Shown here in pieces: positions 1 through 64,000 of a stretch of 64,000 nt of DNA. Below the pieces are notes generated by a model. It had not been told where the DNA came from, ran no database searches, and was given only the letters and a program-made list of their open reading frames with translations. The translations under genes and the position numbers were made by a program. Positions within the stretch are counted from its first letter, which is position 1. Each line of letters begins with the position of its first letter. Source of the DNA: Balneolaceae bacterium (GTDB lineage: Bacteria; Bacteroidota; Rhodothermia; Balneolales; Balneolaceae); NCBI GenBank assembly GCA_017640605.1, contig JAEPQH010000003.1, forward strand, positions 1 to 64,000, written 5' to 3'.

Positions 1-213
1 TACCAACACCTGAAGGGTCTGCACCGAACCCGAGCCCGTATTCACATCCGCATCCACCACGCGCATTCGAACCGGCTCCCCAGACCCATAATTCAACGCC
101 TCAACCCCAACTCCATCCACAAATAATACACTACCCGTGGTTTGTGCGATGAGATTTGTGTTTAATATTATAAAGATAAGAATGGCAAAACTTCCCCAAG
201 CTTTGATAGACAT
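1..213 (-). CDS. Secreted surface protein, N-terminal fragment cut by window edge
   Basis: An open frame of 71 codons starts with ATG at 213 and runs off the left edge without a stop. The first 24 or so residues form a signal peptide: a Lys, a hydrophobic stretch FAILIFIIL, then LIAQ before the cut. The rest (GSVLFVDGVGV, then VRMRVVDADVNTGSG) resembles the start of a beta-sandwich repeat with the VxDADxNT pattern common in large Bacteroidota cell-surface proteins. The function cannot be told from this piece. It reads in the same direction as cdaA, 68 bp downstream of it, so it may be the last gene of that unit or have its own promoter. Confidence 0.6.
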   Translation of the reverse strand, partial: MSIKAWGSFAILIFIILNTNLIAQTTGSVLFVDGVGVEALNYGSGEPVRMRVVDADVNTGSGSVQTLQVLV

Positions 214-281
214 AATTTCCCCGTTTATTAAATATAAGTCCGGAAAAATTAAACTAATGTGGAATAAAAATCAAAACAAAC

Positions 282-1097
282 CTACTTCAAATTCATCTCT
301 GTCTGAGAGGAACTGAATCCCATTTCTTCTTCGAATTTTTCGGTACCGAAGGCTTCTTCCATTTCGGCGCGGAGTTTTTGGATGGATAACCCTGAGGTGA
401 GCGAGCCATTTCTGGAAATAGAGATGCGTCCGGTTTCTTCGGATACGACCAATACAAACACATTGTTGATTTCACTTACTCCAACTGCTGCACGATGTCG
501 GGTACCAAAGGATTGAGAAATATTTGGGTTTTGAGAAATGGGTAGATATGCACTTGCAGCAATAATTCTATTGTTGCGGATAATTACGGCACCATCATGG
601 AGTGGGGATTCCTTTTGAAAAACGGTGAGCAACATCTCTGTAGTTATTTTGGCATCTATATTTACGCCTCCATCGATGATGTCTTGTAACCCCGTAGTTC
701 GAGCAAAAACGATGAGTGCACCAATTTTTTCTTTCGACATCACTTTTACAGCTTCGATCACTTCATCGATCATATCATCAGAATTGGAGCGAGCAAAAAA
801 ACGGTCGAGATTGGTGTTTTGCCCTAATCGATATAGTAACTTTCTAATTTCCGGCTGAAAGATGATGAACACCGCTAGAATACCTACATCTAAAATACCT
901 GATAGTATGAAGTCAATGGTATCGAAGCCTAAAACCCGAATTCCCAGGTTAATTGCTACAAGAAGCATAATTCCAATGCCGGCTTGAATGGCAAATGTTC
1001 CTCGTATCCACCGATATAGATATACCAATACACCTGCAATCAGCAGGGTCTCGATAAAATCCATAAGTCCGAAATCGAGAAAACCGATGGGAATCAA
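282..1097 (-). CDS. cdaA: Diadenylate cyclase CdaA (DacA)
   Basis: Makes cyclic di-AMP from two ATP at the inner membrane. This second messenger controls potassium and osmolyte balance and cell-wall homeostasis. The 271 residues fit the family: three membrane segments in the first 80 residues, a short linker, then the DAC (DisA_N) domain. The two catalytic signatures are present, DGA at 168-170 (LHDGAVIIR) and RHRAA at 200-204. The end (about 235-271) is acidic and probably disordered. It follows folP on the same strand with a 12-bp gap, a pairing common in Bacteroidota, so the two are probably co-transcribed. Family assignment is firm; c-di-AMP targets are not visible here. Confidence 0.95.
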   Translation of the reverse strand: MIPIGFLDFGLMDFIETLLIAGVLVYLYRWIRGTFAIQAGIGIMLLVAINLGIRVLGFDTIDFILSGILDVGILAVFIIFQPEIRKLLYRLGQNTNLDRFFARSNSDDMIDEVIEAVKVMSKEKIGALIVFARTTGLQDIIDGGVNIDAKITTEMLLTVFQKESPLHDGAVIIRNNRIIAASAYLPISQNPNISQSFGTRHRAAVGVSEINNVFVLVVSEETGRISISRNGSLTSGLSIQKLRAEMEEAFGTEKFEEEMGFSSSQTEMNLK

Positions 1098-1109
1098 AAG
1101 GGAAACCGT

Positions 1110-1937
1110 TTAACTGTGAGATATTATTGCCTTGAATATACGAATTGAATCGTTTGCTTCCTTCACATCATGAACACGCAAAATTCGTGCACCTTGGATC
1201 AATGCATGGTAATGCACGGCAATGGTTCCGGTAAGTCGATCTTCGGTTGGGCGGCCGTCCAAAATTTGCCCGATCATTGATTTGCGAGAAGCTCCAACTA
1301 ATACAGGGAACGCTTTTTTTGTGAAAGTATCAAGGTGGGCAAGGATTTTTAGATTGTGATCCAATCTTTTTCCAAATCCGATACCGGGATCAAGCACAAT
1401 GTCATTAACTCCGGCTTTAGATAGAATCTGAATCTTTTCATCAAAAAACTGATCCAAATCCGAAATTACATCTTGGTAGGTAGGATTTACCTGCATGGTT
1501 TTTGGAGTACCTTGAGCATGCATCAAAACGTAAGTTGCTGCATACTCGGCGCACAGTTTCGCAAATCGCGGCTCTTTTTCTAATCCACTAACATCATTCA
1601 CGATGTGAGCTCCACAATCTAAAGCCTGCTTTGCTACCTCATATTTTGTGGTATCGATAGAGAATGTTGTATTGGGGAATCTCGGTATCGCTTTTTTCAG
1701 CACGGGAATTACACGTTGTAATTCTAATTCCTCTGGTACCGGTTCTGCATTAGGTCGGGTTGATTCGCCACCCACATCAATAATTGATGCCCCATCAACA
1801 ACCATTTGTTCAATTTGATGCAATGCGGCATCAACCGTATTGAATTTACCCCCATCACTAAATGAATCGGGAGTAACATTCAATACACCCATGATTATGG
1901 GGCTATTTTTTTCAGATCTAAGAAATGAGTCTGCCAA
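1110..1937 (-). CDS. folP: Dihydropteroate synthase
   Basis: Cytoplasmic folate enzyme that joins 6-hydroxymethyl-7,8-dihydropterin diphosphate and p-aminobenzoate to give 7,8-dihydropteroate; it is the sulfonamide target. The 275-residue TIM barrel carries the family signatures NVTPDSFSDGG (20-30), DVGGESTRP (54-62), HIVNDVSG (about 111-118), LDPGIGFGK (182-190) and SRKS (217-220), so pterin and phosphate sites look intact. It lies 12 bp upstream of cdaA on the same strand. The gap before it holds a 13-bp inverted repeat (1954-2004). Confidence 0.96.
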   Translation of the reverse strand: MADSFLRSEKNSPIIMGVLNVTPDSFSDGGKFNTVDAALHQIEQMVVDGASIIDVGGESTRPNAEPVPEELELQRVIPVLKKAIPRFPNTTFSIDTTKYEVAKQALDCGAHIVNDVSGLEKEPRFAKLCAEYAATYVLMHAQGTPKTMQVNPTYQDVISDLDQFFDEKIQILSKAGVNDIVLDPGIGFGKRLDHNLKILAHLDTFTKKAFPVLVGASRKSMIGQILDGRPTEDRLTGTIAVHYHALIQGARILRVHDVKEANDSIRIFKAIISHS

Positions 1938-1953
1938 TGTGTTATTGTTATTC

Positions 1954-2004
1954 GTTATTTGTTAATAGGTATTCCCGATTAACGGTTAACGATTAACAAA
2001 TAAC
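1954..2004. repeat. 13-bp inverted repeat between fdxA and folP
   Basis: Arms gttatttgttaat (1954-1966) and attaacaaataac (1992-2004) are perfect inverted copies around a 25-base loop. The loop is itself rich in short inverted words (gattaacggttaacgatt). No T-run follows on either strand, so it is a poor intrinsic terminator. It could be an RNA hairpin in the fdxA-folP leader or a remnant repeat. Confidence 0.55.
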
Positions 2005-2008
2005 TATT

Positions 2009-2344
2009 TTACCATTCTTCAACAAGCTGATCGAGCTTATCTTCTTTTTCTGCCCATTCGTCGGCATCAGGTAAAGCGTCTTTGGTTTCGTTGATGATTC
2101 GATCTTCCCAAGCCTCGGCTAAACGTTCGTTTAATTCGATGTAATGTTCCCACTTATCAGGTACTTCATCATCTGGGAAAATTGCTTCAACCGGGCATTC
2201 TGAAACACATGCATCACAATCGATGCACTCATTTGGGTCGATAGTTAGGAAATTTGGGCCTTCCCGAAACGCGTCAACCGGGCAAACAGCCGCGCAATTT
2301 GTGTATTTACATTGAATACATGGCTCTGTTACTACGTAAGGCAT
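2009..2344 (-). CDS. fdxA: Seven-iron ferredoxin (FdxA type)
   Basis: Small soluble electron carrier of the Azotobacter ferredoxin I kind, with one [3Fe-4S] and one [4Fe-4S] cluster. The Cys pattern is C9-x2-C12-x4-C17-x3-C21-P and C40-x2-C43-x2-C46-x3-C50-P. The start [17 protein letters not shown] and the [19 protein letters not shown] block are typical of FdxA. The C-terminal half is acidic and Trp-bearing, as in the family. Length (111 aa) is normal. Redox partner is unknown. It stands between folP and the surface-protein cluster on the same strand, with 79 bp behind it. Confidence 0.93.
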
Positions 2345-2423
2345 GGTTTTTTTGGAGTGAGTTTGTGATGATTTATGAAAGTGCGAATATCAAAGAGATG
2401 TGGATTAGATTCAATCCAAATAG

Positions 2424-3632
2424 CTACTTTAGTACCGATTTTAACTCATTTATATTTCCATCGGTTCCGGCTGATTCAATATTCAATAAATGAGCAATGA
2501 GCTCGTAGATGTGGATGTTTTCGACGGAGCTAATTGATTCACCTTTCTTAAAATCCGGACCAGTAACAAAAAACAGTCCGTGCATTTCTTGTTCAAGATT
2601 ATCATACCCATGCGTTCCACCGGTTGCATAATTAGGACGGGATTCCACATGTGAACGTGTTGAAATCATGTAACCAACATCAGCTATTGTAATAAGGTCG
2701 GGGACACGTGGGGAGTTTTTTAGTCGAAATCGTTTGGGCAATTCTTCTTTTTTGAAGACTCTAAAGTTCTGTTCGTTTTGCTTTAAACGAGTATAGATTT
2801 CATTAATCGTTTTCTCATCGCCTCGCACATTAAAACTCGTGCCCCAAGAATAAACATCGAGATTTTCGGTGTCGATATAATCATCGATATAAATAATGCG
2901 CTCCCGCGATAATTGAGTCATTCCATGGTCGGAAACCACGATAATGTTTAAGCTTTCTGTCAACCCTAACGAATCCACTTGTGAAGTTAAATAGCCCATC
3001 AATGCGTCGGCTTCCTCAATGGCTTGCACAACCTCGGGCGAATCAGGACCATGTCGATGTCCTTCGCCATCCACAAAATCGAAATACAATGTTCCGAAAT
3101 CGATTTCTTTTGCAGTGCCTAGAGTCATCCAACTTAAAACAGAATCAATACGATCTCGATTAGGCATGCTACCGTCGTATCGTTTCCAATGGGTAGGACG
3201 CATATTTTGGATTGGTGCTTCCGAGCCTACCCAAAACATAGTTCCGGATCGAACGCCTTGTTTTTCGGCAGTATTCCAAATTGGTTCGCCGCCATACCAA
3301 GCAGGATTTTCTACCTGTTCACGATCACGCATCGAAAACCAGGTTCCAATGGTGCTATCATACATAGAATTGTTGATGAAGCCGTTGTTTTCCGGGTATA
3401 ATCCGGTAGCAATAGCATAATAGTTTGGAAACGTGTTGGATGGATAAATGGGAATCAATCCTTCACTGATCACCCCTTCTTCTACCATTTGATCAAAGTT
3501 CGGAGTATTCGTTTTGTTCAGGTAATCGTACCGAAAACCATCAAACGATATTAACAGTACCTTGTTGGGCGCCGAATTATTTGCAGAGCATCCAACTCCA
3601 ATTATCAAAAGAAGAAAGAGTACGCTGCGCAT
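2424..3632 (-). CDS. Alkaline phosphatase family lipoprotein (ectonucleotide pyrophosphatase/phosphodiesterase-like)
   Basis: Predicted lipid-anchored hydrolase: the signal peptide ends in a lipobox-like GVGC with the lipidated Cys at 15. The fold is the type I phosphodiesterase/NPP branch of the alkaline phosphatase superfamily. Visible metal and catalytic residues are D31 in SFDGFRYDY, the Thr nucleophile T67 in SNTFPN, D188 and H192 in FDFVDGEGHRHGP, D235-H236 in SDHGM, and a late His in GTHGYDN. The active site therefore looks complete. Substrate could be nucleotide phosphodiesters or a phospholipid head group. It is the last gene of the minus-strand surface cluster, 14 bp after the NHL lipoprotein. 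Confidence 0.88.
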   Translation of the reverse strand: MRSVLFLLLIIGVGCSANNSAPNKVLLISFDGFRYDYLNKTNTPNFDQMVEEGVISEGLIPIYPSNTFPNYYAIATGLYPENNGFINNSMYDSTIGTWFSMRDREQVENPAWYGGEPIWNTAEKQGVRSGTMFWVGSEAPIQNMRPTHWKRYDGSMPNRDRIDSVLSWMTLGTAKEIDFGTLYFDFVDGEGHRHGPDSPEVVQAIEEADALMGYLTSQVDSLGLTESLNIIVVSDHGMTQLSRERIIYIDDYIDTENLDVYSWGTSFNVRGDEKTINEIYTRLKQNEQNFRVFKKEELPKRFRLKNSPRVPDLITIADVGYMISTRSHVESRPNYATGGTHGYDNLEQEMHGLFFVTGPDFKKGESISSVENIHIYELIAHLLNIESAGTDGNINELKSVLK

Positions 3633-3646
3633 AATTTAAAAAGTGT

Positions 3647-4939
3647 TTACTCGAAGTCTGATGTAAGCTTATACCGAACAATTCGGTTATTACCTTTGTC
3701 TGCCACATACACAATGCGGTCGAAGTATGCCACACCACTCGGCGTGTTAAACTCCTTAGGTCCATTGCCTAGCTTGCCGAATGAAACTAACACCTGACGA
3801 GATTGATCTACCGCTCCTGCTGGCGGTGGCACACCTTCCTGGCCGTTTGTTTGAAACTGAAACAGTTTATGTTGTGCGGCATCAACTACAAAGATAAAGC
3901 TATTATCATCGCCGCTGTATGCTATATCAACGGGCTGTGTAAATTTGTTTGGCTCGTATAAAAACCCATCCGCCTGAGTGGTATCTTGGGATAACAAACT
4001 CGCATTTTGTTCAAATATCAAACCATCCACGGTTTCTACAGCATTAATCCACAACACTCTAAAATCAATGTCAGCACTTTGGCTGGCTTGTGCGATAATA
4101 AAACTACGATCGCTGGTAAATGAGTCACGTTGTGGTGGAGCAACGAATGAAGCAATTGCACTCATTCCAATTCCACTTCGTAATGAAGGGATTGTTGGGT
4201 TTAATGATCTGATTTGACGAACATTCCGCATTTTATTGGTTGTTACGCCATTTTCAACAATTCTTCGGAACTCAAGCACGGTGTTATCAGGTGCCGCAAC
4301 TTGTGTTGTTGAATTTGATGGACCTCGCCGTGTAACATACAGAGTGTTATCAGAAAGTATAGCTAATCCGGTGACTTCTACATTTTCGTAATTGATTGAA
4401 GATCCTTTGTTTAATCTGGCATTTTGAGCGGCCGAGGTACTTAAACTGGCATCATCAAATGGAAAAATGAGGGTATCTACATAGGTGATCGGACCGGCTC
4501 CATTCAGATTCTTGATCTTAAAAATTGCCGGCAAATTCCATGTTACATTGGGGTCGATAGACTCTATAACTGTATCAATTCTGGCGGATACATATACATT
4601 CAATAATCGATCCTGAGTAATGGCATTAGCACCGTTTAACGGAATTGTGAGCCTTGGTGACAAATCAGCAAGATCTAAAATATGAAGCCCTTCAGAATCG
4701 GTTACGTATACAAATTCGTCGAAACCAACATGTACATCAGTAGGGGCGTCGAAGTCGGTCCAAACCGGTTGAACTAAAGCGTAGCCTTCTTCACTTTCGA
4801 GAGTAGGATCAATCCTTCCTTCTGCAAAAATTTCTGCGTTGTCTTCGTCATTTTTTGTATTAAAAATGGCATCGCAAGCACCGGATAACGAGCTGGCGAA
4901 AATCAAAACTATAAGTAAATAAAATCGTTGTTCTCTCAT
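3647..4939 (-). CDS. NHL-repeat lipoprotein
   Basis: Signal peptide with lipobox LSGAC (Cys22) followed by an acidic linker, then a beta-propeller-like body. NHL/YWTD-style strands are visible, for example FDEFVYVTDSEGLHILDL near residue 70, DNSFIFVVDAAQHKLFQF near 345 and FDRIVYVADKGNNRIVRYKL at the end. Such propellers usually bind protein or carbohydrate rather than catalyse. Its ATG overlaps the stop of the PorV-like gene (ATGA, 4936-4939), so the two are translationally coupled and probably act together at the cell surface. Exact ligand unknown. Confidence 0.8.
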   Translation of the reverse strand: MREQRFYLLIVLIFASSLSGACDAIFNTKNDEDNAEIFAEGRIDPTLESEEGYALVQPVWTDFDAPTDVHVGFDEFVYVTDSEGLHILDLADLSPRLTIPLNGANAITQDRLLNVYVSARIDTVIESIDPNVTWNLPAIFKIKNLNGAGPITYVDTLIFPFDDASLSTSAAQNARLNKGSSINYENVEVTGLAILSDNTLYVTRRGPSNSTTQVAAPDNTVLEFRRIVENGVTTNKMRNVRQIRSLNPTIPSLRSGIGMSAIASFVAPPQRDSFTSDRSFIIAQASQSADIDFRVLWINAVETVDGLIFEQNASLLSQDTTQADGFLYEPNKFTQPVDIAYSGDDNSFIFVVDAAQHKLFQFQTNGQEGVPPPAGAVDQSRQVLVSFGKLGNGPKEFNTPSGVAYFDRIVYVADKGNNRIVRYKLTSDFE

Positions 4940-5925
4940 AATGCTACATTAATAGCTATTCGATGGATTTCACCGAGTCGTTCGTATAATGAATAAGCGT
5001 AATCTGCTCTAATTATTCTGTTTCCAATTGGTAATTCTACACCTGCTCCAAAACTTGGAATTTTACGTTCCTCGATACCGAACTCGTAACCGGTTCGTAC
5101 AAAGAATTGCTTCATAAATCCATATTCGGCACCCACATTAAACTGTTCGGCATTATCGCTCGGATTTGTGATTTGCGCAGTTACAACTAACGAGTTTTCA
5201 TCATTTTTAAAAACGTCGTAAGCAGCACCAATCAGAAATCGTGTAGGTAGTGTTTGTTGTTCTTCCGGCTCAATAATCTCGATACCGTTTAAGTTTTCGC
5301 GAGTTGTTGTGCCCTCAGGACTGGAGTCGAAACCAAAGTTATTGATTCCCACGGCAAAACGAAGCCCGGTATCTCCTACTAAGTAAGAAAAGCCAAAATC
5401 TATTGCACCGCTTTGGTATTGTATTTCCTCAATTTTTTCCATCAGATATCGAAAGGTAATCCCGTAACTGAATAAGTCGGTTACTTTATGTGAAACAGAG
5501 GCTCCTGCAGATAAGTGATGAGTAGCAAAAGTTCGCCCGGTTCCGAATGGCTGAAATTCGGTTGTTTCAGTGATATCACCTGAACTCAAATATTGTACGG
5601 AACCTCCAAGAGCGAAATCGCCCACTTTTTGTACTACAGAAAAGTAATCGAGATTTATGCCTGCGAAATAGCGCGTGTGGCTGAGCATCACATTACTGCC
5701 TTCTAAGCGAGCAGAAAGTGCAGGGTTCCAATATAAGCTAGAGGCATCGTAAGCATCTGCCATGTTAGAATTCCCCATGGCGGCACTTCTTGGATCTACA
5801 GCTATTTTGGTAAACTGAAAACCTTCGGTTCCTGCGCGATCTTCACCAAAACTACCTTGCGCAAAAATTGGCGAGGCAAGTGTAAGCAGTAAACAAACTG
5901 GGAGTAAAAATTTCATCATATGCAT
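4936..5925 (-). CDS. PorV/PorQ-family outer-membrane barrel protein
   Basis: Signal peptide ends near SPIFAQ. The mature protein has the hallmark start of the PorV/PorQ (FadL-like) family: TKIAVDPRSAAMGNSNMADA, then SSLYWNPA. Alternating beta-strands continue to the C-terminus (RADYAYSLYERLGEIHRIAINVAL). PorV is the T9SS outer-membrane shuttle that moves cargo to the attachment complex; relatives of this length serve as cluster-specific partners. The start overlaps the TonB receptor stop (TAATG at 5925), and initiation may be at the third or fourth Met (MKFLLPV). Two T9SS cargo genes in the same cluster support a secretion or surface role. Confidence 0.82.
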   Translation of the reverse strand: MHMMKFLLPVCLLLTLASPIFAQGSFGEDRAGTEGFQFTKIAVDPRSAAMGNSNMADAYDASSLYWNPALSARLEGSNVMLSHTRYFAGINLDYFSVVQKVGDFALGGSVQYLSSGDITETTEFQPFGTGRTFATHHLSAGASVSHKVTDLFSYGITFRYLMEKIEEIQYQSGAIDFGFSYLVGDTGLRFAVGINNFGFDSSPEGTTTRENLNGIEIIEPEEQQTLPTRFLIGAAYDVFKNDENSLVVTAQITNPSDNAEQFNVGAEYGFMKQFFVRTGYEFGIEERKIPSFGAGVELPIGNRIIRADYAYSLYERLGEIHRIAINVAL

Positions 5926-8888
5926 TAGAATCGTACGGATAAGCCAACCAGAACATGTCGCTGCTCGATATAATTGGCAGGATTATCGTAGGAAGGGAGA
6001 TTATTATCTGTTGGATCCAAATATCTAGGATCACGAACGCTATTCGGCACATCGTAACTACGATCAGCACGTAGTGCAATCAGAGCTGCCGGGTCAGATG
6101 GATACTGTTTGTAACCTTCTCCGGTAACCTGATTTACAATGACGGAACTTCGGTTATTCAATAAATTGGTGATTTCGACAAAAGCAGAAATTCGAGTATC
6201 GTTTACTTCAAACCATTTGCGGAAATTGAAGTCGACTGTAAACCAAGCAGGACCTACTTCGCTAAATCGTTTCGCCGGATCGTCTACCGTCTCGTAAATA
6301 GGACGCCAGTTTTCTTCGCCTGTTACCGGATTTCTTTGAAAACCTACAAATTCTGTTGGCGTGTATCTTGTACCACTTCGCCAAACAGCAGACAAGAACA
6401 TTTGAAATTGATTCAAAATACCGAGGTCAAGCAAAGGATCATTACGATCGTAAGTAAATGTGACGTTTCCTTTAATATCAAAAGGTCGATCCCAGGCTAA
6501 TGGAGTTTCTACATTGCTACCAATATTTTGGCGTGCATTGATGCTGTTCAGGTTATCGTCGTTAGTGGAGCTTAATCCTTCGGCACGTGAATACGTGAAG
6601 GATAGTTGTCCGCGCAATAAATCCTTATATCGTTTTAAATAAGACATTTCGATACCACGGGCTCTTGCATAATCGCCGTTGATACGAAATGCTTTAGACA
6701 CGTCGCGGCCATCCACATCCTGTACACGAATCAGCTGAGACGTTACGAAATCGTACTTATCGCGCCAAAATGCTGAAATATTGAATGCATCGTTGGAAGT
6801 AAGCTGATTTCTGAATCCGATTTCGTAGGAAATATCGATTTCGGGATCCAAATTTGGGTTACCCAAATCCGGCAGATCAGATTGATCTTGATAGAACGGA
6901 TCTAAACCGGCATATATAAAACTCGGGTGAGGTACGCGGGCTGAGTGGCCATAGTTAAAGAATAAAACCTGATTATCTTTAACGGGGAATGACACATTAA
7001 CCTTAGGTAAGAACCTAAATTTGTAACGTAGCCCCAATATCTCGGTAGTACTTTCCTGATATTGCTCTGCGATGAATCGTGGGATAGTTGACACTGAATT
7101 ATCAGCTAATGCATCTTCTACTGCATTATCTACATAACGACCCGGTGCCCAGTATTCGATGCGTGCACCGATATTGGCGATTAATCCGTTGTAGCGAACT
7201 TTATCTGTAATGAATAATGCACCACGTTTTGGTTTTACCCGCCATGCATCGAAGGTTTCACCCACTCTAAATGTTTCAGAAAATGTATTTTCATCAATTT
7301 GAATCGGAGCTCCAATCCATGGTCGCGTGATATCAATCCACTGGTAATCGTTGAATTTCGCTTCGAAGCCAACTACTATCTGATTAATACGTTCGCCAAA
7401 ATATTTAGTGAAAGAGGATTTAAGAGTAATCTCTTCAGCAAAGTGATCATGCCATAAACGCGCAATACCACCATTGTTGTAATAACCGGGGCCGGCTAGT
7501 ACATACGTAAAATCATCGGTTCCCTGAAATTCCTCAGCAGGACGAGTTACTATACTTTCAGGATCAAATTCACTGTCTACATTGGTAGGTCTCCAATCTC
7601 GGCCGTTCGCATCTGCACGTAATTGCGTAAAAAGTCGGCTTAATTGGATCTCATAAAAAGCAGATTGATCGATGGTTTGAGTCCATTTTAAATAAGACAA
7701 ATTGCTATCGTGGGTATAGGTGTTTGCGTTATCGAGGAATCCATTTGAAAATGCAAACTGAAAGCCGGGACGAATTTGAGTGTCGGCGCCGGTAATCTGC
7801 AACATTCGTGTATTCTGATTGATGGTTAATGAACGCTGATATGCTGCTTGTACACGTAGCCCCGGGCGAACATTATAGGTCAACTTTAGCATGCCATTCC
7901 ATCGGTTACCTTGTCTTGGCGACCAAAATTCGCTATCAACAATAGAAGATCGAATTTGATTAGCTGATAGTTTTGTGTAACCATCGGTAAAGCCCACTTG
8001 CCCGGTTAAGAAGAAAGTAAAATTACCCGGTAGATTTAATCCTAAAGCAGGTAATAAACGCTCTGTTATTATGCCGGGTCCACCAAGAGTAAACTCATAA
8101 ACATCTTCAAAAAAGTTAGCTTGGTTGTCCATATTGTTCGAACCAAGGTTATCTCTCTTATGAGTGAACGTTCCTTCATAACGCTCGCCACCATTTTGTG
8201 TTTGTACTGCTACAACACCTGAAGTTACATCGCCATATTCTGCGCCAACTCCACCCGTAATTACTTCTACATTCGAGAACGAATTTGAACCTAAATCAAG
8301 GCCAAACCCTGTACCAGCTAATGGATCCTGCGCAGAAACCCCATCTACCACAAATCCGGTTTCGTAAGCGCGTCCACCTTTTATATATAAACCTGTTGGG
8401 TCTTTTACTACGCCTGATTGTAAAGAAACGGCATCTTCCACTCGTTGAATAGGTGCAGCTTCCAAATCTTGCCGAGAGATGTTTACAGAAGTATTTGATT
8501 TTTCTACATCAAAAATGGGTGCTTCACCGATTACTACCACTTCACCGTCGGCTTCGAACACTTCTTCTTCCAATGTTTGGTTTACAACAGTAGTTTCGCC
8601 GGCTTCTACTTTTACACCGGTTACCTGAACCTTTTTAAAACCAAGAAAAGAGATTTCGATGGTGTATTCTCCCGGTCGGATTCCACGGATGGTGTAATTT
8701 CCATCAATATCGGTTGCCGCTCCTAAATTAGATCCTACAATTCGAACGTTTACAGCGGGTAATGGCTCGTTTATTCCTGCTTCTGTAATTACACCGCTAA
8801 TACGACCTGTATTTTGTGCAAGCACAGGAATCGAGGTCACAAATAGCGTTAGCGCAAGTAAACATGCAGATAGATGTCGTTTTATCAT
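5925..8888 (-). CDS. TonB-dependent outer-membrane receptor with N-terminal carboxypeptidase-regulatory domain
   Basis: 987 residues. Signal peptide to about 24, a CarboxypepD_reg-like domain (about 28-110, GRISGVITEAG to VVNQTLEEE), a TonB plug (about 125-230 with IQRVEDAVSLQSGV and YIKGGRAYETGFVVDGV), then a long 22-strand-type barrel ending in an aromatic residue (HVLVGLSVRF). No TonB box can be fixed by eye. Such receptors take up large substrates or act as surface assembly modules. The gene sits 4 bp after the lipoprotein 8893-10392 and is coupled to the PorV-like gene. Substrate is unknown. Confidence 0.92.
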   Translation of the reverse strand: MIKRHLSACLLALTLFVTSIPVLAQNTGRISGVITEAGINEPLPAVNVRIVGSNLGAATDIDGNYTIRGIRPGEYTIEISFLGFKKVQVTGVKVEAGETTVVNQTLEEEVFEADGEVVVIGEAPIFDVEKSNTSVNISRQDLEAAPIQRVEDAVSLQSGVVKDPTGLYIKGGRAYETGFVVDGVSAQDPLAGTGFGLDLGSNSFSNVEVITGGVGAEYGDVTSGVVAVQTQNGGERYEGTFTHKRDNLGSNNMDNQANFFEDVYEFTLGGPGIITERLLPALGLNLPGNFTFFLTGQVGFTDGYTKLSANQIRSSIVDSEFWSPRQGNRWNGMLKLTYNVRPGLRVQAAYQRSLTINQNTRMLQITGADTQIRPGFQFAFSNGFLDNANTYTHDSNLSYLKWTQTIDQSAFYEIQLSRLFTQLRADANGRDWRPTNVDSEFDPESIVTRPAEEFQGTDDFTYVLAGPGYYNNGGIARLWHDHFAEEITLKSSFTKYFGERINQIVVGFEAKFNDYQWIDITRPWIGAPIQIDENTFSETFRVGETFDAWRVKPKRGALFITDKVRYNGLIANIGARIEYWAPGRYVDNAVEDALADNSVSTIPRFIAEQYQESTTEILGLRYKFRFLPKVNVSFPVKDNQVLFFNYGHSARVPHPSFIYAGLDPFYQDQSDLPDLGNPNLDPEIDISYEIGFRNQLTSNDAFNISAFWRDKYDFVTSQLIRVQDVDGRDVSKAFRINGDYARARGIEMSYLKRYKDLLRGQLSFTYSRAEGLSSTNDDNLNSINARQNIGSNVETPLAWDRPFDIKGNVTFTYDRNDPLLDLGILNQFQMFLSAVWRSGTRYTPTEFVGFQRNPVTGEENWRPIYETVDDPAKRFSEVGPAWFTVDFNFRKWFEVNDTRISAFVEITNLLNNRSSVIVNQVTGEGYKQYPSDPAALIALRADRSYDVPNSVRDPRYLDPTDNNLPSYDNPANYIEQRHVLVGLSVRF

Positions 8889-8892
8889 ACTT

Positions 8893-10392
8893 CTATTGCT
8901 TAAAATTTAATCGGTTAATGAGCAGGTCTTCAATCAAATCCACAACATTACTGCTCCCATCCATAAACCTCATATCAATACTAATGTAGGTGGTATTTCC
9001 TTCGGCATTTTCGATAGCAATTGCTTCGTCGCCAACATAATCCTGATTCGCCCCAATCAACGTTGTAGCCTTAAAATCAATAGTATATAGTAAAGTTGAG
9101 CCTGCGCTCGGTTTTAACGGATAATTTCCAACAATACGCTGGCTGATTGTTAAAGGACTTAATCCTGAACCATCTGCGGGTACAATGTCGGTATTTCCGT
9201 TTATAAGAAAATTGGTTTGAATACCATTAAGCACGCCAATAGAGTCAACAGGCAGGAAATTGAAAATCTCATCATTTTGATCGATCCCTTTCATCGGGAT
9301 GTTCACAAACATTGTTCCGTTATTATCAAAAAACTCGGATGTGATGTCCAATGCGTAGGTAATATTTCTGTTGATGTCGTTCGATACCCAATAAATGTGA
9401 TCCCATTGTGCTAACGTTTTCTTTAAAGTAGGATCGATAACCGCAGGAAATGCTTCGGATAACGGCACTTGGCCTTGCGCAATTTCGCCATCATTTATAA
9501 TCCACTCGTCGGGTGTAATTCCGGATTGTGCTAATAAATTTTTATGAAAAGCTGCTACAGTTTCTGAATCTGATCCTGCAAAGTCGTTGAGTAATAAAAC
9601 ATTAGATTTTTTTTGTTTCAGAAACCAGCTAACTGTATCGGTAACACTTACAGCGCCGGCATTATCTACGGTACGAACATAAAATGTATTTGAGCTACCT
9701 ACTTGAATTCCGGGAATAGTTAAGCCTGGTAAGGTTGTGTAACTACGCCCTTGAAAAACCTCCGCTTCCGCCGGTCCTTCATTTGTGTTATCTACTTGTA
9801 AACTAATAAAAAGTCTGTTTTCGCCTTCAGGAATTGGAATTGAATACCATCCAGATGTGGTATCATTAACGGCAATTTCTGTGCGACTGATATTGCCTAA
9901 GCCATCAGGATCGTTGATTGTCCAACCAAAACTAGCAATAGCAAACATAGTATCGGCTGGTAATTCTGTAGTGCTTAGTGCCACTTCAGGAGCTGAATTT
10001 ACAATCGGATATACGAGCCGGGCACCGTTTTCATCTCTGGCACCGTCATTATCAATAGCTCGAATTTTAAACAATACATTACTTTCTGATTGTCCTTCTT
10101 CGATTGGTAAAATAAAGGTAGAATCTGTTTTAGTAGTAAAGCTCCAGGCACCTTCGGATGTATCATTAATCGCATACTCGTATCCAACGATGTAGCCATC
10201 TTGGTCGGTTCCCCACCACGAAATATTAATTTGGCTGGATAACCTGAAATCTCCCTCTCTGTTAATTTTTTCCACCGTCAGAAATGTACTTGGCGGATTA
10301 TTTTCTAAAAAATCGCCGGTCGGAGCAGTCTCACATACTGTCATAAACAGCAGTAGTCCGGCAGCGATACATATTGATTTAAAGATTTTCAA
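8893..10392 (-). CDS. Predicted secreted lipoprotein with fibronectin-like modules
   Basis: 499 residues. The N-terminus has a hydrophobic segment ending in FMTVC-ETAPTGD; the Cys at 20 could be lipidated although the lipobox is weak (MTV before Cys). After that come Ig/Fn3-like modules (SSQINISWWGTDQDGYIVGYEYAIND and a second module near 150-250), then an alpha/beta region (KSNVLLLNDFAGSD onward) that resembles a Rossmann-like or glutamine-amidotransferase-like fold. No catalytic motif was recognised. Located between a terminator-like hairpin and the TonB receptor, it is probably the first gene of the 10392-to-2424 unit. Confidence 0.7.
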   Translation of the reverse strand: MKIFKSICIAAGLLLFMTVCETAPTGDFLENNPPSTFLTVEKINREGDFRLSSQINISWWGTDQDGYIVGYEYAINDTSEGAWSFTTKTDSTFILPIEEGQSESNVLFKIRAIDNDGARDENGARLVYPIVNSAPEVALSTTELPADTMFAIASFGWTINDPDGLGNISRTEIAVNDTTSGWYSIPIPEGENRLFISLQVDNTNEGPAEAEVFQGRSYTTLPGLTIPGIQVGSSNTFYVRTVDNAGAVSVTDTVSWFLKQKKSNVLLLNDFAGSDSETVAAFHKNLLAQSGITPDEWIINDGEIAQGQVPLSEAFPAVIDPTLKKTLAQWDHIYWVSNDINRNITYALDITSEFFDNNGTMFVNIPMKGIDQNDEIFNFLPVDSIGVLNGIQTNFLINGNTDIVPADGSGLSPLTISQRIVGNYPLKPSAGSTLLYTIDFKATTLIGANQDYVGDEAIAIENAEGNTTYISIDMRFMDGSSNVVDLIEDLLINRLNFKQ

Positions 10393-10403
10393 CAGAATAT
10401 AAA

Positions 10404-10437
10404 TTAAAAAAGCAGATCGGAGTTTCCTCCGATCTGC
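10404..10437 (-). terminator. Rho-independent terminator after the T9SS cargo gene
   Basis: On the minus strand a perfect 11-bp stem, gcagatcggag paired with ctccgatctgc around a 4-base loop (10412-10437), is followed by a run of seven T. It lies just past the stop of the gene ending at 10448 and 12 bp before the next start, so it separates the two T9SS cargo genes from the downstream lipoprotein/TonB unit or lowers readthrough into it. Confidence 0.85.
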
Positions 10438-10447
10438 AATGATCTGA

Positions 10448-13400
10448 TTATTTAATAAGCATCATTTTGCGGGTACTTACAAAAGAACCTGCTTCGATAC
10501 GATAAATGTACATACCACTTGCAAGAGCACTAGCGTCGAATTTAACGCTGTGATTTGCAGCCTGTAGTTGCTCACCATTTATCAAAGTAGCAACCTTTCT
10601 ACCTAACATATCATACACAGTAAGTGTTACTTTGCTTGTTTGTGGCAATGCAAAGTTAATGTTTGTAGATGGGTTGAATGGGTTCGGATAGTTTTGCTCT
10701 AAAGCAAAATTAGTTGGAACACCATTTACAATTTCATCAGAGGTTATTACGCCTCGTGTAAGTGTTAGCGAACGGTAAATTGGAGCAAAATCATCGCCAA
10801 AGTTGCCGTAGCTTCCATGCACCATTAAGGTGTCGGATCCATCGCTTACCAATACATTCCATACAAAGTTTGCTGACTCACCAACTGCTAGTCCGGCATC
10901 AGCTAATAAGGCGTCAACCGCCTCACCTGGGATGGTAATCATGGCATCTTCGCCGTTAGTGTTAGACGGTAACTCAACAACTACAGCTGAGGTATCAGCA
11001 GCATACAATACCCATGCGTAAGTCACATCATCGCCGTCAAAATCAGTAGTTCCAGTCCAGGAAACTTCTACATCACCAGTAACTTCAATCGATGCACCAT
11101 CTTCTGGAGATACTAAACTGAAATCCAGTACAGGAGTAAAGATGTTATCATCTTCTACAATGAAATCGTTTACATCTCTTGGATGGAATTTAGGAACTCC
11201 GAATGAAGCCGCTACAATTGCATAAGCATCCATGGTTTTGTTCAATCGGATACTATGGTTGATATCAAAAGGAACACCAACGCTACCAACCTGTGCATCC
11301 GAACGAATATCTTCGTTGAACTGTGCGCCATCTGCAGAATCTGCATCAACATTTTTTACAGTGTATTCGCCAAAGATTCCACGTTCTGTAACTTGCACGT
11401 CTTCAAATTTAACAACCATTCCTTCGTATGGTTCAATCTCACCATCGATGGTCCATGCAGGGATACTATCGGTATGAATTACCGGAATAACTGCATCTAA
11501 GTCGTTACCTGAAGTACCGGTTGTAAATTCAACATTTACTAATTGAGTAAGTGTTAATGAGTTCGAAGCTACATCCGCTTCAATTACTTCACCAGCAGTG
11601 ATGGTAATTTCATCGCCACGATTTAGAGCACTTGTTTCGGAAGTTTGCTCGAGGAAAATACCTCCCCATGCATTTGGAGAATCCTGAAGTACAATCACAC
11701 CATCGTTGGCATCAGATACAATAGTACCTGTGATATTCATCTCACGAACACCTGCACCGGCTAGCGGGCTTGGGCCTGGTCGACCATCACCAGTTTCTTG
11801 TAACAGAGAAATTGTATTAATAGCGCCATCCTGAACGAAGTAACTGTAGTTACCTGCAAGCGGGCCTCTACCTGTTAAGTCATCACTGTCGGTTGCAATC
11901 ATAAAGAATGTTACCGCAGTAAAGTTTGGTTGAGCAGGAATAGTAGCTGAGTAAACATCGCCGTTTGCAGTCATTGCAAGCGTATCTGATACACCAGCAG
12001 CAGTGTAAACTAAGTCAACACCTGTTACAGTTTTACCTTCAACGCCAACTACAGTAGCGGATACTGTTACAGCGTCAGATGAAGTAACAGAAGAATCTGA
12101 CTGCATTACATTTGAAAATACTGGAGGTAATCCAAGTACTTCAACGTCGTTTGGCCATGAGAAGGTAGCACCGCCACCAAGATCTTGTCCATCAACGAAA
12201 CGAACTTCGTTCAACCAAACAACACCATCTTCAAATGGGTTAATGCTAAATGCTTGCGAACCTGCGGCAACGTTTCCATCCGGATTATCACCTACTAGAT
12301 TTACGAAACCACTTAAGTTTACAACCGCACCCGGTGCTGGTGGTACATACTCTCCGTCTTCAGCTCTTCGATAGTTAAATGTTGGGATGTATGCAGGTCG
12401 ATCATTTCTGTAGCGAAGTGAAGTATCGTATACATAAATTCGAGAGTTGTTCTCGGTAATTGCCCAATTTGGTCGATCGCCGGTAGATACGTTAGAAACA
12501 ACAGCGTTGTTAATTTTCACATATGCACCGTTGTACTCGCCATAGTTAGCAATATTAATTTCGTGCGTACCATCAGGGTTTAACACATTGATTTCGGATG
12601 CAGAAACTTCCCATGGATTCAACAGGTCTGCATATCTAGAAAAATCTTCGTTATTTACGTTTCCTAACAAATCAACAGTTTCAACTGCGAATTGTGCGGT
12701 AGAATTGAAGAAGCCTAAGTCGCCGGTAAATGTAACTACATCACCACGAGTAAAACCTTCAACTAATTCATAATCGCTTTCCACGATTTGAATAGACATT
12801 CCTGCACGTCCCATACTTACAGCCGATGTATCGGTTATGAACATGTGTAAACGGCCAATGTCATCAGTTACTCCATCGTTGTCGGTATCATTTGGAGTAG
12901 CCAAACCAGAACTTCTTGGGTAGGATACAATTACAGCAGTAAATGTAACTTCTTCTCCAACTAATGGATGACCCGCAATAGCGTCTTGATCGAATACAGT
13001 GAGATTACGGTAAGTATTTGCATCTCTAAGCGTAAATGGGCCACCAACAGTGTGCGAACCAATTCCTGTAAAATCATCTTGATCTAATACAATCCACTCA
13101 GAATTAAATTCAGTTGTTCCGAAAGAACCCAGGGCAACATTGTTACCTGATTCCCAGAAAGCTTTTCTTACTAATGTATGGTTTTGTGTACCGTTTTCAA
13201 CACCGGCAACATCCCATCCACTTCCGGGATCGCCATCCCATGAACCTAACCAGTCAATTACTTCAAAAGTAGAACCTGCAGCTGTATCCCCTTTCACAAG
13301 AGCAAAGCCATCATCACCATTACTTAAAAATCGAAACTCATAATCTGCAAAAGCTCTTAAACCAGCTGAATCAGCATCAGGATGAGCAATTACATACACA

Positions 13401-13663
13401 TCGCCTGGAGCGATAAATGCGCCTTCCGGGAAATTATTCCAGAATTCGAATTCGCCGGCAGTCGATGGATCGTTACTTACATTCGGAAATGCCCAACCAT
13501 CCAAAAATACTGTATCTTGGGTTGGGTTGTAAATCTCCAAAGCCTTGTTTTGACTTGAACCTTCCACATACTGCGAAAAGAACAGTGTTTTTTCTTGCGC
13601 CTGCACTTGTGTTGATAATGCTACCAACATCAGTACAGATAAACATTGTATCAGTCTATTCAT
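10448..13663 (-). CDS. Large secreted protein with lamin-tail domain and T9SS type A sorting domain
   Basis: 1071 residues with a signal peptide (cleavage after TQVQAQ). Residues about 25-165 match a lamin-tail-type domain (LFFSQYVEGSSQNKALEIYN, then DGWAFPN). Several beta-sandwich/OB-like modules with Asp-rich loops follow. The last 80 or so residues are a T9SS type A C-terminal sorting domain: NYPNPFNPSTNINF, VYDMLGRKVATL, then ASGMYIYRIEAG and a basic end KMMLIK. Known T9SS cargo with this signal is exported to the cell surface and the domain removed. No nuclease motif is evident, although lamin-tail domains often accompany extracellular nucleases. Ends at a strong terminator. Confidence 0.88.
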   Translation of the reverse strand: MNRLIQCLSVLMLVALSTQVQAQEKTLFFSQYVEGSSQNKALEIYNPTQDTVFLDGWAFPNVSNDPSTAGEFEFWNNFPEGAFIAPGDVYVIAHPDADSAGLRAFADYEFRFLSNGDDGFALVKGDTAAGSTFEVIDWLGSWDGDPGSGWDVAGVENGTQNHTLVRKAFWESGNNVALGSFGTTEFNSEWIVLDQDDFTGIGSHTVGGPFTLRDANTYRNLTVFDQDAIAGHPLVGEEVTFTAVIVSYPRSSGLATPNDTDNDGVTDDIGRLHMFITDTSAVSMGRAGMSIQIVESDYELVEGFTRGDVVTFTGDLGFFNSTAQFAVETVDLLGNVNNEDFSRYADLLNPWEVSASEINVLNPDGTHEINIANYGEYNGAYVKINNAVVSNVSTGDRPNWAITENNSRIYVYDTSLRYRNDRPAYIPTFNYRRAEDGEYVPPAPGAVVNLSGFVNLVGDNPDGNVAAGSQAFSINPFEDGVVWLNEVRFVDGQDLGGGATFSWPNDVEVLGLPPVFSNVMQSDSSVTSSDAVTVSATVVGVEGKTVTGVDLVYTAAGVSDTLAMTANGDVYSATIPAQPNFTAVTFFMIATDSDDLTGRGPLAGNYSYFVQDGAINTISLLQETGDGRPGPSPLAGAGVREMNITGTIVSDANDGVIVLQDSPNAWGGIFLEQTSETSALNRGDEITITAGEVIEADVASNSLTLTQLVNVEFTTGTSGNDLDAVIPVIHTDSIPAWTIDGEIEPYEGMVVKFEDVQVTERGIFGEYTVKNVDADSADGAQFNEDIRSDAQVGSVGVPFDINHSIRLNKTMDAYAIVAASFGVPKFHPRDVNDFIVEDDNIFTPVLDFSLVSPEDGASIEVTGDVEVSWTGTTDFDGDDVTYAWVLYAADTSAVVVELPSNTNGEDAMITIPGEAVDALLADAGLAVGESANFVWNVLVSDGSDTLMVHGSYGNFGDDFAPIYRSLTLTRGVITSDEIVNGVPTNFALEQNYPNPFNPSTNINFALPQTSKVTLTVYDMLGRKVATLINGEQLQAANHSVKFDASALASGMYIYRIEAGSFVSTRKMMLIK

Positions 13664-13673
13664 ATTGATTGTT

Positions 13674-15881
13674 TTATTTAATGATTACGATTTTACCTGT
13701 TTGAACCTCTCCTGAAGCCAGATCCTTTACGGTGTACAGGTATAACCCCGTAGTTAGGATTTGATTGGCATTAGATTGTAGATCCCATGCATGCTCGCCA
13801 CCGGCAAGTACGCGCGGATCGTCGCTGAAATTGGAAAACCATCCAATATCACCGTTATATGTTTCCGAATCGTGAGTGAACTCCCCAACAATATCGCCTG
13901 CTACCGTGTAAATACGTACTTCGGCTTTGGCGGGGAGGTTGTAAAAATAAAGTTTGCGTTCGCTTTCCAGCGATCCATCCCAAGCTGCATTAACCCGATA
14001 TGGATTTGGGTAAACTCCTACCTGATATTCCTTAGCAGAACTGGTAAAATTTTCGTTTGCAGGCGTTCCCGGGAATACACGCACTGCATTAACATTTGGG
14101 CTGGTTTCTAATCCTTCGATCTCAAATTCATCACTACCACGATCGAAGGCTGTTACAGAAAGCTCGTATTGCCATCCACTTAATAAATCGCTGATTTCGA
14201 ATGCATAATGATAAACAGAGGTATCACCTTCAAACGTAACCGGTTCGTCGAGCTCAATCTCATCAAAACCTGTATTAAAACCTTTGTCATTTCCAGGCAA
14301 ATCAAACTCTCTGATCATTCGAGCTGTTGGGTTTAGATCATCACCCAGCTCAGACCTATACACTCTGTACCCTTCAAAATCCTGTTCGTTAGATACAGGA
14401 TCTACCGAATTTTCAGCCACTTTATCCCAATATACGATGGCTTTACCAGCTTCGAGCTCAATCCTGATTTTAGGATTATTGGGAGGTGTGGGAAATTGAT
14501 AACGCGTTAACTCACCATCGTTATTAGAATCTTCATCAGCATCAAGTTTCCCGTTCCCATTCTGATCTTCCCCCCTGAAAACTCTGTTAATCGACTCAAT
14601 AGTTCTGTAAAGCTCTGCTCTGGAGTCATCGGTATCTACACTCTTTCCTGCCTGACCTTGAAACTCATCCGGTTTCAATGCCGCTGAAAATGCATAATAC
14701 ACAGAAATTGTCTCTCCAGGAGCAACAGTTGGAAATGGACCGATAGATAACATCGAAATATAATTCCCATTTCCATTTTGCCCATCATTTCGAAGTTGCT
14801 CACGCACTTTCTCTCCGGCAATTACACTATCTAAGGGGAATTTAGTTGCCATACGCTCGTATCTTAATTGATCGTTCGTAGGGCGTAAATATAAACCGGT
14901 ACCTGCACTGAACAACCAATAACTCGGATCAACAAAGGGAACACGATATCCTGAATCTTGAAAAGTAGTAACTCCAGTGGCTTCATCTCTTACAGTATCG
15001 GGATTTGAGGGATGAAAAAACTCTCCGCGATATTCTGCACCAATTATAGACATGGCGCCATAAGTATTTATAGATGGATTATCAGGTGAGCCGGCATCAA
15101 ATACATAAGCAGTGTATAAGGAATCTAGGTAGCCTAATCCATTTTTATTAAAGAATTCGCCCCCAGTTTCGGTTGCAGTGTTCACGTTTCGAACAACTAA
15201 ATCGGCGTACATCCCAACAAATACACTATCCCAGGTTGCCGGCGAAGCATACTCTTCGGTTCTGTTGGTGATATCGTATCTGATTATGGTAAAATTCTCG
15301 GTGAAGGGGAATCCCCAGTTATAACTTTCGAGACGTACATCAGCATAAAGTGGGGTGTCGTGACTGTTGATTGGGGTGCCATTAATATCTCTTCTTCGAT
15401 CGGTAAAATTTGCGATAATATCCTGCTCTCCAACAGAGCGAAAATCAAAGAAATCTGAATTACGATCTGAACTTCTTCTTAGGATTTGCTCATCAGCTGT
15501 AAATTCAAAACCGGCTGCACCACGCGAATATCCTCCACTTGTAGTTACCGAGGCAGTAGATACACGAAGTGCCGCATTATTGTATTGAGCACCAATCCAA
15601 ATACCGCCTTCAAACAAATGCTCGGTACCCGTATCAATTGGGTAGCGCATACTTGGCCCACCTTCCGGGTTATTTCTAACGTCGGGTTTGCCGAGCGTAC
15701 CAAAATTAGTAATTGACAGCCCAAAAATTCCGGCGCTGGTTTCTTCTCTTTCAAATGGAGCTTGTGCGTAGGCTCCGCTTGTTGCTAATAATAGTACAAC
15801 AATAACTGATATATACTTCAAAAAAACAGGCTTTTTAATGAGCGTTAAAGATAGTGAGTTATAAACCTTAACCCAACCCAC
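13674..15881 (-). CDS. T9SS type A sorting-domain surface protein
   Basis: 735 residues. The N-terminus is long before the hydrophobic core (VFLKYISVIVVLLLATSGAYAQ); no second Met is present, so the true start may be the ATG given or a TTG about 60 bp inside. The central part holds beta-rich modules with a Ca-binding-like Asp/Asn loop (EDQNGNGKLDADEDSNND near 435-452, dockerin or EF-hand-like) and an Fn3-like segment (VYWDKVAENSVDPVSNEQDFEGYRVY). The last 85 residues are a T9SS sorting domain (VGVYPNPYRVNAAWDG to TGKIVIIK). It precedes the lamin-tail cargo gene by 10 bp, so both are probably made and exported together. Confidence 0.85.
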   Translation of the reverse strand: MGWVKVYNSLSLTLIKKPVFLKYISVIVVLLLATSGAYAQAPFEREETSAGIFGLSITNFGTLGKPDVRNNPEGGPSMRYPIDTGTEHLFEGGIWIGAQYNNAALRVSTASVTTSGGYSRGAAGFEFTADEQILRRSSDRNSDFFDFRSVGEQDIIANFTDRRRDINGTPINSHDTPLYADVRLESYNWGFPFTENFTIIRYDITNRTEEYASPATWDSVFVGMYADLVVRNVNTATETGGEFFNKNGLGYLDSLYTAYVFDAGSPDNPSINTYGAMSIIGAEYRGEFFHPSNPDTVRDEATGVTTFQDSGYRVPFVDPSYWLFSAGTGLYLRPTNDQLRYERMATKFPLDSVIAGEKVREQLRNDGQNGNGNYISMLSIGPFPTVAPGETISVYYAFSAALKPDEFQGQAGKSVDTDDSRAELYRTIESINRVFRGEDQNGNGKLDADEDSNNDGELTRYQFPTPPNNPKIRIELEAGKAIVYWDKVAENSVDPVSNEQDFEGYRVYRSELGDDLNPTARMIREFDLPGNDKGFNTGFDEIELDEPVTFEGDTSVYHYAFEISDLLSGWQYELSVTAFDRGSDEFEIEGLETSPNVNAVRVFPGTPANENFTSSAKEYQVGVYPNPYRVNAAWDGSLESERKLYFYNLPAKAEVRIYTVAGDIVGEFTHDSETYNGDIGWFSNFSDDPRVLAGGEHAWDLQSNANQILTTGLYLYTVKDLASGEVQTGKIVIIK

Positions 15882-15913
15882 GAGAGTTCATGTTTACACA
15901 AGCATAACATACA

Positions 15914-16591
15914 TCATTTTATGCGAGCGAAATAAAAGTCGACAATTTTCTGCTGATCAATTCCCAAGTAATACATGCTAAGTACAACCGTAAATATTAA
16001 CTGTAATTTATAAACACCAATCTTTCTGTACTTACGCGCTGATGTGATTACTTTAGACTTTAAAATAACAAAGGAACCGGACTTTTTCAGCGTCTTAACA
16101 AATTCCTGATCTTCCATAACCACAAGTTTTTCGTCAAAACCACCGGTTTTCTTAAACAAACTTTTACGTACAAACAGGCTTTGATCGCCAAACCTGAAGA
16201 AGTCAATATCAAATTTTGTGAACCATGCGTAGAATTTTAACGCCGGGTGATGATCATCAAACGAAAGTCTGCAACATCCGGCATCATAACCTTGCTTTAT
16301 TGCCTCTTGGATATCGGCCTGCCATGTTTTTGGCGGGTAGGTATCAGCATGTAGAAAATACAACACTTCGCCGGTTGCAGAATTTACCCCGGCATTCATT
16401 TGCTTGGCTCGACCTTTAGGAGCGTCAATTACAACCGCTCCCTTATTTATTGCAATTTCTTTTGTCTGATCAATACTCCCACCATCCACAATAATTAATT
16501 CAGTATCATGTACAGCAGTTTTTTTCACATACTCAATGAGACTTGCGATCCCTTCAGCCTCGTTAATTACCGGAATAATGACACTTATCAT
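15914..16591 (-). CDS. Small family 2 glycosyltransferase (TIGR04283 type)
   Basis: Cytoplasmic GT-A fold nucleotide-sugar transferase. The chosen start is the ATG at 16591 because it overlaps the stop of the upstream gene in an ATGA and begins directly at the strand MISVIIPVINEAEG; an upstream ATG at 16624 is possible but adds an unusual tail. Motifs: DGGSIDQT (nucleotide-binding) and LHADTYPP (DxD-like) followed by FRFGDQSLFV. TIGR04283/TIGR04282 pairs are labelled arsenosugar-biosynthesis glycosyltransferases, but no arsenic genes are seen here, so the acceptor is unknown. It is translationally coupled to the TIGR04282 gene. Confidence 0.85.
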   Translation of the reverse strand: MISVIIPVINEAEGIASLIEYVKKTAVHDTELIIVDGGSIDQTKEIAINKGAVVIDAPKGRAKQMNAGVNSATGEVLYFLHADTYPPKTWQADIQEAIKQGYDAGCCRLSFDDHHPALKFYAWFTKFDIDFFRFGDQSLFVRKSLFKKTGGFDEKLVVMEDQEFVKTLKKSGSFVILKSKVITSARKYRKIGVYKLQLIFTVVLSMYYLGIDQQKIVDFYFARIK

Positions 16592-17193
16592 AATTTTGGC
16601 AATCGATGCTTTACCTTTTTCCAATCTTCTTCGGTGTCCACATCACTTAATTCTTCCAATAATTTGTACGACAATTCCTTTTTTTCTGCGGCATCCAATG
16701 TTTGCTTTGCAACATCCGATGTACTCCAAGCAATGGCATTAAACAATTCGGGTACAAACTGCCTCATACCTAATAAATAGTAGCCTCCATCTTTTGCCGG
16801 GCCTAAAACTACATCAGTGCTTCTCAGTACTTCGAAGGCTTCATTTAAATGTTCAGGTTTTAGTTCCGCACAATCGCTTCCTATAATCACTACAGCATCT
16901 GCTTGGTTTTCCCGAAAGGTGGACTCGAAGGCATAGCTCATCTTCTTTCCCAAATCTTTACCCTGCTGTTTCTTTTTGAAGTAATTGCCGATATTCCAGA
17001 GGTCGTTTGCTTCCGGTTCAGATGAATACCAAACACTTTTCTGTACATCTAGCTCATCCACAACTTGTTTCGTGTAGCTAAGCAATTGTAGATACGCTTT
17101 TAAAGCTGCCTCATCACCAATACTTGCTGCCAATCGGGTTTTTGCCCTACCAAGCACAGGATTTTTAACAAAAATGATCAGATCACGATTCAT
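16588..17193 (-). CDS. TIGR04282-type glycosyltransferase (DUF2064)
   Basis: 201 residues with a nucleotidyl/glycosyltransferase GT-A fold. It starts MNRDLIIFVKNPVLGRAKTR, the usual entry of the family, with the nucleotide-binding KTRLA, then VVIIGSDCAELKPEHL and GPAKDGGYYLLGM, all family signatures. It works with the coupled TIGR04283 partner downstream (ATGA overlap at 16588-16591). The two are found together in many phyla, often near arsenosugar or sugar-lipid genes; here they precede T9SS cargo, so a role in modifying a surface glycan is possible but only inferred. Confidence 0.85.
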   Translation of the reverse strand: MNRDLIIFVKNPVLGRAKTRLAASIGDEAALKAYLQLLSYTKQVVDELDVQKSVWYSSEPEANDLWNIGNYFKKKQQGKDLGKKMSYAFESTFRENQADAVVIIGSDCAELKPEHLNEAFEVLRSTDVVLGPAKDGGYYLLGMRQFVPELFNAIAWSTSDVAKQTLDAAEKKELSYKLLEELSDVDTEEDWKKVKHRLPKL

Positions 17194-17268
17194 AAATCAA
17201 GTTATTTGGAACTAAATGCGCCTCATTTGATATAAGACATTGAAAAATAACATAAAACAAACCCAATT

Positions 17269-17736
17269 ATGAAGATTTTAAAACAAACACTTTCGTTATT
17301 TACAATTCTTGCTATCTCGAGTTTTTTTAGTTTGACTTACGCTCAAACCGACGGAAAAGACACCGGATTAGGAGTGATGTTAGGTGAACCAACGGGTATT
17401 GCTTTGAAACTCTGGAAAAATAACAGTACAGCTTACAGTTTTGGATTAGCTTGGAGCCTAGAAGGTAACGATGCAGTTTATGCTCATGCCGATCATTTAT
17501 GGCATACACCTTTAGATACAGACACTGAAAATTTTGCTTTTTCTTATGGTTTAGGTGTTCGTACAATTTTTAGTGATAACGACACAGAGTTTGGCGCGCG
17601 TGTTCCTCTTGGACTTAACTTCTATCCGAATAACGCACCCATCGACATTTTTGTAGAAATTGCGCCTACTATTAACCTAATCCCGAACACTGATGGAGAT
17701 GTTTCCGGTGTATTTGGTGCACGATTTTACTTCTAA
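17269..17736 (+). CDS. Small outer-membrane beta-barrel protein (DUF3996-like)
   Basis: 155 residues with a clear signal peptide (SLTYAQ cut). The mature part is beta-strand rich: GLGVMLGEPTGIALKLW at the start, which resembles DUF3996 small barrels, then alternating hydrophobic strands to a C-terminal aromatic (VFGARFYF) typical of outer-membrane barrels. No function is known for the family. It is the only plus-strand gene in this part and lies divergent from the glycosyltransferase pair, with 75 bp between starts. Confidence 0.75.
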   Translation: MKILKQTLSLFTILAISSFFSLTYAQTDGKDTGLGVMLGEPTGIALKLWKNNSTAYSFGLAWSLEGNDAVYAHADHLWHTPLDTDTENFAFSYGLGVRTIFSDNDTEFGARVPLGLNFYPNNAPIDIFVEIAPTINLIPNTDGDVSGVFGARFYF

Positions 17737-17748
17737 TGTAAACCTACT

Positions 17749-18606
17749 TTAAAGTAAAATGCTTTGCCCTTCTTTGGCAAAGCTCACAGACTCAAAGTGC
17801 TCGCTATGCGACGCTTTGATTTGTCTGTCTAGATTATTCAGATAATCATCGTTACTGTCGGGGTCGTGATGGGTAAGCACGAGATGCTTAATATTACACC
17901 CGGCAGTTACTTCAAGCACTTTTTCATAGGATGAGTGTCCCCAACCTTCCCTTTCTTTATACTGTTCGTTATCGAATTGAGCATCGTGAATTAATACATC
18001 AGCTCCATCTACAAAAGATTTAAACTCTCGAATAAATGCCTTGGAAGATTCCGAGTTATCGTGTGGCAATTCATTATCTGGGGCAATAATGATGGTTTTA
18101 CCATGTAATTTGAATCGATAAATCGCTGTTTGCACTGTATGCTTGGCCCACATATAATCAACGGAATACCCATCAAGGTTTAATTTTCCGGGATGGAAAG
18201 TCTCACAATCCATATCTGCATCCAACATATCCATCGTAACCGGAAAGAAGGTATTTGACATGTGGCCTTGCAGTATTTCCTTACAACCGGAACTATCCTG
18301 CGGGGGTAAATACACGCGAAACCAAGAATTTTCTTTATAGAATGGTTTAAAGAATGGAAATCCTTGTAAGTGATCCCAATGTGGATGAGTGATGAAAATA
18401 CGACCACTAATTCGGCGCGACCCATTTAATAAGTGATTACCAAGATTGCGGATACCTGTCCCACAATCGATAATAAGTAACTCATCCAACGAATCTGCTT
18501 CAATTTGAAAACATGTGGTATTTCCACCAAAGAGCATGTTTTCTGAGTTCGCGCAAGGAGTTGAACCCCGAACACCCCAAAATTTTATGTTAACTGATTC
18601 CGCCAC
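17749..18606 (-). CDS. MBL-fold metallo-hydrolase
   Basis: Metallo-beta-lactamase fold hydrolase of the phosphodiesterase-like branch, 285 residues. Start NIKFWGVRGSTPC is typical of this group. Metal-site motif THPHWDHLQG gives HxHxDH; further ligands are APDNE (about 155-160), HDAQF and LTHHDPDSND. The site appears complete for two metals, with Pro in place of the commoner Thr inside HxH. Likely substrates are cyclic nucleotides or phosphodiesters, but this is not certain. No signal peptide. It converges with the small barrel gene, leaving 12 bp between stops. Confidence 0.85.
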   Translation of the reverse strand: MAESVNIKFWGVRGSTPCANSENMLFGGNTTCFQIEADSLDELLIIDCGTGIRNLGNHLLNGSRRISGRIFITHPHWDHLQGFPFFKPFYKENSWFRVYLPPQDSSGCKEILQGHMSNTFFPVTMDMLDADMDCETFHPGKLNLDGYSVDYMWAKHTVQTAIYRFKLHGKTIIIAPDNELPHDNSESSKAFIREFKSFVDGADVLIHDAQFDNEQYKEREGWGHSSYEKVLEVTAGCNIKHLVLTHHDPDSNDDYLNNLDRQIKASHSEHFESVSFAKEGQSILL

Positions 18607-18776
18607 TAATGCATGTGTTATTTAATGGTCATAGCCGGATCGTCAAAATGAGCATCTTTTAATAAAAGAAAAAATTATGACGTTCTAATGCTAACTGATA
18701 TTCTACCAAAAATCAGAACCAATCAGACGAGAAGTAAGAAAGAGCCGCTTTTACTTTTTTACCCTATCTCGCGGCG

Positions 18777-20771
18777 TTATTCTTCCTTCAAATCATTGAT
18801 TTTACGAACCAATTCAGAAATAGTATTCTTTTTTGATGCGATCTTTTCAGCGGCATCATCTACTTTGTTCTGTAGTTCGTCTCTCAGCTTATTCCCTTTG
18901 TTAGTGGGTTTAAAGTAGGTCTTTGCTTCTTCGAACTGGATCATCTCCGATTCGAGTTTCGACACATCTTTTCTAAGCTGTTCTAATTGTTTCTGATACT
19001 TTATTATTTCCTTTCTCGACCCCGGATCCACGCCTTCCGATGCGAGTTTGCGCTCCATGCCCAAATCAGAACCCGAAGCTCGGAAATTGTCGTAAATCGT
19101 ATCGCATACTTCGCGATACTCTTTCCATACTTTGTTTTTGAATTTGAGAGGAACATGCCCAATATTTTTGAATTGAGCTTGTAATTTTTTTGCTTCCTCA
19201 ACCGCTTTTGCTGGGTCATCGGCATCAGCCAGTTCGCGAAGCTTGTCTATAATTTCTTTCTTCTGATTGTAGTTCTCTTTTTGATCTTTTCGAACGCTTT
19301 TATAGTGCTCTCTACGTTGATTGTAGAACGCATCCATAGCCTCTTTGAACTGTTTCCAAATTTTTGATGATTTCTTTCTTGGAACCGGACCAATGGCCTT
19401 CCATTCTTCCATCAACTGCTGAAGCTTTTTATGGCCTTCGTCGTAGTTTTCGAGGTCTTGAACTTCTTTTGCCCGCTGAATAAGCGCTAGCTTTGCAGTG
19501 TAATTTTTTTGCTCCTCTTCCCTTAATTGATCGAGGTTTTCAGCTTTCCGCTCATTGAAAGCATCAGTTGCGGCTTTAAATTTATCCCACAACTCGTTTT
19601 CCTCTTTTTGAGGAAGATTTCCGGTCTTTTTCCAGGCCTTGTGCAATTTGTTAACTCTGCGGGCAGCATCAGCTATACTGTCATCATCGATTAAGGCTTC
19701 TGCCTCGGCGATCAATTTTTTCTTTTTCTCAAGTGCACGCTCTACACTCTGGCGATATTTTTTGTCGTGCTTAAACCGGAGTGCATTAAAAGTATCCTGA
19801 GCGTTGTTGAAATGATCCCAAGTTTGCTGATTCTTTTCTGCAGGAACTCTTCCGATTTTTCTCCACTGCACCAGTAGATCCTGAAATTCATGATTCAGTT
19901 CTTCGAAATCTACGTCTGCTGAATTCGCCTTCGCATTTACGGCGTCCATTTTCTCGAGAATAACCAGCTTCAGAGTAAAGTTTTCTTCTTCTTTCTCAAG
20001 CTTTTTTACCAGCCGGTCTACTTTGTGGCTTTCGAATTCTTCAAGTAAGGCCTCAAATCGCTCGTTTAATGCATCAATTTCGCCATGAGGAAGCAATTTG
20101 ATCGATTCCCACTTCCCTTTGATTTGACTTACTCGCTTGGTTTCGGTCCACTTTTCTTCCGAGATAATTGTATTTAGTTGCTGCAAGAGTTCTTTTTTTG
20201 CAGCCAGATTAGCTTCTTTTCTCTTGTTTAGCTCTTCGTAATGCGCTTTTCTACGAGCCTCAAAATCGTCGCGCAATTCATTAAACGATTGTATAGCCGC
20301 TTTAGCTTCATCATCACTCGAATCCGGTCCATCTGAAAGGTGTAGTGCAAGATTCGCAAACTCATTGCTCACAAAAGCCCAATCATCTTTTTTCACTAAT
20401 TCCTCAGCTTTTGCCGCAATATCTTTGTAGAACGAAACCGCGTCGACTTCTGAATCTTCATCTTCCTCTGATGTTATCACTTCAGATTCAGCGACTTCTT
20501 CATCTTTAGATTCTTCTGACACTGCATCTTCAGCTTCTTCATCGGCATCTTGCTCGTCGGAACTTTCTGTCTCTTCTACAACAGCTTCAGATTCAGCATC
20601 TGATAAATCAGCTTGATTTTCCTCAACAGCCGGTGTCTCAGCTACCTCGGGCTCTTCGGTTGAAACCGGAGAAACTTCCGGGCTATCCGTCGCCTCATTT
20701 TCGGGTTGAGTATTTGTTTCTTTTGGGGTTTCGTTTTGCTCCAGGTTAGTCACTACTACCTTCCTTTCCAC
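18777..20771 (-). CDS. DUF349 repeat coiled-coil protein
   Basis: 664 residues, cytoplasmic. Residues 1 to about 115 are a very acidic, Glu/Ser/Val/Ala-rich disordered tail; the rest is helical and charged, with repeated DUF349 units recognisable by W-x-x-I/L-G-x-V/L-P cores (QWRKIGRVPAEKNQQ, AWKKTGNLPQKEENEL, EWKAIGPVPRKKSSKIW, NIGHVPLKFKNKVWKEY) spaced about 70 residues apart. The C-terminus is a coiled coil (KYQKQLEQLRKDVSKLESEM). The family is widespread but its function is poorly defined; the shape suggests a scaffold or nucleic-acid-associated protein. Confidence 0.88.
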   Translation of the reverse strand: MERKVVVTNLEQNETPKETNTQPENEATDSPEVSPVSTEEPEVAETPAVEENQADLSDAESEAVVEETESSDEQDADEEAEDAVSEESKDEEVAESEVITSEEDEDSEVDAVSFYKDIAAKAEELVKKDDWAFVSNEFANLALHLSDGPDSSDDEAKAAIQSFNELRDDFEARRKAHYEELNKRKEANLAAKKELLQQLNTIISEEKWTETKRVSQIKGKWESIKLLPHGEIDALNERFEALLEEFESHKVDRLVKKLEKEEENFTLKLVILEKMDAVNAKANSADVDFEELNHEFQDLLVQWRKIGRVPAEKNQQTWDHFNNAQDTFNALRFKHDKKYRQSVERALEKKKKLIAEAEALIDDDSIADAARRVNKLHKAWKKTGNLPQKEENELWDKFKAATDAFNERKAENLDQLREEEQKNYTAKLALIQRAKEVQDLENYDEGHKKLQQLMEEWKAIGPVPRKKSSKIWKQFKEAMDAFYNQRREHYKSVRKDQKENYNQKKEIIDKLRELADADDPAKAVEEAKKLQAQFKNIGHVPLKFKNKVWKEYREVCDTIYDNFRASGSDLGMERKLASEGVDPGSRKEIIKYQKQLEQLRKDVSKLESEMIQFEEAKTYFKPTNKGNKLRDELQNKVDDAAEKIASKKNTISELVRKINDLKEE

Positions 20772-20871
20772 TTGGTTCGTTAATTGCGAGGCGCTGGCCT
20801 CCGTAAAAATATCCTGCCAAGATAAGAGAAGTAAATTGGTTTTAGCAACTTAACATGCACCCTATACAAAA

Positions 20872-20905
20872 AATAGAAAAACCGATGGGTAATCGGCTTC
20901 TCTAT
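20872..20905 (-). terminator. Terminator after mscS
   Basis: Minus-strand hairpin agccgat / atcggtt around a short loop (about 20881-20897), extended by an agaa / ttct pairing, followed by tttttctatttttt. It lies about 25 bp beyond the mscS stop. Confidence 0.7.
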
Positions 20906-20928
20906 TATCTAAAATGTTAGTAGAAATT

Positions 20929-21747
20929 TTAGTCTTCTTTGATGATGTGAACATCGCGTTGCGGGTATGGCATTTCGATGTCGTTGGCATCTAGGGCTTC
21001 TTTTATAGCCTCTAAATTATCCCAAAAATAACTCCAATGATCGCTGGTTAACGACCAAGCACGTACAGAAAGATTTAGAGAGCTATCGCCTAAACCGGTA
21101 AGTACTACAATAGGCTCAGGATCTTTTAGTGTTCGCTCATCTTTATTGATTACATCTAGTATTACTTCACGTGCTTTTTTGATGTCGTCATCATAACTGA
21201 TTCCCACTGAAAATACGGCTCTTCGTGTTTCATTGGCCGAATAGTTTGTAACCGCTGAGTTTGAAAGCTGACCATTTGGTATCACTATCACCTGATTGTT
21301 CGGTGTTTTCAATTTGGTGTGTAAAATGTCGATTTGCTCAACCGTTCCCGATTCTGATCCACGCTCAATAAAATCGCCCACTTTAAATGGTTTAAAGAAA
21401 AGAATAAGTACCCCACCGGCAAAATTTGCTAAACTACCTTGCAATGCTAAACCAACTGCTAAACCGGCCGCACCAAGAATAGCAATAAATGAAGTCATTT
21501 CTACCCCAAGCATGCCAAGTGCAGTAATATAAACCAGCACTTTTAATAGTATTGATACAATACCTTTAAGAAAGCCGGCAAGTGAAGGATCAACGTTACT
21601 TTTGTTTAAAATCTTTTTGAAAAAGCCGGTGATTAGACTTACCGCCCACAAACCGGCAACTAGTACCAGAATTGCTTTAACTAAATTCGGGCCATAGGTG
21701 AGCACTATGTCCCAAAGCATTTCTGTATTAAATTCGAAATTTTCCAT
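20929..21747 (-). CDS. mscS: Small-conductance mechanosensitive channel, MscS family
   Basis: Inner-membrane channel that opens under membrane tension to release solutes in hypo-osmotic shock. The start is set at the ATG at 21747 (MENFEFNTEM), the usual family length of about 270; an in-frame ATG at 21780 would lie inside the leader hairpin. Helices: TM1 about 20-40, TM2 about 58-80, and pore helix TM3 with GAAGLAVGLALQGSLANFAGG, followed by the beta domain (FKPFKVGDFIE, VVIPNGQLSN) and a cytoplasmic vestibule. It lies downstream of csbD on the same strand with hairpins between them, so stress-linked readthrough or attenuation is possible. Confidence 0.92.
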   Translation of the reverse strand: MENFEFNTEMLWDIVLTYGPNLVKAILVLVAGLWAVSLITGFFKKILNKSNVDPSLAGFLKGIVSILLKVLVYITALGMLGVEMTSFIAILGAAGLAVGLALQGSLANFAGGVLILFFKPFKVGDFIERGSESGTVEQIDILHTKLKTPNNQVIVIPNGQLSNSAVTNYSANETRRAVFSVGISYDDDIKKAREVILDVINKDERTLKDPEPIVVLTGLGDSSLNLSVRAWSLTSDHWSYFWDNLEAIKEALDANDIEMPYPQRDVHIIKED

Positions 21748-21760
21748 AGTTAGTAATTTG

Positions 21761-21801
21761 ATTAAAAAAGTATACGCCAATGATAGTGTGTCATTGGCGT
21801 A
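21761..21801 (-). terminator. Strong hairpin plus T-run in front of mscS (csbD terminator or mscS attenuator)
   Basis: Minus strand: tacgccaatga pairs with tcattggcgta (21773-21801, 11 bp perfect, 7-base loop) and is followed by tacttttttaat. It is only about 14 bp upstream of the mscS start, which leaves no room for a promoter between it and mscS. mscS is therefore read by passing this element. Confidence 0.75.
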
Positions 21802-21825
21802 AATTCATCTAATTATTGCTTTATT

Positions 21826-21854
21826 ACAACGATTTAATAGATGTGCAATCGTTG
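21826..21854. repeat. Second hairpin behind csbD
   Basis: Perfect 9-bp inverted repeat acaacgatt / aatcgttgt around an 11-base loop. On the minus strand it directly follows the csbD stop and precedes the terminator-like hairpin of 21773-21801. It could protect the csbD message 3' end or be part of a two-hairpin leader. Confidence 0.55.
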
Positions 21855-21863
21855 TGATCTTTT

Positions 21864-22049
21864 TTACAGATCTTTAATTTCGTTGATCAGCTCTTCTTTT
21901 GTTTTACCTAGCTTCTTTTGAAGACGTCCGAATAACTCGTCTTCTTTACCTTCTACCATGGTTACGTCATCGTCGGTTAGCTCAGAATATTCTTGCTTAA
22001 GTTTACCTTTTAGTTCGTTCCAATTTCCTTTTAGCTGTAAATCGTTCAT
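21864..22049 (-). CDS. CsbD family stress protein
   Basis: 61 residues, hydrophilic and highly charged, starting MNDLQLKGNWNELKGKLKQE and containing GKEDELFGRLQKKLGKTKEE, the CsbD pattern. Members are small, abundant proteins induced by general, osmotic or envelope stress; the biochemical role is unknown. It is followed by two hairpins and mscS, which suggests a shared osmotic-stress context. Confidence 0.9.
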   Translation of the reverse strand: MNDLQLKGNWNELKGKLKQEYSELTDDDVTMVEGKEDELFGRLQKKLGKTKEELINEIKDL

Positions 22050-22120
22050 AATATATAATAGTTAATATTAATGTTTGCTTTATGTTATTAACATTAAATC
22101 ACATAAAATGTTCCCAAAAA

Positions 22121-22160
22121 TAAAAAAGCCTGCGTGAAACAAATCAAGCAGGCTTTTTTA
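22121..22160. terminator. Bidirectional intrinsic terminator
   Basis: Stem aaaaaagcctgc paired with gcaggctttttt around a 13-base loop, with A/T runs on both sides, so it can end transcription in either direction. It is 17 bp past the stop of the minus-strand gene at 22177 and shields csbD from it. Confidence 0.85.
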
Positions 22161-22176
22161 AAATTCAGAATACAAC

Positions 22177-22524
22177 TTATTCTATGTCGTACACTTCTTT
22201 TAAAATTGCTTTAGCGTTCGCATCTTTTCCTTGCATTACCCGATGTTGTAAGTTCGTGATAATTTCTGATTGTGCTTTTTCATACGCTTCTTCTTTGGCT
22301 TTTTTGTCGTTCGAAGTTCGTACTAATTCATAAATATCATCGGCGCGAACAACACTGTAGATATTATCATTATTGAACGCATGAGAGCGAAGTTCTTCAA
22401 ACTTTTTAAAAACTCGAGGAAAGTCCTCGCTGTTTTCGGCTTTTGTGATAATTTCCACATCCGAAGGTCCTTCGGCACTTAGCGGGGTTTTGCAGAGATA
22501 GAATTGGTTAAATGTGTAATTCAT
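22177..22524 (-). CDS. Hypothetical cytoplasmic protein
   Basis: 115 residues with no signal peptide or membrane segment. Two halves are visible: a mixed alpha/beta start (MNYTFNQFYLCKTPLSAEGPSDVEII) and a helical, charged second half (KKAKEEAYEKAQSEIITNLQHRVMQGKDANAKAILKEVYD). No family recognised. It is flanked by its own terminator, and its start lies 88 bp from that of the divergent S46-like gene. Confidence 0.6.
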   Translation of the reverse strand: MNYTFNQFYLCKTPLSAEGPSDVEIITKAENSEDFPRVFKKFEELRSHAFNNDNIYSVVRADDIYELVRTSNDKKAKEEAYEKAQSEIITNLQHRVMQGKDANAKAILKEVYDIE

Positions 22525-22612
22525 GAACTGTTTTTTATCTGATTGAATTAGTTCGCATCTTTTGTTCCAATATACACAAACCCATCATACATTTTCATTC
22601 GGTGATTTCGCC

Positions 22613-24583
22613 ATGCGAAAAATTTGGTTTCTATTAAGCTTTGTTCTCATTTCAACTGCTTGTTTACATCGAGATAACTTTACTTCAGATCTGCAGAACA
22701 ACGAATCAGTGCAGCAAGGGTTTCCGCTCACCTTAGAGATTTTACCCTTCGATTCTTCATACACTCAGGCTGTGGCAAAATTATATCGCGGGAATTCCTT
22801 TGTAGCATCGGGGGCTTTTATTTCAGAGAACGGTTTATTTATCACCACTTATGATCCCGTTTTAAACTTGGTTTCTGCAAATCCTGAGCGAAAAACGGTA
22901 TTAGCAGGATACTCAGCTGAAAGCTCTGATTCTGAAATACCCATCTCAGGAATGTCGTTGCTTGTTTTGGTCGAAGAACGCGACGTTACCCAATTATTTG
23001 AGGAACAATTACGTGATGATCTGAATAACGCACAGATTAGCCGTTTAAAACAACGCATTTCTCAATCTATTGTTAATGCGGAATCGCAGGGGCGTTCTGA
23101 TGTATATGTACAACTTTCGGAAATTCTCTCCGGCAATCGACAGATACTTTCGGTGTATAAAATCCTGAACGATTTACGCCTTGTTTGGGCAGATGGAATC
23201 GCAGAATCAGCCCAACCATTTGCCGACAGTAACGAATTGTTTGAACAAGCTTCATCAAAAACCAGTGTTATCCGGGCCTATGTGCAACCTGATGGTCGAT
23301 CAGCTGGTTTCCAAGATTCCAATATTCCTTTTCAACCTCAGGCTCATTTTTCATTTCCATCGAAAGATCAAAACGACCAACAGGCATTCATGCTTGGTTT
23401 CCCGGAACGCTCTTTTCGATTAGATACGTACCGCGCATTCACGTTTTACAATACAGTCACAAATCCGTCCATTATCAACGCTTATGAGGCTTATCAAAAG
23501 CGGCTGGATCATAGTGCAGAATCAAATCCCGACTTCGCCTATGGCACCATGTACGATCGATTTAATACAGCCATTCAGGTAAATCAGTACAATGCCATCC
23601 AAAATGAATTTGAAGAGAAAGATATTCTTGATCTAAAAAGTGTTGAAGAATTTGATTTACGGTTATGGCTTCAAAACGATTCTACCGGAAATAGCTCGTA
23701 TCGTGATATTTTCACCTTTATCGATCAGGCCTATGATATTTTAGAGCAAAATGGAGCTAGTTTTTTTGTAACAAGTTATGCCCTTCGCTTAGGCCGCCTT
23801 GACGATGTTGCCAATCTCATAAAACAGTATTACGAAGAATATGCCCTTGCCCAAACCGACGAAGAAATTCAATTGCTGCGCCAGCAGGTTCTTCAAAGCC
23901 AACAACAAATACTCTCAACCTTAGACATTGACTCTGAAATAAGATTTTTGAGTGATTTATTGGTTTTATTTGATGATCTGCCCGAGGACCAAACCATTCT
24001 GGGAGTTGAGGCCTTATTTGAGGGTGTTCCCGCCACTGAGCGCCAAAGTATTGCCCAAGCGTTTCTCGAGCGCCAGGTTTCTAAAACTTTTTTGTTTGAT
24101 GTAGCTGTCACACAATCTGCCATCGAAAACGATACCGTATACAACGATTCTCTGTTCACATTGCTGGATGAAATTCTATTTGTGAACGATTTAAACCGAA
24201 ATGATTACGCTATTTATTTAGCCTATCAACAACCGGCGCAGCAAATTTTAGTACAGGCGATTAGAAGCAGAGAGGGCCACATTTTTCCTGATGCAAATGG
24301 CACGCTAAGAGTAAACAGAGGCTTTTACAAACTGGCGTTGAACAAGCGACCTTCGGAATATATTCTAACTTACAATGATTTCGCCGCTCGAGCGCCGGGA
24401 AGTGTAGTCATCAATCAAGCAGGTGAAATTTTGGGCATCGCAGATCATCATGTTTCTGAAAACTTAATAACGAACTACTTGTATCAGAAAGAAAATGCTT
24501 ATTTCTACAGTTTAGATGCACGTTCTATTCTTGATAAGCTTTTGGAATCCGACTCTGAATGGAAATCAGAATTAACTTATTAA
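22613..24583 (+). CDS. S46 peptidase-like lipoprotein lacking the catalytic triad
   Basis: 656 residues from the ATG at 22613, chosen because it begins a proper lipoprotein signal (MRKIWFLLSFVLISTAC); a longer frame opens at 22562. The body follows the S46 dipeptidyl-peptidase (DPP7/DPP11) plan: SGAFISENGLFITTYDP where DPP7 has the TNHHC His motif, VYKILNDLRLVWADG where the family has the DVRLVGAPP strand, then ADSNELFEQ in place of DTDNWMWPRHTGDFS, and FMLGFPERSFR as in the GFPGRT strand. Near the end ARAPGSVVINQAGEILG replaces GNSGSPV. His, Asp and Ser of the triad are all changed, so this is probably a non-catalytic binding or scaffold relative. It ends back to back with sixA (stops adjacent). 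Confidence 0.78.
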   Translation: MRKIWFLLSFVLISTACLHRDNFTSDLQNNESVQQGFPLTLEILPFDSSYTQAVAKLYRGNSFVASGAFISENGLFITTYDPVLNLVSANPERKTVLAGYSAESSDSEIPISGMSLLVLVEERDVTQLFEEQLRDDLNNAQISRLKQRISQSIVNAESQGRSDVYVQLSEILSGNRQILSVYKILNDLRLVWADGIAESAQPFADSNELFEQASSKTSVIRAYVQPDGRSAGFQDSNIPFQPQAHFSFPSKDQNDQQAFMLGFPERSFRLDTYRAFTFYNTVTNPSIINAYEAYQKRLDHSAESNPDFAYGTMYDRFNTAIQVNQYNAIQNEFEEKDILDLKSVEEFDLRLWLQNDSTGNSSYRDIFTFIDQAYDILEQNGASFFVTSYALRLGRLDDVANLIKQYYEEYALAQTDEEIQLLRQQVLQSQQQILSTLDIDSEIRFLSDLLVLFDDLPEDQTILGVEALFEGVPATERQSIAQAFLERQVSKTFLFDVAVTQSAIENDTVYNDSLFTLLDEILFVNDLNRNDYAIYLAYQQPAQQILVQAIRSREGHIFPDANGTLRVNRGFYKLALNKRPSEYILTYNDFAARAPGSVVINQAGEILGIADHHVSENLITNYLYQKENAYFYSLDARSILDKLLESDSEWKSELTY

Positions 24584-25099
24584 CTAGCCGATAATTTCTC
24601 GCACTACTTTAGGAATCATCATCCATTTAACCTGGCAAGTTCCCGGGTTGATATCGTCCCAACGAACGGCATAACTTTCTAAGCACACCAAGCCGGCCGT
24701 TGGCACTCGAAACGCTGTTTTATCTCGCCCACCACTTAAGATGGTTGCAGTTGCTTCAATCAACGGGTTATGCCCAACCAGCATCATAGTTTCGGCATTT
24801 TCAGGAGTTTTGTGTATCGCTTCGATATATTTGCCCACCGATTCGAAATATAAATCTCTGTCCCAACGAACGATACTTTCATCTCTTTTCATCCCTTCGA
24901 GGCAAAGTTTTGTAGTTTGTTGCGCTCTTTGGGCGGTAGAAGAAACAATATACTCCGGCCGATATTTAGATTTTCGCAAAAACTTTCCCATTCTGGGTGC
25001 ATCTTGTAAACCACGACCTGCAAGCGGGCGGTCAAAATCTTCCAATTCGGGATTATCCCAGCTAGACTTAGCGTGACGAAGCAGTAAAATAAACTTCAT
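24584..25099 (-). CDS. sixA: SixA-type phosphohistidine phosphatase
   Basis: 171-residue histidine phosphatase superfamily protein. The phosphate-binding RHAKSSWDNP motif (RHG box, His at about 9) starts the protein and MLVGHNPLIE supplies the second catalytic His. SixA removes phosphate from phosphohistidine domains in E. coli; relatives may act on other phospho-substrates. The gene is convergent with the S46-like gene with no bases between stops and lies 3 bp after the MATE gene. Confidence 0.85.
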   Translation of the reverse strand: MKFILLLRHAKSSWDNPELEDFDRPLAGRGLQDAPRMGKFLRKSKYRPEYIVSSTAQRAQQTTKLCLEGMKRDESIVRWDRDLYFESVGKYIEAIHKTPENAETMMLVGHNPLIEATATILSGGRDKTAFRVPTAGLVCLESYAVRWDDINPGTCQVKWMMIPKVVREIIG

Positions 25100-25102
25100 G
25101 AT

Positions 25103-26413
25103 TTAAGTGGCTAAATGTGATGGTTCAAATATATACTTTTTTGCTAATACGGTAAGTAGAACGCCGCGAGCCAGCATAAACGAAAACATTGCCAGCCAGA
25201 TCGCATGCACTCCCAATACACTATTTGTTACATAGTAAACCGGCAAGAAAATTAGCACCGTTGCAACCAACATAGAATTACGCATTGGTGGAGTTGCCGT
25301 AGCTCCAATGTATACACCATCCCAAATAAAACAAATACTATTTACGATAGGTGCAAACACGGTCCAGATTAATACTACCTGAATAGATTCCAGTACCAAA
25401 GTCTGATCAGTAAAAATGGTTACTATTTGATCTCCCAATAAAGCATAACTCGCTGTTCCGGCTAGCCCGATTCCTAATCCCCAGATCATACAGCCTTTTA
25501 TTGCTGCCATTAATTGTTTTCGATCGTTGGCTCCAAAATACCTGCCTACCAAACTTTCCGCAGCGAAAGCAAATCCATCGATACCATACGCACTGATGTA
25601 CCAGAGTTGAAGCAAGATGGTGTTGGCTGCAAGTACAACATCCCCGGTTTCGGCCGATTTTGCAGTAAAAAATGCATAGGAAGTAACCAAACACAACGTT
25701 CGGATGAAAATATCGGAGTTTACCGAAAAAAACTTTTTCAATGCATCTAGTTGAAGTAAATCCTCTCTAAGAATTGGCAGTTCTTTGATATGGTACTTTT
25801 TGGCGTATAACCAAATGGCAAAGCCAACCGCAATATAACTGGCAATTAAACTTCCCCATGCCACACCAGCAACGTTCATATCGTATTTTAATACAAAGAT
25901 CAGGTTTAACAGGATGTTTAACACATTCAGCAGAATGGTAACATACATTGGATAGCGTGCATTTTGCATCCCCAGAAACCAGCCGTTTATTCCAAATAAG
26001 GCAAGTGTAGCAGGTGCTGCAAATATTCGAATCGAAAAATAAACTTGTACATAACGCTCAACCTCCGGTGTGGCTTCTACTAATAAAAGCGAAAGTTTTA
26101 ACACCGGAACTTGCAATAACATAATGGCGATACTAAATGTAAGCGCAACCAATAATACCCTCGCAAGAAGAATTCGGGTTTCTTTAATTTGATTCGCTCC
26201 AAAAGCCTGTGCCACCAATCCGGTAGTACCCATTCGCAGAAAACCGAATCCCCAGAAAATAAAATCGAAGATTATACTTCCCACTGCAATTGCTCCCAAG
26301 TAGTAAACAGCATCAAGATGACCGATAACAGCGGTATCAACTGCGCCCAATAATGGAACCGACAAATTGCTAATAATATTGGGAATTGCCAGTTGAAGTA
26401 TTCGTTTGTTCAA
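25103..26413 (-). CDS. MATE family efflux transporter (DinF-like)
   Basis: 436-residue inner-membrane cation-coupled multidrug or metabolite exporter with about 12 membrane helices in two homologous halves. It begins NKRILQLAIPNIISNLSVPLLGAVDTAVIGHL, the DinF-type MATE entry, with conserved GTTGLVAQAFGA in TM2-3 and ESLVGRYFGA at the matching place in the second half. Cytosolic loops are Lys-rich (KKYHIKELPILREDL). Drug or organic cation specificity cannot be inferred. It is upstream of sixA on the same strand. Confidence 0.9.
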   Translation of the reverse strand: MNKRILQLAIPNIISNLSVPLLGAVDTAVIGHLDAVYYLGAIAVGSIIFDFIFWGFGFLRMGTTGLVAQAFGANQIKETRILLARVLLVALTFSIAIMLLQVPVLKLSLLLVEATPEVERYVQVYFSIRIFAAPATLALFGINGWFLGMQNARYPMYVTILLNVLNILLNLIFVLKYDMNVAGVAWGSLIASYIAVGFAIWLYAKKYHIKELPILREDLLQLDALKKFFSVNSDIFIRTLCLVTSYAFFTAKSAETGDVVLAANTILLQLWYISAYGIDGFAFAAESLVGRYFGANDRKQLMAAIKGCMIWGLGIGLAGTASYALLGDQIVTIFTDQTLVLESIQVVLIWTVFAPIVNSICFIWDGVYIGATATPPMRNSMLVATVLIFLPVYYVTNSVLGVHAIWLAMFSFMLARGVLLTVLAKKYIFEPSHLAT

Positions 26414-26581
26414 AATCTAATTAGTGATTTTTAGATTAAAGATAGGATGCACAGCCATGAGCATTAAATTAATATTGTGTTAGTTTTTGATGGGTTGTGC
26501 AGGTTGCATCTATAAAGGGGTGCATGTATTTTCATGCCACTTTAACTAAGCACACAAATTAACTAATAATCTGCTTCTCAA

Positions 26582-27058
26582 ATGGATATCGATACCCGTA
26601 ATAAAATTTTAAGTGTGGTTCTTGGAATTATCATTATTGCACTTTCGTGGTTGCTCTACGATTCAATTGTAACTCCTTATCAGGAAGTTAAGGAAAGAGA
26701 AGCAGAAACTGAGCGGGTTCGTACGCGCATGCTCACCCTTAAAGATGCGCTGGTACAATACGATAGCCGTTACGGTCATTTTCCTCCAACCGAAGGTGGC
26801 TTAGATAGCATTGTTACTTATTTATCTACCGATTCATTAATGGTGGCTATGGGCGATACTTTGTTCCGTCAGGCGCCACCGCTTGAGTACTCACCGGAAA
26901 CTATCATAGTTACTCCTAGAGCTTCGGGTGCACGTTTCATTTACACGCATGTAGATTCAACACGTCCACCATTGTATCTACTCGAAGATCCTGACACGGA
27001 TGATGCCATTGGTAGTTTGAGCAGAACAACTATGCGTAACGCCCCTAACTGGAATTAA
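26582..27058 (+). CDS. Membrane-anchored hypothetical protein with pseudopilin-like domain
   Basis: 158 residues. One membrane segment at about 8-27 (ILSVVLGIIIIALSWLLY) and an outside domain starting RTRMLTLKDALVQYDSRYGHFPPTEGGLDSI. That stretch looks like the core of GspG-type pseudopilins (helix, then Tyr and YxxxxGxxPxTxxGL), but there is no type IV prepilin cleavage site, so it is probably an N-terminally anchored relative. It is coupled to the DUF3822 gene by a one-base TAATG overlap. Function unknown. Confidence 0.6.
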   Translation: MDIDTRNKILSVVLGIIIIALSWLLYDSIVTPYQEVKEREAETERVRTRMLTLKDALVQYDSRYGHFPPTEGGLDSIVTYLSTDSLMVAMGDTLFRQAPPLEYSPETIIVTPRASGARFIYTHVDSTRPPLYLLEDPDTDDAIGSLSRTTMRNAPNWN

Positions 27059-27915
27059 TGAATGAGTCTGCCCCTAATTTAGGAGTCTCATTTTTTTCAG
27101 ACCGGCTATATTACGCCATAAATAATCCTTTGGAGGATGCTGTTTTAACTGAAATTGGAAGCTTTAATTTCAATTTCAATATTGCGAACGCTATTCGAAC
27201 GCAGCATCCCGATCAATATCCTCATATCCAAGATACCGTAGAACGACTTGTAAAAGAGTACTCTATCGGCTCGGTGCATGCACTCACCATTCCCAGCGAC
27301 GAATGCTGGACTGCTTTGCCAAAAGTTGTGTATGATAATGCGGATGAGCGCGAAGATCACCTTTCTATTCTGATGAAAGGAGTAAGCCGAGAAGAAATTG
27401 AACCAACCTGGCATGCCGTTTCGAAAAGTCAGCGTAAGTTTCTGTGCATTCGCAGAGCTTCCATCATGGAAGGATATTCCCACCTTTCTAAAAAAGTAGG
27501 CACCACCGATTTTTCCAGCGACTTTGAAATTGCTGCCCAATGGTCGGCTTTTCATAAGCCGGGTGGATCATTTATGATGATTGGCTGCCACAAAAACGTA
27601 ATCTCCATAACTTCGTTTATGCTTGGGCAATTTCGTGCAGCAACGTACATCAAATACGATCAGCCCGAAGACTTACCTTACCATTGGTTACAGCAATCGG
27701 CCCATTCTAAATGGTTGAAAGGTCTGCATGAACACACTTATTTATTCGGAAAGAACTGCCATGAAATTCAACGCGTACTTTCGCACTTTTGGGATAAATC
27801 ATCCGAAGTTTCTACACTAAATACGCTCAATCAAATGGGTGTGATGGCCGAAGAGACTACCTATGGCTTTGATCTGGCTGAAGCCTTTCCTGCAATTTTA
27901 TTGAGTTTGGGATAA
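27058..27915 (+). CDS. DUF3822 family protein
   Basis: 285 residues, soluble. The DUF3822 family (ASKHA-fold-like, about 270 aa) stands beside rsmD and coaD in many Bacteroidota, which is the arrangement here. The beta-strand pattern (LGVSFFSDRLYYAINN, KFLCIRRASIMEGYSHL, GSFMMIGCHKNVISITSF) fits an ATPase-like fold, but no nucleotide-binding motif is certain. Role unknown; possibly regulatory. Overlaps the upstream gene by one base. Confidence 0.7.
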   Translation: MNESAPNLGVSFFSDRLYYAINNPLEDAVLTEIGSFNFNFNIANAIRTQHPDQYPHIQDTVERLVKEYSIGSVHALTIPSDECWTALPKVVYDNADEREDHLSILMKGVSREEIEPTWHAVSKSQRKFLCIRRASIMEGYSHLSKKVGTTDFSSDFEIAAQWSAFHKPGGSFMMIGCHKNVISITSFMLGQFRAATYIKYDQPEDLPYHWLQQSAHSKWLKGLHEHTYLFGKNCHEIQRVLSHFWDKSSEVSTLNTLNQMGVMAEETTYGFDLAEAFPAILLSLG

Positions 27916-27986
27916 AAATGGGTTCAATAAAGCTCAAGCTAAACCCTTAACTTTGAGCTAAAGAAACCAAATCAATCAGCATTACC

Positions 27987-28538
27987 ATGCGGATCATCAC
28001 CGGAAAATTAAAAGGTCGAAGAATTACCATTCCTAAAGGATTGGACGTTCGTCCAACCACCGATCGTACCAAAGAAAGTATTTTTAACAAAATTGAAGTG
28101 TACAAGTATTTGGATGGAGCCACGGTGCTGGATTTATTCGGCGGATCCGGAAATCTTGGTTTTGAAGCCATCTCACGAGGAGTTAAAAATGTGACCTTCG
28201 TTGAGATCGATCCTAAAAATGTGGCACTCATCGAAAAAACAGCTCAGGAGTTTGGAATAGATGCTCAGGTTCGCCCCATTGTTTCGGATGTGCAACGTTT
28301 CTTAAATGGAATGCCTATTCACTACGATTTCATCTTTTGTGATCCGCCCTATAACTATGAGTGGATGGAAGAAATGATCGCTCAGATTCTAGACAATAAT
28401 TGGTTGAAAGAAGATGGTTGGTTTATTCTGGAGCACGATAAATACCACAACTATAAAGAGCATCCGCACTGTTTTTTCAGCAAAGCCTACGGCCGTACAA
28501 CCGTTAGTATTTTTGAGAAGCATCCGGTAGATTCTTAG
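27987..28538 (+). CDS. rsmD: 16S rRNA (guanine966-N2)-methyltransferase
   Basis: 183-residue SAM-dependent methyltransferase that modifies G966 of 16S rRNA in the 30S subunit. It has the RsmD entry MRIITGKLKGRRI and the conserved RPTTDRTKESIFN, the SAM loop VLDLFGGSGNLGFEA (47-61) and the catalytic DPPY at 119-122. Length is normal. It sits between DUF3822 and coaD as in relatives. Separated from coaD by a 74-bp gap with an inverted repeat. Confidence 0.95.
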   Translation: MRIITGKLKGRRITIPKGLDVRPTTDRTKESIFNKIEVYKYLDGATVLDLFGGSGNLGFEAISRGVKNVTFVEIDPKNVALIEKTAQEFGIDAQVRPIVSDVQRFLNGMPIHYDFIFCDPPYNYEWMEEMIAQILDNNWLKEDGWFILEHDKYHNYKEHPHCFFSKAYGRTTVSIFEKHPVDS

Positions 28539-28562
28539 AACAATTATCAATTTCTCAATGTT

Positions 28563-28593
28563 CAATTATCAATGTACCCTGCATTGTTAATTG
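28563..28593. repeat. Imperfect inverted repeat between rsmD and coaD
   Basis: Arms caattatcaatg (28563-28574) and cattgttaattg (28582-28593) pair with few mismatches around the 7-base loop taccctg. The word caattatcaat also occurs at 28541, and similar filler made of caattg, ttcaa and tcaat words is seen near 54450-54550. Confidence 0.5.
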
Positions 28594-28612
28594 ATAAATT
28601 CTTAATTGAATT

Positions 28613-29104
28613 ATGAACACTCTCGCACTATACCCCGGTTCTTTCGATCCCATTACTTTCGGCCATCTCGACATTTTGGAACGGGCTGCCAATCTCTTTG
28701 AGCGGGTTGTAGTTACCGTTGCTGTAAACAAAGAGAAAAGCGGAGTTTTTACCGGCGACGAACGTGTTGAACTCATCAATCAATGTTTGGAAGGCAAAGA
28801 GTGGGCAAAAAGTATTGAGGTTGATCAGTTTACCGGTTTGTTGGTGAATCACGCTAAAAAGCTAAAAGCAAAGACATTGGTTCGTGGAGTACGACAAATA
28901 TCCGATTTCGAGTATGAGTTCCGAATGGCCCTTACAAACAAACGGCTTGCCCCGGAAGTCGACACCATCTTTTTAATGCCCGATGAGGAATTCACGTTCA
29001 TTTCGGCATCTCTGGTTAAAGAAATCGCTTATTGGGGAGGCGATCTTTCTTCTTTCGTGCCCGAAAATGTAGCTATAGCTTTACAAGAGAAATACGCTAA
29101 ATAA
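28613..29104 (+). CDS. coaD: Phosphopantetheine adenylyltransferase
   Basis: 163-residue enzyme of coenzyme A synthesis that joins 4'-phosphopantetheine and ATP to dephospho-CoA. The nucleotidyltransferase T/HxGH motif is in GSFDPITFGH (9-18), and the second signature is FTFISASLVKE near the end (ISSS-type motif, here ISAS). LVRGVRQISDFEYE and the downstream Met/Leu residues match the pantetheine pocket. Follows rsmD directly, as in relatives. Confidence 0.96.
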   Translation: MNTLALYPGSFDPITFGHLDILERAANLFERVVVTVAVNKEKSGVFTGDERVELINQCLEGKEWAKSIEVDQFTGLLVNHAKKLKAKTLVRGVRQISDFEYEFRMALTNKRLAPEVDTIFLMPDEEFTFISASLVKEIAYWGGDLSSFVPENVAIALQEKYAK

Positions 29105-29191
29105 ATTCGACCCGGTCACTTTCTTCACCTTGTTCCTTAGTTCAATTTACCCGAATTTCCCGATTCACTCACACCATAGGTTTTCGAAATA

Positions 29192-30385
29192 ATGATTTCA
29201 CAACGCGCGCAAAAACTCCAGCCATCTGCAACACTAAAAGTAACCGGAAGAGCCAAAGAACTAAAGAGAGAAGGTAAATCAATCGTTTCTTTAAGTGCCG
29301 GCGAACCCGATTTTAAAACACCCGGTTATATTTGCGAAGCTGCTATTAAGGCTATAAATGATGGACAACATGGATACACCATGAACCCGGGAACACCAGA
29401 ACTTCGGGAATCCATTTCTGCAAAGTTACAACGCGAGAACAAATTAAATTACGATCCATCTCAAATCATCTGTTCAAATGGTGCCAAACAATCGGTGGGA
29501 TTTGCAATTTTAGCAACCATTGATGCCGGTGATGAAGTAATTATACCTGCTCCTTATTGGGTTTCTTATCCCGAAATGGTGAGGTTGGCAGAAGGAACTC
29601 CGGTAACCGTTCGCACCTCTTTCGAGAACAATTTCCGGCTCACTCCTGATCAACTTGAAGAGGCTATCACTCCCAATACAAAACTGCTTATTCTTTGCTC
29701 ACCATCTAACCCAACCGGTTCCTGCTACAGCAAAGCGGATTTGGAAGCTCTCGCTGTGGTACTTCGAAAATACCCTGATATTTTGGTGCTTTCGGATGAG
29801 ATTTATGAGTACATCGTATTTGAAGATGAGCACGTAAGTATTGCAAATGCAGCTCCGGATTTAAAGGATCGTGTGATTTTAATCAACGGCTTTTCGAAAG
29901 GTTTTGCCATGACAGGCTGGCGTTTGGGTTACCTCGCTGCACATCCCGATATTGTTAAAGCGGTGAGCAAGATTCAAAGTCAAGAAACTTCGGCTCCTTC
30001 TACCATTTCTCAAGCTGCGGGATTGGCGGCTTATTCCAACGATTTGAGCGAAGTGCATGCAATGCGGAATGAATTCAAAAAACGTCGTGATTTTATGGTA
30101 GAAAGCCTTAATGCTATTGATGGAGTAGATTGCTTTACTCCGGGTGGCGCTTTTTATGTATTCCCGGATATTTCTGCGCATTTGGGTAAATCTACGCCTG
30201 ATGGAAATAAGCTTGAGACTTCTACTGATCTCTGCCTTTACCTTTTGGATGAATTCGGCTTAGCTGTAGTTCCGGGCGATGCTTTTGGAGAACCCAATGG
30301 ATTACGCATGAGTTATGCAGCAAGCGTTCAAGATCTCGAAGAAGCGATGGATAGATTCAGAAATGGCCTGAGTTCGTTGCATTGA
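29192..30385 (+). CDS. Pyridoxal-phosphate aspartate/aromatic aminotransferase (class Ib)
   Basis: 397-residue cytoplasmic fold type I transaminase. It carries SLSAGEPDF near 33-41, the PSNPTG turn (171-176), SDEIY (201-205, ring-nitrogen Asp) and the PLP lysine K236 in NGFSKGFAMTGWRLGY. Class Ib enzymes act on aspartate, sometimes on aromatic amino acids or prephenate; the exact substrate cannot be fixed here. A GNAT acetyltransferase follows immediately on the same strand. Confidence 0.92.
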   Translation: MISQRAQKLQPSATLKVTGRAKELKREGKSIVSLSAGEPDFKTPGYICEAAIKAINDGQHGYTMNPGTPELRESISAKLQRENKLNYDPSQIICSNGAKQSVGFAILATIDAGDEVIIPAPYWVSYPEMVRLAEGTPVTVRTSFENNFRLTPDQLEEAITPNTKLLILCSPSNPTGSCYSKADLEALAVVLRKYPDILVLSDEIYEYIVFEDEHVSIANAAPDLKDRVILINGFSKGFAMTGWRLGYLAAHPDIVKAVSKIQSQETSAPSTISQAAGLAAYSNDLSEVHAMRNEFKKRRDFMVESLNAIDGVDCFTPGGAFYVFPDISAHLGKSTPDGNKLETSTDLCLYLLDEFGLAVVPGDAFGEPNGLRMSYAASVQDLEEAMDRFRNGLSSLH

Positions 30386-30393
30386 TCAATCCT

Positions 30394-30897
30394 ATGCATA
30401 CCGATCGGTTGCGGATTGATACATTTTCGTATGATGACATCTCGTTTATTCGTGAACTAACCAACAGCCCTGGTTGGCTTGAACATATCGGCAACCGCAA
30501 TATTAACTCAGATCAGGATGCGATCAAGTACCTTGAAACGGGACCACTCTCAAGTTATAAAGTTCATAGTTTCGGGTTGATGCGTGTAGTGCTTTCATCA
30601 AATAACCAGCCTATTGGCATGTGTGGTTTTCTTAAACGTGATCAATTAGCTTATCCCGACCTCGGTTTTGCTTTTCTTCCCGAGTTTCAAGGAAAAGGAT
30701 ACGCCTTTGAGGCATCGAAAGCTTTAATAAATTGGGCGTCAAAAAACTTGAAATCCAACTATGTACTTGCGATCACTTCTCAGACTAATCAACGCTCTAT
30801 CAAACTCTTAGACAAGCTTGGTTTTGAAGAAATTCATCCTGTTACGATGAATAATCAGCTGTTAAAGCAGTTCCAATTTCAATTCGACCGTCCTTAA
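30394..30897 (+). CDS. GNAT N-acetyltransferase
   Basis: 167 residues from the ATG at 30394; an in-frame TTG at 30382 overlapping the aminotransferase stop is an alternative (171 aa). RimJ/RimL-type acetyltransferase: N-terminal HTDRLRIDTFSYDD, an AcCoA-binding region FAFLPEFQGKGYAFEASKAL (Q-x-x-G-x-A/G) and KLLDKLGFEEI at the C-terminal strand. Acceptor (ribosomal protein, amino acid or small amine) is not predictable. Confidence 0.85.
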   Translation: MHTDRLRIDTFSYDDISFIRELTNSPGWLEHIGNRNINSDQDAIKYLETGPLSSYKVHSFGLMRVVLSSNNQPIGMCGFLKRDQLAYPDLGFAFLPEFQGKGYAFEASKALINWASKNLKSNYVLAITSQTNQRSIKLLDKLGFEEIHPVTMNNQLLKQFQFQFDRP

Positions 30898-30900
30898 CTC

Positions 30901-32430
30901 TTATACCTTGTCTACTACCAATTTGTAGGTTGGATCTTCCATCACGTTTATGTCGATGATTTCATCGGCGTTCTTAAGCAATCGAACACAGTCTTTACTC
31001 AAGTGTCGTAAATGTACGCGCTTTCCAACTTTTTGATAGCGTTCAGTAATTTTGTTCAATGCCTCAATGGCCGACATATCAACCACGCGACTTTCCGCAA
31101 AATCGATGATGATTTCTTCGGGATCGTTTTGGATATCAAACTTGGAATTAAACATACTTACCGATCCAAAAAATAACGGACCATAGATTTCGTAGTGCTT
31201 GATTCCGTTTTCGTCGATGTGTTTTCTTGCACGGATTCTTTTTGCGTTATCCCATGCAAAAACAAGAGCTGCTATAATCACTCCAATCAAAACAGCCAGC
31301 GCAAGGTTGTGTAACACGGCAGTCACCAGCGTTACGAGCACCATTACAATAATATCAGAAACCGGCATTCGATTGAACGTGCGTAAACTTGCCCATTCAA
31401 AGGTTCCGATGGCCACCATAATCATCAGTCCCGTTAAAGCGGCCATTGGCATTCGTTCAATTAGGGAAGCACCAAACATGATGAAAACGAGCAACATCAC
31501 GGCTGCTACAATCCCGGATAATCGTGCTCTTGCACCGGCAGAAACGTTGATCAAACTCTGACCGATCATAGCGCAGCCACCCATCCCCGAAAAGAAACCG
31601 GATAGAATATTCGCAATTCCCTGTGCCGCTGCTTCCTGATTGCCACTTCCTCGTGTTTCTGTAATCTCGTCGATGATATTTAGAGTAAGCAAACTCTCGA
31701 TTAACCCCACACCTGCCATGATTGCTGCGTAAGGGAAAATGAGCATCAACGTTTCGAGAGTGAATGGAACTTGGGGTATATGAAATGGGGGAAATCCGCC
31801 TGAAATAGAAGCAATATCGCCCACGGTTTTTGTTTCAATTCCGAATGCAACTACAATTCCGAACACACTTAAAATTGCCACTAACGAAGCGGGAATTGCC
31901 TTACTGATTTTTGGCAATCCCCAAATGATGAGCATCGTTAAGGCAACCAATCCCACTAAGAGATACAAAGGCTCTCCGGTTAACCAACTTCCATCGGCAG
32001 CTTTAAACTGATCGAGCTGCGACATGAAAATGATGATCGCTAACCCATTCACAAATCCGAAAATTACCGGATGCGGCACCAATCGCATCAATTTACCGAG
32101 CTTAAGTACTCCTGCTGTAACTTGTAGAATCCCAGCCAACACTACGGTTGCAAAGATGTACTCAACACCATGCGATTTTGCCAGCGCTACTAAAACCACC
32201 GCAACCGCGCCGGTGGCACCGGAAATCATTCCTGGTCTACCGCCGATTAATGAGGTAATCAAACCCATCATAAACGCAGCGTACAGTCCGGTAAGTGGGG
32301 AAAGTCCGGCAATGAGTGCGAAGGCAACTGCTTCGGGAATCAACGCCATAGCTACGGTTAAGCCCGAAAGAATTTCAGTTTTATAATTTATCGGCTGCGA
32401 AAAGTCGAAAAGGTTTAAAATACGATCCAT
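30901..32430 (-). CDS. SulP/SLC26 anion transporter with STAS domain
   Basis: 509-residue inner-membrane carrier of inorganic anions (sulfate or bicarbonate) with about 12-14 helices (TAVMALIPEAVAFALIAGLSPLTGLYAAFMMG is the SulP entry), ANILSGFFSGMGGCAMIGQSLIN in the middle, and a C-terminal cytosolic STAS domain (about 400-505) with DFAESRVVDMSAIEALNKI. Residues for bicarbonate versus sulfate are not diagnostic. Convergent with the GNAT gene (stops 3 bp apart). Confidence 0.92.
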   Translation of the reverse strand: MDRILNLFDFSQPINYKTEILSGLTVAMALIPEAVAFALIAGLSPLTGLYAAFMMGLITSLIGGRPGMISGATGAVAVVLVALAKSHGVEYIFATVVLAGILQVTAGVLKLGKLMRLVPHPVIFGFVNGLAIIIFMSQLDQFKAADGSWLTGEPLYLLVGLVALTMLIIWGLPKISKAIPASLVAILSVFGIVVAFGIETKTVGDIASISGGFPPFHIPQVPFTLETLMLIFPYAAIMAGVGLIESLLTLNIIDEITETRGSGNQEAAAQGIANILSGFFSGMGGCAMIGQSLINVSAGARARLSGIVAAVMLLVFIMFGASLIERMPMAALTGLMIMVAIGTFEWASLRTFNRMPVSDIIVMVLVTLVTAVLHNLALAVLIGVIIAALVFAWDNAKRIRARKHIDENGIKHYEIYGPLFFGSVSMFNSKFDIQNDPEEIIIDFAESRVVDMSAIEALNKITERYQKVGKRVHLRHLSKDCVRLLKNADEIIDINVMEDPTYKLVVDKV

Positions 32431-32772
32431 TAAAGCGTCTGCTCTTGAAAGATTTGTGTGTGATGAATTTTTGCAAAGCCTTAAAGATACGCATTACCAC
32501 TTGGCGAAATGATTTTTTGAAGGATTAAAAATCAAAGTGAATCCAATACCAATTTCTTCCACTTGAAAGCGTTTTTTTAAGCTTCAACTATGGCATTTCA
32601 ATTCTATGCTCGTTGATGAGCTTGTCAATCCATTAAATAACTTGAATTAGTTTTGGCTAATTTGTGCTTATCCTGTGCTTGTAAAAATTGCAGATTAGAA
32701 TAATTGGTTTCTGTATTGGCACACTAATTGTATTGCTCCCAATCATCAACAAAACAAACAAAAAATTAGACA
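32431..32772. other. Intergenic region before the FmdB-like gene
   Basis: 342 bases with no credible gene. It is A+T-rich and separates two divergent genes, so it must hold both promoters. The one candidate promoter found is the sigma-54-like box at 32716-32731. No tRNA or clear repeat was seen. Confidence 0.5.
32716..32731 (+). promoter_or_regulatory. Possible sigma-54-like promoter element
   Basis: The stretch ttggcacactaattgt has TTGGCAC plus TTG with the GG-N10-G spacing of a sigma-54 promoter, but the invariant -12 GC is GT here. It ends about 40 bp before the FmdB-like start. One critical mismatch makes this a weak call. Confidence 0.25.
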
Positions 32773-33063
32773 ATGCCTACGTACGAGTATAAGCGTGAAG
32801 ATGGAAGTACTTTCGAGATTATTCAGAAAATGAGTGAATCGCCGTTAACCGAGTGCCCTACCACCGGGCAAAAAGTTCGTCGTGTAGTTTCCGGTGGCGG
32901 TGGCGTAGTGTATAAAGGTGAAGGCTGGTACGTAACCGACTATAAAAACGGAGGCAGCAAAAAGCCCGAAACTACTTCCTCCGATAAATCTCCAGAAAAG
33001 AGTACCACCGAATCCACTAAAAGCAAACCAAAGAGCGAAAAAGCCACTCCAACCAATGAGTAG
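32773..33063 (+). CDS. FmdB-type small protein lacking zinc cysteines
   Basis: 96 residues: an FmdB/zinc-ribbon scaffold MPTYEYKREDGSTFEI, then LTECPTTGQKVRRVVSGGGGVVYKGEGWYVTDY, followed by a Ser/Thr/Lys-rich disordered tail. Usual FmdB members carry CxxC twice; here the first pair is replaced by RED and the second keeps only one Cys (CPTTG), so no zinc site is left. The end overlaps the start of the GH63-like gene by 8 bases, so translation is coupled. Function unknown. Confidence 0.8.
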   Translation: MPTYEYKREDGSTFEIIQKMSESPLTECPTTGQKVRRVVSGGGGVVYKGEGWYVTDYKNGGSKKPETTSSDKSPEKSTTESTKSKPKSEKATPTNE

Positions 33064-34348
33064 GCTCGAAGAGGCACAAGAAGTTTTACTCGCGAATTGG
33101 CGGGACGGATACACCATCCCGAGTCCCTTACTCTATCCGTTTCAATGGCTTTGGGATTCCGGTTTTATCGCTCTTGGTTACGCACATTTTGATGAAGATA
33201 AAGCATGGAGCGAAATTAACGCACTCTTTAAAGGACAGTGGAATAATGGTTTTTTGCCGCACATCATTTTTCATCAGGAAAGCGATCAGTATTATCCGGG
33301 GCCGGATGTTTGGCAAACGCATACTTTGGATAAAGCGCCCACATCCCCAAAAACATCCGGAATTACCCAGCCACCGGTTCTGGGTTTTATTCTAGAGCAA
33401 CTTTTCGAGCAGACTAACAATCTAAAAAAAACTACTGAACTAGCTCGAAGAATCATCCCGAAAATCAAGGCTTTCCATCAGTATTTATATAACGAGCGTG
33501 ACCCAAACACCGAAGGCTTGGTCTACATACGCCATAATTGGGAATCCGGTTTAGACAACTCTCCACTTTGGGATGATGCCCTGCGTCGAATCAACACTCC
33601 AAAAAAAGATCTTGCCTCCATCCGGCGAGATTTAGCACATGTGAAAGCGGATAATCGTCCCTCGAATCATGAGTATTTAAAATATATCTGGCTTGTTGAG
33701 CACTTTGTAGAATGTGGTTATGAAGAAGAAAAAATTCGGGAACACTGTCCTTTTCTCATTCAGGATCCGGTATTTAATTCCCTTCTGATTGCCTCGAACG
33801 AAGCATTATTTCGATTGAGCGAGAAAATCGGAAACCCTGATATGGATTTTCTTAACTGGGCTATTGCCGGAAAAAAGGCGATGAACTCAAAGCTATGGGA
33901 TGAGGCTTCTGTAAATTATTTGGGGTACGATTTAGTGACCAATCAACAAATAAATGCGCCTTCTAATGCAGGATTTATAGCTGCTCTTTTTGCAGAAATA
34001 CCAAACTCAAATCAGCTTGACCGAATTATTAGTACGCACTTTTCGAACTTCTCGGATGATGATTTTCGAATGATGCCTACCGTAATGCCTGATGATCCAC
34101 TTTTTGAGGGCAAACGCTATTGGCGAGGTCCGATCTGGATCAATACCAATTGGTTGTTGATTCGAGGACTCCAAAAAAATGGAGAAAGCACTTGGGCTGA
34201 TAAAGTGCGGGAACACACGCTCGAACTAATCGAAGAGTTTGGCTTCTACGAATATTTTCATCCCTCTAAACATGCACCCGAAGCCTGCGGAACGCCCATG
34301 TTCTCGTGGTCTGCCGCTTTATATCTCGACTTGATTCATCGGCCTTAG
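33056..34348 (+). CDS. GH63/MGH1-like glycoside hydrolase
   Basis: 430 residues, (alpha/alpha)6-barrel fold of clan GH-G. Signatures: YPFQWLWDSGFIALGYAHFDE, GFLPHIIFH, NWESGLDNSPLWD (161-173, catalytic-acid region), and WRGPIWINTNWLLIRGL plus HAPEACGTPMFSWSAALYLDL at the C-terminus (general base region). This matches mannosylglycerate/glucosylglycerate hydrolase-type proteins better than trehalase or glucoamylase. No signal peptide, so it is probably cytoplasmic and acts on an imported compatible solute. It starts inside the FmdB-like gene and lies 17 bp before the sodium:solute symporter. Confidence 0.82.
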   Translation: MSRLEEAQEVLLANWRDGYTIPSPLLYPFQWLWDSGFIALGYAHFDEDKAWSEINALFKGQWNNGFLPHIIFHQESDQYYPGPDVWQTHTLDKAPTSPKTSGITQPPVLGFILEQLFEQTNNLKKTTELARRIIPKIKAFHQYLYNERDPNTEGLVYIRHNWESGLDNSPLWDDALRRINTPKKDLASIRRDLAHVKADNRPSNHEYLKYIWLVEHFVECGYEEEKIREHCPFLIQDPVFNSLLIASNEALFRLSEKIGNPDMDFLNWAIAGKKAMNSKLWDEASVNYLGYDLVTNQQINAPSNAGFIAALFAEIPNSNQLDRIISTHFSNFSDDDFRMMPTVMPDDPLFEGKRYWRGPIWINTNWLLIRGLQKNGESTWADKVREHTLELIEEFGFYEYFHPSKHAPEACGTPMFSWSAALYLDLIHRP

Positions 34349-34365
34349 TGCGTTAAAATTAGCGC

Positions 34366-35925
34366 ATGACAACAATCGACTGGATTATCATTATTGGGTA
34401 CCTGCTGGGCTTGGTGGGAATGAGTATTTATTTAGGGCGCGGGCAAACAAGTCAGGCCGATTACTACGTTGGCAATCGCAACATTCCTTGGTGGGCCGTT
34501 GGCATTTCTACGATGGCAACCCAAACATCAGCTATTAGTTTTATATCCATTCCTGCTTTTGTTGCACTTAAAGATGGCGGTGGGCTCACGTGGCTTCAAT
34601 ACGAATTGGCCGTTCCACTTGCCATGATTTTGGTGATGGTTTTCCTGATTCCCTTTTTCAGAAAACTTGAGCTCGTTTCGGTGTACGAATATCTGGAATT
34701 ACGATTTGGTCCTTCTGTTCGAAATCTAATCAGCGGGGTATTCTTGCTGAGTCGGGGATTAGCTACCGGAGTTGGGCTTTACGCCAGCGCCATTGTGCTT
34801 TCCGTTGCGCTCGATCTTCCACTTTGGAGCACCATTTTGATGATTGGTGTCATCACCATTATTTACGACACCATTGGCGGTATTTCGGCGGTTATTTATT
34901 CGGATGTGATACAGATGGTGGTGCTTTTGGGCGGAATCATTGTATGTATTTTTTACGCTGCCGCCGAAATTGGTGGGTTTGGTGCCATGTTTACCGCAAT
35001 GCCCGCAGAGCGATTAACGGCCACCGATTTCTCGACCGGTTTGGGGGATGGTGGAGCTGTTCCATTTTGGGCATTTCTGTTTGGTGGTTTTTTCCTATAC
35101 GCTTCTTACTATGGCACTGATCAAAGTCAGGTGCAGCGTGGCTTGTCGGCAAAGTCGGTGGATGAAGCCAAAAAAGCTTTGATGCTAAATGGTTTGGCTC
35201 GATTTCCACTCACTGTGCTGTATATCCTTCTGGGGATTGCTGCTTTTGCTGTGTATCAATCCACACCCGAACTTTCTTCAGCAATTCCAGCAGATAAACC
35301 TGATTATTTAATTCCCGAATACATCTTACTGATGTTACCCACCGGATTACGAGCCTTACTCTTTGCCGCTTTATTGGCCGCAGCAATGTCGAGTTTAGAT
35401 TCGGCATTGAATTCTCTCTCTGCTTCAACCATGCGCGATTTTGTTAGCAAATGGAAGCAGGATTCTGATCAAATACACTTGGGAAAAATTACCACGGTAA
35501 TTTGGGGTATTCTGGTTACCGGATTCGCTTTTATCGTGGGTGGAATTTCTGATACTGTGATCGAAGCCATTAACAAAATCGGATCAGCTTTTTATGGACC
35601 AATTCTGGCTGCATTTCTGGTCGGTATCCTAACGCGCAAAGTAACCACTCGCACTATGTTTATTGGAATTGTTGCAGGAGTAGGCTTCAATATTACGCTT
35701 TGGCTTACCTCCGCTAATATTTACTGGATGTGGTGGAATCTGTTTGGATGTGTACTTACCGGCTTTACGGCTTGGATTTTAAGTATTTCGAACACCACGC
35801 TCTCACCCGAAAAATATCATATCACCTTTCAGGGATTACTCGAGCGCGAACAAGCATGGACTTCTCGTTATCTCTTCCTGATTGGTTATTTCCTTGCGAT
35901 TCTTGCTGTTGTATTGATTCTTTGA
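34366..35925 (+). CDS. Sodium:solute symporter (SSS family)
   Basis: 519 residues with about 13-14 membrane helices, starting WIIIIGYLLGLVGMSIYLGRGQTSQADYYVG, an SSS-family opening. The Na-binding and family-core region MATQTSAISFISIPAFVALKDGG and AAAMSSLDSALNSLSAST is present. Substrates in this family include sugars, amino acids, sialic acid and osmolytes. It stands 17 bp after the GH63-like gene, so it may import that enzyme's substrate. Confidence 0.88.
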   Translation: MTTIDWIIIIGYLLGLVGMSIYLGRGQTSQADYYVGNRNIPWWAVGISTMATQTSAISFISIPAFVALKDGGGLTWLQYELAVPLAMILVMVFLIPFFRKLELVSVYEYLELRFGPSVRNLISGVFLLSRGLATGVGLYASAIVLSVALDLPLWSTILMIGVITIIYDTIGGISAVIYSDVIQMVVLLGGIIVCIFYAAAEIGGFGAMFTAMPAERLTATDFSTGLGDGGAVPFWAFLFGGFFLYASYYGTDQSQVQRGLSAKSVDEAKKALMLNGLARFPLTVLYILLGIAAFAVYQSTPELSSAIPADKPDYLIPEYILLMLPTGLRALLFAALLAAAMSSLDSALNSLSASTMRDFVSKWKQDSDQIHLGKITTVIWGILVTGFAFIVGGISDTVIEAINKIGSAFYGPILAAFLVGILTRKVTTRTMFIGIVAGVGFNITLWLTSANIYWMWWNLFGCVLTGFTAWILSISNTTLSPEKYHITFQGLLEREQAWTSRYLFLIGYFLAILAVVLIL

Positions 35926-36032
35926 AGACTTTAGTATCCTCATAAATCTCTCCCTGTCTGATCAATTATTCCAAGATTAAAGCTGAGAGCTTTTGTATTT
36001 TCAGCTAATCATTTTCATAAATCAACTCACTC

Positions 36033-37769
36033 ATGAAAAAGACTGTCCTATTCTTGGGAATTTTTCTCATACTCACCCAATGCAAATCTTCTACAAATGG
36101 TCCTGACGATGGTAAAGATACCGATCTGAACGGTTATAACGAGACCACTTTTTTTAAAACCGACGGCACGGAAATATTGAATCGACAAGGAGAACCTGTT
36201 GTAATTCGTGGATTTGGCCTTGGCGGTTGGTTGATGCCTGAAGGCTACATGTTTAACATGCCCGGCGATTTTGGCCCAACCAAACTGAGAAATGCGATCG
36301 AAGATCTTATCGGTGCGGCCGAAACTGAGCGTTGGTTCGATGAATTCAGGACCAATTATGTACAAGAAGCCGACATCATTGCCATGAAAGAATGGGGAGC
36401 AGATCACATTCGAATTCCATTCAATCATAAAGTATTCTATAACATGGATACGCAAGAGTTCAATGAACGCGAATTTGATCGTTTAGACCAAGTATTGATT
36501 TGGTGCAAGCGCCATCGTCTTGATGTAATTTTAGATATGCACGGCGCACCGGGTGGGCAGAGCAACAAAGAAATTGCAGACAGTGATGGCGTTGCCCGGC
36601 TTTGGACCGAGTACGACACCTACATGCCTGTCACCATCAAAATATGGACAGAAATTGCTCGTCGTTACGCCGATGAAACCATCATTATTGGCTATGATTT
36701 ACTCAATGAGCCGGTAACTCCCGATGGATATGGAGCTGAAGATGTACTTCGGTTCCACACAGATATCATACCTGAAATCCGAAAAGTAGATCAAAATCAC
36801 ATTTTATTTATCAACGGAAATTATTTTTCTACCACCTTCGATCTACTGGATCAAATACCATCTCAAGCTGAAAATGTCGTTTTTGCTTTTCATAAATACT
36901 GGAACGAAACCGATCAAGGCACCATCAATTATTTACTGGATTTGCGAAATCGAACACAGACGCCACTTTGGTTGGGTGAATCCGGTGAAAACTCTAACCC
37001 ATGGTTTTATGAAACCATACGGTTAGTGGAAAGTAATGGCATCGGCTGGAACTGGTGGACACATAAAAAGTTAGGAACCATCACTTCGCCACTATCAGCA
37101 AATGGTAATCCGAACTATAACAAAGTGGTAGAATACTGGAAAGGCAATGGTCCGCGTCCATCAGCAGAAGAAGCACGTGATGGATTATTTCAAATGGCCG
37201 AAGATTTAGCCATCGACAAAACGGATTTTCGCCCCGATGTAGTAGCGGCTCTCTTTTCTCCGGATTTTGGCTCTCAAAACCGACCCTATACTGATCTCAC
37301 AATTCCCGGCGTGATTGCAGCGGTGCATTACGATATCGGCAATAATGGTGTTTCTTATTTCGATACCGAATACAAACGCGTAAGTAGCGATGACGACCAA
37401 AATAATGGTAACAATGGGTGGTCGATGAGAAACGATGGAGTGGATATTGAAGCAAGCGATGCAAATCCTTCGGGCTATAACATCGGTTGGATTGAAACCG
37501 GTGAGTGGCTGGAATATACCGCAGAAGTTACGACGGCAGGTGAATACACCGTTACTGCACGAGTAGCATCTTCGAATTCATCGGGTAGATTTCGTGTTCG
37601 CGTAAATAATAAACCGGTGGGAGCAGATGCACCTATCCCAAATACGGGCGGATTCCAAAACTGGCAAGAAATTACCTTAGGAACCGATGATTTCGAAGCC
37701 GGAACTGTGTTAATTCGAGTTGAAATTCTTTCAGGAGGGTTTAATTTTAGCCAACTTACTTTCGAATAA
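36033..37769 (+). CDS. GH5-family glycoside hydrolase with C-terminal carbohydrate-binding module, lipoprotein
   Basis: 578 residues. Lipoprotein signal with TQC (Cys18). The GH5 (beta/alpha)8 barrel covers about 40-370: GFGLGGWLMPEGYMFN, the acid/base Glu in YDLLNEPVTP and the nucleophile Glu in LWLGESGENSNPW. The C-terminal 130 residues match a CBM6-like sandwich (YDIGNNGVSYFDTEYKR, then IGWIETGEWLEYTAEV to NFSQLTFE). Likely beta-glucan or other polysaccharide degradation at the outer membrane. The gene is followed 18 bp later by a GbsR-type regulator. Confidence 0.9.
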   Translation: MKKTVLFLGIFLILTQCKSSTNGPDDGKDTDLNGYNETTFFKTDGTEILNRQGEPVVIRGFGLGGWLMPEGYMFNMPGDFGPTKLRNAIEDLIGAAETERWFDEFRTNYVQEADIIAMKEWGADHIRIPFNHKVFYNMDTQEFNEREFDRLDQVLIWCKRHRLDVILDMHGAPGGQSNKEIADSDGVARLWTEYDTYMPVTIKIWTEIARRYADETIIIGYDLLNEPVTPDGYGAEDVLRFHTDIIPEIRKVDQNHILFINGNYFSTTFDLLDQIPSQAENVVFAFHKYWNETDQGTINYLLDLRNRTQTPLWLGESGENSNPWFYETIRLVESNGIGWNWWTHKKLGTITSPLSANGNPNYNKVVEYWKGNGPRPSAEEARDGLFQMAEDLAIDKTDFRPDVVAALFSPDFGSQNRPYTDLTIPGVIAAVHYDIGNNGVSYFDTEYKRVSSDDDQNNGNNGWSMRNDGVDIEASDANPSGYNIGWIETGEWLEYTAEVTTAGEYTVTARVASSNSSGRFRVRVNNKPVGADAPIPNTGGFQNWQEITLGTDDFEAGTVLIRVEILSGGFNFSQLTFE

Positions 37770-37787
37770 ACTTAGTACTATTCCTGC

Positions 37788-38360
37788 ATGAGTAATTCGT
37801 ATCAACAAGCGGTAGATCAGTTCGTTGAACTGTGGGGAAACATGGCCTCTTCGTGGGGTATCAATAAAACGATGTCGCAGATTCATGCTTTGTTGTATGC
37901 CGAGTCGCACCCGATGGATACCGATGCAATCATGACAAAGCTTGATATCAGTCGCGGAAATGCGAACATGAATCTGCATCGGTTATTAGAATGGGAGCTC
38001 ATCAAAAAAGTAAACTACCCCCGCGATCGAAAAGATTATTACTCGGCCGAAACTGATATCTGGAAAATTGTTTCCACCATCATCAAAGAACGGCAACAAC
38101 GGGAAATTGCTCCAATCCGAGCAGAGTTATTGGAGTGTATAAAAACCCTAGAACAAGGCGGACTCGAAGATCAGGAGAGCAAGGATTTTAAGCAGCGCAT
38201 CGAAAATTATTACGATTTTCTCGAAATGTTCGAGCGTTTTACCGATGCTCTGCTGCCCTACATCAACAAGAAAAATCTCGGTTTTTTAAAGCAGTTGATT
38301 AAGCTGGTTGAAGTGAAAGAATCACTGAAAGACAGTTTTAAAGGTGGCGAAAAAATCTAA
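37788..38360 (+). CDS. GbsR/MarR-type transcriptional regulator
   Basis: 190 residues. Winged-helix DNA-binding domain (ETDIWKIVSTIIKE follows; recognition segment MTKLDISRGNANMNLHRLLEWELIKKV) and a helical C-terminal part. The opening FVELWGNMASSWGINKTMSQIHALLYAESHPMDTDAIM is the GbsR (OpuAR) pattern; such repressors respond to choline or compatible solutes. Its place after a GH/transporter/GH run suggests control of that locus or of osmolyte uptake. The stop overlaps the yraN start region. Confidence 0.85.
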   Translation: MSNSYQQAVDQFVELWGNMASSWGINKTMSQIHALLYAESHPMDTDAIMTKLDISRGNANMNLHRLLEWELIKKVNYPRDRKDYYSAETDIWKIVSTIIKERQQREIAPIRAELLECIKTLEQGGLEDQESKDFKQRIENYYDFLEMFERFTDALLPYINKKNLGFLKQLIKLVEVKESLKDSFKGGEKI

Positions 38361-38709
38361 CAGAGCCCGCGGTGATGAAGCCGAAGATCTGGCTTGTGAT
38401 TATCTCATCGAAAAAGGGTATCGGATTTTAGAGCGCAATTATTACGCAGGGCATTCCGAAGTAGATATCATCGCACAAATTGGTGAAATCGTCGTTTTTA
38501 TTGAAGTGAAGATGCGTTCGAGCACCGGATTCGGAACCCCCATAGAGTTTGTGAACGAAGCTAAAATGGAGCACATTTATCACGCTGCGGAATACTGGAC
38601 TCAACAAACCAAACGCTTTGATGCTCCGCAGCGCTTCGATGTTATCGGCATTTTAAAGAAGAAAGGACAGCCTCCCAAAATCACACATCTCCAAGATGCT
38701 TACAGATAA
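38344..38709 (+). CDS. YraN/UPF0102 endonuclease-fold protein
   Basis: 121 residues. Restriction-endonuclease-like (PD-(D/E)xK) small protein: GDEAEDLACDYLIEKGYRIL then EVDIIAQIGEIVVFIEVKMRSS, where the D and ExK residues sit as in the family. A GTG start at 38344 overlaps the end of the GbsR gene. Function of UPF0102 proteins is not settled; they may act in DNA repair or natural competence. Confidence 0.88.
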   Translation: MAKKSNRARGDEAEDLACDYLIEKGYRILERNYYAGHSEVDIIAQIGEIVVFIEVKMRSSTGFGTPIEFVNEAKMEHIYHAAEYWTQQTKRFDAPQRFDVIGILKKKGQPPKITHLQDAYR

Positions 38710-38747
38710 AATTTAGGTTGGCAAATCTTCTCATTTAGCTCGACTTT

Positions 38748-39533
38748 ATGCCGATGTCTGAACCCATGAGATTTATTGATTATCTGCGCAGTTTGCTGGG
38801 TATCCTGTTATTTGTGATACTCTTTATTATTGCCATTCCCCTCATTTTGGTGATTTTATTGCTTTCTTTCGGCAAAGCCACCGATTTTGTGATCCGCACA
38901 TTTGCCCCTGCAATTGCCCGACCTGTTTTATGGGTGATCGGAATTCGATTCAAAGTTAAGCACCATGGAAAACCTTATGATGGTCCGGCTGTAGTTATTA
39001 TTAACCACTCCTCAACGCTGGACATTTTAACCATGATGGCTGTTGGGATGGATAAAATTCGTTTCGTTGCCAAGTGGGAGCTCCAGTATTTCCCTTTCTT
39101 TTTTATTGTGGGAAGACTTACCGGACAAGTATTCATCAAACGCCAAAAAAGAGAACAAGCGATAAATACACTCACCAGCACCTACGACCGATTAAAACGA
39201 CAGCAACTATCGGTAATGGTGGCACCCGAAGGATCACGGAAGCACGAAGGGATTATCGGTCCGTTTAAAAAGGGTGCTTTTCGGATGGCCATTGATCTGA
39301 ACTATCCGATTTTGCCCATTTACTTTGAAGGTAACAATCGTCTCAGTTTTGGCGGCTCCATAATGGCTAGAAGTGGGGAACTCACTGCGCACATTCACCC
39401 ACCGGTCGACACTTCCGATTGGAGTTTGGAAACCATTAATGAACACATTCACGAAGTGAGGGCGTTGTATTTACACTGGGCCGGAGTAGACGAAGAATCA
39501 AACTCTAGGTACGAGATACTGAACGCTAAATAA
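38748..39533 (+). CDS. plsC: 1-acyl-sn-glycerol-3-phosphate acyltransferase
   Basis: 261-residue membrane enzyme of phospholipid synthesis: transfers an acyl chain to lysophosphatidic acid. N-terminal helical region (MRFIDYLRSLLGILLFVILFIIAIPLILVILLL), then the NHSSTLDIL (HX4D) and VAPEGSR motifs that define PlsC. Start could be the ATG at 38748 or the third Met (MRFIDY). Its 3' end overlaps the convergent egtD by 36 bases. Confidence 0.9.
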   Translation: MPMSEPMRFIDYLRSLLGILLFVILFIIAIPLILVILLLSFGKATDFVIRTFAPAIARPVLWVIGIRFKVKHHGKPYDGPAVVIINHSSTLDILTMMAVGMDKIRFVAKWELQYFPFFFIVGRLTGQVFIKRQKREQAINTLTSTYDRLKRQQLSVMVAPEGSRKHEGIIGPFKKGAFRMAIDLNYPILPIYFEGNNRLSFGGSIMARSGELTAHIHPPVDTSDWSLETINEHIHEVRALYLHWAGVDEESNSRYEILNAK

Positions 39534-40439
39534 TTCGTTTTTATCGGTCCAAACCTGCTCTACTTCAAACCACGGAGCAACGATTCCAGAAAACTCTTCT
39601 TGGGTATATTTATGGGAATTTTCTGTGTGCAGATATTCTCCTTCCTCGATCTGAAACACCTGCCCATTTATCTGGACAGAATGTGATTTAGTGGCATACA
39701 ATCGCATTTCGATACAACCCTTTTCTTCAACCCAAAGTGCTTTATGCTCGAATAGATCAGGATCAAAGTTTGCATCAATTTTACGATTCAAATGCACCAG
39801 CATATTTTTGTTGAACGCAGCGGTAATTCCTTTTGAGTCGTTATATGCGGCTTCCAGAATATTGATGTCTTTTTTAAGATCCACACCTATCAAAACTCCA
39901 CCTTGTTTGCCTACGATATCTGCAATTACAGAAAAGAAACGCTGAACGGTGTTCAGTTTGAAATTCCCGATTGTGGATCCGGGAAAAAACACAATACGGC
40001 GCGCATTTGGATGTGTATTGGGTAATTCAAAAGGACGTGTATAATCGGCCTCAAGAGGCTCAATATCGATGTTCGGATATTCTTTCTGCAATTGATCTGC
40101 CACTTTGAACAAGTAATCGCCCGAAATATCGATAGGCACGTAACAACGAATAGAATCCATTTTGTCGAGTAAGATTCGGGTTTTCTCACTACTGCCACTC
40201 CCCGGCTCAATCAGCTCGATATTATCGCCCAGTTTTTCCGCCATTTCGTCCAGGTAATACTCCAGAATCATCCGCTCGGTACGGGTTGGATAATATTCCT
40301 CCAACTCGGTGATTTCATCGAAAAGTTGAGATCCCTTTTCGTCGTAAAAATACTTGCTGGGCAACTGTTTTGGGGTGTTTTTCATCCCCGCAATAATCTC
40401 TTGAGTAATGGTATTTGTTTTCGTCAATGTATCTTCCAT
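39498..40439 (-). CDS. egtD: L-histidine N-alpha-methyltransferase (EgtD)
   Basis: 313 residues. Trimethylates histidine to hercynine with three SAM, the first step of ergothioneine synthesis. Family signatures: LPSKYFYDEKGSQLFDEITELEEYYPTRTE at the start, the SAM loop IELIEPGSGSSEKTRILLD, VFFPGSTIGNFK and the C-terminal substrate region ENSHKYTQEEF. It lies 2 bp after egtB on the minus strand, so the pair is an operon. Only its 3' end overlaps plsC. Confidence 0.96.
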   Translation of the reverse strand: MEDTLTKTNTITQEIIAGMKNTPKQLPSKYFYDEKGSQLFDEITELEEYYPTRTERMILEYYLDEMAEKLGDNIELIEPGSGSSEKTRILLDKMDSIRCYVPIDISGDYLFKVADQLQKEYPNIDIEPLEADYTRPFELPNTHPNARRIVFFPGSTIGNFKLNTVQRFFSVIADIVGKQGGVLIGVDLKKDINILEAAYNDSKGITAAFNKNMLVHLNRKIDANFDPDLFEHKALWVEEKGCIEMRLYATKSHSVQINGQVFQIEEGEYLHTENSHKYTQEEFSGIVAPWFEVEQVWTDKNELFSVQYLVPRV

Positions 40440-40441
40440 AA

Positions 40442-41722
40442 TTATCGTGCCAGCCGAATACCACTAAATTGCCACCGTGCATTGGCATGGAAGAAATTGC
40501 GATACGTTTTTCTGATATGAGATTTTGAAGTTGCACAAGAACCGCCACGCAACACGTATTGATTGGCCATAAACTTGCCGTTGTATTCGCCCAATGCGCC
40601 GGGTAAAGGCTTATAATTTGGATACGGCGAATAACTGCTCATCGTCCACTCCCACACATCTCCATACATTTGAGTTAATGCATTCGGTGCATTTGGTGTT
40701 GCCGTAGGATGAAAATGATCGTCATCAACAAAATTTCCGCTTATCTCTAAATCTCCGCACGCATGTTCCCATTCCTGCTCGGTGGGTAAACGGCATCCTT
40801 TCCAACGGGCAAATGCGTCTGCTTCAAAATAACTAACGTGTGTAACCGGCTCCTCGTTTTCAACCTTTCTGGCTCCGGATAGGGTAAAATTCATCCACTC
40901 ACCATCGCGCTTAAACCAATACAACGGTGCTTTCCATTGTACTTGTTGTACGGTCGACCACCCCTCATCCAACCAAAGTTCTGAGCGCTCGTAGCCACCA
41001 TCATCCATAAACTCCAGATACTCGCCATTGGTAATTAAGCGATTGGCCAACTCAAATTGCTGTACAAATGTTTTGTGTTGTGGATGCTCGTTATCGTAGG
41101 TAAACTCATCACCGGAGTTGCCGATCTCTACAATTCCTTCGTCGAACGGAATCCAAGTGAGTGGGTTCGTCGGTGCGCTTTCTCGAAGTTCACGTTCTTT
41201 GTATGTAGGAAGCAACGGATTTTGAGCCAGTAAATATTTCAGATCCGTCAGAATTAATTCCTGATGTTGTTGCTCGTGATGATTTCCAATCTCAACGACT
41301 TTCGCAGCTTCTGTCCATGTATTTTCATCACAATTTTCTATGAAGCTCTGAACCTGTTCGTTCACATATTCCCTATATTCGAACACTTCAGAAACGGTGG
41401 GGCGTGACAATAACCCACGCTTAGCCCGGGTAAAAGGCACGCCTGTTTGCAAATAGTAAGAATTAAAGAAATACGCATACTGTGGATGCATACTTTCGAA
41501 GGATGCATCAAACTTCCCTAACACAAAAGTTTCGAAAAACCAGCTGGTATGGGCGAGATGCCATTTTGCCGGACTCGCACTCTCCATGGGTTGAATTACG
41601 AAATCCTCGGTTTCTAAAGGCTCTACCAGATAATGTGTAAACGCTCGAATGCTTTGAAACTGATTTAGAAGGTTCTCTCTGCTTAATCTAAATGTTAGAT
41701 CATTTTCGGTAATAGAAGTCAT
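40442..41722 (-). CDS. egtB: Ergothioneine biosynthesis sulfoxide synthase (EgtB)
   Basis: 426-residue non-heme iron enzyme that joins hercynine to a thiol substrate to give a sulfoxide. N-terminal DinB-like bundle with WHLAH (54-58) and the HxxxH iron pair H149/H153 in HHEQQHQEL; C-terminal FGE-sulfatase domain with RLPTEQEWEHAC, GDVWEWTMSSY and VLRGGSCATSKSHIRKTYRNFF. Whether cysteine or gamma-glutamyl-cysteine is the thiol donor cannot be told here: no egtA, egtC or PLP lyase lies beside it. EgtD is downstream by 2 bp. Confidence 0.95.
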   Translation of the reverse strand: MTSITENDLTFRLSRENLLNQFQSIRAFTHYLVEPLETEDFVIQPMESASPAKWHLAHTSWFFETFVLGKFDASFESMHPQYAYFFNSYYLQTGVPFTRAKRGLLSRPTVSEVFEYREYVNEQVQSFIENCDENTWTEAAKVVEIGNHHEQQHQELILTDLKYLLAQNPLLPTYKERELRESAPTNPLTWIPFDEGIVEIGNSGDEFTYDNEHPQHKTFVQQFELANRLITNGEYLEFMDDGGYERSELWLDEGWSTVQQVQWKAPLYWFKRDGEWMNFTLSGARKVENEEPVTHVSYFEADAFARWKGCRLPTEQEWEHACGDLEISGNFVDDDHFHPTATPNAPNALTQMYGDVWEWTMSSYSPYPNYKPLPGALGEYNGKFMANQYVLRGGSCATSKSHIRKTYRNFFHANARWQFSGIRLAR

Positions 41723-41824
41723 CGGCCGTAAGAATGTTAAATAATATCCTTAGCAATGTACCGAAACCAAATCAAAGGAGAAAAAATAATGGGGTTAAGA
41801 AATATTTACCCCGAAAAAACCAAC

Positions 41825-42076
41825 CTACTTATCTCTGTAAAAATAGATTTTCTTATTTACACTATCGCGCCGACTTTTAACGGTAAAATCTTTACCTCGG
41901 CAAAATTGATACACGGCCGTTCGCATTGAATTTACGCCCTTTTCGTTCGAATACGATACTTCTATAGCCTGCCCATTCGGTTTTAATTTTTCAATGGCTT
42001 CTAACAGCGGCCTGAATTTTGAAGACCTCTTTTTAGAGGATTTGATGTTAGATCGCTTTACAAATTTTATTTCCAC
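41825..42076 (-). CDS. Small basic hypothetical protein
   Basis: 83 residues, strongly basic at both ends (RSNIKSSKKRSSKFRPL and KSRRDSVNKKIYFYRDK), no signal peptide, no known motif. The helix-strand pattern resembles a small nucleic-acid-binding protein, but this is a guess. It lies alone between egtB and the repeat cluster. Confidence 0.5.
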   Translation of the reverse strand: MEIKFVKRSNIKSSKKRSSKFRPLLEAIEKLKPNGQAIEVSYSNEKGVNSMRTAVYQFCRGKDFTVKSRRDSVNKKIYFYRDK

Positions 42077-42280
42077 AATACTATACGCTAATGTTATTGC
42101 TCCAAATCTATTATTTTTTTACAAAGAACAGTACAAACTTAAGAAATATTAATATACGATTGTATATACAGCTACATTTTCGCAGTAAACGAATTTTATA
42201 ATCTAATCTCGATATTTGATCTAATATTGAGGACTAATTTTTTCTGAAAAACGGCAGAATTCGGGTCTTTCCCTTCTTCC

Positions 42281-42330
42281 TCTCGTGCCGAACCTCCGGT
42301 TCGGTATGCGTGCCTGAACCACTGGTTCAA
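42281..42330 (+). repeat. REP element, copy 1
   Basis: Two palindromes in a row. P1 is ccgaacc-tcc-ggttcgg, P2 is tgaacc-act-ggttca, joined by tatgcgtgcc and preceded by tctcgtg. It is the same design as the elements flanking the RAYT gene at 43767, so it is a member of that family without its own transposase. Confidence 0.8.
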
Positions 42331-42340
42331 CTATTCGAAT

Positions 42341-42414
42341 TGCGGATTTAAGGGATTTACAGATTACGCAGATGAACATCCGCGAAATCCAGTAATCCGT
42401 CTAATCCGTGATTC
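42341..42414. repeat. Imperfect aatccgt/ggattt-rich repeat
   Basis: A stretch of short inverted words (ggattt, gattacgcagat, aatccagtaatccg, ctaatccgtgattc) between two REP copies. It has the look of a degenerate intergenic repeat family; the function is unknown. Confidence 0.45.
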
Positions 42415-42448
42415 TAAATTATGATGGTGAGGTGGAAATGATACCTTA

Positions 42449-42499
42449 TTCTCGTACTGAACCACAGGTTCGGTATACGTGTTTGAACCACTGGTTCAT
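42449..42499 (+). repeat. REP element, copy 2
   Basis: P1 is ctgaacc-aca-ggttcgg (one end mismatched) and P2 tgaacc-act-ggttca, with the lead ttctcgta. Same direction as copy 1; this is a degenerate member. Confidence 0.75.
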
Positions 42500-42524
42500 T
42501 TTTTTGATTGCTGTTAGACAATTA

Positions 42525-42577
42525 GTGGAACCAGTGGTTCCATATTAGCATCACGAACCCGTGGTTTGTGACGAGGG
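42525..42577 (-). repeat. REP element, copy 3, opposite direction
   Basis: Read on the minus strand: cctcgt, P1 cacaaacc-acg-ggttcgtg, linker atgctaata, P2 ggaacc-act-ggttcc. It forms an inverted pair with copies 1-2 in the BIME manner known from enterobacterial REPs. Sequence variant is the same as the element downstream of the RAYT gene. Confidence 0.8.
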
Positions 42578-42593
42578 GAAAACGGAATCACTG

Positions 42594-42953
42594 CTATTCA
42601 ATTACTTCTATCAAATATTCTTTAAAAGGATCACTTGATAATGGGTCTCGATCAATAACATGAACAAGTAAATCATACTCACCCGGATTATTTGGAGTAT
42701 CCCAAACCGTCTTTGCTGTAGTAGTTGTTCTAACTTCTGAGTTGGCAATTACCCAAGTAAACTCATAGTTATCCAGATTTAAGCTATCAGAAATAATTAC
42801 CTCAAATTCTACTTGAGAATTGGTTTTTATGGTCTCGGGACTTGTTCTCAATTCTAAAATCGTGGTATTGAAGACCGGATCGTCATCTATATTTCCATCG
42901 CAAGAAGTGACAATTAGTAAGAGACTAATCGATATGAGGATGAGGTTATTCAA
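42594..42953 (-). CDS. Small lipoprotein with PKD/Ig-like domain
   Basis: 119 residues: lipobox IVTSC (Cys18), then a single beta-sandwich of about 95 residues (FNTTILELRTSPETIKTNSQVEFEV, NYEFTWVIANSEVRTT, NNPGEYDLLVHVID). PKD-like domains bind sugars or proteins at the cell surface. It resembles the neighbouring gene 43041-43397 in layout and in the FTWVI/FIWVI core. A+T-rich, consistent with an accessory segment. Confidence 0.6.
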   Translation of the reverse strand: MNNLILISISLLLIVTSCDGNIDDDPVFNTTILELRTSPETIKTNSQVEFEVIISDSLNLDNYEFTWVIANSEVRTTTTAKTVWDTPNNPGEYDLLVHVIDRDPLSSDPFKEYLIEVIE

Positions 42954-43040
42954 AGTTTTTTTAATAAGTAATGAAAAGCAAAAATTTGCTCGTTCTTCTG
43001 TGCCTAGAGAAAAATTAATTTGTATTTCATGTCCCCAAAT

Positions 43041-43397
43041 TTAGTTAATAACAAAAAAACGAAAAAATTCTTGATCACTGAAAGTATTATTAATATTAAC
43101 ACTTAGTGTATTTATGTTATCACCTTCAATAAGTGCCTCAATTTCAAGTTCACATCTTTGAGTGACTATAGTTGATGGATATCCTTTAATCACCCAAATA
43201 AAAGACAAATCAGGTTTATAATTACTAAGTATACAATTTATAAACACTTTATCCCCAATTATAGTTGTATCTGGGTAAACACTTACAGAAGTAATTTCGA
43301 CAATTGGTTCATCTGGGTCAGGTGTACCGGAGTTTGAAGGTAAATTACATCCGATAAAAACGGTAATAATTACGATGATCAGATACTTAAAAGGCAT
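43041..43397 (-). CDS. Small lipoprotein, paralogue of the next gene
   Basis: 118 residues with a short signal and Cys at 17 (VFIGC). One Ig-like domain with the same core as 42594-42953 (VEITSVSVYPDTTIIGDKVFINC, SFIWVIKGYPSTIV). It lacks the acidic end of its neighbour. The start overlaps the end of a truncated barrel gene upstream, which suggests they were once co-transcribed. Function unknown. Confidence 0.55.
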   Translation of the reverse strand: MPFKYLIIVIITVFIGCNLPSNSGTPDPDEPIVEITSVSVYPDTTIIGDKVFINCILSNYKPDLSFIWVIKGYPSTIVTQRCELEIEALIEGDNINTLSVNINNTFSDQEFFRFFVIN

Positions 43398-43631
43398 AGT
43401 GCGAACCTAAATGAAATTCCATCAAAATAAATGTTAGATACTTTTTTTGAATTACTTTGATTGTCTTTAATTGAATGACTTAAATCTCTATGATAACCGA
43501 AAGAAAATTGAAACTTTACGTGTTTCGGAAATTTATATTCCAATCCAAAAGATAAATTTAACCTAGCTAAATTTTCACTATATAAGTGAGTAATAGAAGT
43601 TGGTATACTGTTCCCAAAAAAACAATACTTA
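43379..43631 (-). pseudogene. Truncated outer-membrane barrel gene
   Basis: The minus-strand frame starting near 43648 has no signal peptide and begins inside a REP copy. It holds beta-barrel strands such as LNLSFGLEYKFPKHVKFQFSFGYHRDLSHSI and NIYFDGISFRF. In the adjacent frame a canonical barrel end, FHLGSHYAF and stop, appears, which suggests a frameshift as well. This is best read as the 3' remnant of a barrel gene broken at the REP/RAYT insertion. Confidence 0.5.
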
Positions 43632-43706
43632 TTCTCGTACCGAACCACCGGTTCTTCTCATACCGAACCACCGGTTCGGTATGCATGCCTGAACCACTGG
43701 TTCAAC
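43632..43706 (+). repeat. REP element flanking the RAYT gene, upstream side (copy 4)
   Basis: A complete element (cattaccgaaccaccggttc type P1, ccgaacc-acc-ggttcgg; linker tatgcatgcc; P2 tgaacc-act-ggttca) preceded by an extra partial P1. It lies 60 bp before the RAYT start, in the same direction as the gene. Confidence 0.85.
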
Positions 43707-43766
43707 AATTCTACAAATAATTTGTAAGGAGTTCATCAAAAACACGTCCTACTAAATAAAAAAGAT

Positions 43767-44303
43767 ATGGGACGAAGTCGATATAAAATCCACGAAGAGT
43801 ATTATCCTTACTTTATCACCTGCACAGCTAAGAGTGGACTTCCGCTCTTTTCAATTCCAGCAGTTGCCGAAATAATTCTAAACAATCTGTTGTATGTACA
43901 ACGCCAAAGAGAAGTCACGCTTTATGGATATGTGATCATGGAAAACCACTTTCATGCTATCGTTTTGGGGGATGATCTATCAAAGAAGCTGCGATTAACT
44001 AAATCATTTATGGCTCGACAAATTGTGGACTTACTGCAAGAATTGAACAAGTTTAAACATTTAAGAGAGCTTCAGTTTCGTAAACTATCTCACAAGAAAC
44101 GATCGGATTATCAGGTTTGGGAAGAAGGTTTCCACCCTAAGCAAATTGATAGTGATAAAATGATGATCCAAAAATTGGAATATATTCACTTCAATCCTGT
44201 TGTCAGAGGTTTTGTTGATTCTCCAAATGATTGGAGATATTCATCTGCGAGAAATTATAATGGCGAGGCAGGGTTAATACCAGTTACACTTTTTTCAGGG
44301 TAG
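43767..44303 (+). CDS. REP-associated tyrosine transposase (RAYT)
   Basis: 178-residue single-domain Y1 transposase of the IS200-like HUH superfamily. Metal-binding HUH motif HFH at 61-63 (MENHFHAIV) and the catalytic Tyr Y139 in LEYIHFNPVVRG are intact. RAYTs act on REP palindromes; the gene here is bracketed by two REP elements pointing towards it (43632-43706 and 44306-44361), which is the REPtron arrangement. The N-terminus MGRSRYKIHEEYYPYFITCTAKS matches the family. No second gene and no target duplication were found. It may be active, since all key residues are kept. Confidence 0.9.
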   Translation: MGRSRYKIHEEYYPYFITCTAKSGLPLFSIPAVAEIILNNLLYVQRQREVTLYGYVIMENHFHAIVLGDDLSKKLRLTKSFMARQIVDLLQELNKFKHLRELQFRKLSHKKRSDYQVWEEGFHPKQIDSDKMMIQKLEYIHFNPVVRGFVDSPNDWRYSSARNYNGEAGLIPVTLFSG

Positions 44304-44305
44304 GT

Positions 44306-44361
44306 AGTGGAACCGGTGGTTCCAAGTAGGCATCACGAACCCGTGGTTCGTGACGAGGGGA
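44306..44361 (-). repeat. REP element flanking the RAYT gene, downstream side (copy 5)
   Basis: Minus-strand order: cccctcgt, P1 cacgaacc-acg-ggttcgtg (8-bp stem), linker atgcctactt, P2 ggaacc-acc-ggttcc. It points towards the gene, so gene plus both elements form an inverted-repeat cassette. The stems differ from copy 4 by paired changes (ccgaacc to cacgaacc, tgaacc to ggaacc). Confidence 0.85.
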
Positions 44362-44398
44362 AGGATTACTCTAAAAGTGACTGTGAACTTGAAGCCAT

Positions 44399-44434
44399 AA
44401 AAAAAGCCTTCCTGCATTCGCAGAAAGGCTTTGT
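44399..44434 (-). terminator. Terminator after tRNA-Val
   Basis: Minus-strand hairpin aaagcctttctgc / gcaggaaggctt around gaat, followed by ttttttatgg. It lies 7 bp past the 3' end of the tRNA gene. Confidence 0.85.
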
Positions 44435-44440
44435 AAAAGT

Positions 44441-44514
44441 GGGCGATGAGGGACTCGAACCCCCGACCCCCTCGGTGTAAACGAGGTGCTCTAAACCAAC
44501 TGAGCTAATCGCCC
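44441..44514 (-). tRNA. tRNA-Val (TAC anticodon)
   Basis: 74 bases on the minus strand. The acceptor stem gggcgat pairs with atcgccc. D-arm tagctcagttggtttagagca, anticodon stem cctcg/cgagg around tttacac (anticodon TAC, reads GTA), and T-arm gtcgggggttcgagtccctcatc all fold normally. CCA is not encoded. Next to a tRNA gene is a usual place for mobile DNA, and the RAYT cassette is just beyond it. Confidence 0.95.
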
Positions 44515-44592
44515 TGATTGTTTCAAGGGCGACAAATATACGAGTATTTCTAACCCATCAAAAGAAAAAATAGCAATCATATTGATTATTTG

Positions 44593-44607
44593 GTTAACAC
44601 TGTTAAC
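44593..44607 (+). promoter_or_regulatory. GTTAAC dyad in front of fadI
   Basis: gttaac-act-gttaac is a near-perfect dyad of two palindromic hexamers, ending 24 bp before the fadI ATG. It lies where an operator of a fatty-acid regulator would be expected. Only the symmetry and position support this. Confidence 0.35.
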
Positions 44608-44631
44608 TTACGCACACATCAATTCTGAACT

Positions 44632-45936
44632 ATGGGCACAACAAGCAATTATAGAGGAACACCGGTTTTGGTGGATGGCGTCCGGATTCCTTTTTTAAAA
44701 TCATCCACCAACTATAAACACCTAATGGCTTACGATCTCGGGCGAATGGCTATCTCGGGTTTGCTCGCCAGAAATGATCTCGATCCTGCTACCATAGATC
44801 AGGTAATTATGGGTACGGTAATTCAGGAAGTGAAGACCAGTAATGTTGCCCGCGAAAGTGCCTTAGGCGCCGGCATCCCCAATACCGTTCCGGCTCACAC
44901 CGTTTCGATGGCCTGCATCTCCTCCAATCAGGCAATTACCTCGGGGATGGAGATGATCAGAACCGGACAGGCAAAGATCGTACTTGCAGGCGGCACCGAA
45001 ACCATGAGCGACATTCCCGTTCGCTTCAAAAAGAAATTCCGACAAAAAGTACTGGATGCCCGAAAGTATAAATCGCCCGTTGAGTTTTTGAAGTTTTTTA
45101 AGGGATTGGGAATCAAAGATTTTTTACCCGAACTACCCGCCATCGCCGAATTCTCGACCGGAGAAACGATGGGACAATCTGCCGATCGAATGGCCGCACG
45201 ATTTGGAGTTTCGCGTACCGATCAAGATGAATTTGCGATGCGATCGCATTACTTGGCCGCAAAAGCAACTGAAGAAGGTTTACTGAAACAGGAAGTACTT
45301 GAAACTCCTGTCCCCCCAAAATTTGATTTAGTTACACAAGACAACGGTTTCCGTGCGGATACAACCATGGAGAAACTCGGAAAACTCCGCCAGGCTTTCA
45401 TCAATCCGCACGGCACCATCACCGCCGGAAATGCTTCTTTTTTAACCGACGGTGCCTCTGCATCATTGATCATGGATGAGCAATCTGCCCTGGATTTAGG
45501 ACTCAAACCAAAAGCCTACCTACGCGAATATGTGTATGTGAGTCAAGATCCGGGTGATGAACTACTTCTCGGTCCTGCTTACGCCACTCCAAAAGTGCTG
45601 GATCGAATGGAATTATCACTCGCCGACATTGATGTATTTGAAGTACACGAAGCATTTGCCGGTCAGGTTCTTGCCGTTTTGAATGCGCTAGATTCTAAAG
45701 AATTTGCCAAAAAATCGTTGGGCAAAAACCAGAAAGTCGGGCAAATCCCGATGGACAAAATGAACACCTTAGGTGGCTCACTATCTTTAGGGCATCCTTT
45801 TGGAGCCACCGGTGTTCGTTTGGTTACCACCGCCGCAAACCGCTTAATCCGCGAAGATGGCAAATACGCACTCGTCACCGCCTGCGCCGCCGGCGGACAA
45901 GGTCATGCTATTGTTTTGGAGAGGTATGCTAAGTAA
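44632..45936 (+). CDS. fadI: Acetyl-CoA C-acyltransferase (FadI-like thiolase)
   Basis: 434-residue thiolase of beta-oxidation: cleaves 3-ketoacyl-CoA with CoA. Active Cys95 in VSMACISSNQ, His in EVHEAFAGQ and Cys418 in CAAGGQGH are all present. The long middle insertion (about 125-180, KKKFRQKVLDARKYKSPVEFLKFFKGLGIKDFLPE) is typical of FadI / mitochondrial trifunctional-protein beta chains. It should pair with the FadJ-like protein of 46811-48922, but about 870 bp of repeats and a DUF559 gene now lie between them. Confidence 0.93.
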   Translation: MGTTSNYRGTPVLVDGVRIPFLKSSTNYKHLMAYDLGRMAISGLLARNDLDPATIDQVIMGTVIQEVKTSNVARESALGAGIPNTVPAHTVSMACISSNQAITSGMEMIRTGQAKIVLAGGTETMSDIPVRFKKKFRQKVLDARKYKSPVEFLKFFKGLGIKDFLPELPAIAEFSTGETMGQSADRMAARFGVSRTDQDEFAMRSHYLAAKATEEGLLKQEVLETPVPPKFDLVTQDNGFRADTTMEKLGKLRQAFINPHGTITAGNASFLTDGASASLIMDEQSALDLGLKPKAYLREYVYVSQDPGDELLLGPAYATPKVLDRMELSLADIDVFEVHEAFAGQVLAVLNALDSKEFAKKSLGKNQKVGQIPMDKMNTLGGSLSLGHPFGATGVRLVTTAANRLIREDGKYALVTACAAGGQGHAIVLERYAK

Positions 45937-45960
45937 TCGATCTCATATTACAATGAATAA

Positions 45961-46036
45961 ACTCGTTGATAAGACTCAGCATATTTTTAAAAAGTCTCCC
46001 CTCCTTACCAAGGAGGGGAACAAGGGGAGGTCCGAA
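45961..46036 (+). repeat. DUF559-linked structured repeat, copy B1 (partial)
   Basis: 3' portion of the element: actcgttgataagact, weak agact/agtct stem, then hairpin cccctcctt-acc-aaggagggg and the tail aacaaggggaggtcc. It lacks the 5' closing arm and first hairpin. It begins 24 bp after the fadI stop. Confidence 0.8.
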
Positions 46037-46077
46037 TCGAGCACGAAGTTATTTAAAGAGCTCAAGCCTCCAACTTT

Positions 46078-46187
46078 TCGACCTCATCTGTCTTCTCCTT
46101 CTCAAGGAGAAGAACTCGTTGATAAGACTCTGACCATTTTTACAGAGTCTCCCCTCCTTATTAAGGAGGGGAACAAGGGGAGGTCGA
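46078..46187 (+). repeat. DUF559-linked structured repeat, copy B2 (110 bp, complete)
   Basis: Closed by an 8-bp terminal inverted repeat tcgacctc ... gaggtcga. Inside are hairpin H1 tcttctcctt-ctc-aaggagaaga, H2 agactctg (46125-46132) with cagagtct (46143-46150), and H3 cccctcctt-att-aaggagggg. The four stems give a cloverleaf-like fold if transcribed. It ends about 40 bp before the DUF559 gene. Confidence 0.85.
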
Positions 46188-46225
46188 AGTATCGACTTAG
46201 TATTTCATTCAATATCTGAGATTTT

Positions 46226-46597
46226 ATGGGCCTCAAAAATCCACAAAATACTAAACACTTACGTCGCGAGCTTCGACAAAAGATGACAGAAGCTGAAACC
46301 GTGTTATGGGATCATGTTCGAGCCAAAAAATTGGGTGTAAATGTAAAACGACAGTATGGAATTGGACCTTACATATTAGACTTTTATATCCCAAAAATTA
46401 GACTCGCCATAGAAGTGGATGGGGGGATTCATCTAAAACCTGAGGTAAAAGAAAAGGACATCAATAAAGATGCTTTTTTGAATGAAAACGGAATTAGGGT
46501 AATCCGGTTCACTAATGATGATGTCTTAAATAAGACTGCAAGTGTTTTATTTGAAATTAATACAAGAGTTGAGGCTGAAAGTGATCAATCAACTTAA
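46226..46597 (+). CDS. DUF559 endonuclease-like protein
   Basis: 123 residues with a Vsr/restriction-endonuclease-like core: MTEAETVLWDHVRAKKLGV (helix), then KRQYGIGPYILDFYIPKIRLAIEVDGGIH with acidic residues D52, E63 and D65 and His69, the DUF559 signature, and NGIRVIRFTNDDVL. It lies between fadI and fadJ and is bracketed by complete copies of the structured repeat (B2 and B3). The repeat family seems to travel with this gene type in many bacteria (recalled, not tested). Nicking or mobilising the repeat is a plausible role. Confidence 0.85.
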   Translation: MGLKNPQNTKHLRRELRQKMTEAETVLWDHVRAKKLGVNVKRQYGIGPYILDFYIPKIRLAIEVDGGIHLKPEVKEKDINKDAFLNENGIRVIRFTNDDVLNKTASVLFEINTRVEAESDQST

Positions 46598-46600
46598 ATA

Positions 46601-46746
46601 CCGACCTCTTCCACCTACGTACAAATACATACTTCGGTGGATAAATCTGTTTTCTCCTTCTCAAGGAGAAGGACTCGTTGATAAGACTCCAAACAATTTT
46701 AAGGAGTCTCCCCTCCTTACCAAGGAGGGGAACAAGGGGAGGTCCG
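46601..46746 (+). repeat. DUF559-linked structured repeat, copy B3 (146 bp)
   Basis: Closing arms ccgacctc / gaggtccg. It has an extra module of 36 bp (tccacctacgtac, loop, cttcggtgga and aaa) right after the 5' arm, then H1 ttctccttctcaaggagaa, H2 agactcc (46684-46690) with ggagtct (46703-46709), and H3 cccctcctt-acc-aaggagggg. In H2 the paired change from tg/ca in B2 to c/g here keeps the stem. It lies just downstream of the DUF559 gene. Confidence 0.85.
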
Positions 46747-46810
46747 AACCGAGCAAGAATTTATCCAAAAAGCTCAAACCACACACACAACTCAACTTAC
46801 AACTGATACT

Positions 46811-48922
46811 ATGAGCTACATCCAACAAGAAATCAAAGATTCCGTGGCGATTTTGAGCCTCGATAAACCCGGTGAAAAGGTAAATACGCTGGATGAGGCT
46901 ATGATGCAACAATTCAGTGAGATATTGGACTCTATAGAGAACGATGATTCGGTTAATGGCGTGGTGCTCATCAGCAGGAAAAAAGACAATTTTATTGCCG
47001 GGGCCGATATCGATATGTTCAAAGCTCGGGAAACGGCTGAAGAGCTGGAGCAACTCAGTCTGGATGGTCATGCCATCTTGAATAGAATTGCTGATTTCAA
47101 AAAACCGGTGGTAGTGGCGATACATGGGAGTTGTATGGGTGGCGGACTTGAGCTTTCGCTGGCATGTCATTATCGGATTGCATCCAACCACAAAAAAACG
47201 GTGTTGGCACTTCCTGAAGTTAAACTTGGAGTTATTCCCGGCACAGGAGGTACTCAACGACTCCCTCGCCTGGTGGGTATTCAAAAGGCTTTGGGATACA
47301 TGCTTACTGGAAAAAACATCTATGCCCGTTCAGCGAAGAAAATTGGATTGGTTGATGAGCTCATCCACAAAGATGCACTAGAAGAAGCCGCTATACAAGC
47401 CGTTGGTAAGCAGACCGGTTCTAAGAAATATGAGAGAAAAGATCGACGTTCATTTGTCGAAAAATTACTGGAAGGCAATCCAATTGGGCGAAGCATCATC
47501 TTTTCTCAGGCACGCAAAAAAACACTCGGACAAACTAAAGGTAATTATCCCGCGCCGATGTACATCATCGATTCGGTAGAGTTTGGATTTAAATACGGGC
47601 TTAAAAAAGGACTTGAAAACGAAGCCAAACTTTTTGGGGAAGCCGGAGCCACACCGGAATCCCGCGCACTGGTAAATCTGTTTTTCGGGATGACCGACGC
47701 CAAAAAGAATCCGCTTGAATCGAAAGTGCGTTCAGTAAATACGATCGGAATTTTAGGCGCTGGATTGATGGGCTCCGGCATTGCAGATGTGAGCATCAAT
47801 AAAGGAAAATACTCAGTGCTGTTGAAAGATCGTACGATGGAAGATGCCGCAAAAGGTGAAAAAGCGATTTATGATGAGCTGAATCAAAAAACCAAAAAAC
47901 GAATACTTAGCGAATTTGAACGGGATCAGATTTTTAGTCGCGTTACCGGAACTGACTCCTACGATGCTTTTGGCAAAGCTGACGTTGTGATTGAAGCAGT
48001 TTTTGAAGATTTGGATCTTAAGCGACGCATTGTTGCTGAGGTGGAAGCAAACACCAAAGATCACTGTATTTTTGCCACAAACACCTCTTCCCTTCCGATT
48101 TCAGAAATTGCTGAAGGTGCTAAACGACCTGAAAATATTATCGGGATGCATTATTTCTCACCCGTGCAAAAAATGCCGCTGCTGGAAATAATCACTACAG
48201 AGCAAACCGCTGATTGGGTCACGGCAACTGCCTATGATATTGGTGTCAAGCAAGGAAAAACGGTGATTGTTGTAGGTGATGGTCCCGGTTTTTACACCAC
48301 TCGAATTTTAGCACCTTATATGAATGAGGCGTTGTTGTTGCTGGAAGAAGGCGCTTCGATTGAGTTTCTCGATTCAGTAATGAAGAAATTCGGATATCCG
48401 GTTGGACCAATGGCACTGCTCGACGAAGTTGGAATGGATGTTGGTGCACACGTAGGCGAAACGATAGCACCGATGTTTAATGCCCGAGGTGGTAAGTCAT
48501 CCACCAAAGCCAAAGAGTTAATGGATGCAGGATATCTCGGCCGGAAAAATAAAAAGGGCTTATACACCTACGAATCTAAGAAAAAGCAGGTGAACGCTGC
48601 CATTTATCAGCACTTTGGAGGCTCAAATCGGAAAAATCCCGATGCAGAATACGCTCAGCTACGCATGGCTCTGATGATGGTAAATGAAGCGGCTTATTGT
48701 TTACAGGAAGGAATTTTGAAATCCCCAACTGATGGAGATTTAGGTGCCATTTTGGGATTGGGATTCCCACCCTTCACCGGCGGTCCGTTCCGATATGTGG
48801 ATTATGCCGGAGTTGAAAATGTAGTGGATCGCATGCATCAATTTACCGATCGATTTGGAGTACGATTTACTCCCGCCCCTATTTTGGTGGATATGGCAAA
48901 ATCCGGAAAGACTTTTTATTGA
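46811..48922 (+). CDS. fadJ: Multifunctional fatty-acid oxidation protein, FadJ-type alpha subunit
   Basis: 703 residues with enoyl-CoA hydratase (crotonase) and 3-hydroxyacyl-CoA dehydrogenase activities. N-terminal crotonase: FIAGADIDMFKARET, GSCMGGGLELSLACHYRIA, LPEVKLGVIPGTGGTQRLPRL with the catalytic Glu region. Then the Rossmann fold TIGILGAGLMGSGIADV (about 316-332), HYFSPVQKMPLLEII and the C-terminal helical domain pair. Works with the FadI-like thiolase. The start follows B3 by 64 bp; the intervening cassette probably inserted into an ancestral fadI-fadJ operon. Confidence 0.95.
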   Translation: MSYIQQEIKDSVAILSLDKPGEKVNTLDEAMMQQFSEILDSIENDDSVNGVVLISRKKDNFIAGADIDMFKARETAEELEQLSLDGHAILNRIADFKKPVVVAIHGSCMGGGLELSLACHYRIASNHKKTVLALPEVKLGVIPGTGGTQRLPRLVGIQKALGYMLTGKNIYARSAKKIGLVDELIHKDALEEAAIQAVGKQTGSKKYERKDRRSFVEKLLEGNPIGRSIIFSQARKKTLGQTKGNYPAPMYIIDSVEFGFKYGLKKGLENEAKLFGEAGATPESRALVNLFFGMTDAKKNPLESKVRSVNTIGILGAGLMGSGIADVSINKGKYSVLLKDRTMEDAAKGEKAIYDELNQKTKKRILSEFERDQIFSRVTGTDSYDAFGKADVVIEAVFEDLDLKRRIVAEVEANTKDHCIFATNTSSLPISEIAEGAKRPENIIGMHYFSPVQKMPLLEIITTEQTADWVTATAYDIGVKQGKTVIVVGDGPGFYTTRILAPYMNEALLLLEEGASIEFLDSVMKKFGYPVGPMALLDEVGMDVGAHVGETIAPMFNARGGKSSTKAKELMDAGYLGRKNKKGLYTYESKKKQVNAAIYQHFGGSNRKNPDAEYAQLRMALMMVNEAAYCLQEGILKSPTDGDLGAILGLGFPPFTGGPFRYVDYAGVENVVDRMHQFTDRFGVRFTPAPILVDMAKSGKTFY

Positions 48923-49009
48923 TTTATTTCTGCCACGGAAGCACAAAAGCACGGAATTTGTATTGATTAGATCTCGTATCGAATTACTGGTTCTCAAATC
49001 CCCAATTTT

Positions 49010-49155
49010 TCGACCTCTCCCACCTACGTACGAATACGCACTTCGATGGATAAATCTGTCTTCTCCTTCTCAAGGAGAAGAACTCGTTGATAGAACCCCA
49101 AATAATCTTACAGCGTCTCCCCTCCTTGCGAAGGAGGGGAACAAGGGGCGGTCGA
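49010..49155 (+). repeat. DUF559-linked structured repeat, copy B4 (146 bp)
   Basis: Arms tcgacctc / gcggtcga (one mismatch). It carries the same 36-bp module as B3, H1 tcttctcctt-ctc-aaggagaaga, a decayed H2, and H3 cccctcctt-gcg-aaggagggg. The decay at H2 and the arm suggests this copy is no longer maintained as strictly. Confidence 0.8.
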
Positions 49156-49188
49156 TTAACGAAAAGACAACCTACACAAAAATCATGT

Positions 49189-49215
49189 TTAGGCGCATTA
49201 GGCGCATTAGGCGCA
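49189..49215 (+). repeat. Nonamer tandem repeat
   Basis: ttaggcgca occurs three times in a row. The matching place in block 2 has two degenerate units, so copy number changes between the blocks. Confidence 0.8.
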
Positions 49216-49366
49216 GGTTATTCGATCTCATCACCGGAACCACTGGTTCCACAACCGAAGCATGTTTACCACTAGTCCCACTATCTCCCAAATCGCAAAG
49301 CTACAATACACTGCAACTAGTACTAGCGTTTTGAATATTATCCGCGAAATTTCTAATTTGTTACTC

Positions 49367-49382
49367 GTTACGTAACACGTGT
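49367..49382. promoter_or_regulatory. Overlapping palindromes upstream of higB (possible HigA operator)
   Basis: gttacgtaac (49367-49376) and acacgtgt (49375-49382) are perfect palindromes ending 3 bp before the higB ATG. HigA proteins autoregulate by binding such sites next to the higB start. Confidence 0.45.
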
Positions 49383-49385
49383 ATC

Positions 49386-49670
49386 ATGATAAAATCCTTT
49401 GCTGATAAAGAGACTGAGAAAATATTTGAGAGATCCTACTCCAAAAAGTTACCTGAGAATATTCAGCGTAGGGCCTATCGGAAACTTCTTCAAATTGATT
49501 TGATGTCTAGCGTTGAGGAATTAAGGTCACCACCTGGAAATCGACTAGAAAAATTATCCGGTAATCGTGAAGGACAGCATAGCATCAGAATCAATAATCA
49601 ATGGCGTATTTGCTTTATTTGGAAGGATTCAGATGCATTTGAAGTAGAAATTATAGACTACCACAAGTAA
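49386..49670 (+). CDS. higB: HigB-type toxin (RelE/ParE superfamily)
   Basis: 94 residues, basic. A ribosome-dependent mRNA interferase type: begins MIKSFADKETEKIFERSYSKKLP and carries the core RSPPGNRLEKLSGNREGQHSIRINNQWRICFIW of HigB-1/killer proteins. It is coupled to the antitoxin gene by a TAATG overlap. The order toxin-antitoxin is the usual HigBA order. The pair lies between two repeat blocks and is likely an acquired module. Confidence 0.9.
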   Translation: MIKSFADKETEKIFERSYSKKLPENIQRRAYRKLLQIDLMSSVEELRSPPGNRLEKLSGNREGQHSIRINNQWRICFIWKDSDAFEVEIIDYHK

Positions 49671-49972
49671 TGATTATGAAAAAAATAGCCCCTGTACATC
49701 CCGGAGAAATGTTAAAAGAGGAGTTTTTAGATCCTTTGAATATTACTCAACGTGAGTTTTCGCGTATTATAAAAGTGCCTGCGAATCGGGTAAATCAAAT
49801 CATAAACGGCAAACGATCAATAACCGGAGATACAGCAATTCGATTTAGTATTGCGTTGAATACTACCCCGGAATTTTGGCTGAGACTTCAGGATCGATAT
49901 GAATTAGAAACAACATACGATGCAATTGGTGAACAACTTAAAAAAGAGATTCAACCCATCGTTACTTCCTAA
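49670..49972 (+). CDS. higA: HigA-type antitoxin, XRE family
   Basis: 100 residues (starting ATG at 49670 or the third codon ATG at 49676). Helix-turn-helix of the HigA class: PVHPGEMLKEEFLDPLNITQREFSRIIKVPANRVNQIINGKRSITGDTAIRFSIALN, followed by WLRLQDRYELET, the HigA signature. It neutralises HigB and represses its own operon. Confidence 0.92.
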   Translation: MIMKKIAPVHPGEMLKEEFLDPLNITQREFSRIIKVPANRVNQIINGKRSITGDTAIRFSIALNTTPEFWLRLQDRYELETTYDAIGEQLKKEIQPIVTS

Positions 49973-49988
49973 ATTGGATTGTTCTTAG

Positions 49989-50305
49989 TGCCACGGAAGC
50001 ACTAAAGCACGGAAATAGTTGGCTGACTGTTCAATTTGATTATACAATCTCAGTTAGACTTCGTCACGAACCACCAGCTCTCAAGCCCCCAACTTTTCGA
50101 CCTCTTCTGTCTTCTCCTTCTCAAGGAGAAGAACTCGTTGATAGAGCCCAAAATAATCTTACAGCGTCTCCCCTCCTTTCGAAGGAGGGGAACAAGGGGC
50201 GGTCGATTAACGAAAAGACAACCTACATAAAAACTTTGTTTAGGCGCATTTGGCGCAGGTCATTTAGAACTCGTCACAAACCACAGGTTCCACCACCGAA
50301 GCACC
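49989..50305 (+). repeat. Repeat block 2, related to block 1 at 48931
   Basis: Same order of parts as block 1, including tgccacggaagcactaaagc, ctcaagcccccaacttttcga, B5 and attaacgaaaagacaacctac. It is shorter because B5 lacks the 36-bp module. Confidence 0.7.
50097..50206 (+). repeat. DUF559-linked structured repeat, copy B5 (110 bp)
   Basis: Arms tcgacctc / gcggtcga, no 36-bp module, H1 tcttctcctt-ctc-aaggagaaga and H3 cccctcctt-tcg-aaggagggg. Same overall length as B2. Confidence 0.85.
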
Positions 50306-50395
50306 TTGTCTATTTGTCTATTTGCCAATAAAACACAATAGCACTGAATAAAAAGCGCACTATCTTTCCCCAAAGCTTCTATCTTTGCGCTGATT

Positions 50396-51121
50396 ATGTT
50401 AAAACGATTTGCATATCTGGCGCTAGCCATAATAATGACACCTATCTTTCTGAAGGCTCAAACCATTGAGGTTAAAGGCATCGAAATTTATGGGCAAAAT
50501 TTATCTGCTACGGATGATCTTGGGGTGTTAAGTGCTTTGATTGCAAACACCAAAAATCCGGCTTTTTTTAAAAAGAATGGCCTTGTTGAGTTCGAAGAAG
50601 AATCCAAACAGTATGCAAATGGGTTTACCATAGATTTTCAACTCATGATTAATGAAAATCCATCAAATGAATACATAATCGGTATACATGCCGGGAATAT
50701 TGAAACCTACTTTGGCACTACCGCATCCATACAATTCGATTCCCTCGCTGCAAACACTACGGTGTTGAATAAAAGCGAATATTTTAAACTACACGCCGGC
50801 TATCAGCGAGTGTTTAGAACCAGTAAAAAACTAAAGTTTACTGTGGGTGGAATATTGAATTTTGGCATTCCGGTCTCGTCAATTACTACCCAAACGGTCA
50901 ACACCGAGTTTTTCCCGGAATCATATCAGTTTTTTGGGAAGCAATCTCCACTCATTGGATTATCAATCCCGCTATCAGCCCGCCTGAAACTCGTTCGCAA
51001 TGTTTCCATTTCGCTAACTAGTCGACCAACTTTTACCAGTCATCGAGCTGATGGAAACCGTTCTTCCACGGTGTTCCAAGGAACGCATCTCAGCCTGCAT
51101 TTCAGACTCCGAAATCAATGA
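50396..51121 (+). CDS. Secreted beta-barrel-like protein
   Basis: 241 residues with a signal peptide (MTPIFLKAQ cut). Mature part shows alternating beta-strands (IEVKGIEIYGQNLS, GFTIDFQLMINE, KLKFTVGGILNFGIPV) and ends SLHFRLRNQ. It resembles outer-membrane proteins found beside TonB receptors but no family was recognised. The stop overlaps the receptor start by four bases (ATGA), so the two are coupled. Confidence 0.65.
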   Translation: MLKRFAYLALAIIMTPIFLKAQTIEVKGIEIYGQNLSATDDLGVLSALIANTKNPAFFKKNGLVEFEEESKQYANGFTIDFQLMINENPSNEYIIGIHAGNIETYFGTTASIQFDSLAANTTVLNKSEYFKLHAGYQRVFRTSKKLKFTVGGILNFGIPVSSITTQTVNTEFFPESYQFFGKQSPLIGLSIPLSARLKLVRNVSISLTSRPTFTSHRADGNRSSTVFQGTHLSLHFRLRNQ

Positions 51122-53406
51122 AAAAACTGTTGTTTCTGCTTTTCTTTTTGATGATTGGAAGTGCTCAAGCTCAGTACACGTTAAGTGGACACGTATATGA
51201 TAGGTCGGATGGAGAATCGCTTCCGGGAGCAACGCTTTATTTACCGGAAATTCAGTCAGGTACTGCAACCAATGCTTATGGATTTTATTCCATCTCTCCA
51301 TCAACAAGCACATTCAGAGTTCAGGTTTCTTATCTGGGGTATCAAACCATCGACACCACCCTTAGTTTGTCAGAAAATCTTACGCTCAATTTTTTTCTTG
51401 ATGAGAATGTGGGGCAATTAGGAGAGATCGAAGTAAGTGCAACTCCCATCGAACTGCAAGAGCAAGTGAATTCGACGCGAATGGGAACCATCAAGCTTCA
51501 GCCTCGTGAAATCAGCTCAATTCCAACACTTGGCGGCGAATCGGATTTGATCAAAGTAGCTCAGCTTTTACCCGGCGTTACCAGTGGCAACGAAGGCACC
51601 ACCGGAATGTTCGTACGCGGCGGAACCGACGATCAAAACCTGGTAATTCTGGACGATGCTGTGGTTTATAACATCGGGCATCTTTTTGGGTTTTTCTCTG
51701 TATTTAATTCCGATGCCATCAAAAATGTAGAATTGGTAAAAGGAGCTTTTCCGGCAAATCAAGGCGGACGATTATCTTCGGTGATGGACGTAAGAATGAA
51801 CGAGGGAAGTTTACAACGCTATAATGCACGGGGCGGTATTGGCTTACTTACTTCACGGCTCACTATCGATGGTCCGGTTATACCCGAGAAAATGAGTTTT
51901 ATGGTAGCTGCACGACGCACTTACATTGACAAAGTCTTTCAGGCAGTAGGTGTGCCACTGCCCTATTATTTTTACGATTACAACGCTAAACTTAATTACA
52001 AGATCAGCGAAAATGATCGTATTTATGTAAGTACTTATTTGGGGGATGATGTACTCGCTTTTGATGAAACCGAGCAAACAAATGAAGGCAGTGAAGATCT
52101 GGGTTTTGGATTTAATCTTGGGAATTTCACTTCAACTATTCGATGGAATCACATCTACAAAAACAAGAAAACATTCAGCAATGTAACCCTCCATCAAACG
52201 CGATTTAAATACGATATCGAAGGCGATTTTATTAATAATAGCATACTGATTCGTTCGCAAATTCAAGATGTGGGCTTATCCGCAGACTGGGAATATTTCG
52301 AAAGTCCGAACAATAAATTTGTATTCGGTGCTCAAACCGTTGGGCATTTCTTCCGGCCAAATGTTATATCTACTTCAGGCGAGATCAGCGACTTTATTGA
52401 AAATCGAAAAGGTGGGCTTATTCAAAATCTGGAAGGAGCTATTTATGCAGGCAATGAAAGAGAGTTAACTGAAAACCTGAGTGTAAATGTCGGATTACGT
52501 TTATCATTTACTGCCGCTGAAAATGCATTCTATTCAGGACCTGAACCTAGATTGGCTGCCCGATATAAGTTCAATGATCGTCATTCTGTGAAAGCAAGTT
52601 ACAGCTTGATGCGCCAATATATGCATCGTGTTTCATCGTCAAGTATCGCCTTGCCTACCGATTTGTGGTATCCGGTAACAGCATCCATCAAACCGCAATA
52701 TTCGCATCAAATTAGTACCGGATATACAAGAATTTTTCCTGCTGAACAGATCAGCGTGACAATTGAAGGATATCTAAAATCACTCGAAAACCTGATAGAA
52801 TATCGCGAAGGTGCATCGTTAATCTTGAACGATAATTTTGAAAATGAGCTACTTGCAGGTTCAGGTCGTTCTATTGGATTAGAATTTCTGATCCGAAAAA
52901 ACAGCGGCAAGTTTACAGGTTGGGCTAGTTATTCGATTTCTAAAACAAATCGAACTTTTGATGAATTAAATCGAGGGCAAACGTATCCTGCAAAATATGA
53001 CCGCCGTCATGTGGCAAGCTTTGTTTCTCTGTTCGAATTCAATGATCGTGTGTCATTTTCAGCGGTATGGACGTATCAATCGGGAGCTAGATTTACCCCT
53101 CAAACCGGACAGTTTTTAATGCCAAACTCATCCCTCACTTCCGTCGAGTTGATACCAATTTATGATGATCGAAATGGAACCGCATTAGGCTCCTCACATC
53201 GATTAGACATCAATTTTATTTTGAAACCAAGAGGAAGTCGACGATTTGGGGGCGAATGGCATATTGGAGCTTATAATTTTTACAACAGAGCCGCGCCTTT
53301 TCGTGTTGATGTTCAATACAATGGCTCGGCGTATGAATATGCACAACAAGGGCTGTTCGGGTTTATCCCGAGTATCGCCTATAACTTTAATTTTTCATCG
53401 AAGTGA
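51118..53406 (+). CDS. TonB-dependent receptor with carboxypeptidase-regulatory domain
   Basis: 762 residues. Signal peptide (MIGSAQAQ), CarboxypepD_reg-like domain (about 20-105), plug (about 130-235 with VRGGTDDQNLVILDDAVVYNIGHLFGFFSVFNSDAIKNVELVKG) and a barrel ending NFNFSSK. The plug begins after VGQLGEIEVSATPIELQEQV, which resembles receptors paired with DUF4249 proteins. It is coupled to the barrel gene before it and to the DUF4249 gene after it (GTGATG at 53403), so all three form one operon. Ligand unknown. Confidence 0.92.
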   Translation: MKKLLFLLFFLMIGSAQAQYTLSGHVYDRSDGESLPGATLYLPEIQSGTATNAYGFYSISPSTSTFRVQVSYLGYQTIDTTLSLSENLTLNFFLDENVGQLGEIEVSATPIELQEQVNSTRMGTIKLQPREISSIPTLGGESDLIKVAQLLPGVTSGNEGTTGMFVRGGTDDQNLVILDDAVVYNIGHLFGFFSVFNSDAIKNVELVKGAFPANQGGRLSSVMDVRMNEGSLQRYNARGGIGLLTSRLTIDGPVIPEKMSFMVAARRTYIDKVFQAVGVPLPYYFYDYNAKLNYKISENDRIYVSTYLGDDVLAFDETEQTNEGSEDLGFGFNLGNFTSTIRWNHIYKNKKTFSNVTLHQTRFKYDIEGDFINNSILIRSQIQDVGLSADWEYFESPNNKFVFGAQTVGHFFRPNVISTSGEISDFIENRKGGLIQNLEGAIYAGNERELTENLSVNVGLRLSFTAAENAFYSGPEPRLAARYKFNDRHSVKASYSLMRQYMHRVSSSSIALPTDLWYPVTASIKPQYSHQISTGYTRIFPAEQISVTIEGYLKSLENLIEYREGASLILNDNFENELLAGSGRSIGLEFLIRKNSGKFTGWASYSISKTNRTFDELNRGQTYPAKYDRRHVASFVSLFEFNDRVSFSAVWTYQSGARFTPQTGQFLMPNSSLTSVELIPIYDDRNGTALGSSHRLDINFILKPRGSRRFGGEWHIGAYNFYNRAAPFRVDVQYNGSAYEYAQQGLFGFIPSIAYNFNFSSK

Positions 53407-54377
53407 TGTTGATGAGATACATAACTTCATTTGCAAAGGAGGTTCGCCATCTGAATCGATCTCTGTTTCTAGAGATTACTTCTCCCGACAAGTCGGGTTC
53501 ACCAAGGTGGTTACTACTTTTCACCATTTTGCTACTTCAAGCATGTGTGCCTGAAAACCTTCCAATTTCTGTGCAGCCGGATGAATCAAAAATTGCAGTG
53601 GCGTCCTTAGTTGGCCCGGAAGAAATTGTGGTTGTATCACTTTCTAAAAGTTTTTCTGCGTTATCCGCCGAAGATATTCTTGATATATCTGATAACTTTA
53701 TTGAGCGATTATTAATCGATCGAGCATTGGTAACGTTAAACTATCAGGGCGTAACGGATACGCTGGAAAGTATTGGTGATATCAAAGGACTTTATGGGAC
53801 TCAGCTCGAAATATTTGAAGATTACCAAGTGATGGAGCTTTCCGTTTTTGACTCCACAACGTCTTTTTCAGTTAGTTCTCAAAGTGTGCTTCAACCTGCT
53901 GTTGCTATAGATTCGATTTCCATCACCCGAAGAGATACCACAGAAAGTTTTCTTACTGATGTAAAGCTTTCCTTCGACGATCCGCCCGGCGTCGATAATT
54001 ATTACGTGCTGCACATGTATCAATTTACACCGCCCGAGTTTACGGAAGAGGACTCTACAAACGGTGGCGGATTATTCTTTCAGGGTAATAACTATTTAAT
54101 CTTTGAGCGAATTTTTACCGATCGGGGAGCAGATGAAAATGGCAGAATAAAGCGCGAGGACGCTATATTTTTTGATTCCCCGGTTGATTCTGCGCTAGTA
54201 GTTCTTACCAATATCGATGAGGGATATTATAATTTTCTGGAAGCTCGAGGCCGGTCAGGTGGGATAATTTCTTCGCTGGCCAATGAGCCGGTAAACCATC
54301 CAACGAATATCAATAATGGGGTTGGCTACTTTTCGGCGCATCAGCCGCGGGCGAGATTGGTAATAGTTGAGGAATAG
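53406..54377 (+). CDS. DUF4249 lipoprotein
   Basis: 323 residues from the ATG at 53406. Lipobox LLQAC follows a long and unusual N-terminal tail (MLMRYITSFAKEVRHLNRSLF) whose coding DNA contains a short palindrome (53484-53497). The rest matches DUF4249: PDESKIAVASLVGPEEIVVVSLSKS and FDDPPGVDNYYVLHMYQF near the middle. The family is a lipid-anchored partner of TonB receptors of the kind upstream. Start uncertainty is due to the tail. Confidence 0.85.
   Translation: MLMRYITSFAKEVRHLNRSLFLEITSPDKSGSPRWLLLFTILLLQACVPENLPISVQPDESKIAVASLVGPEEIVVVSLSKSFSALSAEDILDISDNFIERLLIDRALVTLNYQGVTDTLESIGDIKGLYGTQLEIFEDYQVMELSVFDSTTSFSVSSQSVLQPAVAIDSISITRRDTTESFLTDVKLSFDDPPGVDNYYVLHMYQFTPPEFTEEDSTNGGGLFFQGNNYLIFERIFTDRGADENGRIKREDAIFFDSPVDSALVVLTNIDEGYYNFLEARGRSGGIISSLANEPVNHPTNINNGVGYFSAHQPRARLVIVEE
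53484..53497. repeat. Palindrome inside the DUF4249 signal region
   Basis: cccgac-aa-gtcggg, a 6-bp stem, lies in the DNA for the unusual N-terminal tail of the DUF4249 protein. It looks like a small repeat that inserted in frame. Confidence 0.45.
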
Positions 54378-54385
54378 GAATCTGG

Positions 54386-54406
54386 TTGCTGGTTGCTGGT
54401 TGCTGG
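54386..54406 (+). repeat. Heptamer tandem repeat
   Basis: ttgctgg occurs three times in a row directly after the DUF4249 stop, with a partial unit (ctgg) in front. It is followed by a run of seven A and by low-complexity filler made of ttcaa/gttca words up to 54550. Confidence 0.75.
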
Positions 54407-54570
54407 TAAAAAAAGTTCCTGGATATCAAATGCTTTGATCCCTCAAAATCAATGTTAGAATGTTCAATGTTCGAATGCTCGAAGTTCAAAGTTCAATTGT
54501 TCTATTGTTCAGAATTCTTAATTCAAATACTCCTATCTTTGAAGCCAATTCTGAATCTTAACTAATTAGT

Positions 54571-54894
54571 ATGCAAACTGTTTTTATGTTTATGGGCAAC
54601 CCAAACGATCCAAACAGCGGGATCATTAATCTGGTATTTTTGGGTGCCATTTTTCTTGTTTTCTACTTTTTCATTATCCGTCCACAAAGTCAGCGCCAGA
54701 AAGAAATTCAACGCAAAGTTGAAGGCATGAAAAAGGGTGATAAAGTAGTTACTTCATCCGGATTAATTGGTGTGTTGAACGCCATCGAAGACGACTCTGT
54801 TCTGATTGAAGTAGGCGGTGGTACTAAACTTCGATATTTGAAAACAGCGATCACCGATGTGAATCCTAATAAACAAGAAAAGAAAGACAAGTAA
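54571..54894 (+). CDS. yajC: Preprotein translocase subunit YajC
   Basis: 107 residues; auxiliary subunit of the SecDF-YajC complex in the inner membrane. One helix (IINLVFLGAIFLVFYFFIIRPQSQRQKE) followed by a small domain with GDKVVTSSGLIGVLNAIEDDSVLIEV. Family pattern is clear. Start may be the ATG given or the downstream ATG (MFMGNPN). No secD or secF in the window. The ribBA gene starts 2 bp after the stop. Confidence 0.93.
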   Translation: MQTVFMFMGNPNDPNSGIINLVFLGAIFLVFYFFIIRPQSQRQKEIQRKVEGMKKGDKVVTSSGLIGVLNAIEDDSVLIEVGGGTKLRYLKTAITDVNPNKQEKKDK

Positions 54895-54895
54895 G

Positions 54896-56086
54896 TTGGA
54901 GAACATCCGGTTTAACACCATTCCCGAGGCTATTGAGGACATCAAAGCCGGTAAAATGATCATCGTAGTTGACGATGAAGATCGGGAAAACGAAGGCGAT
55001 TTTTTAATGGCTGCCGAAAATGTAACCACCGAAGCCATCAATTTTATGGTGAAAGAAGGACGTGGTTTAGTCTGTGCTCCGGTTACAAAAGCAGTAGCAA
55101 AGCGATTTAAGCTCAATAATATGGTGATGGAAGGCGCCGATCCGGATGAGGCGAACTTCACCATTTCCATCGACCATAAACGCCTTACCACAACGGGTAT
55201 TTCTGCTGCTGATCGTGCAAATACCATTCGAGAACTCACCAATCCAGAAGCCAAACCCAACGATTTTCGTCGACCGGGACACGTATTCCCACTTATTGGT
55301 GTTGAAGGCGGAGTTCTACGTCGTGCAGGACATACAGAAGCCGCACTCGATTTAGCCCGGCTTGCAGGCCTACAACCTGTTGGAATTATCTGCGAAATAA
55401 TGCGCGAAGATGGCGAAATGGCTCGTGTACCGGAACTCGCTGAAATGGCGAAGAAATTCGACATGAAGTTCATCACCATTAAAGACCTCATCGCTTACCG
55501 AAACGAAACGGAAAGCTTGGTGAAGGAAGTGATGGACATAAACATGCCAACTATGTATGGCGATTTTCAACTTCACGCTTTCGAGGAAACTACAACCGGC
55601 GATGTGCATTTAGCATTAACCAAAGGAAAATGGACAAAAGAAGATGCTGTGCTTACCCGTGTTCACTCTTCCGATTTAATAGGCGATATTTTTGGTGCCC
55701 GCAACGCCGATACCAGCGAACTTTTGCATCAGGCGATGTTGCAGGTAGAGCGAGAAGGAACCGGTGTTGTACTATATATGAATCGAAATCAGCGTGGTTC
55801 GGTGTTGGTGAATCAACTTCGAACGTTAAAATATATGCAGGATGGCGATTCACAAGAATCCGAAGAAGAGAATAACAATCCCAAAAAAGGGGATTCCAGA
55901 GATTATGGCGTAGGAGCTCAAATTCTGAGGGCATTAGGGATTCGAAAACTCAAATTGCTCACCAACAATCCGGTAAAACGAATTGGCATTAAAAGCTTTG
56001 GCCTAGAGATTGTGGATCAGGTATGTTTTGAAGATGATCTTAATATCTTCTCACCAAAAAAAGACGCGCCCTTAGAAAACAACTAA
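54896..56086 (+). CDS. ribBA: 3,4-Dihydroxy-2-butanone-4-phosphate synthase fused to a degenerate GTP cyclohydrolase II domain
   Basis: 396 residues from a TTG start. Residues 1 to about 205 are RibB: DDEDRENEGDF, RRAGHTEAALDLARLAG and MREDGEMARVPE are intact, so the first riboflavin-branch reaction (ribulose-5-phosphate to dihydroxybutanone phosphate) should work. The second half has a RibA-like body (RDYGVGAQILRALG, LLTNNPVK) but the HSECLTGDVFGSLRCDCG zinc block reads HSSDLIGDIFGARNADT and the RxEGRG motif is NRNQRG. All three zinc Cys are lost, so a separate RibA is expected elsewhere. Similar loss is recalled in other Bacteroidota. Confidence 0.9.
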   Translation: MENIRFNTIPEAIEDIKAGKMIIVVDDEDRENEGDFLMAAENVTTEAINFMVKEGRGLVCAPVTKAVAKRFKLNNMVMEGADPDEANFTISIDHKRLTTTGISAADRANTIRELTNPEAKPNDFRRPGHVFPLIGVEGGVLRRAGHTEAALDLARLAGLQPVGIICEIMREDGEMARVPELAEMAKKFDMKFITIKDLIAYRNETESLVKEVMDINMPTMYGDFQLHAFEETTTGDVHLALTKGKWTKEDAVLTRVHSSDLIGDIFGARNADTSELLHQAMLQVEREGTGVVLYMNRNQRGSVLVNQLRTLKYMQDGDSQESEEENNNPKKGDSRDYGVGAQILRALGIRKLKLLTNNPVKRIGIKSFGLEIVDQVCFEDDLNIFSPKKDAPLENN

Positions 56087-56400
56087 GCTACAGAGTCTTT
56101 CGATATTTAAAATTTTGGTTTTTAAACGTGCGAGTTTTATGAGAACTCTGTGGGTTTTATACAGAAAGCGAACTTCCAAATTGCAGATGATATGCTACAT
56201 CTTATTATCTACTTCTATTTTTAAGATTTATACATCATTCAAGATGGCGAGACTTATACCAAATCGTTAGGCATTAGTCATTAAATAATATTTTCTTGTA
56301 ACGTTTCTCTCTTTTATTACTCATGAAGTTTAATTAGACTTAAACTCTTGTCAAGTGGGGTATTATTGATAAGAGTAATTAATTTAAATATCGGGGTACA
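56087..56400. other. A+T-rich intergenic region
   Basis: 314 bases between ribBA and the paralogue pair. It has a weak acagagt / actctgt pairing (56091-56151) and a gagtt-ttatg-agaactc hairpin, possibly the ribBA terminator. No gene, tRNA or clear promoter was identified. Confidence 0.4.
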
Positions 56401-57045
56401 ATGAGAAGCTCACTATTAATTACCATAGTCATGTTGGTATGTTATACCAACGGTTATACACAATCCAAAACTGAAAAATGGAACTGGTTCGGGGGAATCA
56501 ATGCTTCATATAATGTAGCCTTTCTTGAAAATCCTTCGAATGATGCATTTAACAAATATTATATCGATGGTTATTTAACCTATGGTGCAGAAGTTGGATT
56601 ACACCACAAAAGACGTCGTATATCCGCAGTTTTTAATATTGGAAATTCAATTATCGAACCATCACTACGCGATTTAGGTGGATTTGATGGAGAAATAGAA
56701 GTTCCGGATTATTTCATGCTTGGTACTACTTTAACACAGCAATTAACTCGCTACAAAGAACCTCCAAATTTAGTATTCAACGCGGGTTTACGTACTTCAT
56801 TAGTTTATAGTAATTATTCAGGGATACAAGCTACCGACCATCCAACTGATCCTTTTGAGTCAACTTTTAAGGATTATACCATGCATACTTTTGGCTTTGA
56901 GTCCGGCTTTTATGTGGAAATACAAACTAAGCCCGTTAATAAACCGGGAATTTCGATAACCCTAGAGCCATTAACTATTGGCGCAAGTAACAAAGGGTTT
57001 AGATTTGGAGCAACTAAAGTCGGCTTTTATATCAACTTTAATTAG
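56401..57045 (+). CDS. Secreted barrel-like hypothetical protein, first of a tandem pair
   Basis: 214 residues with a signal peptide (CYTNGYTQ cut). Mature part starts WNWFGGINASYNVAFLEN and continues as beta-strands (GAEVGLHHKRRRISAVFNIGN, GLRTSLVYSNYSG) ending FGATKVGFYINFN, a barrel-like end. It is 9 bp from a paralogue with the same plan, so the pair arose by duplication. Function unknown. Confidence 0.65.
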   Translation: MRSSLLITIVMLVCYTNGYTQSKTEKWNWFGGINASYNVAFLENPSNDAFNKYYIDGYLTYGAEVGLHHKRRRISAVFNIGNSIIEPSLRDLGGFDGEIEVPDYFMLGTTLTQQLTRYKEPPNLVFNAGLRTSLVYSNYSGIQATDHPTDPFESTFKDYTMHTFGFESGFYVEIQTKPVNKPGISITLEPLTIGASNKGFRFGATKVGFYINFN

Positions 57046-57054
57046 GGTAGGTCG

Positions 57055-57702
57055 ATGATTTCGAAATTTATCACTGCTTTTATCATAGTTATAGTATTGT
57101 GCCAGTCGCACAGTTTTTCACAAGAAAAAAACTGGGATTATTATGGGGGAGTTATCACCGGACTCGACATTAGTTTTATTAATGATCAAAGACTAGACCA
57201 AGATGAAATTGGTCCTTTTTACTATTTCATAGGTAACTTTATAAATATTGGATTAGAAGCTGGTGTTTATAACACCAAAAGTTCCGTGGCTTTTCAATTA
57301 GCCTATGGAGTAAATCCCAATCCTGAAGTTGAACGCGACTATTTTAATTACAATGGTGATTTGGACTTATTAGACGTCTTGAACATTGGAGTCGTATTTC
57401 GCAGATATCTTCGCGAACCTAAGGTTGGTGAGAATATTAGTTTTCAGAGCGGGTTCAGATTTGGAGCGATTTACCAACATTATTGGGGATATCGGATTTT
57501 TGATAATGATCAAAACTTATTTTTGAAAGAAAAACATACGATGTGGCTAGTTGGTGGAGAAATTGGATATTTTCTCGAGTTTGGCAAAAAATTAAAAAAT
57601 GACAAAACAGTAATGCTAAATGTTGAGCCAATCTTCTACCGAAAAACTAATGATGGATTTGCCGTAGGTCTAGCAAAAACATCTATTCAAATTAGACTAT
57701 AA
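57055..57702 (+). CDS. Secreted barrel-like hypothetical protein, second of the pair
   Basis: 215 residues, signal peptide (CQSHSFSQ). It begins NWDYYGGVITGLDISFINDQ and ends FAVGLAKTSIQIRL, in the same layout as its neighbour (WxxxGGxxxx, GLEAGVYNTKSSVAFQLAYG, then a late Glu-rich strand). Divergence between the two is high, so the duplication is old. Function unknown. Confidence 0.65.
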   Translation: MISKFITAFIIVIVLCQSHSFSQEKNWDYYGGVITGLDISFINDQRLDQDEIGPFYYFIGNFINIGLEAGVYNTKSSVAFQLAYGVNPNPEVERDYFNYNGDLDLLDVLNIGVVFRRYLREPKVGENISFQSGFRFGAIYQHYWGYRIFDNDQNLFLKEKHTMWLVGGEIGYFLEFGKKLKNDKTVMLNVEPIFYRKTNDGFAVGLAKTSIQIRL

Positions 57703-57714
57703 ATCATGATAGCA

Positions 57715-57748
57715 TAAAAAAAACCCGGCACTTAATAAGTCCGGGTTC
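57715..57748 (-). terminator. Intrinsic terminator after the cold-shock gene
   Basis: Minus-strand stem aacccgg / ccgggtt with a 12-base loop, followed by a run of nine T. It lies 31 bp past the cold-shock gene stop; the plus strand lacks a T-run, so it serves the minus-strand gene. Confidence 0.8.
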
Positions 57749-57778
57749 TAATTTCAGAATTGATCAAATTAGATCATA

Positions 57779-57988
57779 TCATTCAAGTACGTATACTTCT
57801 ACTGCATTCAAGCCTTTTGGTGTTTCCTGAATGCTGTATTCAACATCGTCACCGTCTTTAAGGCTTTCGTTGCTTGCTAAATTTTCTACATTATTCCGGT
57901 GTACAAAAATATCTTTGCCACCAGTTTCAGGGGTAATAAATCCGAAACCTTTTTCTTCATTAAACCACTTAACTTTTCCGTTTTCCAT
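57779..57988 (-). CDS. Cold-shock protein, CspA family
   Basis: 69-residue OB-fold RNA chaperone. Typical start MENGKVKWFNEEKGFGFITPE, RNP1 KGFGFI and RNP2 DIFVH; the acidic C-terminal strand fits the family. It probably has a long 5' leader (57989 to about 58140) since no other gene lies between it and 58217. Own terminator downstream. Confidence 0.95.
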   Translation of the reverse strand: MENGKVKWFNEEKGFGFITPETGGKDIFVHRNNVENLASNESLKDGDDVEYSIQETPKGLNAVEVYVLE

Positions 57989-58216
57989 TATTTATAAATC
58001 TTTACTATCACAGGTACAGTTGTATCAAGCATTTAAGTGCGTGACTTGCGTTCTAATCGGCTGTGTTATTGTTATTAAGTACAAACTAGAGAAGGGAAAC
58101 AAAATACTGTACTATTTACCGAGTCCTGACCTTTAACTTGTATGCGTCAAATATCGCGTTATTTCTAACCTGAACCTAATTATGTTTTCAAGATAATATT
58201 TAACGCTTCGAATAAA

Positions 58217-59332
58217 CTAGCACCCAAATTCAATTAGTACTTCATCCCAAGCTGATTCTTTGTTAAAGTCCTCAACAATACCATTATCATTGCTTTTTGT
58301 AAAGGCTCCCAATCCATGTTGAATCATATATGTAGGATGATAGCTAGGAGGATCTATTTCTCTAAGTTTCTTACACAAACTAATTGCTTTCTGCTTACCA
58401 GATACAGTCTCATTAGGCCAAAATCGGTCTAGACTTTTATTTTGATCAACGCTTAGAGTTTGAAATGTACTTTCCTCGAGCATTAAAATTGCTTGATGTG
58501 CTGTTCCATCTTTAACTCGTTTTATATCAAAAAAAGCATACGCTCGAGACAAAAAATATAAATCTACTGCCTTCTCAAATTCCTCAGTTTCAATACAATA
58601 CCTAGATGAAGGTAAAATATCCGCTGGTGACCTATCGCTTCCAACCGTTGAAATCCCTACACACCCTCTTAAAGGTTTAAATGATTCTAGATTACCATCA
58701 GCTGAATAATTTATCACATTTAAGTTATTATTGGCCTCGGTATTAGAAGCATTATCAGATGTTTTTACACAACTGATACTTTCACAACCTTCAAATATTT
58801 CGTCGATCTTTTTTAATGCAAGATCTATACTAGCTCTTACACTTGCATTATATGATTCTTCAAACGACTCAAACTCACCTTCGTTTCTTCCCTCATTTAT
58901 AAACATCATTGAAAAAGTTTTTACTCCTTCTTCATAAATTTCTACTACAACAAATGCTGTGGCAGTAGTATTTATTTCATCTGAATTATCAAGATTAGAA
59001 TAATTATAGGCCTCACTAATAGACATTGATGTCAATGCAACTAAAACTGTTGTAGTAGAGTTTTTATCTAAATTTGCAAATGTTTCGGTACTAAAATGAT
59101 TTAGCTTCTCCTCAAATAGTGAATTCACATTAATTATATAACTATCAAATTCACTATTTGAGTCTAGGTCAATACTATACTGATCCACATATAAAGTATC
59201 ACTCGGAATACCTGAAGAAAATTTCAGATTTATTGGCTCTTCGATTTTTTTGGGTTGATCCCATTCACTCAAATGTGATATTGAGAAAACGTGAATCAAA
59301 ATCATGCTCAAAAGTGCTGAAAAATAAGGCAT
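58217..59332 (-). CDS. Unrecognised A+T-rich secreted protein
   Basis: 371 residues with a short signal-like hydrophobic start (YFSALLSMILIHVFSISHLS). Ser/Asn/Asp-rich body with a beta-rich middle (TTATAFVVVEIYEEGVKTFSMMFI) and a helical C-terminal part (AVDLYFLSRAYAFFDIKRVKDGTAHQAILML, then CKKLREIDPPSYHPTYMIQHGLGAF). Codon use is more A+T-rich than in the neighbouring lspA/dksA/ileS genes. No family was recognised; it may be horizontally acquired. Confidence 0.5.
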   Translation of the reverse strand: MPYFSALLSMILIHVFSISHLSEWDQPKKIEEPINLKFSSGIPSDTLYVDQYSIDLDSNSEFDSYIINVNSLFEEKLNHFSTETFANLDKNSTTTVLVALTSMSISEAYNYSNLDNSDEINTTATAFVVVEIYEEGVKTFSMMFINEGRNEGEFESFEESYNASVRASIDLALKKIDEIFEGCESISCVKTSDNASNTEANNNLNVINYSADGNLESFKPLRGCVGISTVGSDRSPADILPSSRYCIETEEFEKAVDLYFLSRAYAFFDIKRVKDGTAHQAILMLEESTFQTLSVDQNKSLDRFWPNETVSGKQKAISLCKKLREIDPPSYHPTYMIQHGLGAFTKSNDNGIVEDFNKESAWDEVLIEFGC

Positions 59333-59449
59333 ACATTATTGTGTTTATTGTCAGATACCGATATAAAAGGTTGCTCAAGCTATAGAAATAATTCATTACT
59401 ATGAAGAGAAATTTTTTACCCAAATAGTAAAGCATTTCTATAGCTGATA

Positions 59450-60037
59450 TTACTCTTCTTTTTTCGGGATCAACGAATTAACAGGTGTGCCGGGGGATTC
59501 TTCTTCCGTCTCTGACTCTTCTTCATCATCCGGAAAGAATTTCTTGTTGAAAATCAGCAATGAAATGATGGAAACCGAGATAGCAATATCAGCAACATTA
59601 AAAATGTAAGGGAACACCGTTCGATCGAACAGTTCGAGTTTGAAGAAAATAAAATCTACAACATGGCCATCTAGTAAGCCACCATAACCGCCCACATACG
59701 CCATCGTTAATCGATCGATAATATTACCAAGCGCACCACCTATCACCAGTCCCATCAAAAGCAGATAACTAATAGGCGATTGTTTGATCGTATACAACAG
59801 GTACGCCACAATGCCTATGGTTGCCGTAATCGAAATTAAACTCACGATATAAGTATCGAAAATATCGATACCCAACGCCATTCCATCGTTTTTTGTGTAA
59901 TAAAACATTAACCATTCTTCGATGATGTCATAACGATGTAACTCGGGCGTAGTACGTACCACCCATTTCGACCACTGATCGATGGCAATAACAATTACAG
60001 CCGGCGTGAAGAGGGCTAGTAGTTTGTTTCGGGTCAA
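59450..60037 (-). CDS. lspA: Lipoprotein signal peptidase II
   Basis: 195-residue inner-membrane aspartyl protease that removes prolipoprotein signal peptides; it would process the many lipoproteins seen here. Catalytic motifs NIIDRL and FNVADIAI are present. Four membrane segments; a periplasmic insertion (YVGGYGGLLDGHVVDFIFFKLELFDRTVF) and an acidic tail (DDEEESETEEESPG) are common in Bacteroidota. Clustered with the dksA-like gene and ileS as in relatives. Confidence 0.95.
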   Translation of the reverse strand: MTRNKLLALFTPAVIVIAIDQWSKWVVRTTPELHRYDIIEEWLMFYYTKNDGMALGIDIFDTYIVSLISITATIGIVAYLLYTIKQSPISYLLLMGLVIGGALGNIIDRLTMAYVGGYGGLLDGHVVDFIFFKLELFDRTVFPYIFNVADIAISVSIISLLIFNKKFFPDDEEESETEEESPGTPVNSLIPKKEE

Positions 60038-60047
60038 TGACTCGGGA

Positions 60048-60449
60048 TTAACGACGTTTCAATTTTGCTTCGATGCTTAACTGAGTATGCGGTACCGCTT
60101 CTAATCTTCCTTTCGAAATTTTTTGCCCGGTTACCTTACACACTCCATACGTTTTATTATCGATGCGTTTGACGGCGTCGTCCAGATATTTTACAAACTT
60201 ACGCGTTCGGTTAAACAGCATGTACGTTTTTTCGCGCTCTTGAGCATCCGTACCTGCATCAGCCATATGAAAAGAATAGGCAGATTCATCTGAAGAATTC
60301 TCCATGCTTTCGCGCAAACTACGCTGCAAGGTTCCTAATTCTTCTTCTGCTGCATCCCGTTTTTTCAGAATGATCTGACGGAAGTATTCCAACTCTTCGT
60401 CGTTGTATGGGGAGACTCTTTTGTTTTCGTCTACTGGTTTTTCTGCCAT
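60048..60449 (-). CDS. DksA/TraR-like protein without zinc finger
   Basis: 133 residues. Coiled-coil part (EYFRQIILKKRDAAEEELGTLQRSL) and then DAGTDAQEREKTYMLFNRTRKFVKYLDDAVKRIDNKTYGVCKVTGQKISKGRLEAVPHTQLSIEAK. In standard members the C4 finger needs four Cys; here only one remains (VCKVTGQ), so zinc is not bound. This form is common in Bacteroidota. It may modulate RNA polymerase with ppGpp, but action is inferred. It lies 11 bp from both lspA and ileS. Confidence 0.9.
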   Translation of the reverse strand: MAEKPVDENKRVSPYNDEELEYFRQIILKKRDAAEEELGTLQRSLRESMENSSDESAYSFHMADAGTDAQEREKTYMLFNRTRKFVKYLDDAVKRIDNKTYGVCKVTGQKISKGRLEAVPHTQLSIEAKLKRR

Positions 60450-60460
60450 CGTTCTACTGC

Positions 60461-63400
60461 TTACGAGTTAATGTTTCTTCGAACAGAAATGGTGCACTCA
60501 CCGTCACCTATTTCCCAGGTTTTTACAAAGTCGGATACTTCCAGCTCTGTTAATTGTATTTCTTCAGCTAACGTCTCTGCTTTAATGTAATCACTCATCG
60601 AAACCACTGCTTCTTTAAGTGTTTCGTCGCCCGTAAACCCGATGGATATACGATCAACTACATCAAAATCTGCTTCTTTACGCATACTTTGCACGCGATT
60701 CACAAACTCGCGGGTAATACCTTCGATGCGCAGGTCATGAGAGATTTCCATATCAACTGCTACGCTTAAACCACGCTCGGTTTCAACTTGCCAGCCTTCT
60801 AAACCGGTACGGATAATCTCCAATTCATTGGAATCGAGCCGAACTGTTTCGCCGTCTTCAAGCTCAATATCAATATAACCTTGTCGCTCGAAATTAGTAA
60901 TTGTTTCGGTATCAAACTGATTTACTTTACCGGCAACTGCTTTCATCTTAGGCCCTAAACGCTTACCCAACAATGGATAATTTGGCTTGGCAGATTTGTG
61001 AACAATTCCGGAATCATCATCTACAAACTGAATGTCTTTTACGTTCACTTCGTCCAGGATGATGTCTTTAACAGAAAGTATTGCCTGTCGTTCGGCTTCA
61101 TCTTTAATCGGAAGAATGATGCGCGATAAAGGCTGACGAACATTTACATCAATCTGATTTCGGATACGAAGCACAATCGAAGAAATGAGACGCGCCATAT
61201 CCATTTTATGTTCCAGCGTTTTTATGATCGCAGTTTCTTCAACGGTTGGGAAGAAAGATAGATGTACCGATTGCTCGTCAAGTTTAGAAACTTCGTTCAA
61301 TCGCTGGTAAATCCATTCGCCCATGTATGGAGCAATAGGACTCATCATTCGACTTACGTTTTTTAAGCACTCGTACAATGTTTGATAGGCAGCCGTTTTG
61401 TCGATAGTATTTCCTGATTTCCAGAAACGTCGGCGATTACGACGCACATACCAGTTGCTCAATTCCTCGGTAAATTGCTCCATTTCTCGGGCAGCTTTAG
61501 TGGGCTCGTATTCTTCGTAATACTCCTCCATCATTTTTACCGTAGTATTCAATCGCGAAATAATCCACTGATCGATTTCAGGGCGTTCACTTACCGGAAT
61601 TTGCGCTCCAGAATAGGTAAAGCCATCGATGTTGGCGTACATCGCAAAGAAAGAATACGTGTTTACGATGGTATTGAAGAACTTTCGTTGTACTTCTTTT
61701 AATCCGTCGATGCTAAACTTCAGGTTTTCCCAAGGAGCTGAATTACTCATCATATACCAGCGAACAGTATCTGCTCCGTACTGATTAATTACCTCAAAAG
61801 GATCCACTGTATTGCCTTTCGACTTACTCATTTTCTCGCCTTTTTCATCGAGTACGAGCCCGTTCGATACTACATTTTTGAAGGCAACTTCATCAAACAA
61901 CATGGTTCCCAAAGCATGAAGGGTATAAAACCAGCCACGAGTTTGATCTACACCTTCTGCAATAAAATCAGCCGGGAAACTGTAACTGAATTCGTGATCG
62001 TTATCGAACGGGTAGTGCCATTGTGCAAACGGCATCGAGCCGGAATCGAACCATACATCCAGCAGGTCAGGGATTCGTCGCATAGTACCGCCATCGGGTG
62101 CATCCCAAGTAATTTCATCGATGTATGGGCGGTGCAGATCCAGCTCTTCATCCTCAGGAATTCCAGCCTTCTCACGCAGTTCTGCGATGCTTCCAATGCA
62201 TTCTACATATTCGGGATCTTTATCGCTTTGCCAAATTGGAAGAGGCGTTCCCCAATAACGTTGTCGGGAAATGGCCCAATCAACATTATTTTCCAACCAA
62301 GTTCCAAAACGTCCGGTACCGGTAGCTTCCGGTTTCCAATTGATGGTTTTGTTGAGTTCAACCATCCGCTCTTTCACTTCGGTAGTTTTGATAAACCACG
62401 ACTCTACCGGGTAACTCATAAGCGGAGTACCTTTTCGCCAATCAAACGGATAATTGTGAACATAAGTCTCGTGGCGGAACATCAGACCTTTTTCCTTGAT
62501 AGCACGAGCAATTTCTTTATCCGCTTCTTTAAACCACAAACCGGCAAATTCAGGCACCTGATCCGTGAACTTTCCATCCTTGTCGATAGGGTTGAACATT
62601 GGGATGTTGTATTTCTGACCCGCTTCATAGTCATCGGCACCAAAAGCAGGTGCGGTATGCACAATTCCGGTTCCATCTTCGGTGGTTACGTACTCTGCCG
62701 CAATTACTTTCCAGGCTTCATTTTGATCAATTTCTCGTTGCGCGTAATCGAAAATTGGCTCGTAAGTTCTACCTAGTAAATCCTCGCCTGAGTATTCTTC
62801 CAGAAGTTCTGTTCCTTCTCCAAAAACTCGCTCAATCGTGTCTTTAGCAACTACATAGTACTGATCTTCAAATCGAACTTTAGCGTAGGTAAGTTTAGGA
62901 TTAATGGTTAGCGCCATGTTCGAGATGGTTGTCCATGGAGTAGTTGTCCACGCCAAATAGAACGTGTTTTCTTCACCATGAACAGGAAACTTAACATAGA
63001 TCGATGGATCCTGAGTTTCTTTGTAACCTAAACTCACTTCATGAGAAGAAAGTACTGTTCCATTACCCGGCGAATACCATTGAATTTTGTGCCCTTTGTA
63101 CAATAAACCTTTTTCGAAGAGCTTATTTAATGCCCACCAAACCGATTCGATGTACTCATTTTCGAAAGTGACATACGGATTATCCTGATCAACCCAATAA
63201 CCCATTCGGTCGGTGAGATCATCCCATAAATTCTTGTATTTGAGTACACTTTCACGACATCGGGCATTGTATTCGGCAATCCCATATTCTTCAACCTGAT
63301 GCCGACCTTCCAATCCTAATTCTTTCTCAACTTCAATTTCTACCGGTAAACCATGTGTATCCCAGCCTGCTTTTCGATCTACTCTAAATCCCTTTAAGGT

Positions 63401-63622
63401 TTTATATCTACAGAAAAGATCTTTAACCGTTCGAGCCATCACATGATGGATACCCGGTTTGCCGTTTGCCGTTGGCGGACCTTCAAAAAAGGTAAAGGGA
63501 ATGCCATCCTCTCTGCTTTCAAGGCTCTTTTTAAAAATTTCATTATCCTTCCACCACCCAAGAATCTCTACTTCGGTTTTGGGATAATTGAGTTGCTTTA
63601 TTTCTTTAAATTTTTTTGCCAT
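60461..63622 (-). CDS. ileS: Isoleucine-tRNA ligase with GXHH active-site motif
   Basis: 1053 residues, class I synthetase that charges tRNA-Ile; editing domain in the middle (WTTTPWTTISNMAL and GTGIVHTAPAFGADDYE), KMSKS as EKMSKSKGNTVDP, and anticodon-binding region. The HIGH box reads GIHH (57-60) inside EGPPTANGKPGIHHVMA, so the first and third positions are swapped relative to HXGH. This matches the IleRS2 group in which GXHH gives very high mupirocin tolerance. Length is normal for that group. Confidence 0.97.
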   Translation of the reverse strand: MAKKFKEIKQLNYPKTEVEILGWWKDNEIFKKSLESREDGIPFTFFEGPPTANGKPGIHHVMARTVKDLFCRYKTLKGFRVDRKAGWDTHGLPVEIEVEKELGLEGRHQVEEYGIAEYNARCRESVLKYKNLWDDLTDRMGYWVDQDNPYVTFENEYIESVWWALNKLFEKGLLYKGHKIQWYSPGNGTVLSSHEVSLGYKETQDPSIYVKFPVHGEENTFYLAWTTTPWTTISNMALTINPKLTYAKVRFEDQYYVVAKDTIERVFGEGTELLEEYSGEDLLGRTYEPIFDYAQREIDQNEAWKVIAAEYVTTEDGTGIVHTAPAFGADDYEAGQKYNIPMFNPIDKDGKFTDQVPEFAGLWFKEADKEIARAIKEKGLMFRHETYVHNYPFDWRKGTPLMSYPVESWFIKTTEVKERMVELNKTINWKPEATGTGRFGTWLENNVDWAISRQRYWGTPLPIWQSDKDPEYVECIGSIAELREKAGIPEDEELDLHRPYIDEITWDAPDGGTMRRIPDLLDVWFDSGSMPFAQWHYPFDNDHEFSYSFPADFIAEGVDQTRGWFYTLHALGTMLFDEVAFKNVVSNGLVLDEKGEKMSKSKGNTVDPFEVINQYGADTVRWYMMSNSAPWENLKFSIDGLKEVQRKFFNTIVNTYSFFAMYANIDGFTYSGAQIPVSERPEIDQWIISRLNTTVKMMEEYYEEYEPTKAAREMEQFTEELSNWYVRRNRRRFWKSGNTIDKTAAYQTLYECLKNVSRMMSPIAPYMGEWIYQRLNEVSKLDEQSVHLSFFPTVEETAIIKTLEHKMDMARLISSIVLRIRNQIDVNVRQPLSRIILPIKDEAERQAILSVKDIILDEVNVKDIQFVDDDSGIVHKSAKPNYPLLGKRLGPKMKAVAGKVNQFDTETITNFERQGYIDIELEDGETVRLDSNELEIIRTGLEGWQVETERGLSVAVDMEISHDLRIEGITREFVNRVQSMRKEADFDVVDRISIGFTGDETLKEAVVSMSDYIKAETLAEEIQLTELEVSDFVKTWEIGDGECTISVRRNINS

Positions 63623-63758
63623 AAATGCGGATTATCCGGCCTTTTAAATTAAAGCACTAAATATAATCAATCTTTCGGAAAGCTAGAGATTTGTTGGCCA
63701 AAAAAATAAATGTCGTAAATCATCAAAATCGAATCAAATAAGTTACTCCCTCTTAGTT

Positions 63759-64000
63759 ATGAATAAACCATATCACCGTAAAATCACCATCGAAGATCCA
63801 TACAAACTCGTTTTTGTTTGTTTAGGCAACATCTGCCGAAGTCCTACGGCTGAGGGTTTGTTCATACATCATGTTAAAGCTGCGCAATTGGAACAGTATT
63901 TCTATATCGATTCGGCCGGCACAGCTGCGTATCATGTTGGCGAGCCCGCAAACAGTAAAAGCCAGTTTACAGCAAATCAACACGGAGTTCATTTACCTTC
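63759..64000 (+). CDS. Low-molecular-weight protein-tyrosine phosphatase, N-terminal part
   Basis: ATG at 63759 opens a frame that runs off the right edge. After MNKPYHRKITIEDPYK it has LVFVCLGNICRSPTAEG, the CX5R P-loop (C21-LGNIC-R27) of LMW-PTP, followed by IDSAGTAAYHVGEPANSKS. Divergent from ileS. Only about 80 residues are in the window. Confidence 0.9.
   Translation, partial: MNKPYHRKITIEDPYKLVFVCLGNICRSPTAEGLFIHHVKAAQLEQYFYIDSAGTAAYHVGEPANSKSQFTANQHGVHLP

Follow-up and report, generated by a model that had tools for sequence, protein, structure and literature searches.

The DNA around a RAYT-type Y1 transposase gene of a Balneolaceae genome is most probably (at a probability of about 0.78) a small mobile element with two-hairpin ends and its own promoter, which would be read by an ECF sigma factor of the host. 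At the level of sequence, this reading draws on the family and fold of the enzyme, the ends of the element, their dispersed copies, the copies of the whole unit in relatives, the motif shared with other genes and the arrangement of a sigma gene with this motif. The window, i.e. the whole stretch of 64,000 nt that was analysed, belongs to contig C1 of a 3.74-Mb genome in 34 contigs and its relevant features are collected in Table 1. The original prediction of a complete REP-RAYT cassette was borne out by the family and fold of the enzyme, the flanking inverted units and the dispersed copies. Its attribution to a Bacteroidota-type genome was loosely right, the host being a member of the Balneolaceae in the phylum Balneolota and not of the Bacteroidota proper; family and phylum were assigned on the basis of the same-family relative Gracilimonas amylolytica (G021).

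Table 1. Features of the mobile unit and of its surroundings (positions in the window)
Feature	Position	Strand	Basis or remark
Isolated LE half unit	42277..42331	+	Pattern and covariance model
Gene-less REPIN/MITE	42445..42580	+	LE unit 42448-42500 and RE unit 42525-42578, same types as in the cassette
Extra partial LE H1, in tandem before the complete LE	43628..43654	+	Sequence
Left end (LE), two-hairpin REP unit	43654..43706	+	Covariance model, E 7e-19 (training member); folding
Regulon promoter-like motif TTGTAAGGAGTTCATCAAAAACACGTCCTACTA	43722..43754	+	Within the mobile unit; motif start to ATG 45 nt
RAYT / TnpAREP-like Y1 HUH transposase	43767..44303	+	Intact, 178 aa
Right end (RE), two-hairpin REP unit	44307..44360	-	Pattern, covariance model, folding
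Decayed half units	48967..49252		LE-type H1 48967-48993, H2-type hairpin 49237-49249

The transposase and its relatives

The open reading frame and its catalytic residues are as originally described, namely a 178-aa Y1 transposase with HFH at 61-63 and with Tyr139, which lies within YIHFNP, and the C-terminus stops shortly past the SS of a WRYSSARNY tail. Residues H61, H63, Y139, N143 and P144 are invariant among 42 homologues. In its AlphaFold model (pLDDT 92.5), the protein finds its best PDB match in TnpAREP (4ER8; E 3e-9, TM 0.66). Considering the HUH Y1 fold, the hairpin ends and the unit movement in relatives, the element could be taken as a plain insertion sequence of the IS200/IS605 family and not as a RAYT, which is very improbable in view of the class-2 signature Y-x-x-x-N-P instead of Y-x-x-x-Q, of a score of 99 bits with NCBIfam REP_Tyr_transpos (NF047646; cut-off of 80), of this best structural match and of the solitary units dispersed in the genome; besides, neither Pfam Y1_Tnp nor any other Pfam domain matched the protein at 1e-3. 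Family, signature, fold and the association with REPs all identify the element as a RAYT.

Homologues were retrieved at E <= 1e-10 in 41 of the 92 Balneolaceae genomes searched, and close ones (49-53%) in Nostoc/Anabaena, in Thiohalocapsa and in a deltaproteobacterial MAG; plasmid-borne relatives are distant only (24-43%). In the protein tree, host genera are intermixed with several RAYT lineages per genome; within genera, the descent of the lineages is in part vertical. The members from cyanobacteria, gamma- and deltaproteobacteria group on a single branch inside the Balneolaceae diversity. The occurrence of RAYTs outside gammaproteobacteria, which had been put forward as a novelty, was already published, with subclasses 2.4 and 2.6 reported in Cyanobacteria and Bacteroidetes (Quentin 2018; PMC6006769).

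A second RAYT subclass is present further along the same contig (C1:221949-224282), with a protein of 182 aa that is 34% identical to the window RAYT. Nested among RAYT remnants and beside a secA-like gene, this RAYT (C1:223455) has its own AAGCGGACGCTTG hairpins as well as the leader motif presented below.

Two-hairpin ends and REP units

The transposase gene is faced from either side by one bipartite unit, LE and RE in inverted orientation, just as originally predicted. The general plan of an end consists of an outer hairpin H1 with an 11-bp stem, the foot CTCGT and ATGC on its 3' side, followed by a short linker and an inner, shorter hairpin H2. In the LE, H1 (43659-43683; 11-bp stem with arms CATACCGAACC/GGTTCGGTATG, loop ACC) precedes the linker and H2 (43690-43704), and in the RE, H2 (44308-44324) precedes H1 (44331-44355; arms CGTCACGAACC/GGTTCGTGATG), where the tag reads ACGAG (44353-44357). 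Upon folding as single-stranded DNA, these two units were far better than their shuffles (z of -6.0 and -5.3). The same plan is found at most of the Balneolaceae cassettes examined and at the homologues of Nostoc/Anabaena, Thiohalocapsa and the deltaproteobacterial MAG, where the stems are altered (CTCGTTCCGAACG.., CTCGTTCCCAACC.., CTCGTTCCGTAGC.., CTCGTTCCCAGTC..). Regarding tags of known REPs, a GTAG in the window RE is taken as a coincidence, being absent from the LE, the REPIN and the relatives. The foot of the right unit also reads CGTC, as in the CGTC-tagged REPs of Di Nocera; such a tag is not claimed, since feet in general read CTCGT[TAGC].

Across the genome, units were counted by pattern searches and covariance-model searches. 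The core GAACCNSNGGTTC was counted 11 times in the window (0.01 expected) and 16 times in the 3.74 Mb (none for the reversed pattern), so that further copies do exist outside the window, five in number, on contigs C7, C32 and C33; the covariance model recovered its 10 training units and about 8 weaker matches at E < 0.01. A second REP subfamily, with the H1 core AACGTCC and the H2 core GAAGCTCC, is located next to the RAYT remnants of contigs C14 and C26.

The original prediction also distinguished two stem subtypes, one on each side of the gene, to be counted genome-wide. Both recur, and one left-type and one right-type end are present in all three two-ended copies (the cassette, the REPIN and the C32 element). 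Since the same pairing recurs in the latter two, the H1 difference seems to tell the left end of a single element from its right end. There are nonetheless at least three H1 subtypes: left ends have (A/G)CCGAACC, right ends have CACGAACC, and a third type, CGAACAACTTGTTCG, is found on C7, C33 and C24, because of which no two-way split holds genome-wide; moreover, in about half of 35 related cassettes the 5' arm of H1 is identical at both ends. Between LE and RE, identity amounts to 0.93 within one element and 0.72 between elements, with shuffles at 0.79 or below; the high paired fraction in this comparison of related cassettes is partly by construction, as the hairpin search demanded pairing.

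Being GC-rich and located in intergenic DNA, the hairpins might be regarded as ordinary terminators or attenuators that flank the gene by coincidence. This is hardly credible for a two-hairpin plan and foot conserved across phyla, devoid of a T run, arranged in inverted pairs with LE matching the RE of the same element, and bounding the copies of the unit. The left end of the window copy coincides with the truncation point (43630) at which the homology of a disrupted neighbour gene, X, stops; this gene continues in G032, and the arrangement would be consistent with an insertion or a rearrangement there.

Several observations concern the surrounding DNA. In G032, a same-genus genome with no detectable RAYT, locus L083 (G032:C50) has REP half units of the window family at the homologues of the genes at 42609-43630, one half unit interrupting a lipoprotein gene. 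Between two REP units of the window (42331-42445) stand short repeats of the 'aatccg' type (gcggatttaagggatttacagattacgcag...), similar pieces of which occur elsewhere in G032. A dispersed repeat of 108-143 nt with a coding-like 'SPLLTKEGNKGRSE' (45961-46221, 46602-46780 and 49011-49189) surrounds a DUF559-like ORF (46226-46597).

Movement of the whole unit in relatives

The most direct indication of unit mobility comes from G003, a genome in one contig with one copy at 733 kb and another at 3269 kb, which share 98.5% identity over 726 bp. Apart from a few flank bases that match by chance, the identity runs from CTCGTTCC to GGAACGAG, so that the hairpin feet are the edges, and no similarity was detectable between the flanks on either side. 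In G021, unit copies 95-98% identical are placed at contig breaks; G022 and G041 have two copies each, at 90% and 85%, respectively. Judging from these comparisons of copies, the gene-bearing unit has moved in relatives in the manner of an insertion sequence. Mobility is claimed for relatives only, because the window cassette has no near-identical second copy in its own genome, where only remnants and a different RAYT were found.

This single intact copy of the window lineage would suit an immobile, domesticated REPtron as in gammaproteobacteria, where the enzyme spreads REPs and the gene stays put. Such a situation is improbable here, considering the sharp-ended copies of G003 and the multicopy units of G021, G022 and G041, as well as the protein tree with its mixed genera, its several lineages per genome and its nested cyanobacterial, gamma and delta members. 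A paper from 2021 reported no evidence for tnpAREP mobility.

As regards the insertion sites, the target logo displays a weak T-rich preference, TTnnC ahead of CTCGT. A search for the empty sites of the G003 copies in seven congeners returned no flank-to-flank junction, and G032 and G031 offered no clean empty site for the window locus, the syntenic spot in G032 being occupied by another insertion. This spot, syntenic to the window gap 42169-44428 (L084:1076-4714; G032:C33), encodes a restriction-methylase of the Eco57I/TaqI type (1212 aa), with a Y1 transposase domain in frame at 585-685 (Pfam Y1_Tnp, 5e-12) between the methylase motifs. The spot, at tRNA-Val/thiolase, has the look of a hotspot for insertions.

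A leader motif shared with DNA-uptake and recombination genes

Within the mobile unit, the gene is preceded by a motif that is the sole match in the window at <= 2 mismatches. Among the Balneolaceae RAYT leaders examined, all but two have TGTAAG or a one-base variant thereof, and xTC follows TGTAAG at a fixed spacing in 51 of 53. The full motif is found 8 times in the own genome at <= 3 mismatches (reversed control, 1) and 1-14 times per genome in 14 relatives at <= 2 mismatches (control, 0-1), also in genomes where no RAYT was detected. At <= 1 mismatch, it was present in 19 of the 25 Balneolaceae genomes sampled and in none of 35 genomes from the other families of the class.

In the own genome, the motif is followed by ssb, comM, recQ, an IS200 tnpA and a pair of genes for four-helix-bundle proteins. 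Among 84 motif-downstream genes, 11 encode ComM, 4 SSB, 3 RecA, 3 ComEC, 3 RecF/RecN, 2 RadC, 3 an integron integrase (TIGR02249, E 1e-135) and 4 a Y1 transposase; in relatives, comEA-like, GIY-YIG, DUF559 and 23S-rRNA-IVP genes and several types of Y1 transposases come in addition. Hence the RAYT appears to be switched on by a promoter common to DNA-uptake and recombination genes.

Other occupants of this regulon deserve mention. The largest class, 17 of the 84 genes, corresponds to small four-helix-bundle proteins (23S_rRNA_IVP, PF05635), e.g. G000:C1:167867 and G000:C15:52268. The integron integrase genes of L219, L228, L229 and L318 (G009, G012, G002) have the motif, and in G002 another motif-bearing Y1-like transposase gene adjoins an integron integrase gene. 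A small GIY-YIG gene is repeated almost unchanged within and between G001, G002, G004 and G007 (L309-L312, L320). In every copy the motif precedes the ATG by 36 nt, and the gene is possibly another mobile passenger of the regulon.

The two halves of the motif are offset by a fixed 24 nt, and the -35/-10 spacing and the position of the start codon fit an ECF sigma promoter. From motif start to ATG, the distance is essentially never below 34-36 nt, where it piles up for ComEC, GIY-YIG and RAYTs alike, which is the pattern expected from a -35/-10 promoter whose shortest transcripts would be leaderless. The fixed spacing and the asymmetry of the halves led us to set aside a reading of GTAAG/CTTAC as an RNA hairpin.

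A candidate ECF sigma factor

An ECF-type sigma gene is present in 14 of the 14 genomes tested (C14:280109-280645 in the own genome); in 12 of them, the motif comes directly after this gene, at +545 to +558 (<= 5 mismatches). The same arrangement is found in two further Balneolaceae and in four genomes of the sister family, where the motif has diverged and its -10 half is changed. The sigma gene of G026 and G009 is separated by the motif from a downstream TPR gene, which may encode an anti-sigma. Among the sigma orthologues (L274:2297-2848, L284-L297), the motif is followed by a TM-TPR gene, and ruvB or radC adjoins in some genomes. From this gene arrangement, the ECF-type sigma factor stands as the candidate master regulator of DNA uptake and recombination in Balneolaceae.

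Within the -10 half, the base that precedes TC is specific to the genus (C in g4, T in g11 and mostly G elsewhere) and the RAYT motifs carry the variant of their host genus in 46 of 48 cases, a value reached by 0 of 10000 shuffles. A tree-controlled test of promoter base against host yields 1-2 supported independent pairs, none of them opposite, which are too few to reach significance.

The motif might alternatively serve as an operator for a regulator that binds as a dimer, either LexA-like or a competence activator, as its halves GTAAG and CTTAC are inverted with a weak dyad symmetry and as SOS-type genes, e.g. recA and recN, are found in the regulon. This appears unlikely, since the conserved flanks of the halves differ (TTGTAAGGAA vs. 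xTCTTACTA), the offset of 24 nt is fixed, the ATG is practically never found nearer than about 34 nt, and the motif not only stands behind the ECF sigma gene in nearly all genomes but also co-occurs with this sigma factor and is missing in the other families that were sampled. The ECF sigma promoter is thus the reading retained below.

Proposed mechanism and significance

In the mechanism proposed, the enzyme would probably recognise single-stranded ends folded into H1 and H2, most likely nicking the tips of the element and joining them elsewhere. Its substrates would be single units, gene-less LE-RE pairs, i.e. REPINs, and, unlike in textbook RAYTs, the whole gene-bearing unit. We infer the cleavage of single-stranded DNA and the strand transfer, together with the strand concerned, the position of the cuts and the intermediates. 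The promoter borne by the unit, of the TTGTAAGGA-N15-GTCTTAC type, would be read by a host ECF sigma factor along with the DNA-uptake and recombination regulon, the ECF-type sigma above being its presumed identity; given that the uptake and recombination of DNA fall under this regulon, the transposase would probably be made when the cell contains single-stranded DNA.

A broader reading is somewhat favoured, where one dedicated Balneolaceae ECF sigma factor would run the uptake and recombination genes, folded-strand recombinases (RAYTs of different subclasses, IS200 TnpA and integron integrase) would have been repeatedly recruited under its promoter and their movement thereby timed to the presence of single-stranded DNA, the RAYT cassette travelling as a true transposon together with its promoter.

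To our knowledge, the usual picture of RAYTs is that of domesticated transposases that do not move themselves, and the questions about them concern their role and the way in which they spread REPs. A RAYT lineage whose unit still moves, and of which a finished genome holds recent, near-identical copies, would offer a direct test system for the movement of RAYTs and REPs. The promoter link predicts that RAYT expression follows the DNA-uptake and recombination sigma factor, and through it three classes of single-stranded DNA hairpin recombinases would be linked to one cellular state; besides, a candidate DNA-uptake sigma factor is named for the phylum Balneolota. Neither RAYT mobility nor the link to a DNA-uptake and recombination promoter was found in the searchable papers, subscription ones being largely outside this set; a literature search with the element sequence returned no relevant paper, and nothing relevant was found linking RAYTs to competence or ECF sigma factors.

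Comparison with known systems

Compared with TnpA of IS200/IS605 elements (subclass 1.1; e.g. IS608 and ISDra2), the likeness lies in the Y1 HUH fold, the subterminal hairpins and the movement of the unit (in relatives, best in G003), and the difference in YIHFNP instead of Y[IV]ENQ or YxxxQ as well as in solitary REP units and REPINs. In other words, the element works like an IS200-type element and differs from IS200 by sequence class. A RAYT-like gene between inverted repeats also recalls the TIRtrons and their TIRYTs, for which a figure legend of Di Nocera (2013; PMC3733652) has 'double palindromic TIRs'. TIRYTs mainly belong to subclass 2.1 with a C-terminal HTH / Bac_DnaA_C, which is missing from the window protein.

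Within the RAYTs, the printed motifs of subclass 2.6 comprise about 179 aa, NH[LIV]H, WQ, YIH[QN]NP and an SS tail, with atypical REPs in Bacteroidetes (PMC6006769). Set against these printed motifs, the window RAYT has 178 aa, NHFH, WE (WQ in most relatives), YIHFNP and the SS, so that subclass 2.6 (group 5 of Bertels) is approached by the length, NHxH, the SS tail, the Bacteroidetes-type hosts and REPs without GTAG, with deviations at HFH and YIHFNP. Subclass 2.4 (group 4) spans cyanobacteria and Bacteroidetes. As a lead, subclass 2.6 is the likeliest slot.

With E. coli tnpAREP (4ER8), the element has in common the family, the HUH motif and Tyr, YxxxNP and the inverted palindromes flanking the gene, and with REPtrons and REPINs the dispersed REP and REPIN copies. 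Canonical RAYTs have a GTAG/GTGG tag, whereas the Balneolaceae ends are without a conserved tag of this kind and have the foot CTCGT...ATGC, CTCGT being present in nearly all of them. The GT[AG]G foot of canonical REPs is not required for subclass 2.6. Usual RAYTs are single-copy and non-mobile, which is true of the own genome only and not of G003, G021, G022 and G041. Relative to canonical RAYTs, the Balneolaceae element thus differs by two hairpins per end, by a unit copied in relatives and by a regulon promoter of its own, and the mobility of the unit in relatives together with the shared regulon promoter are its most unusual features.
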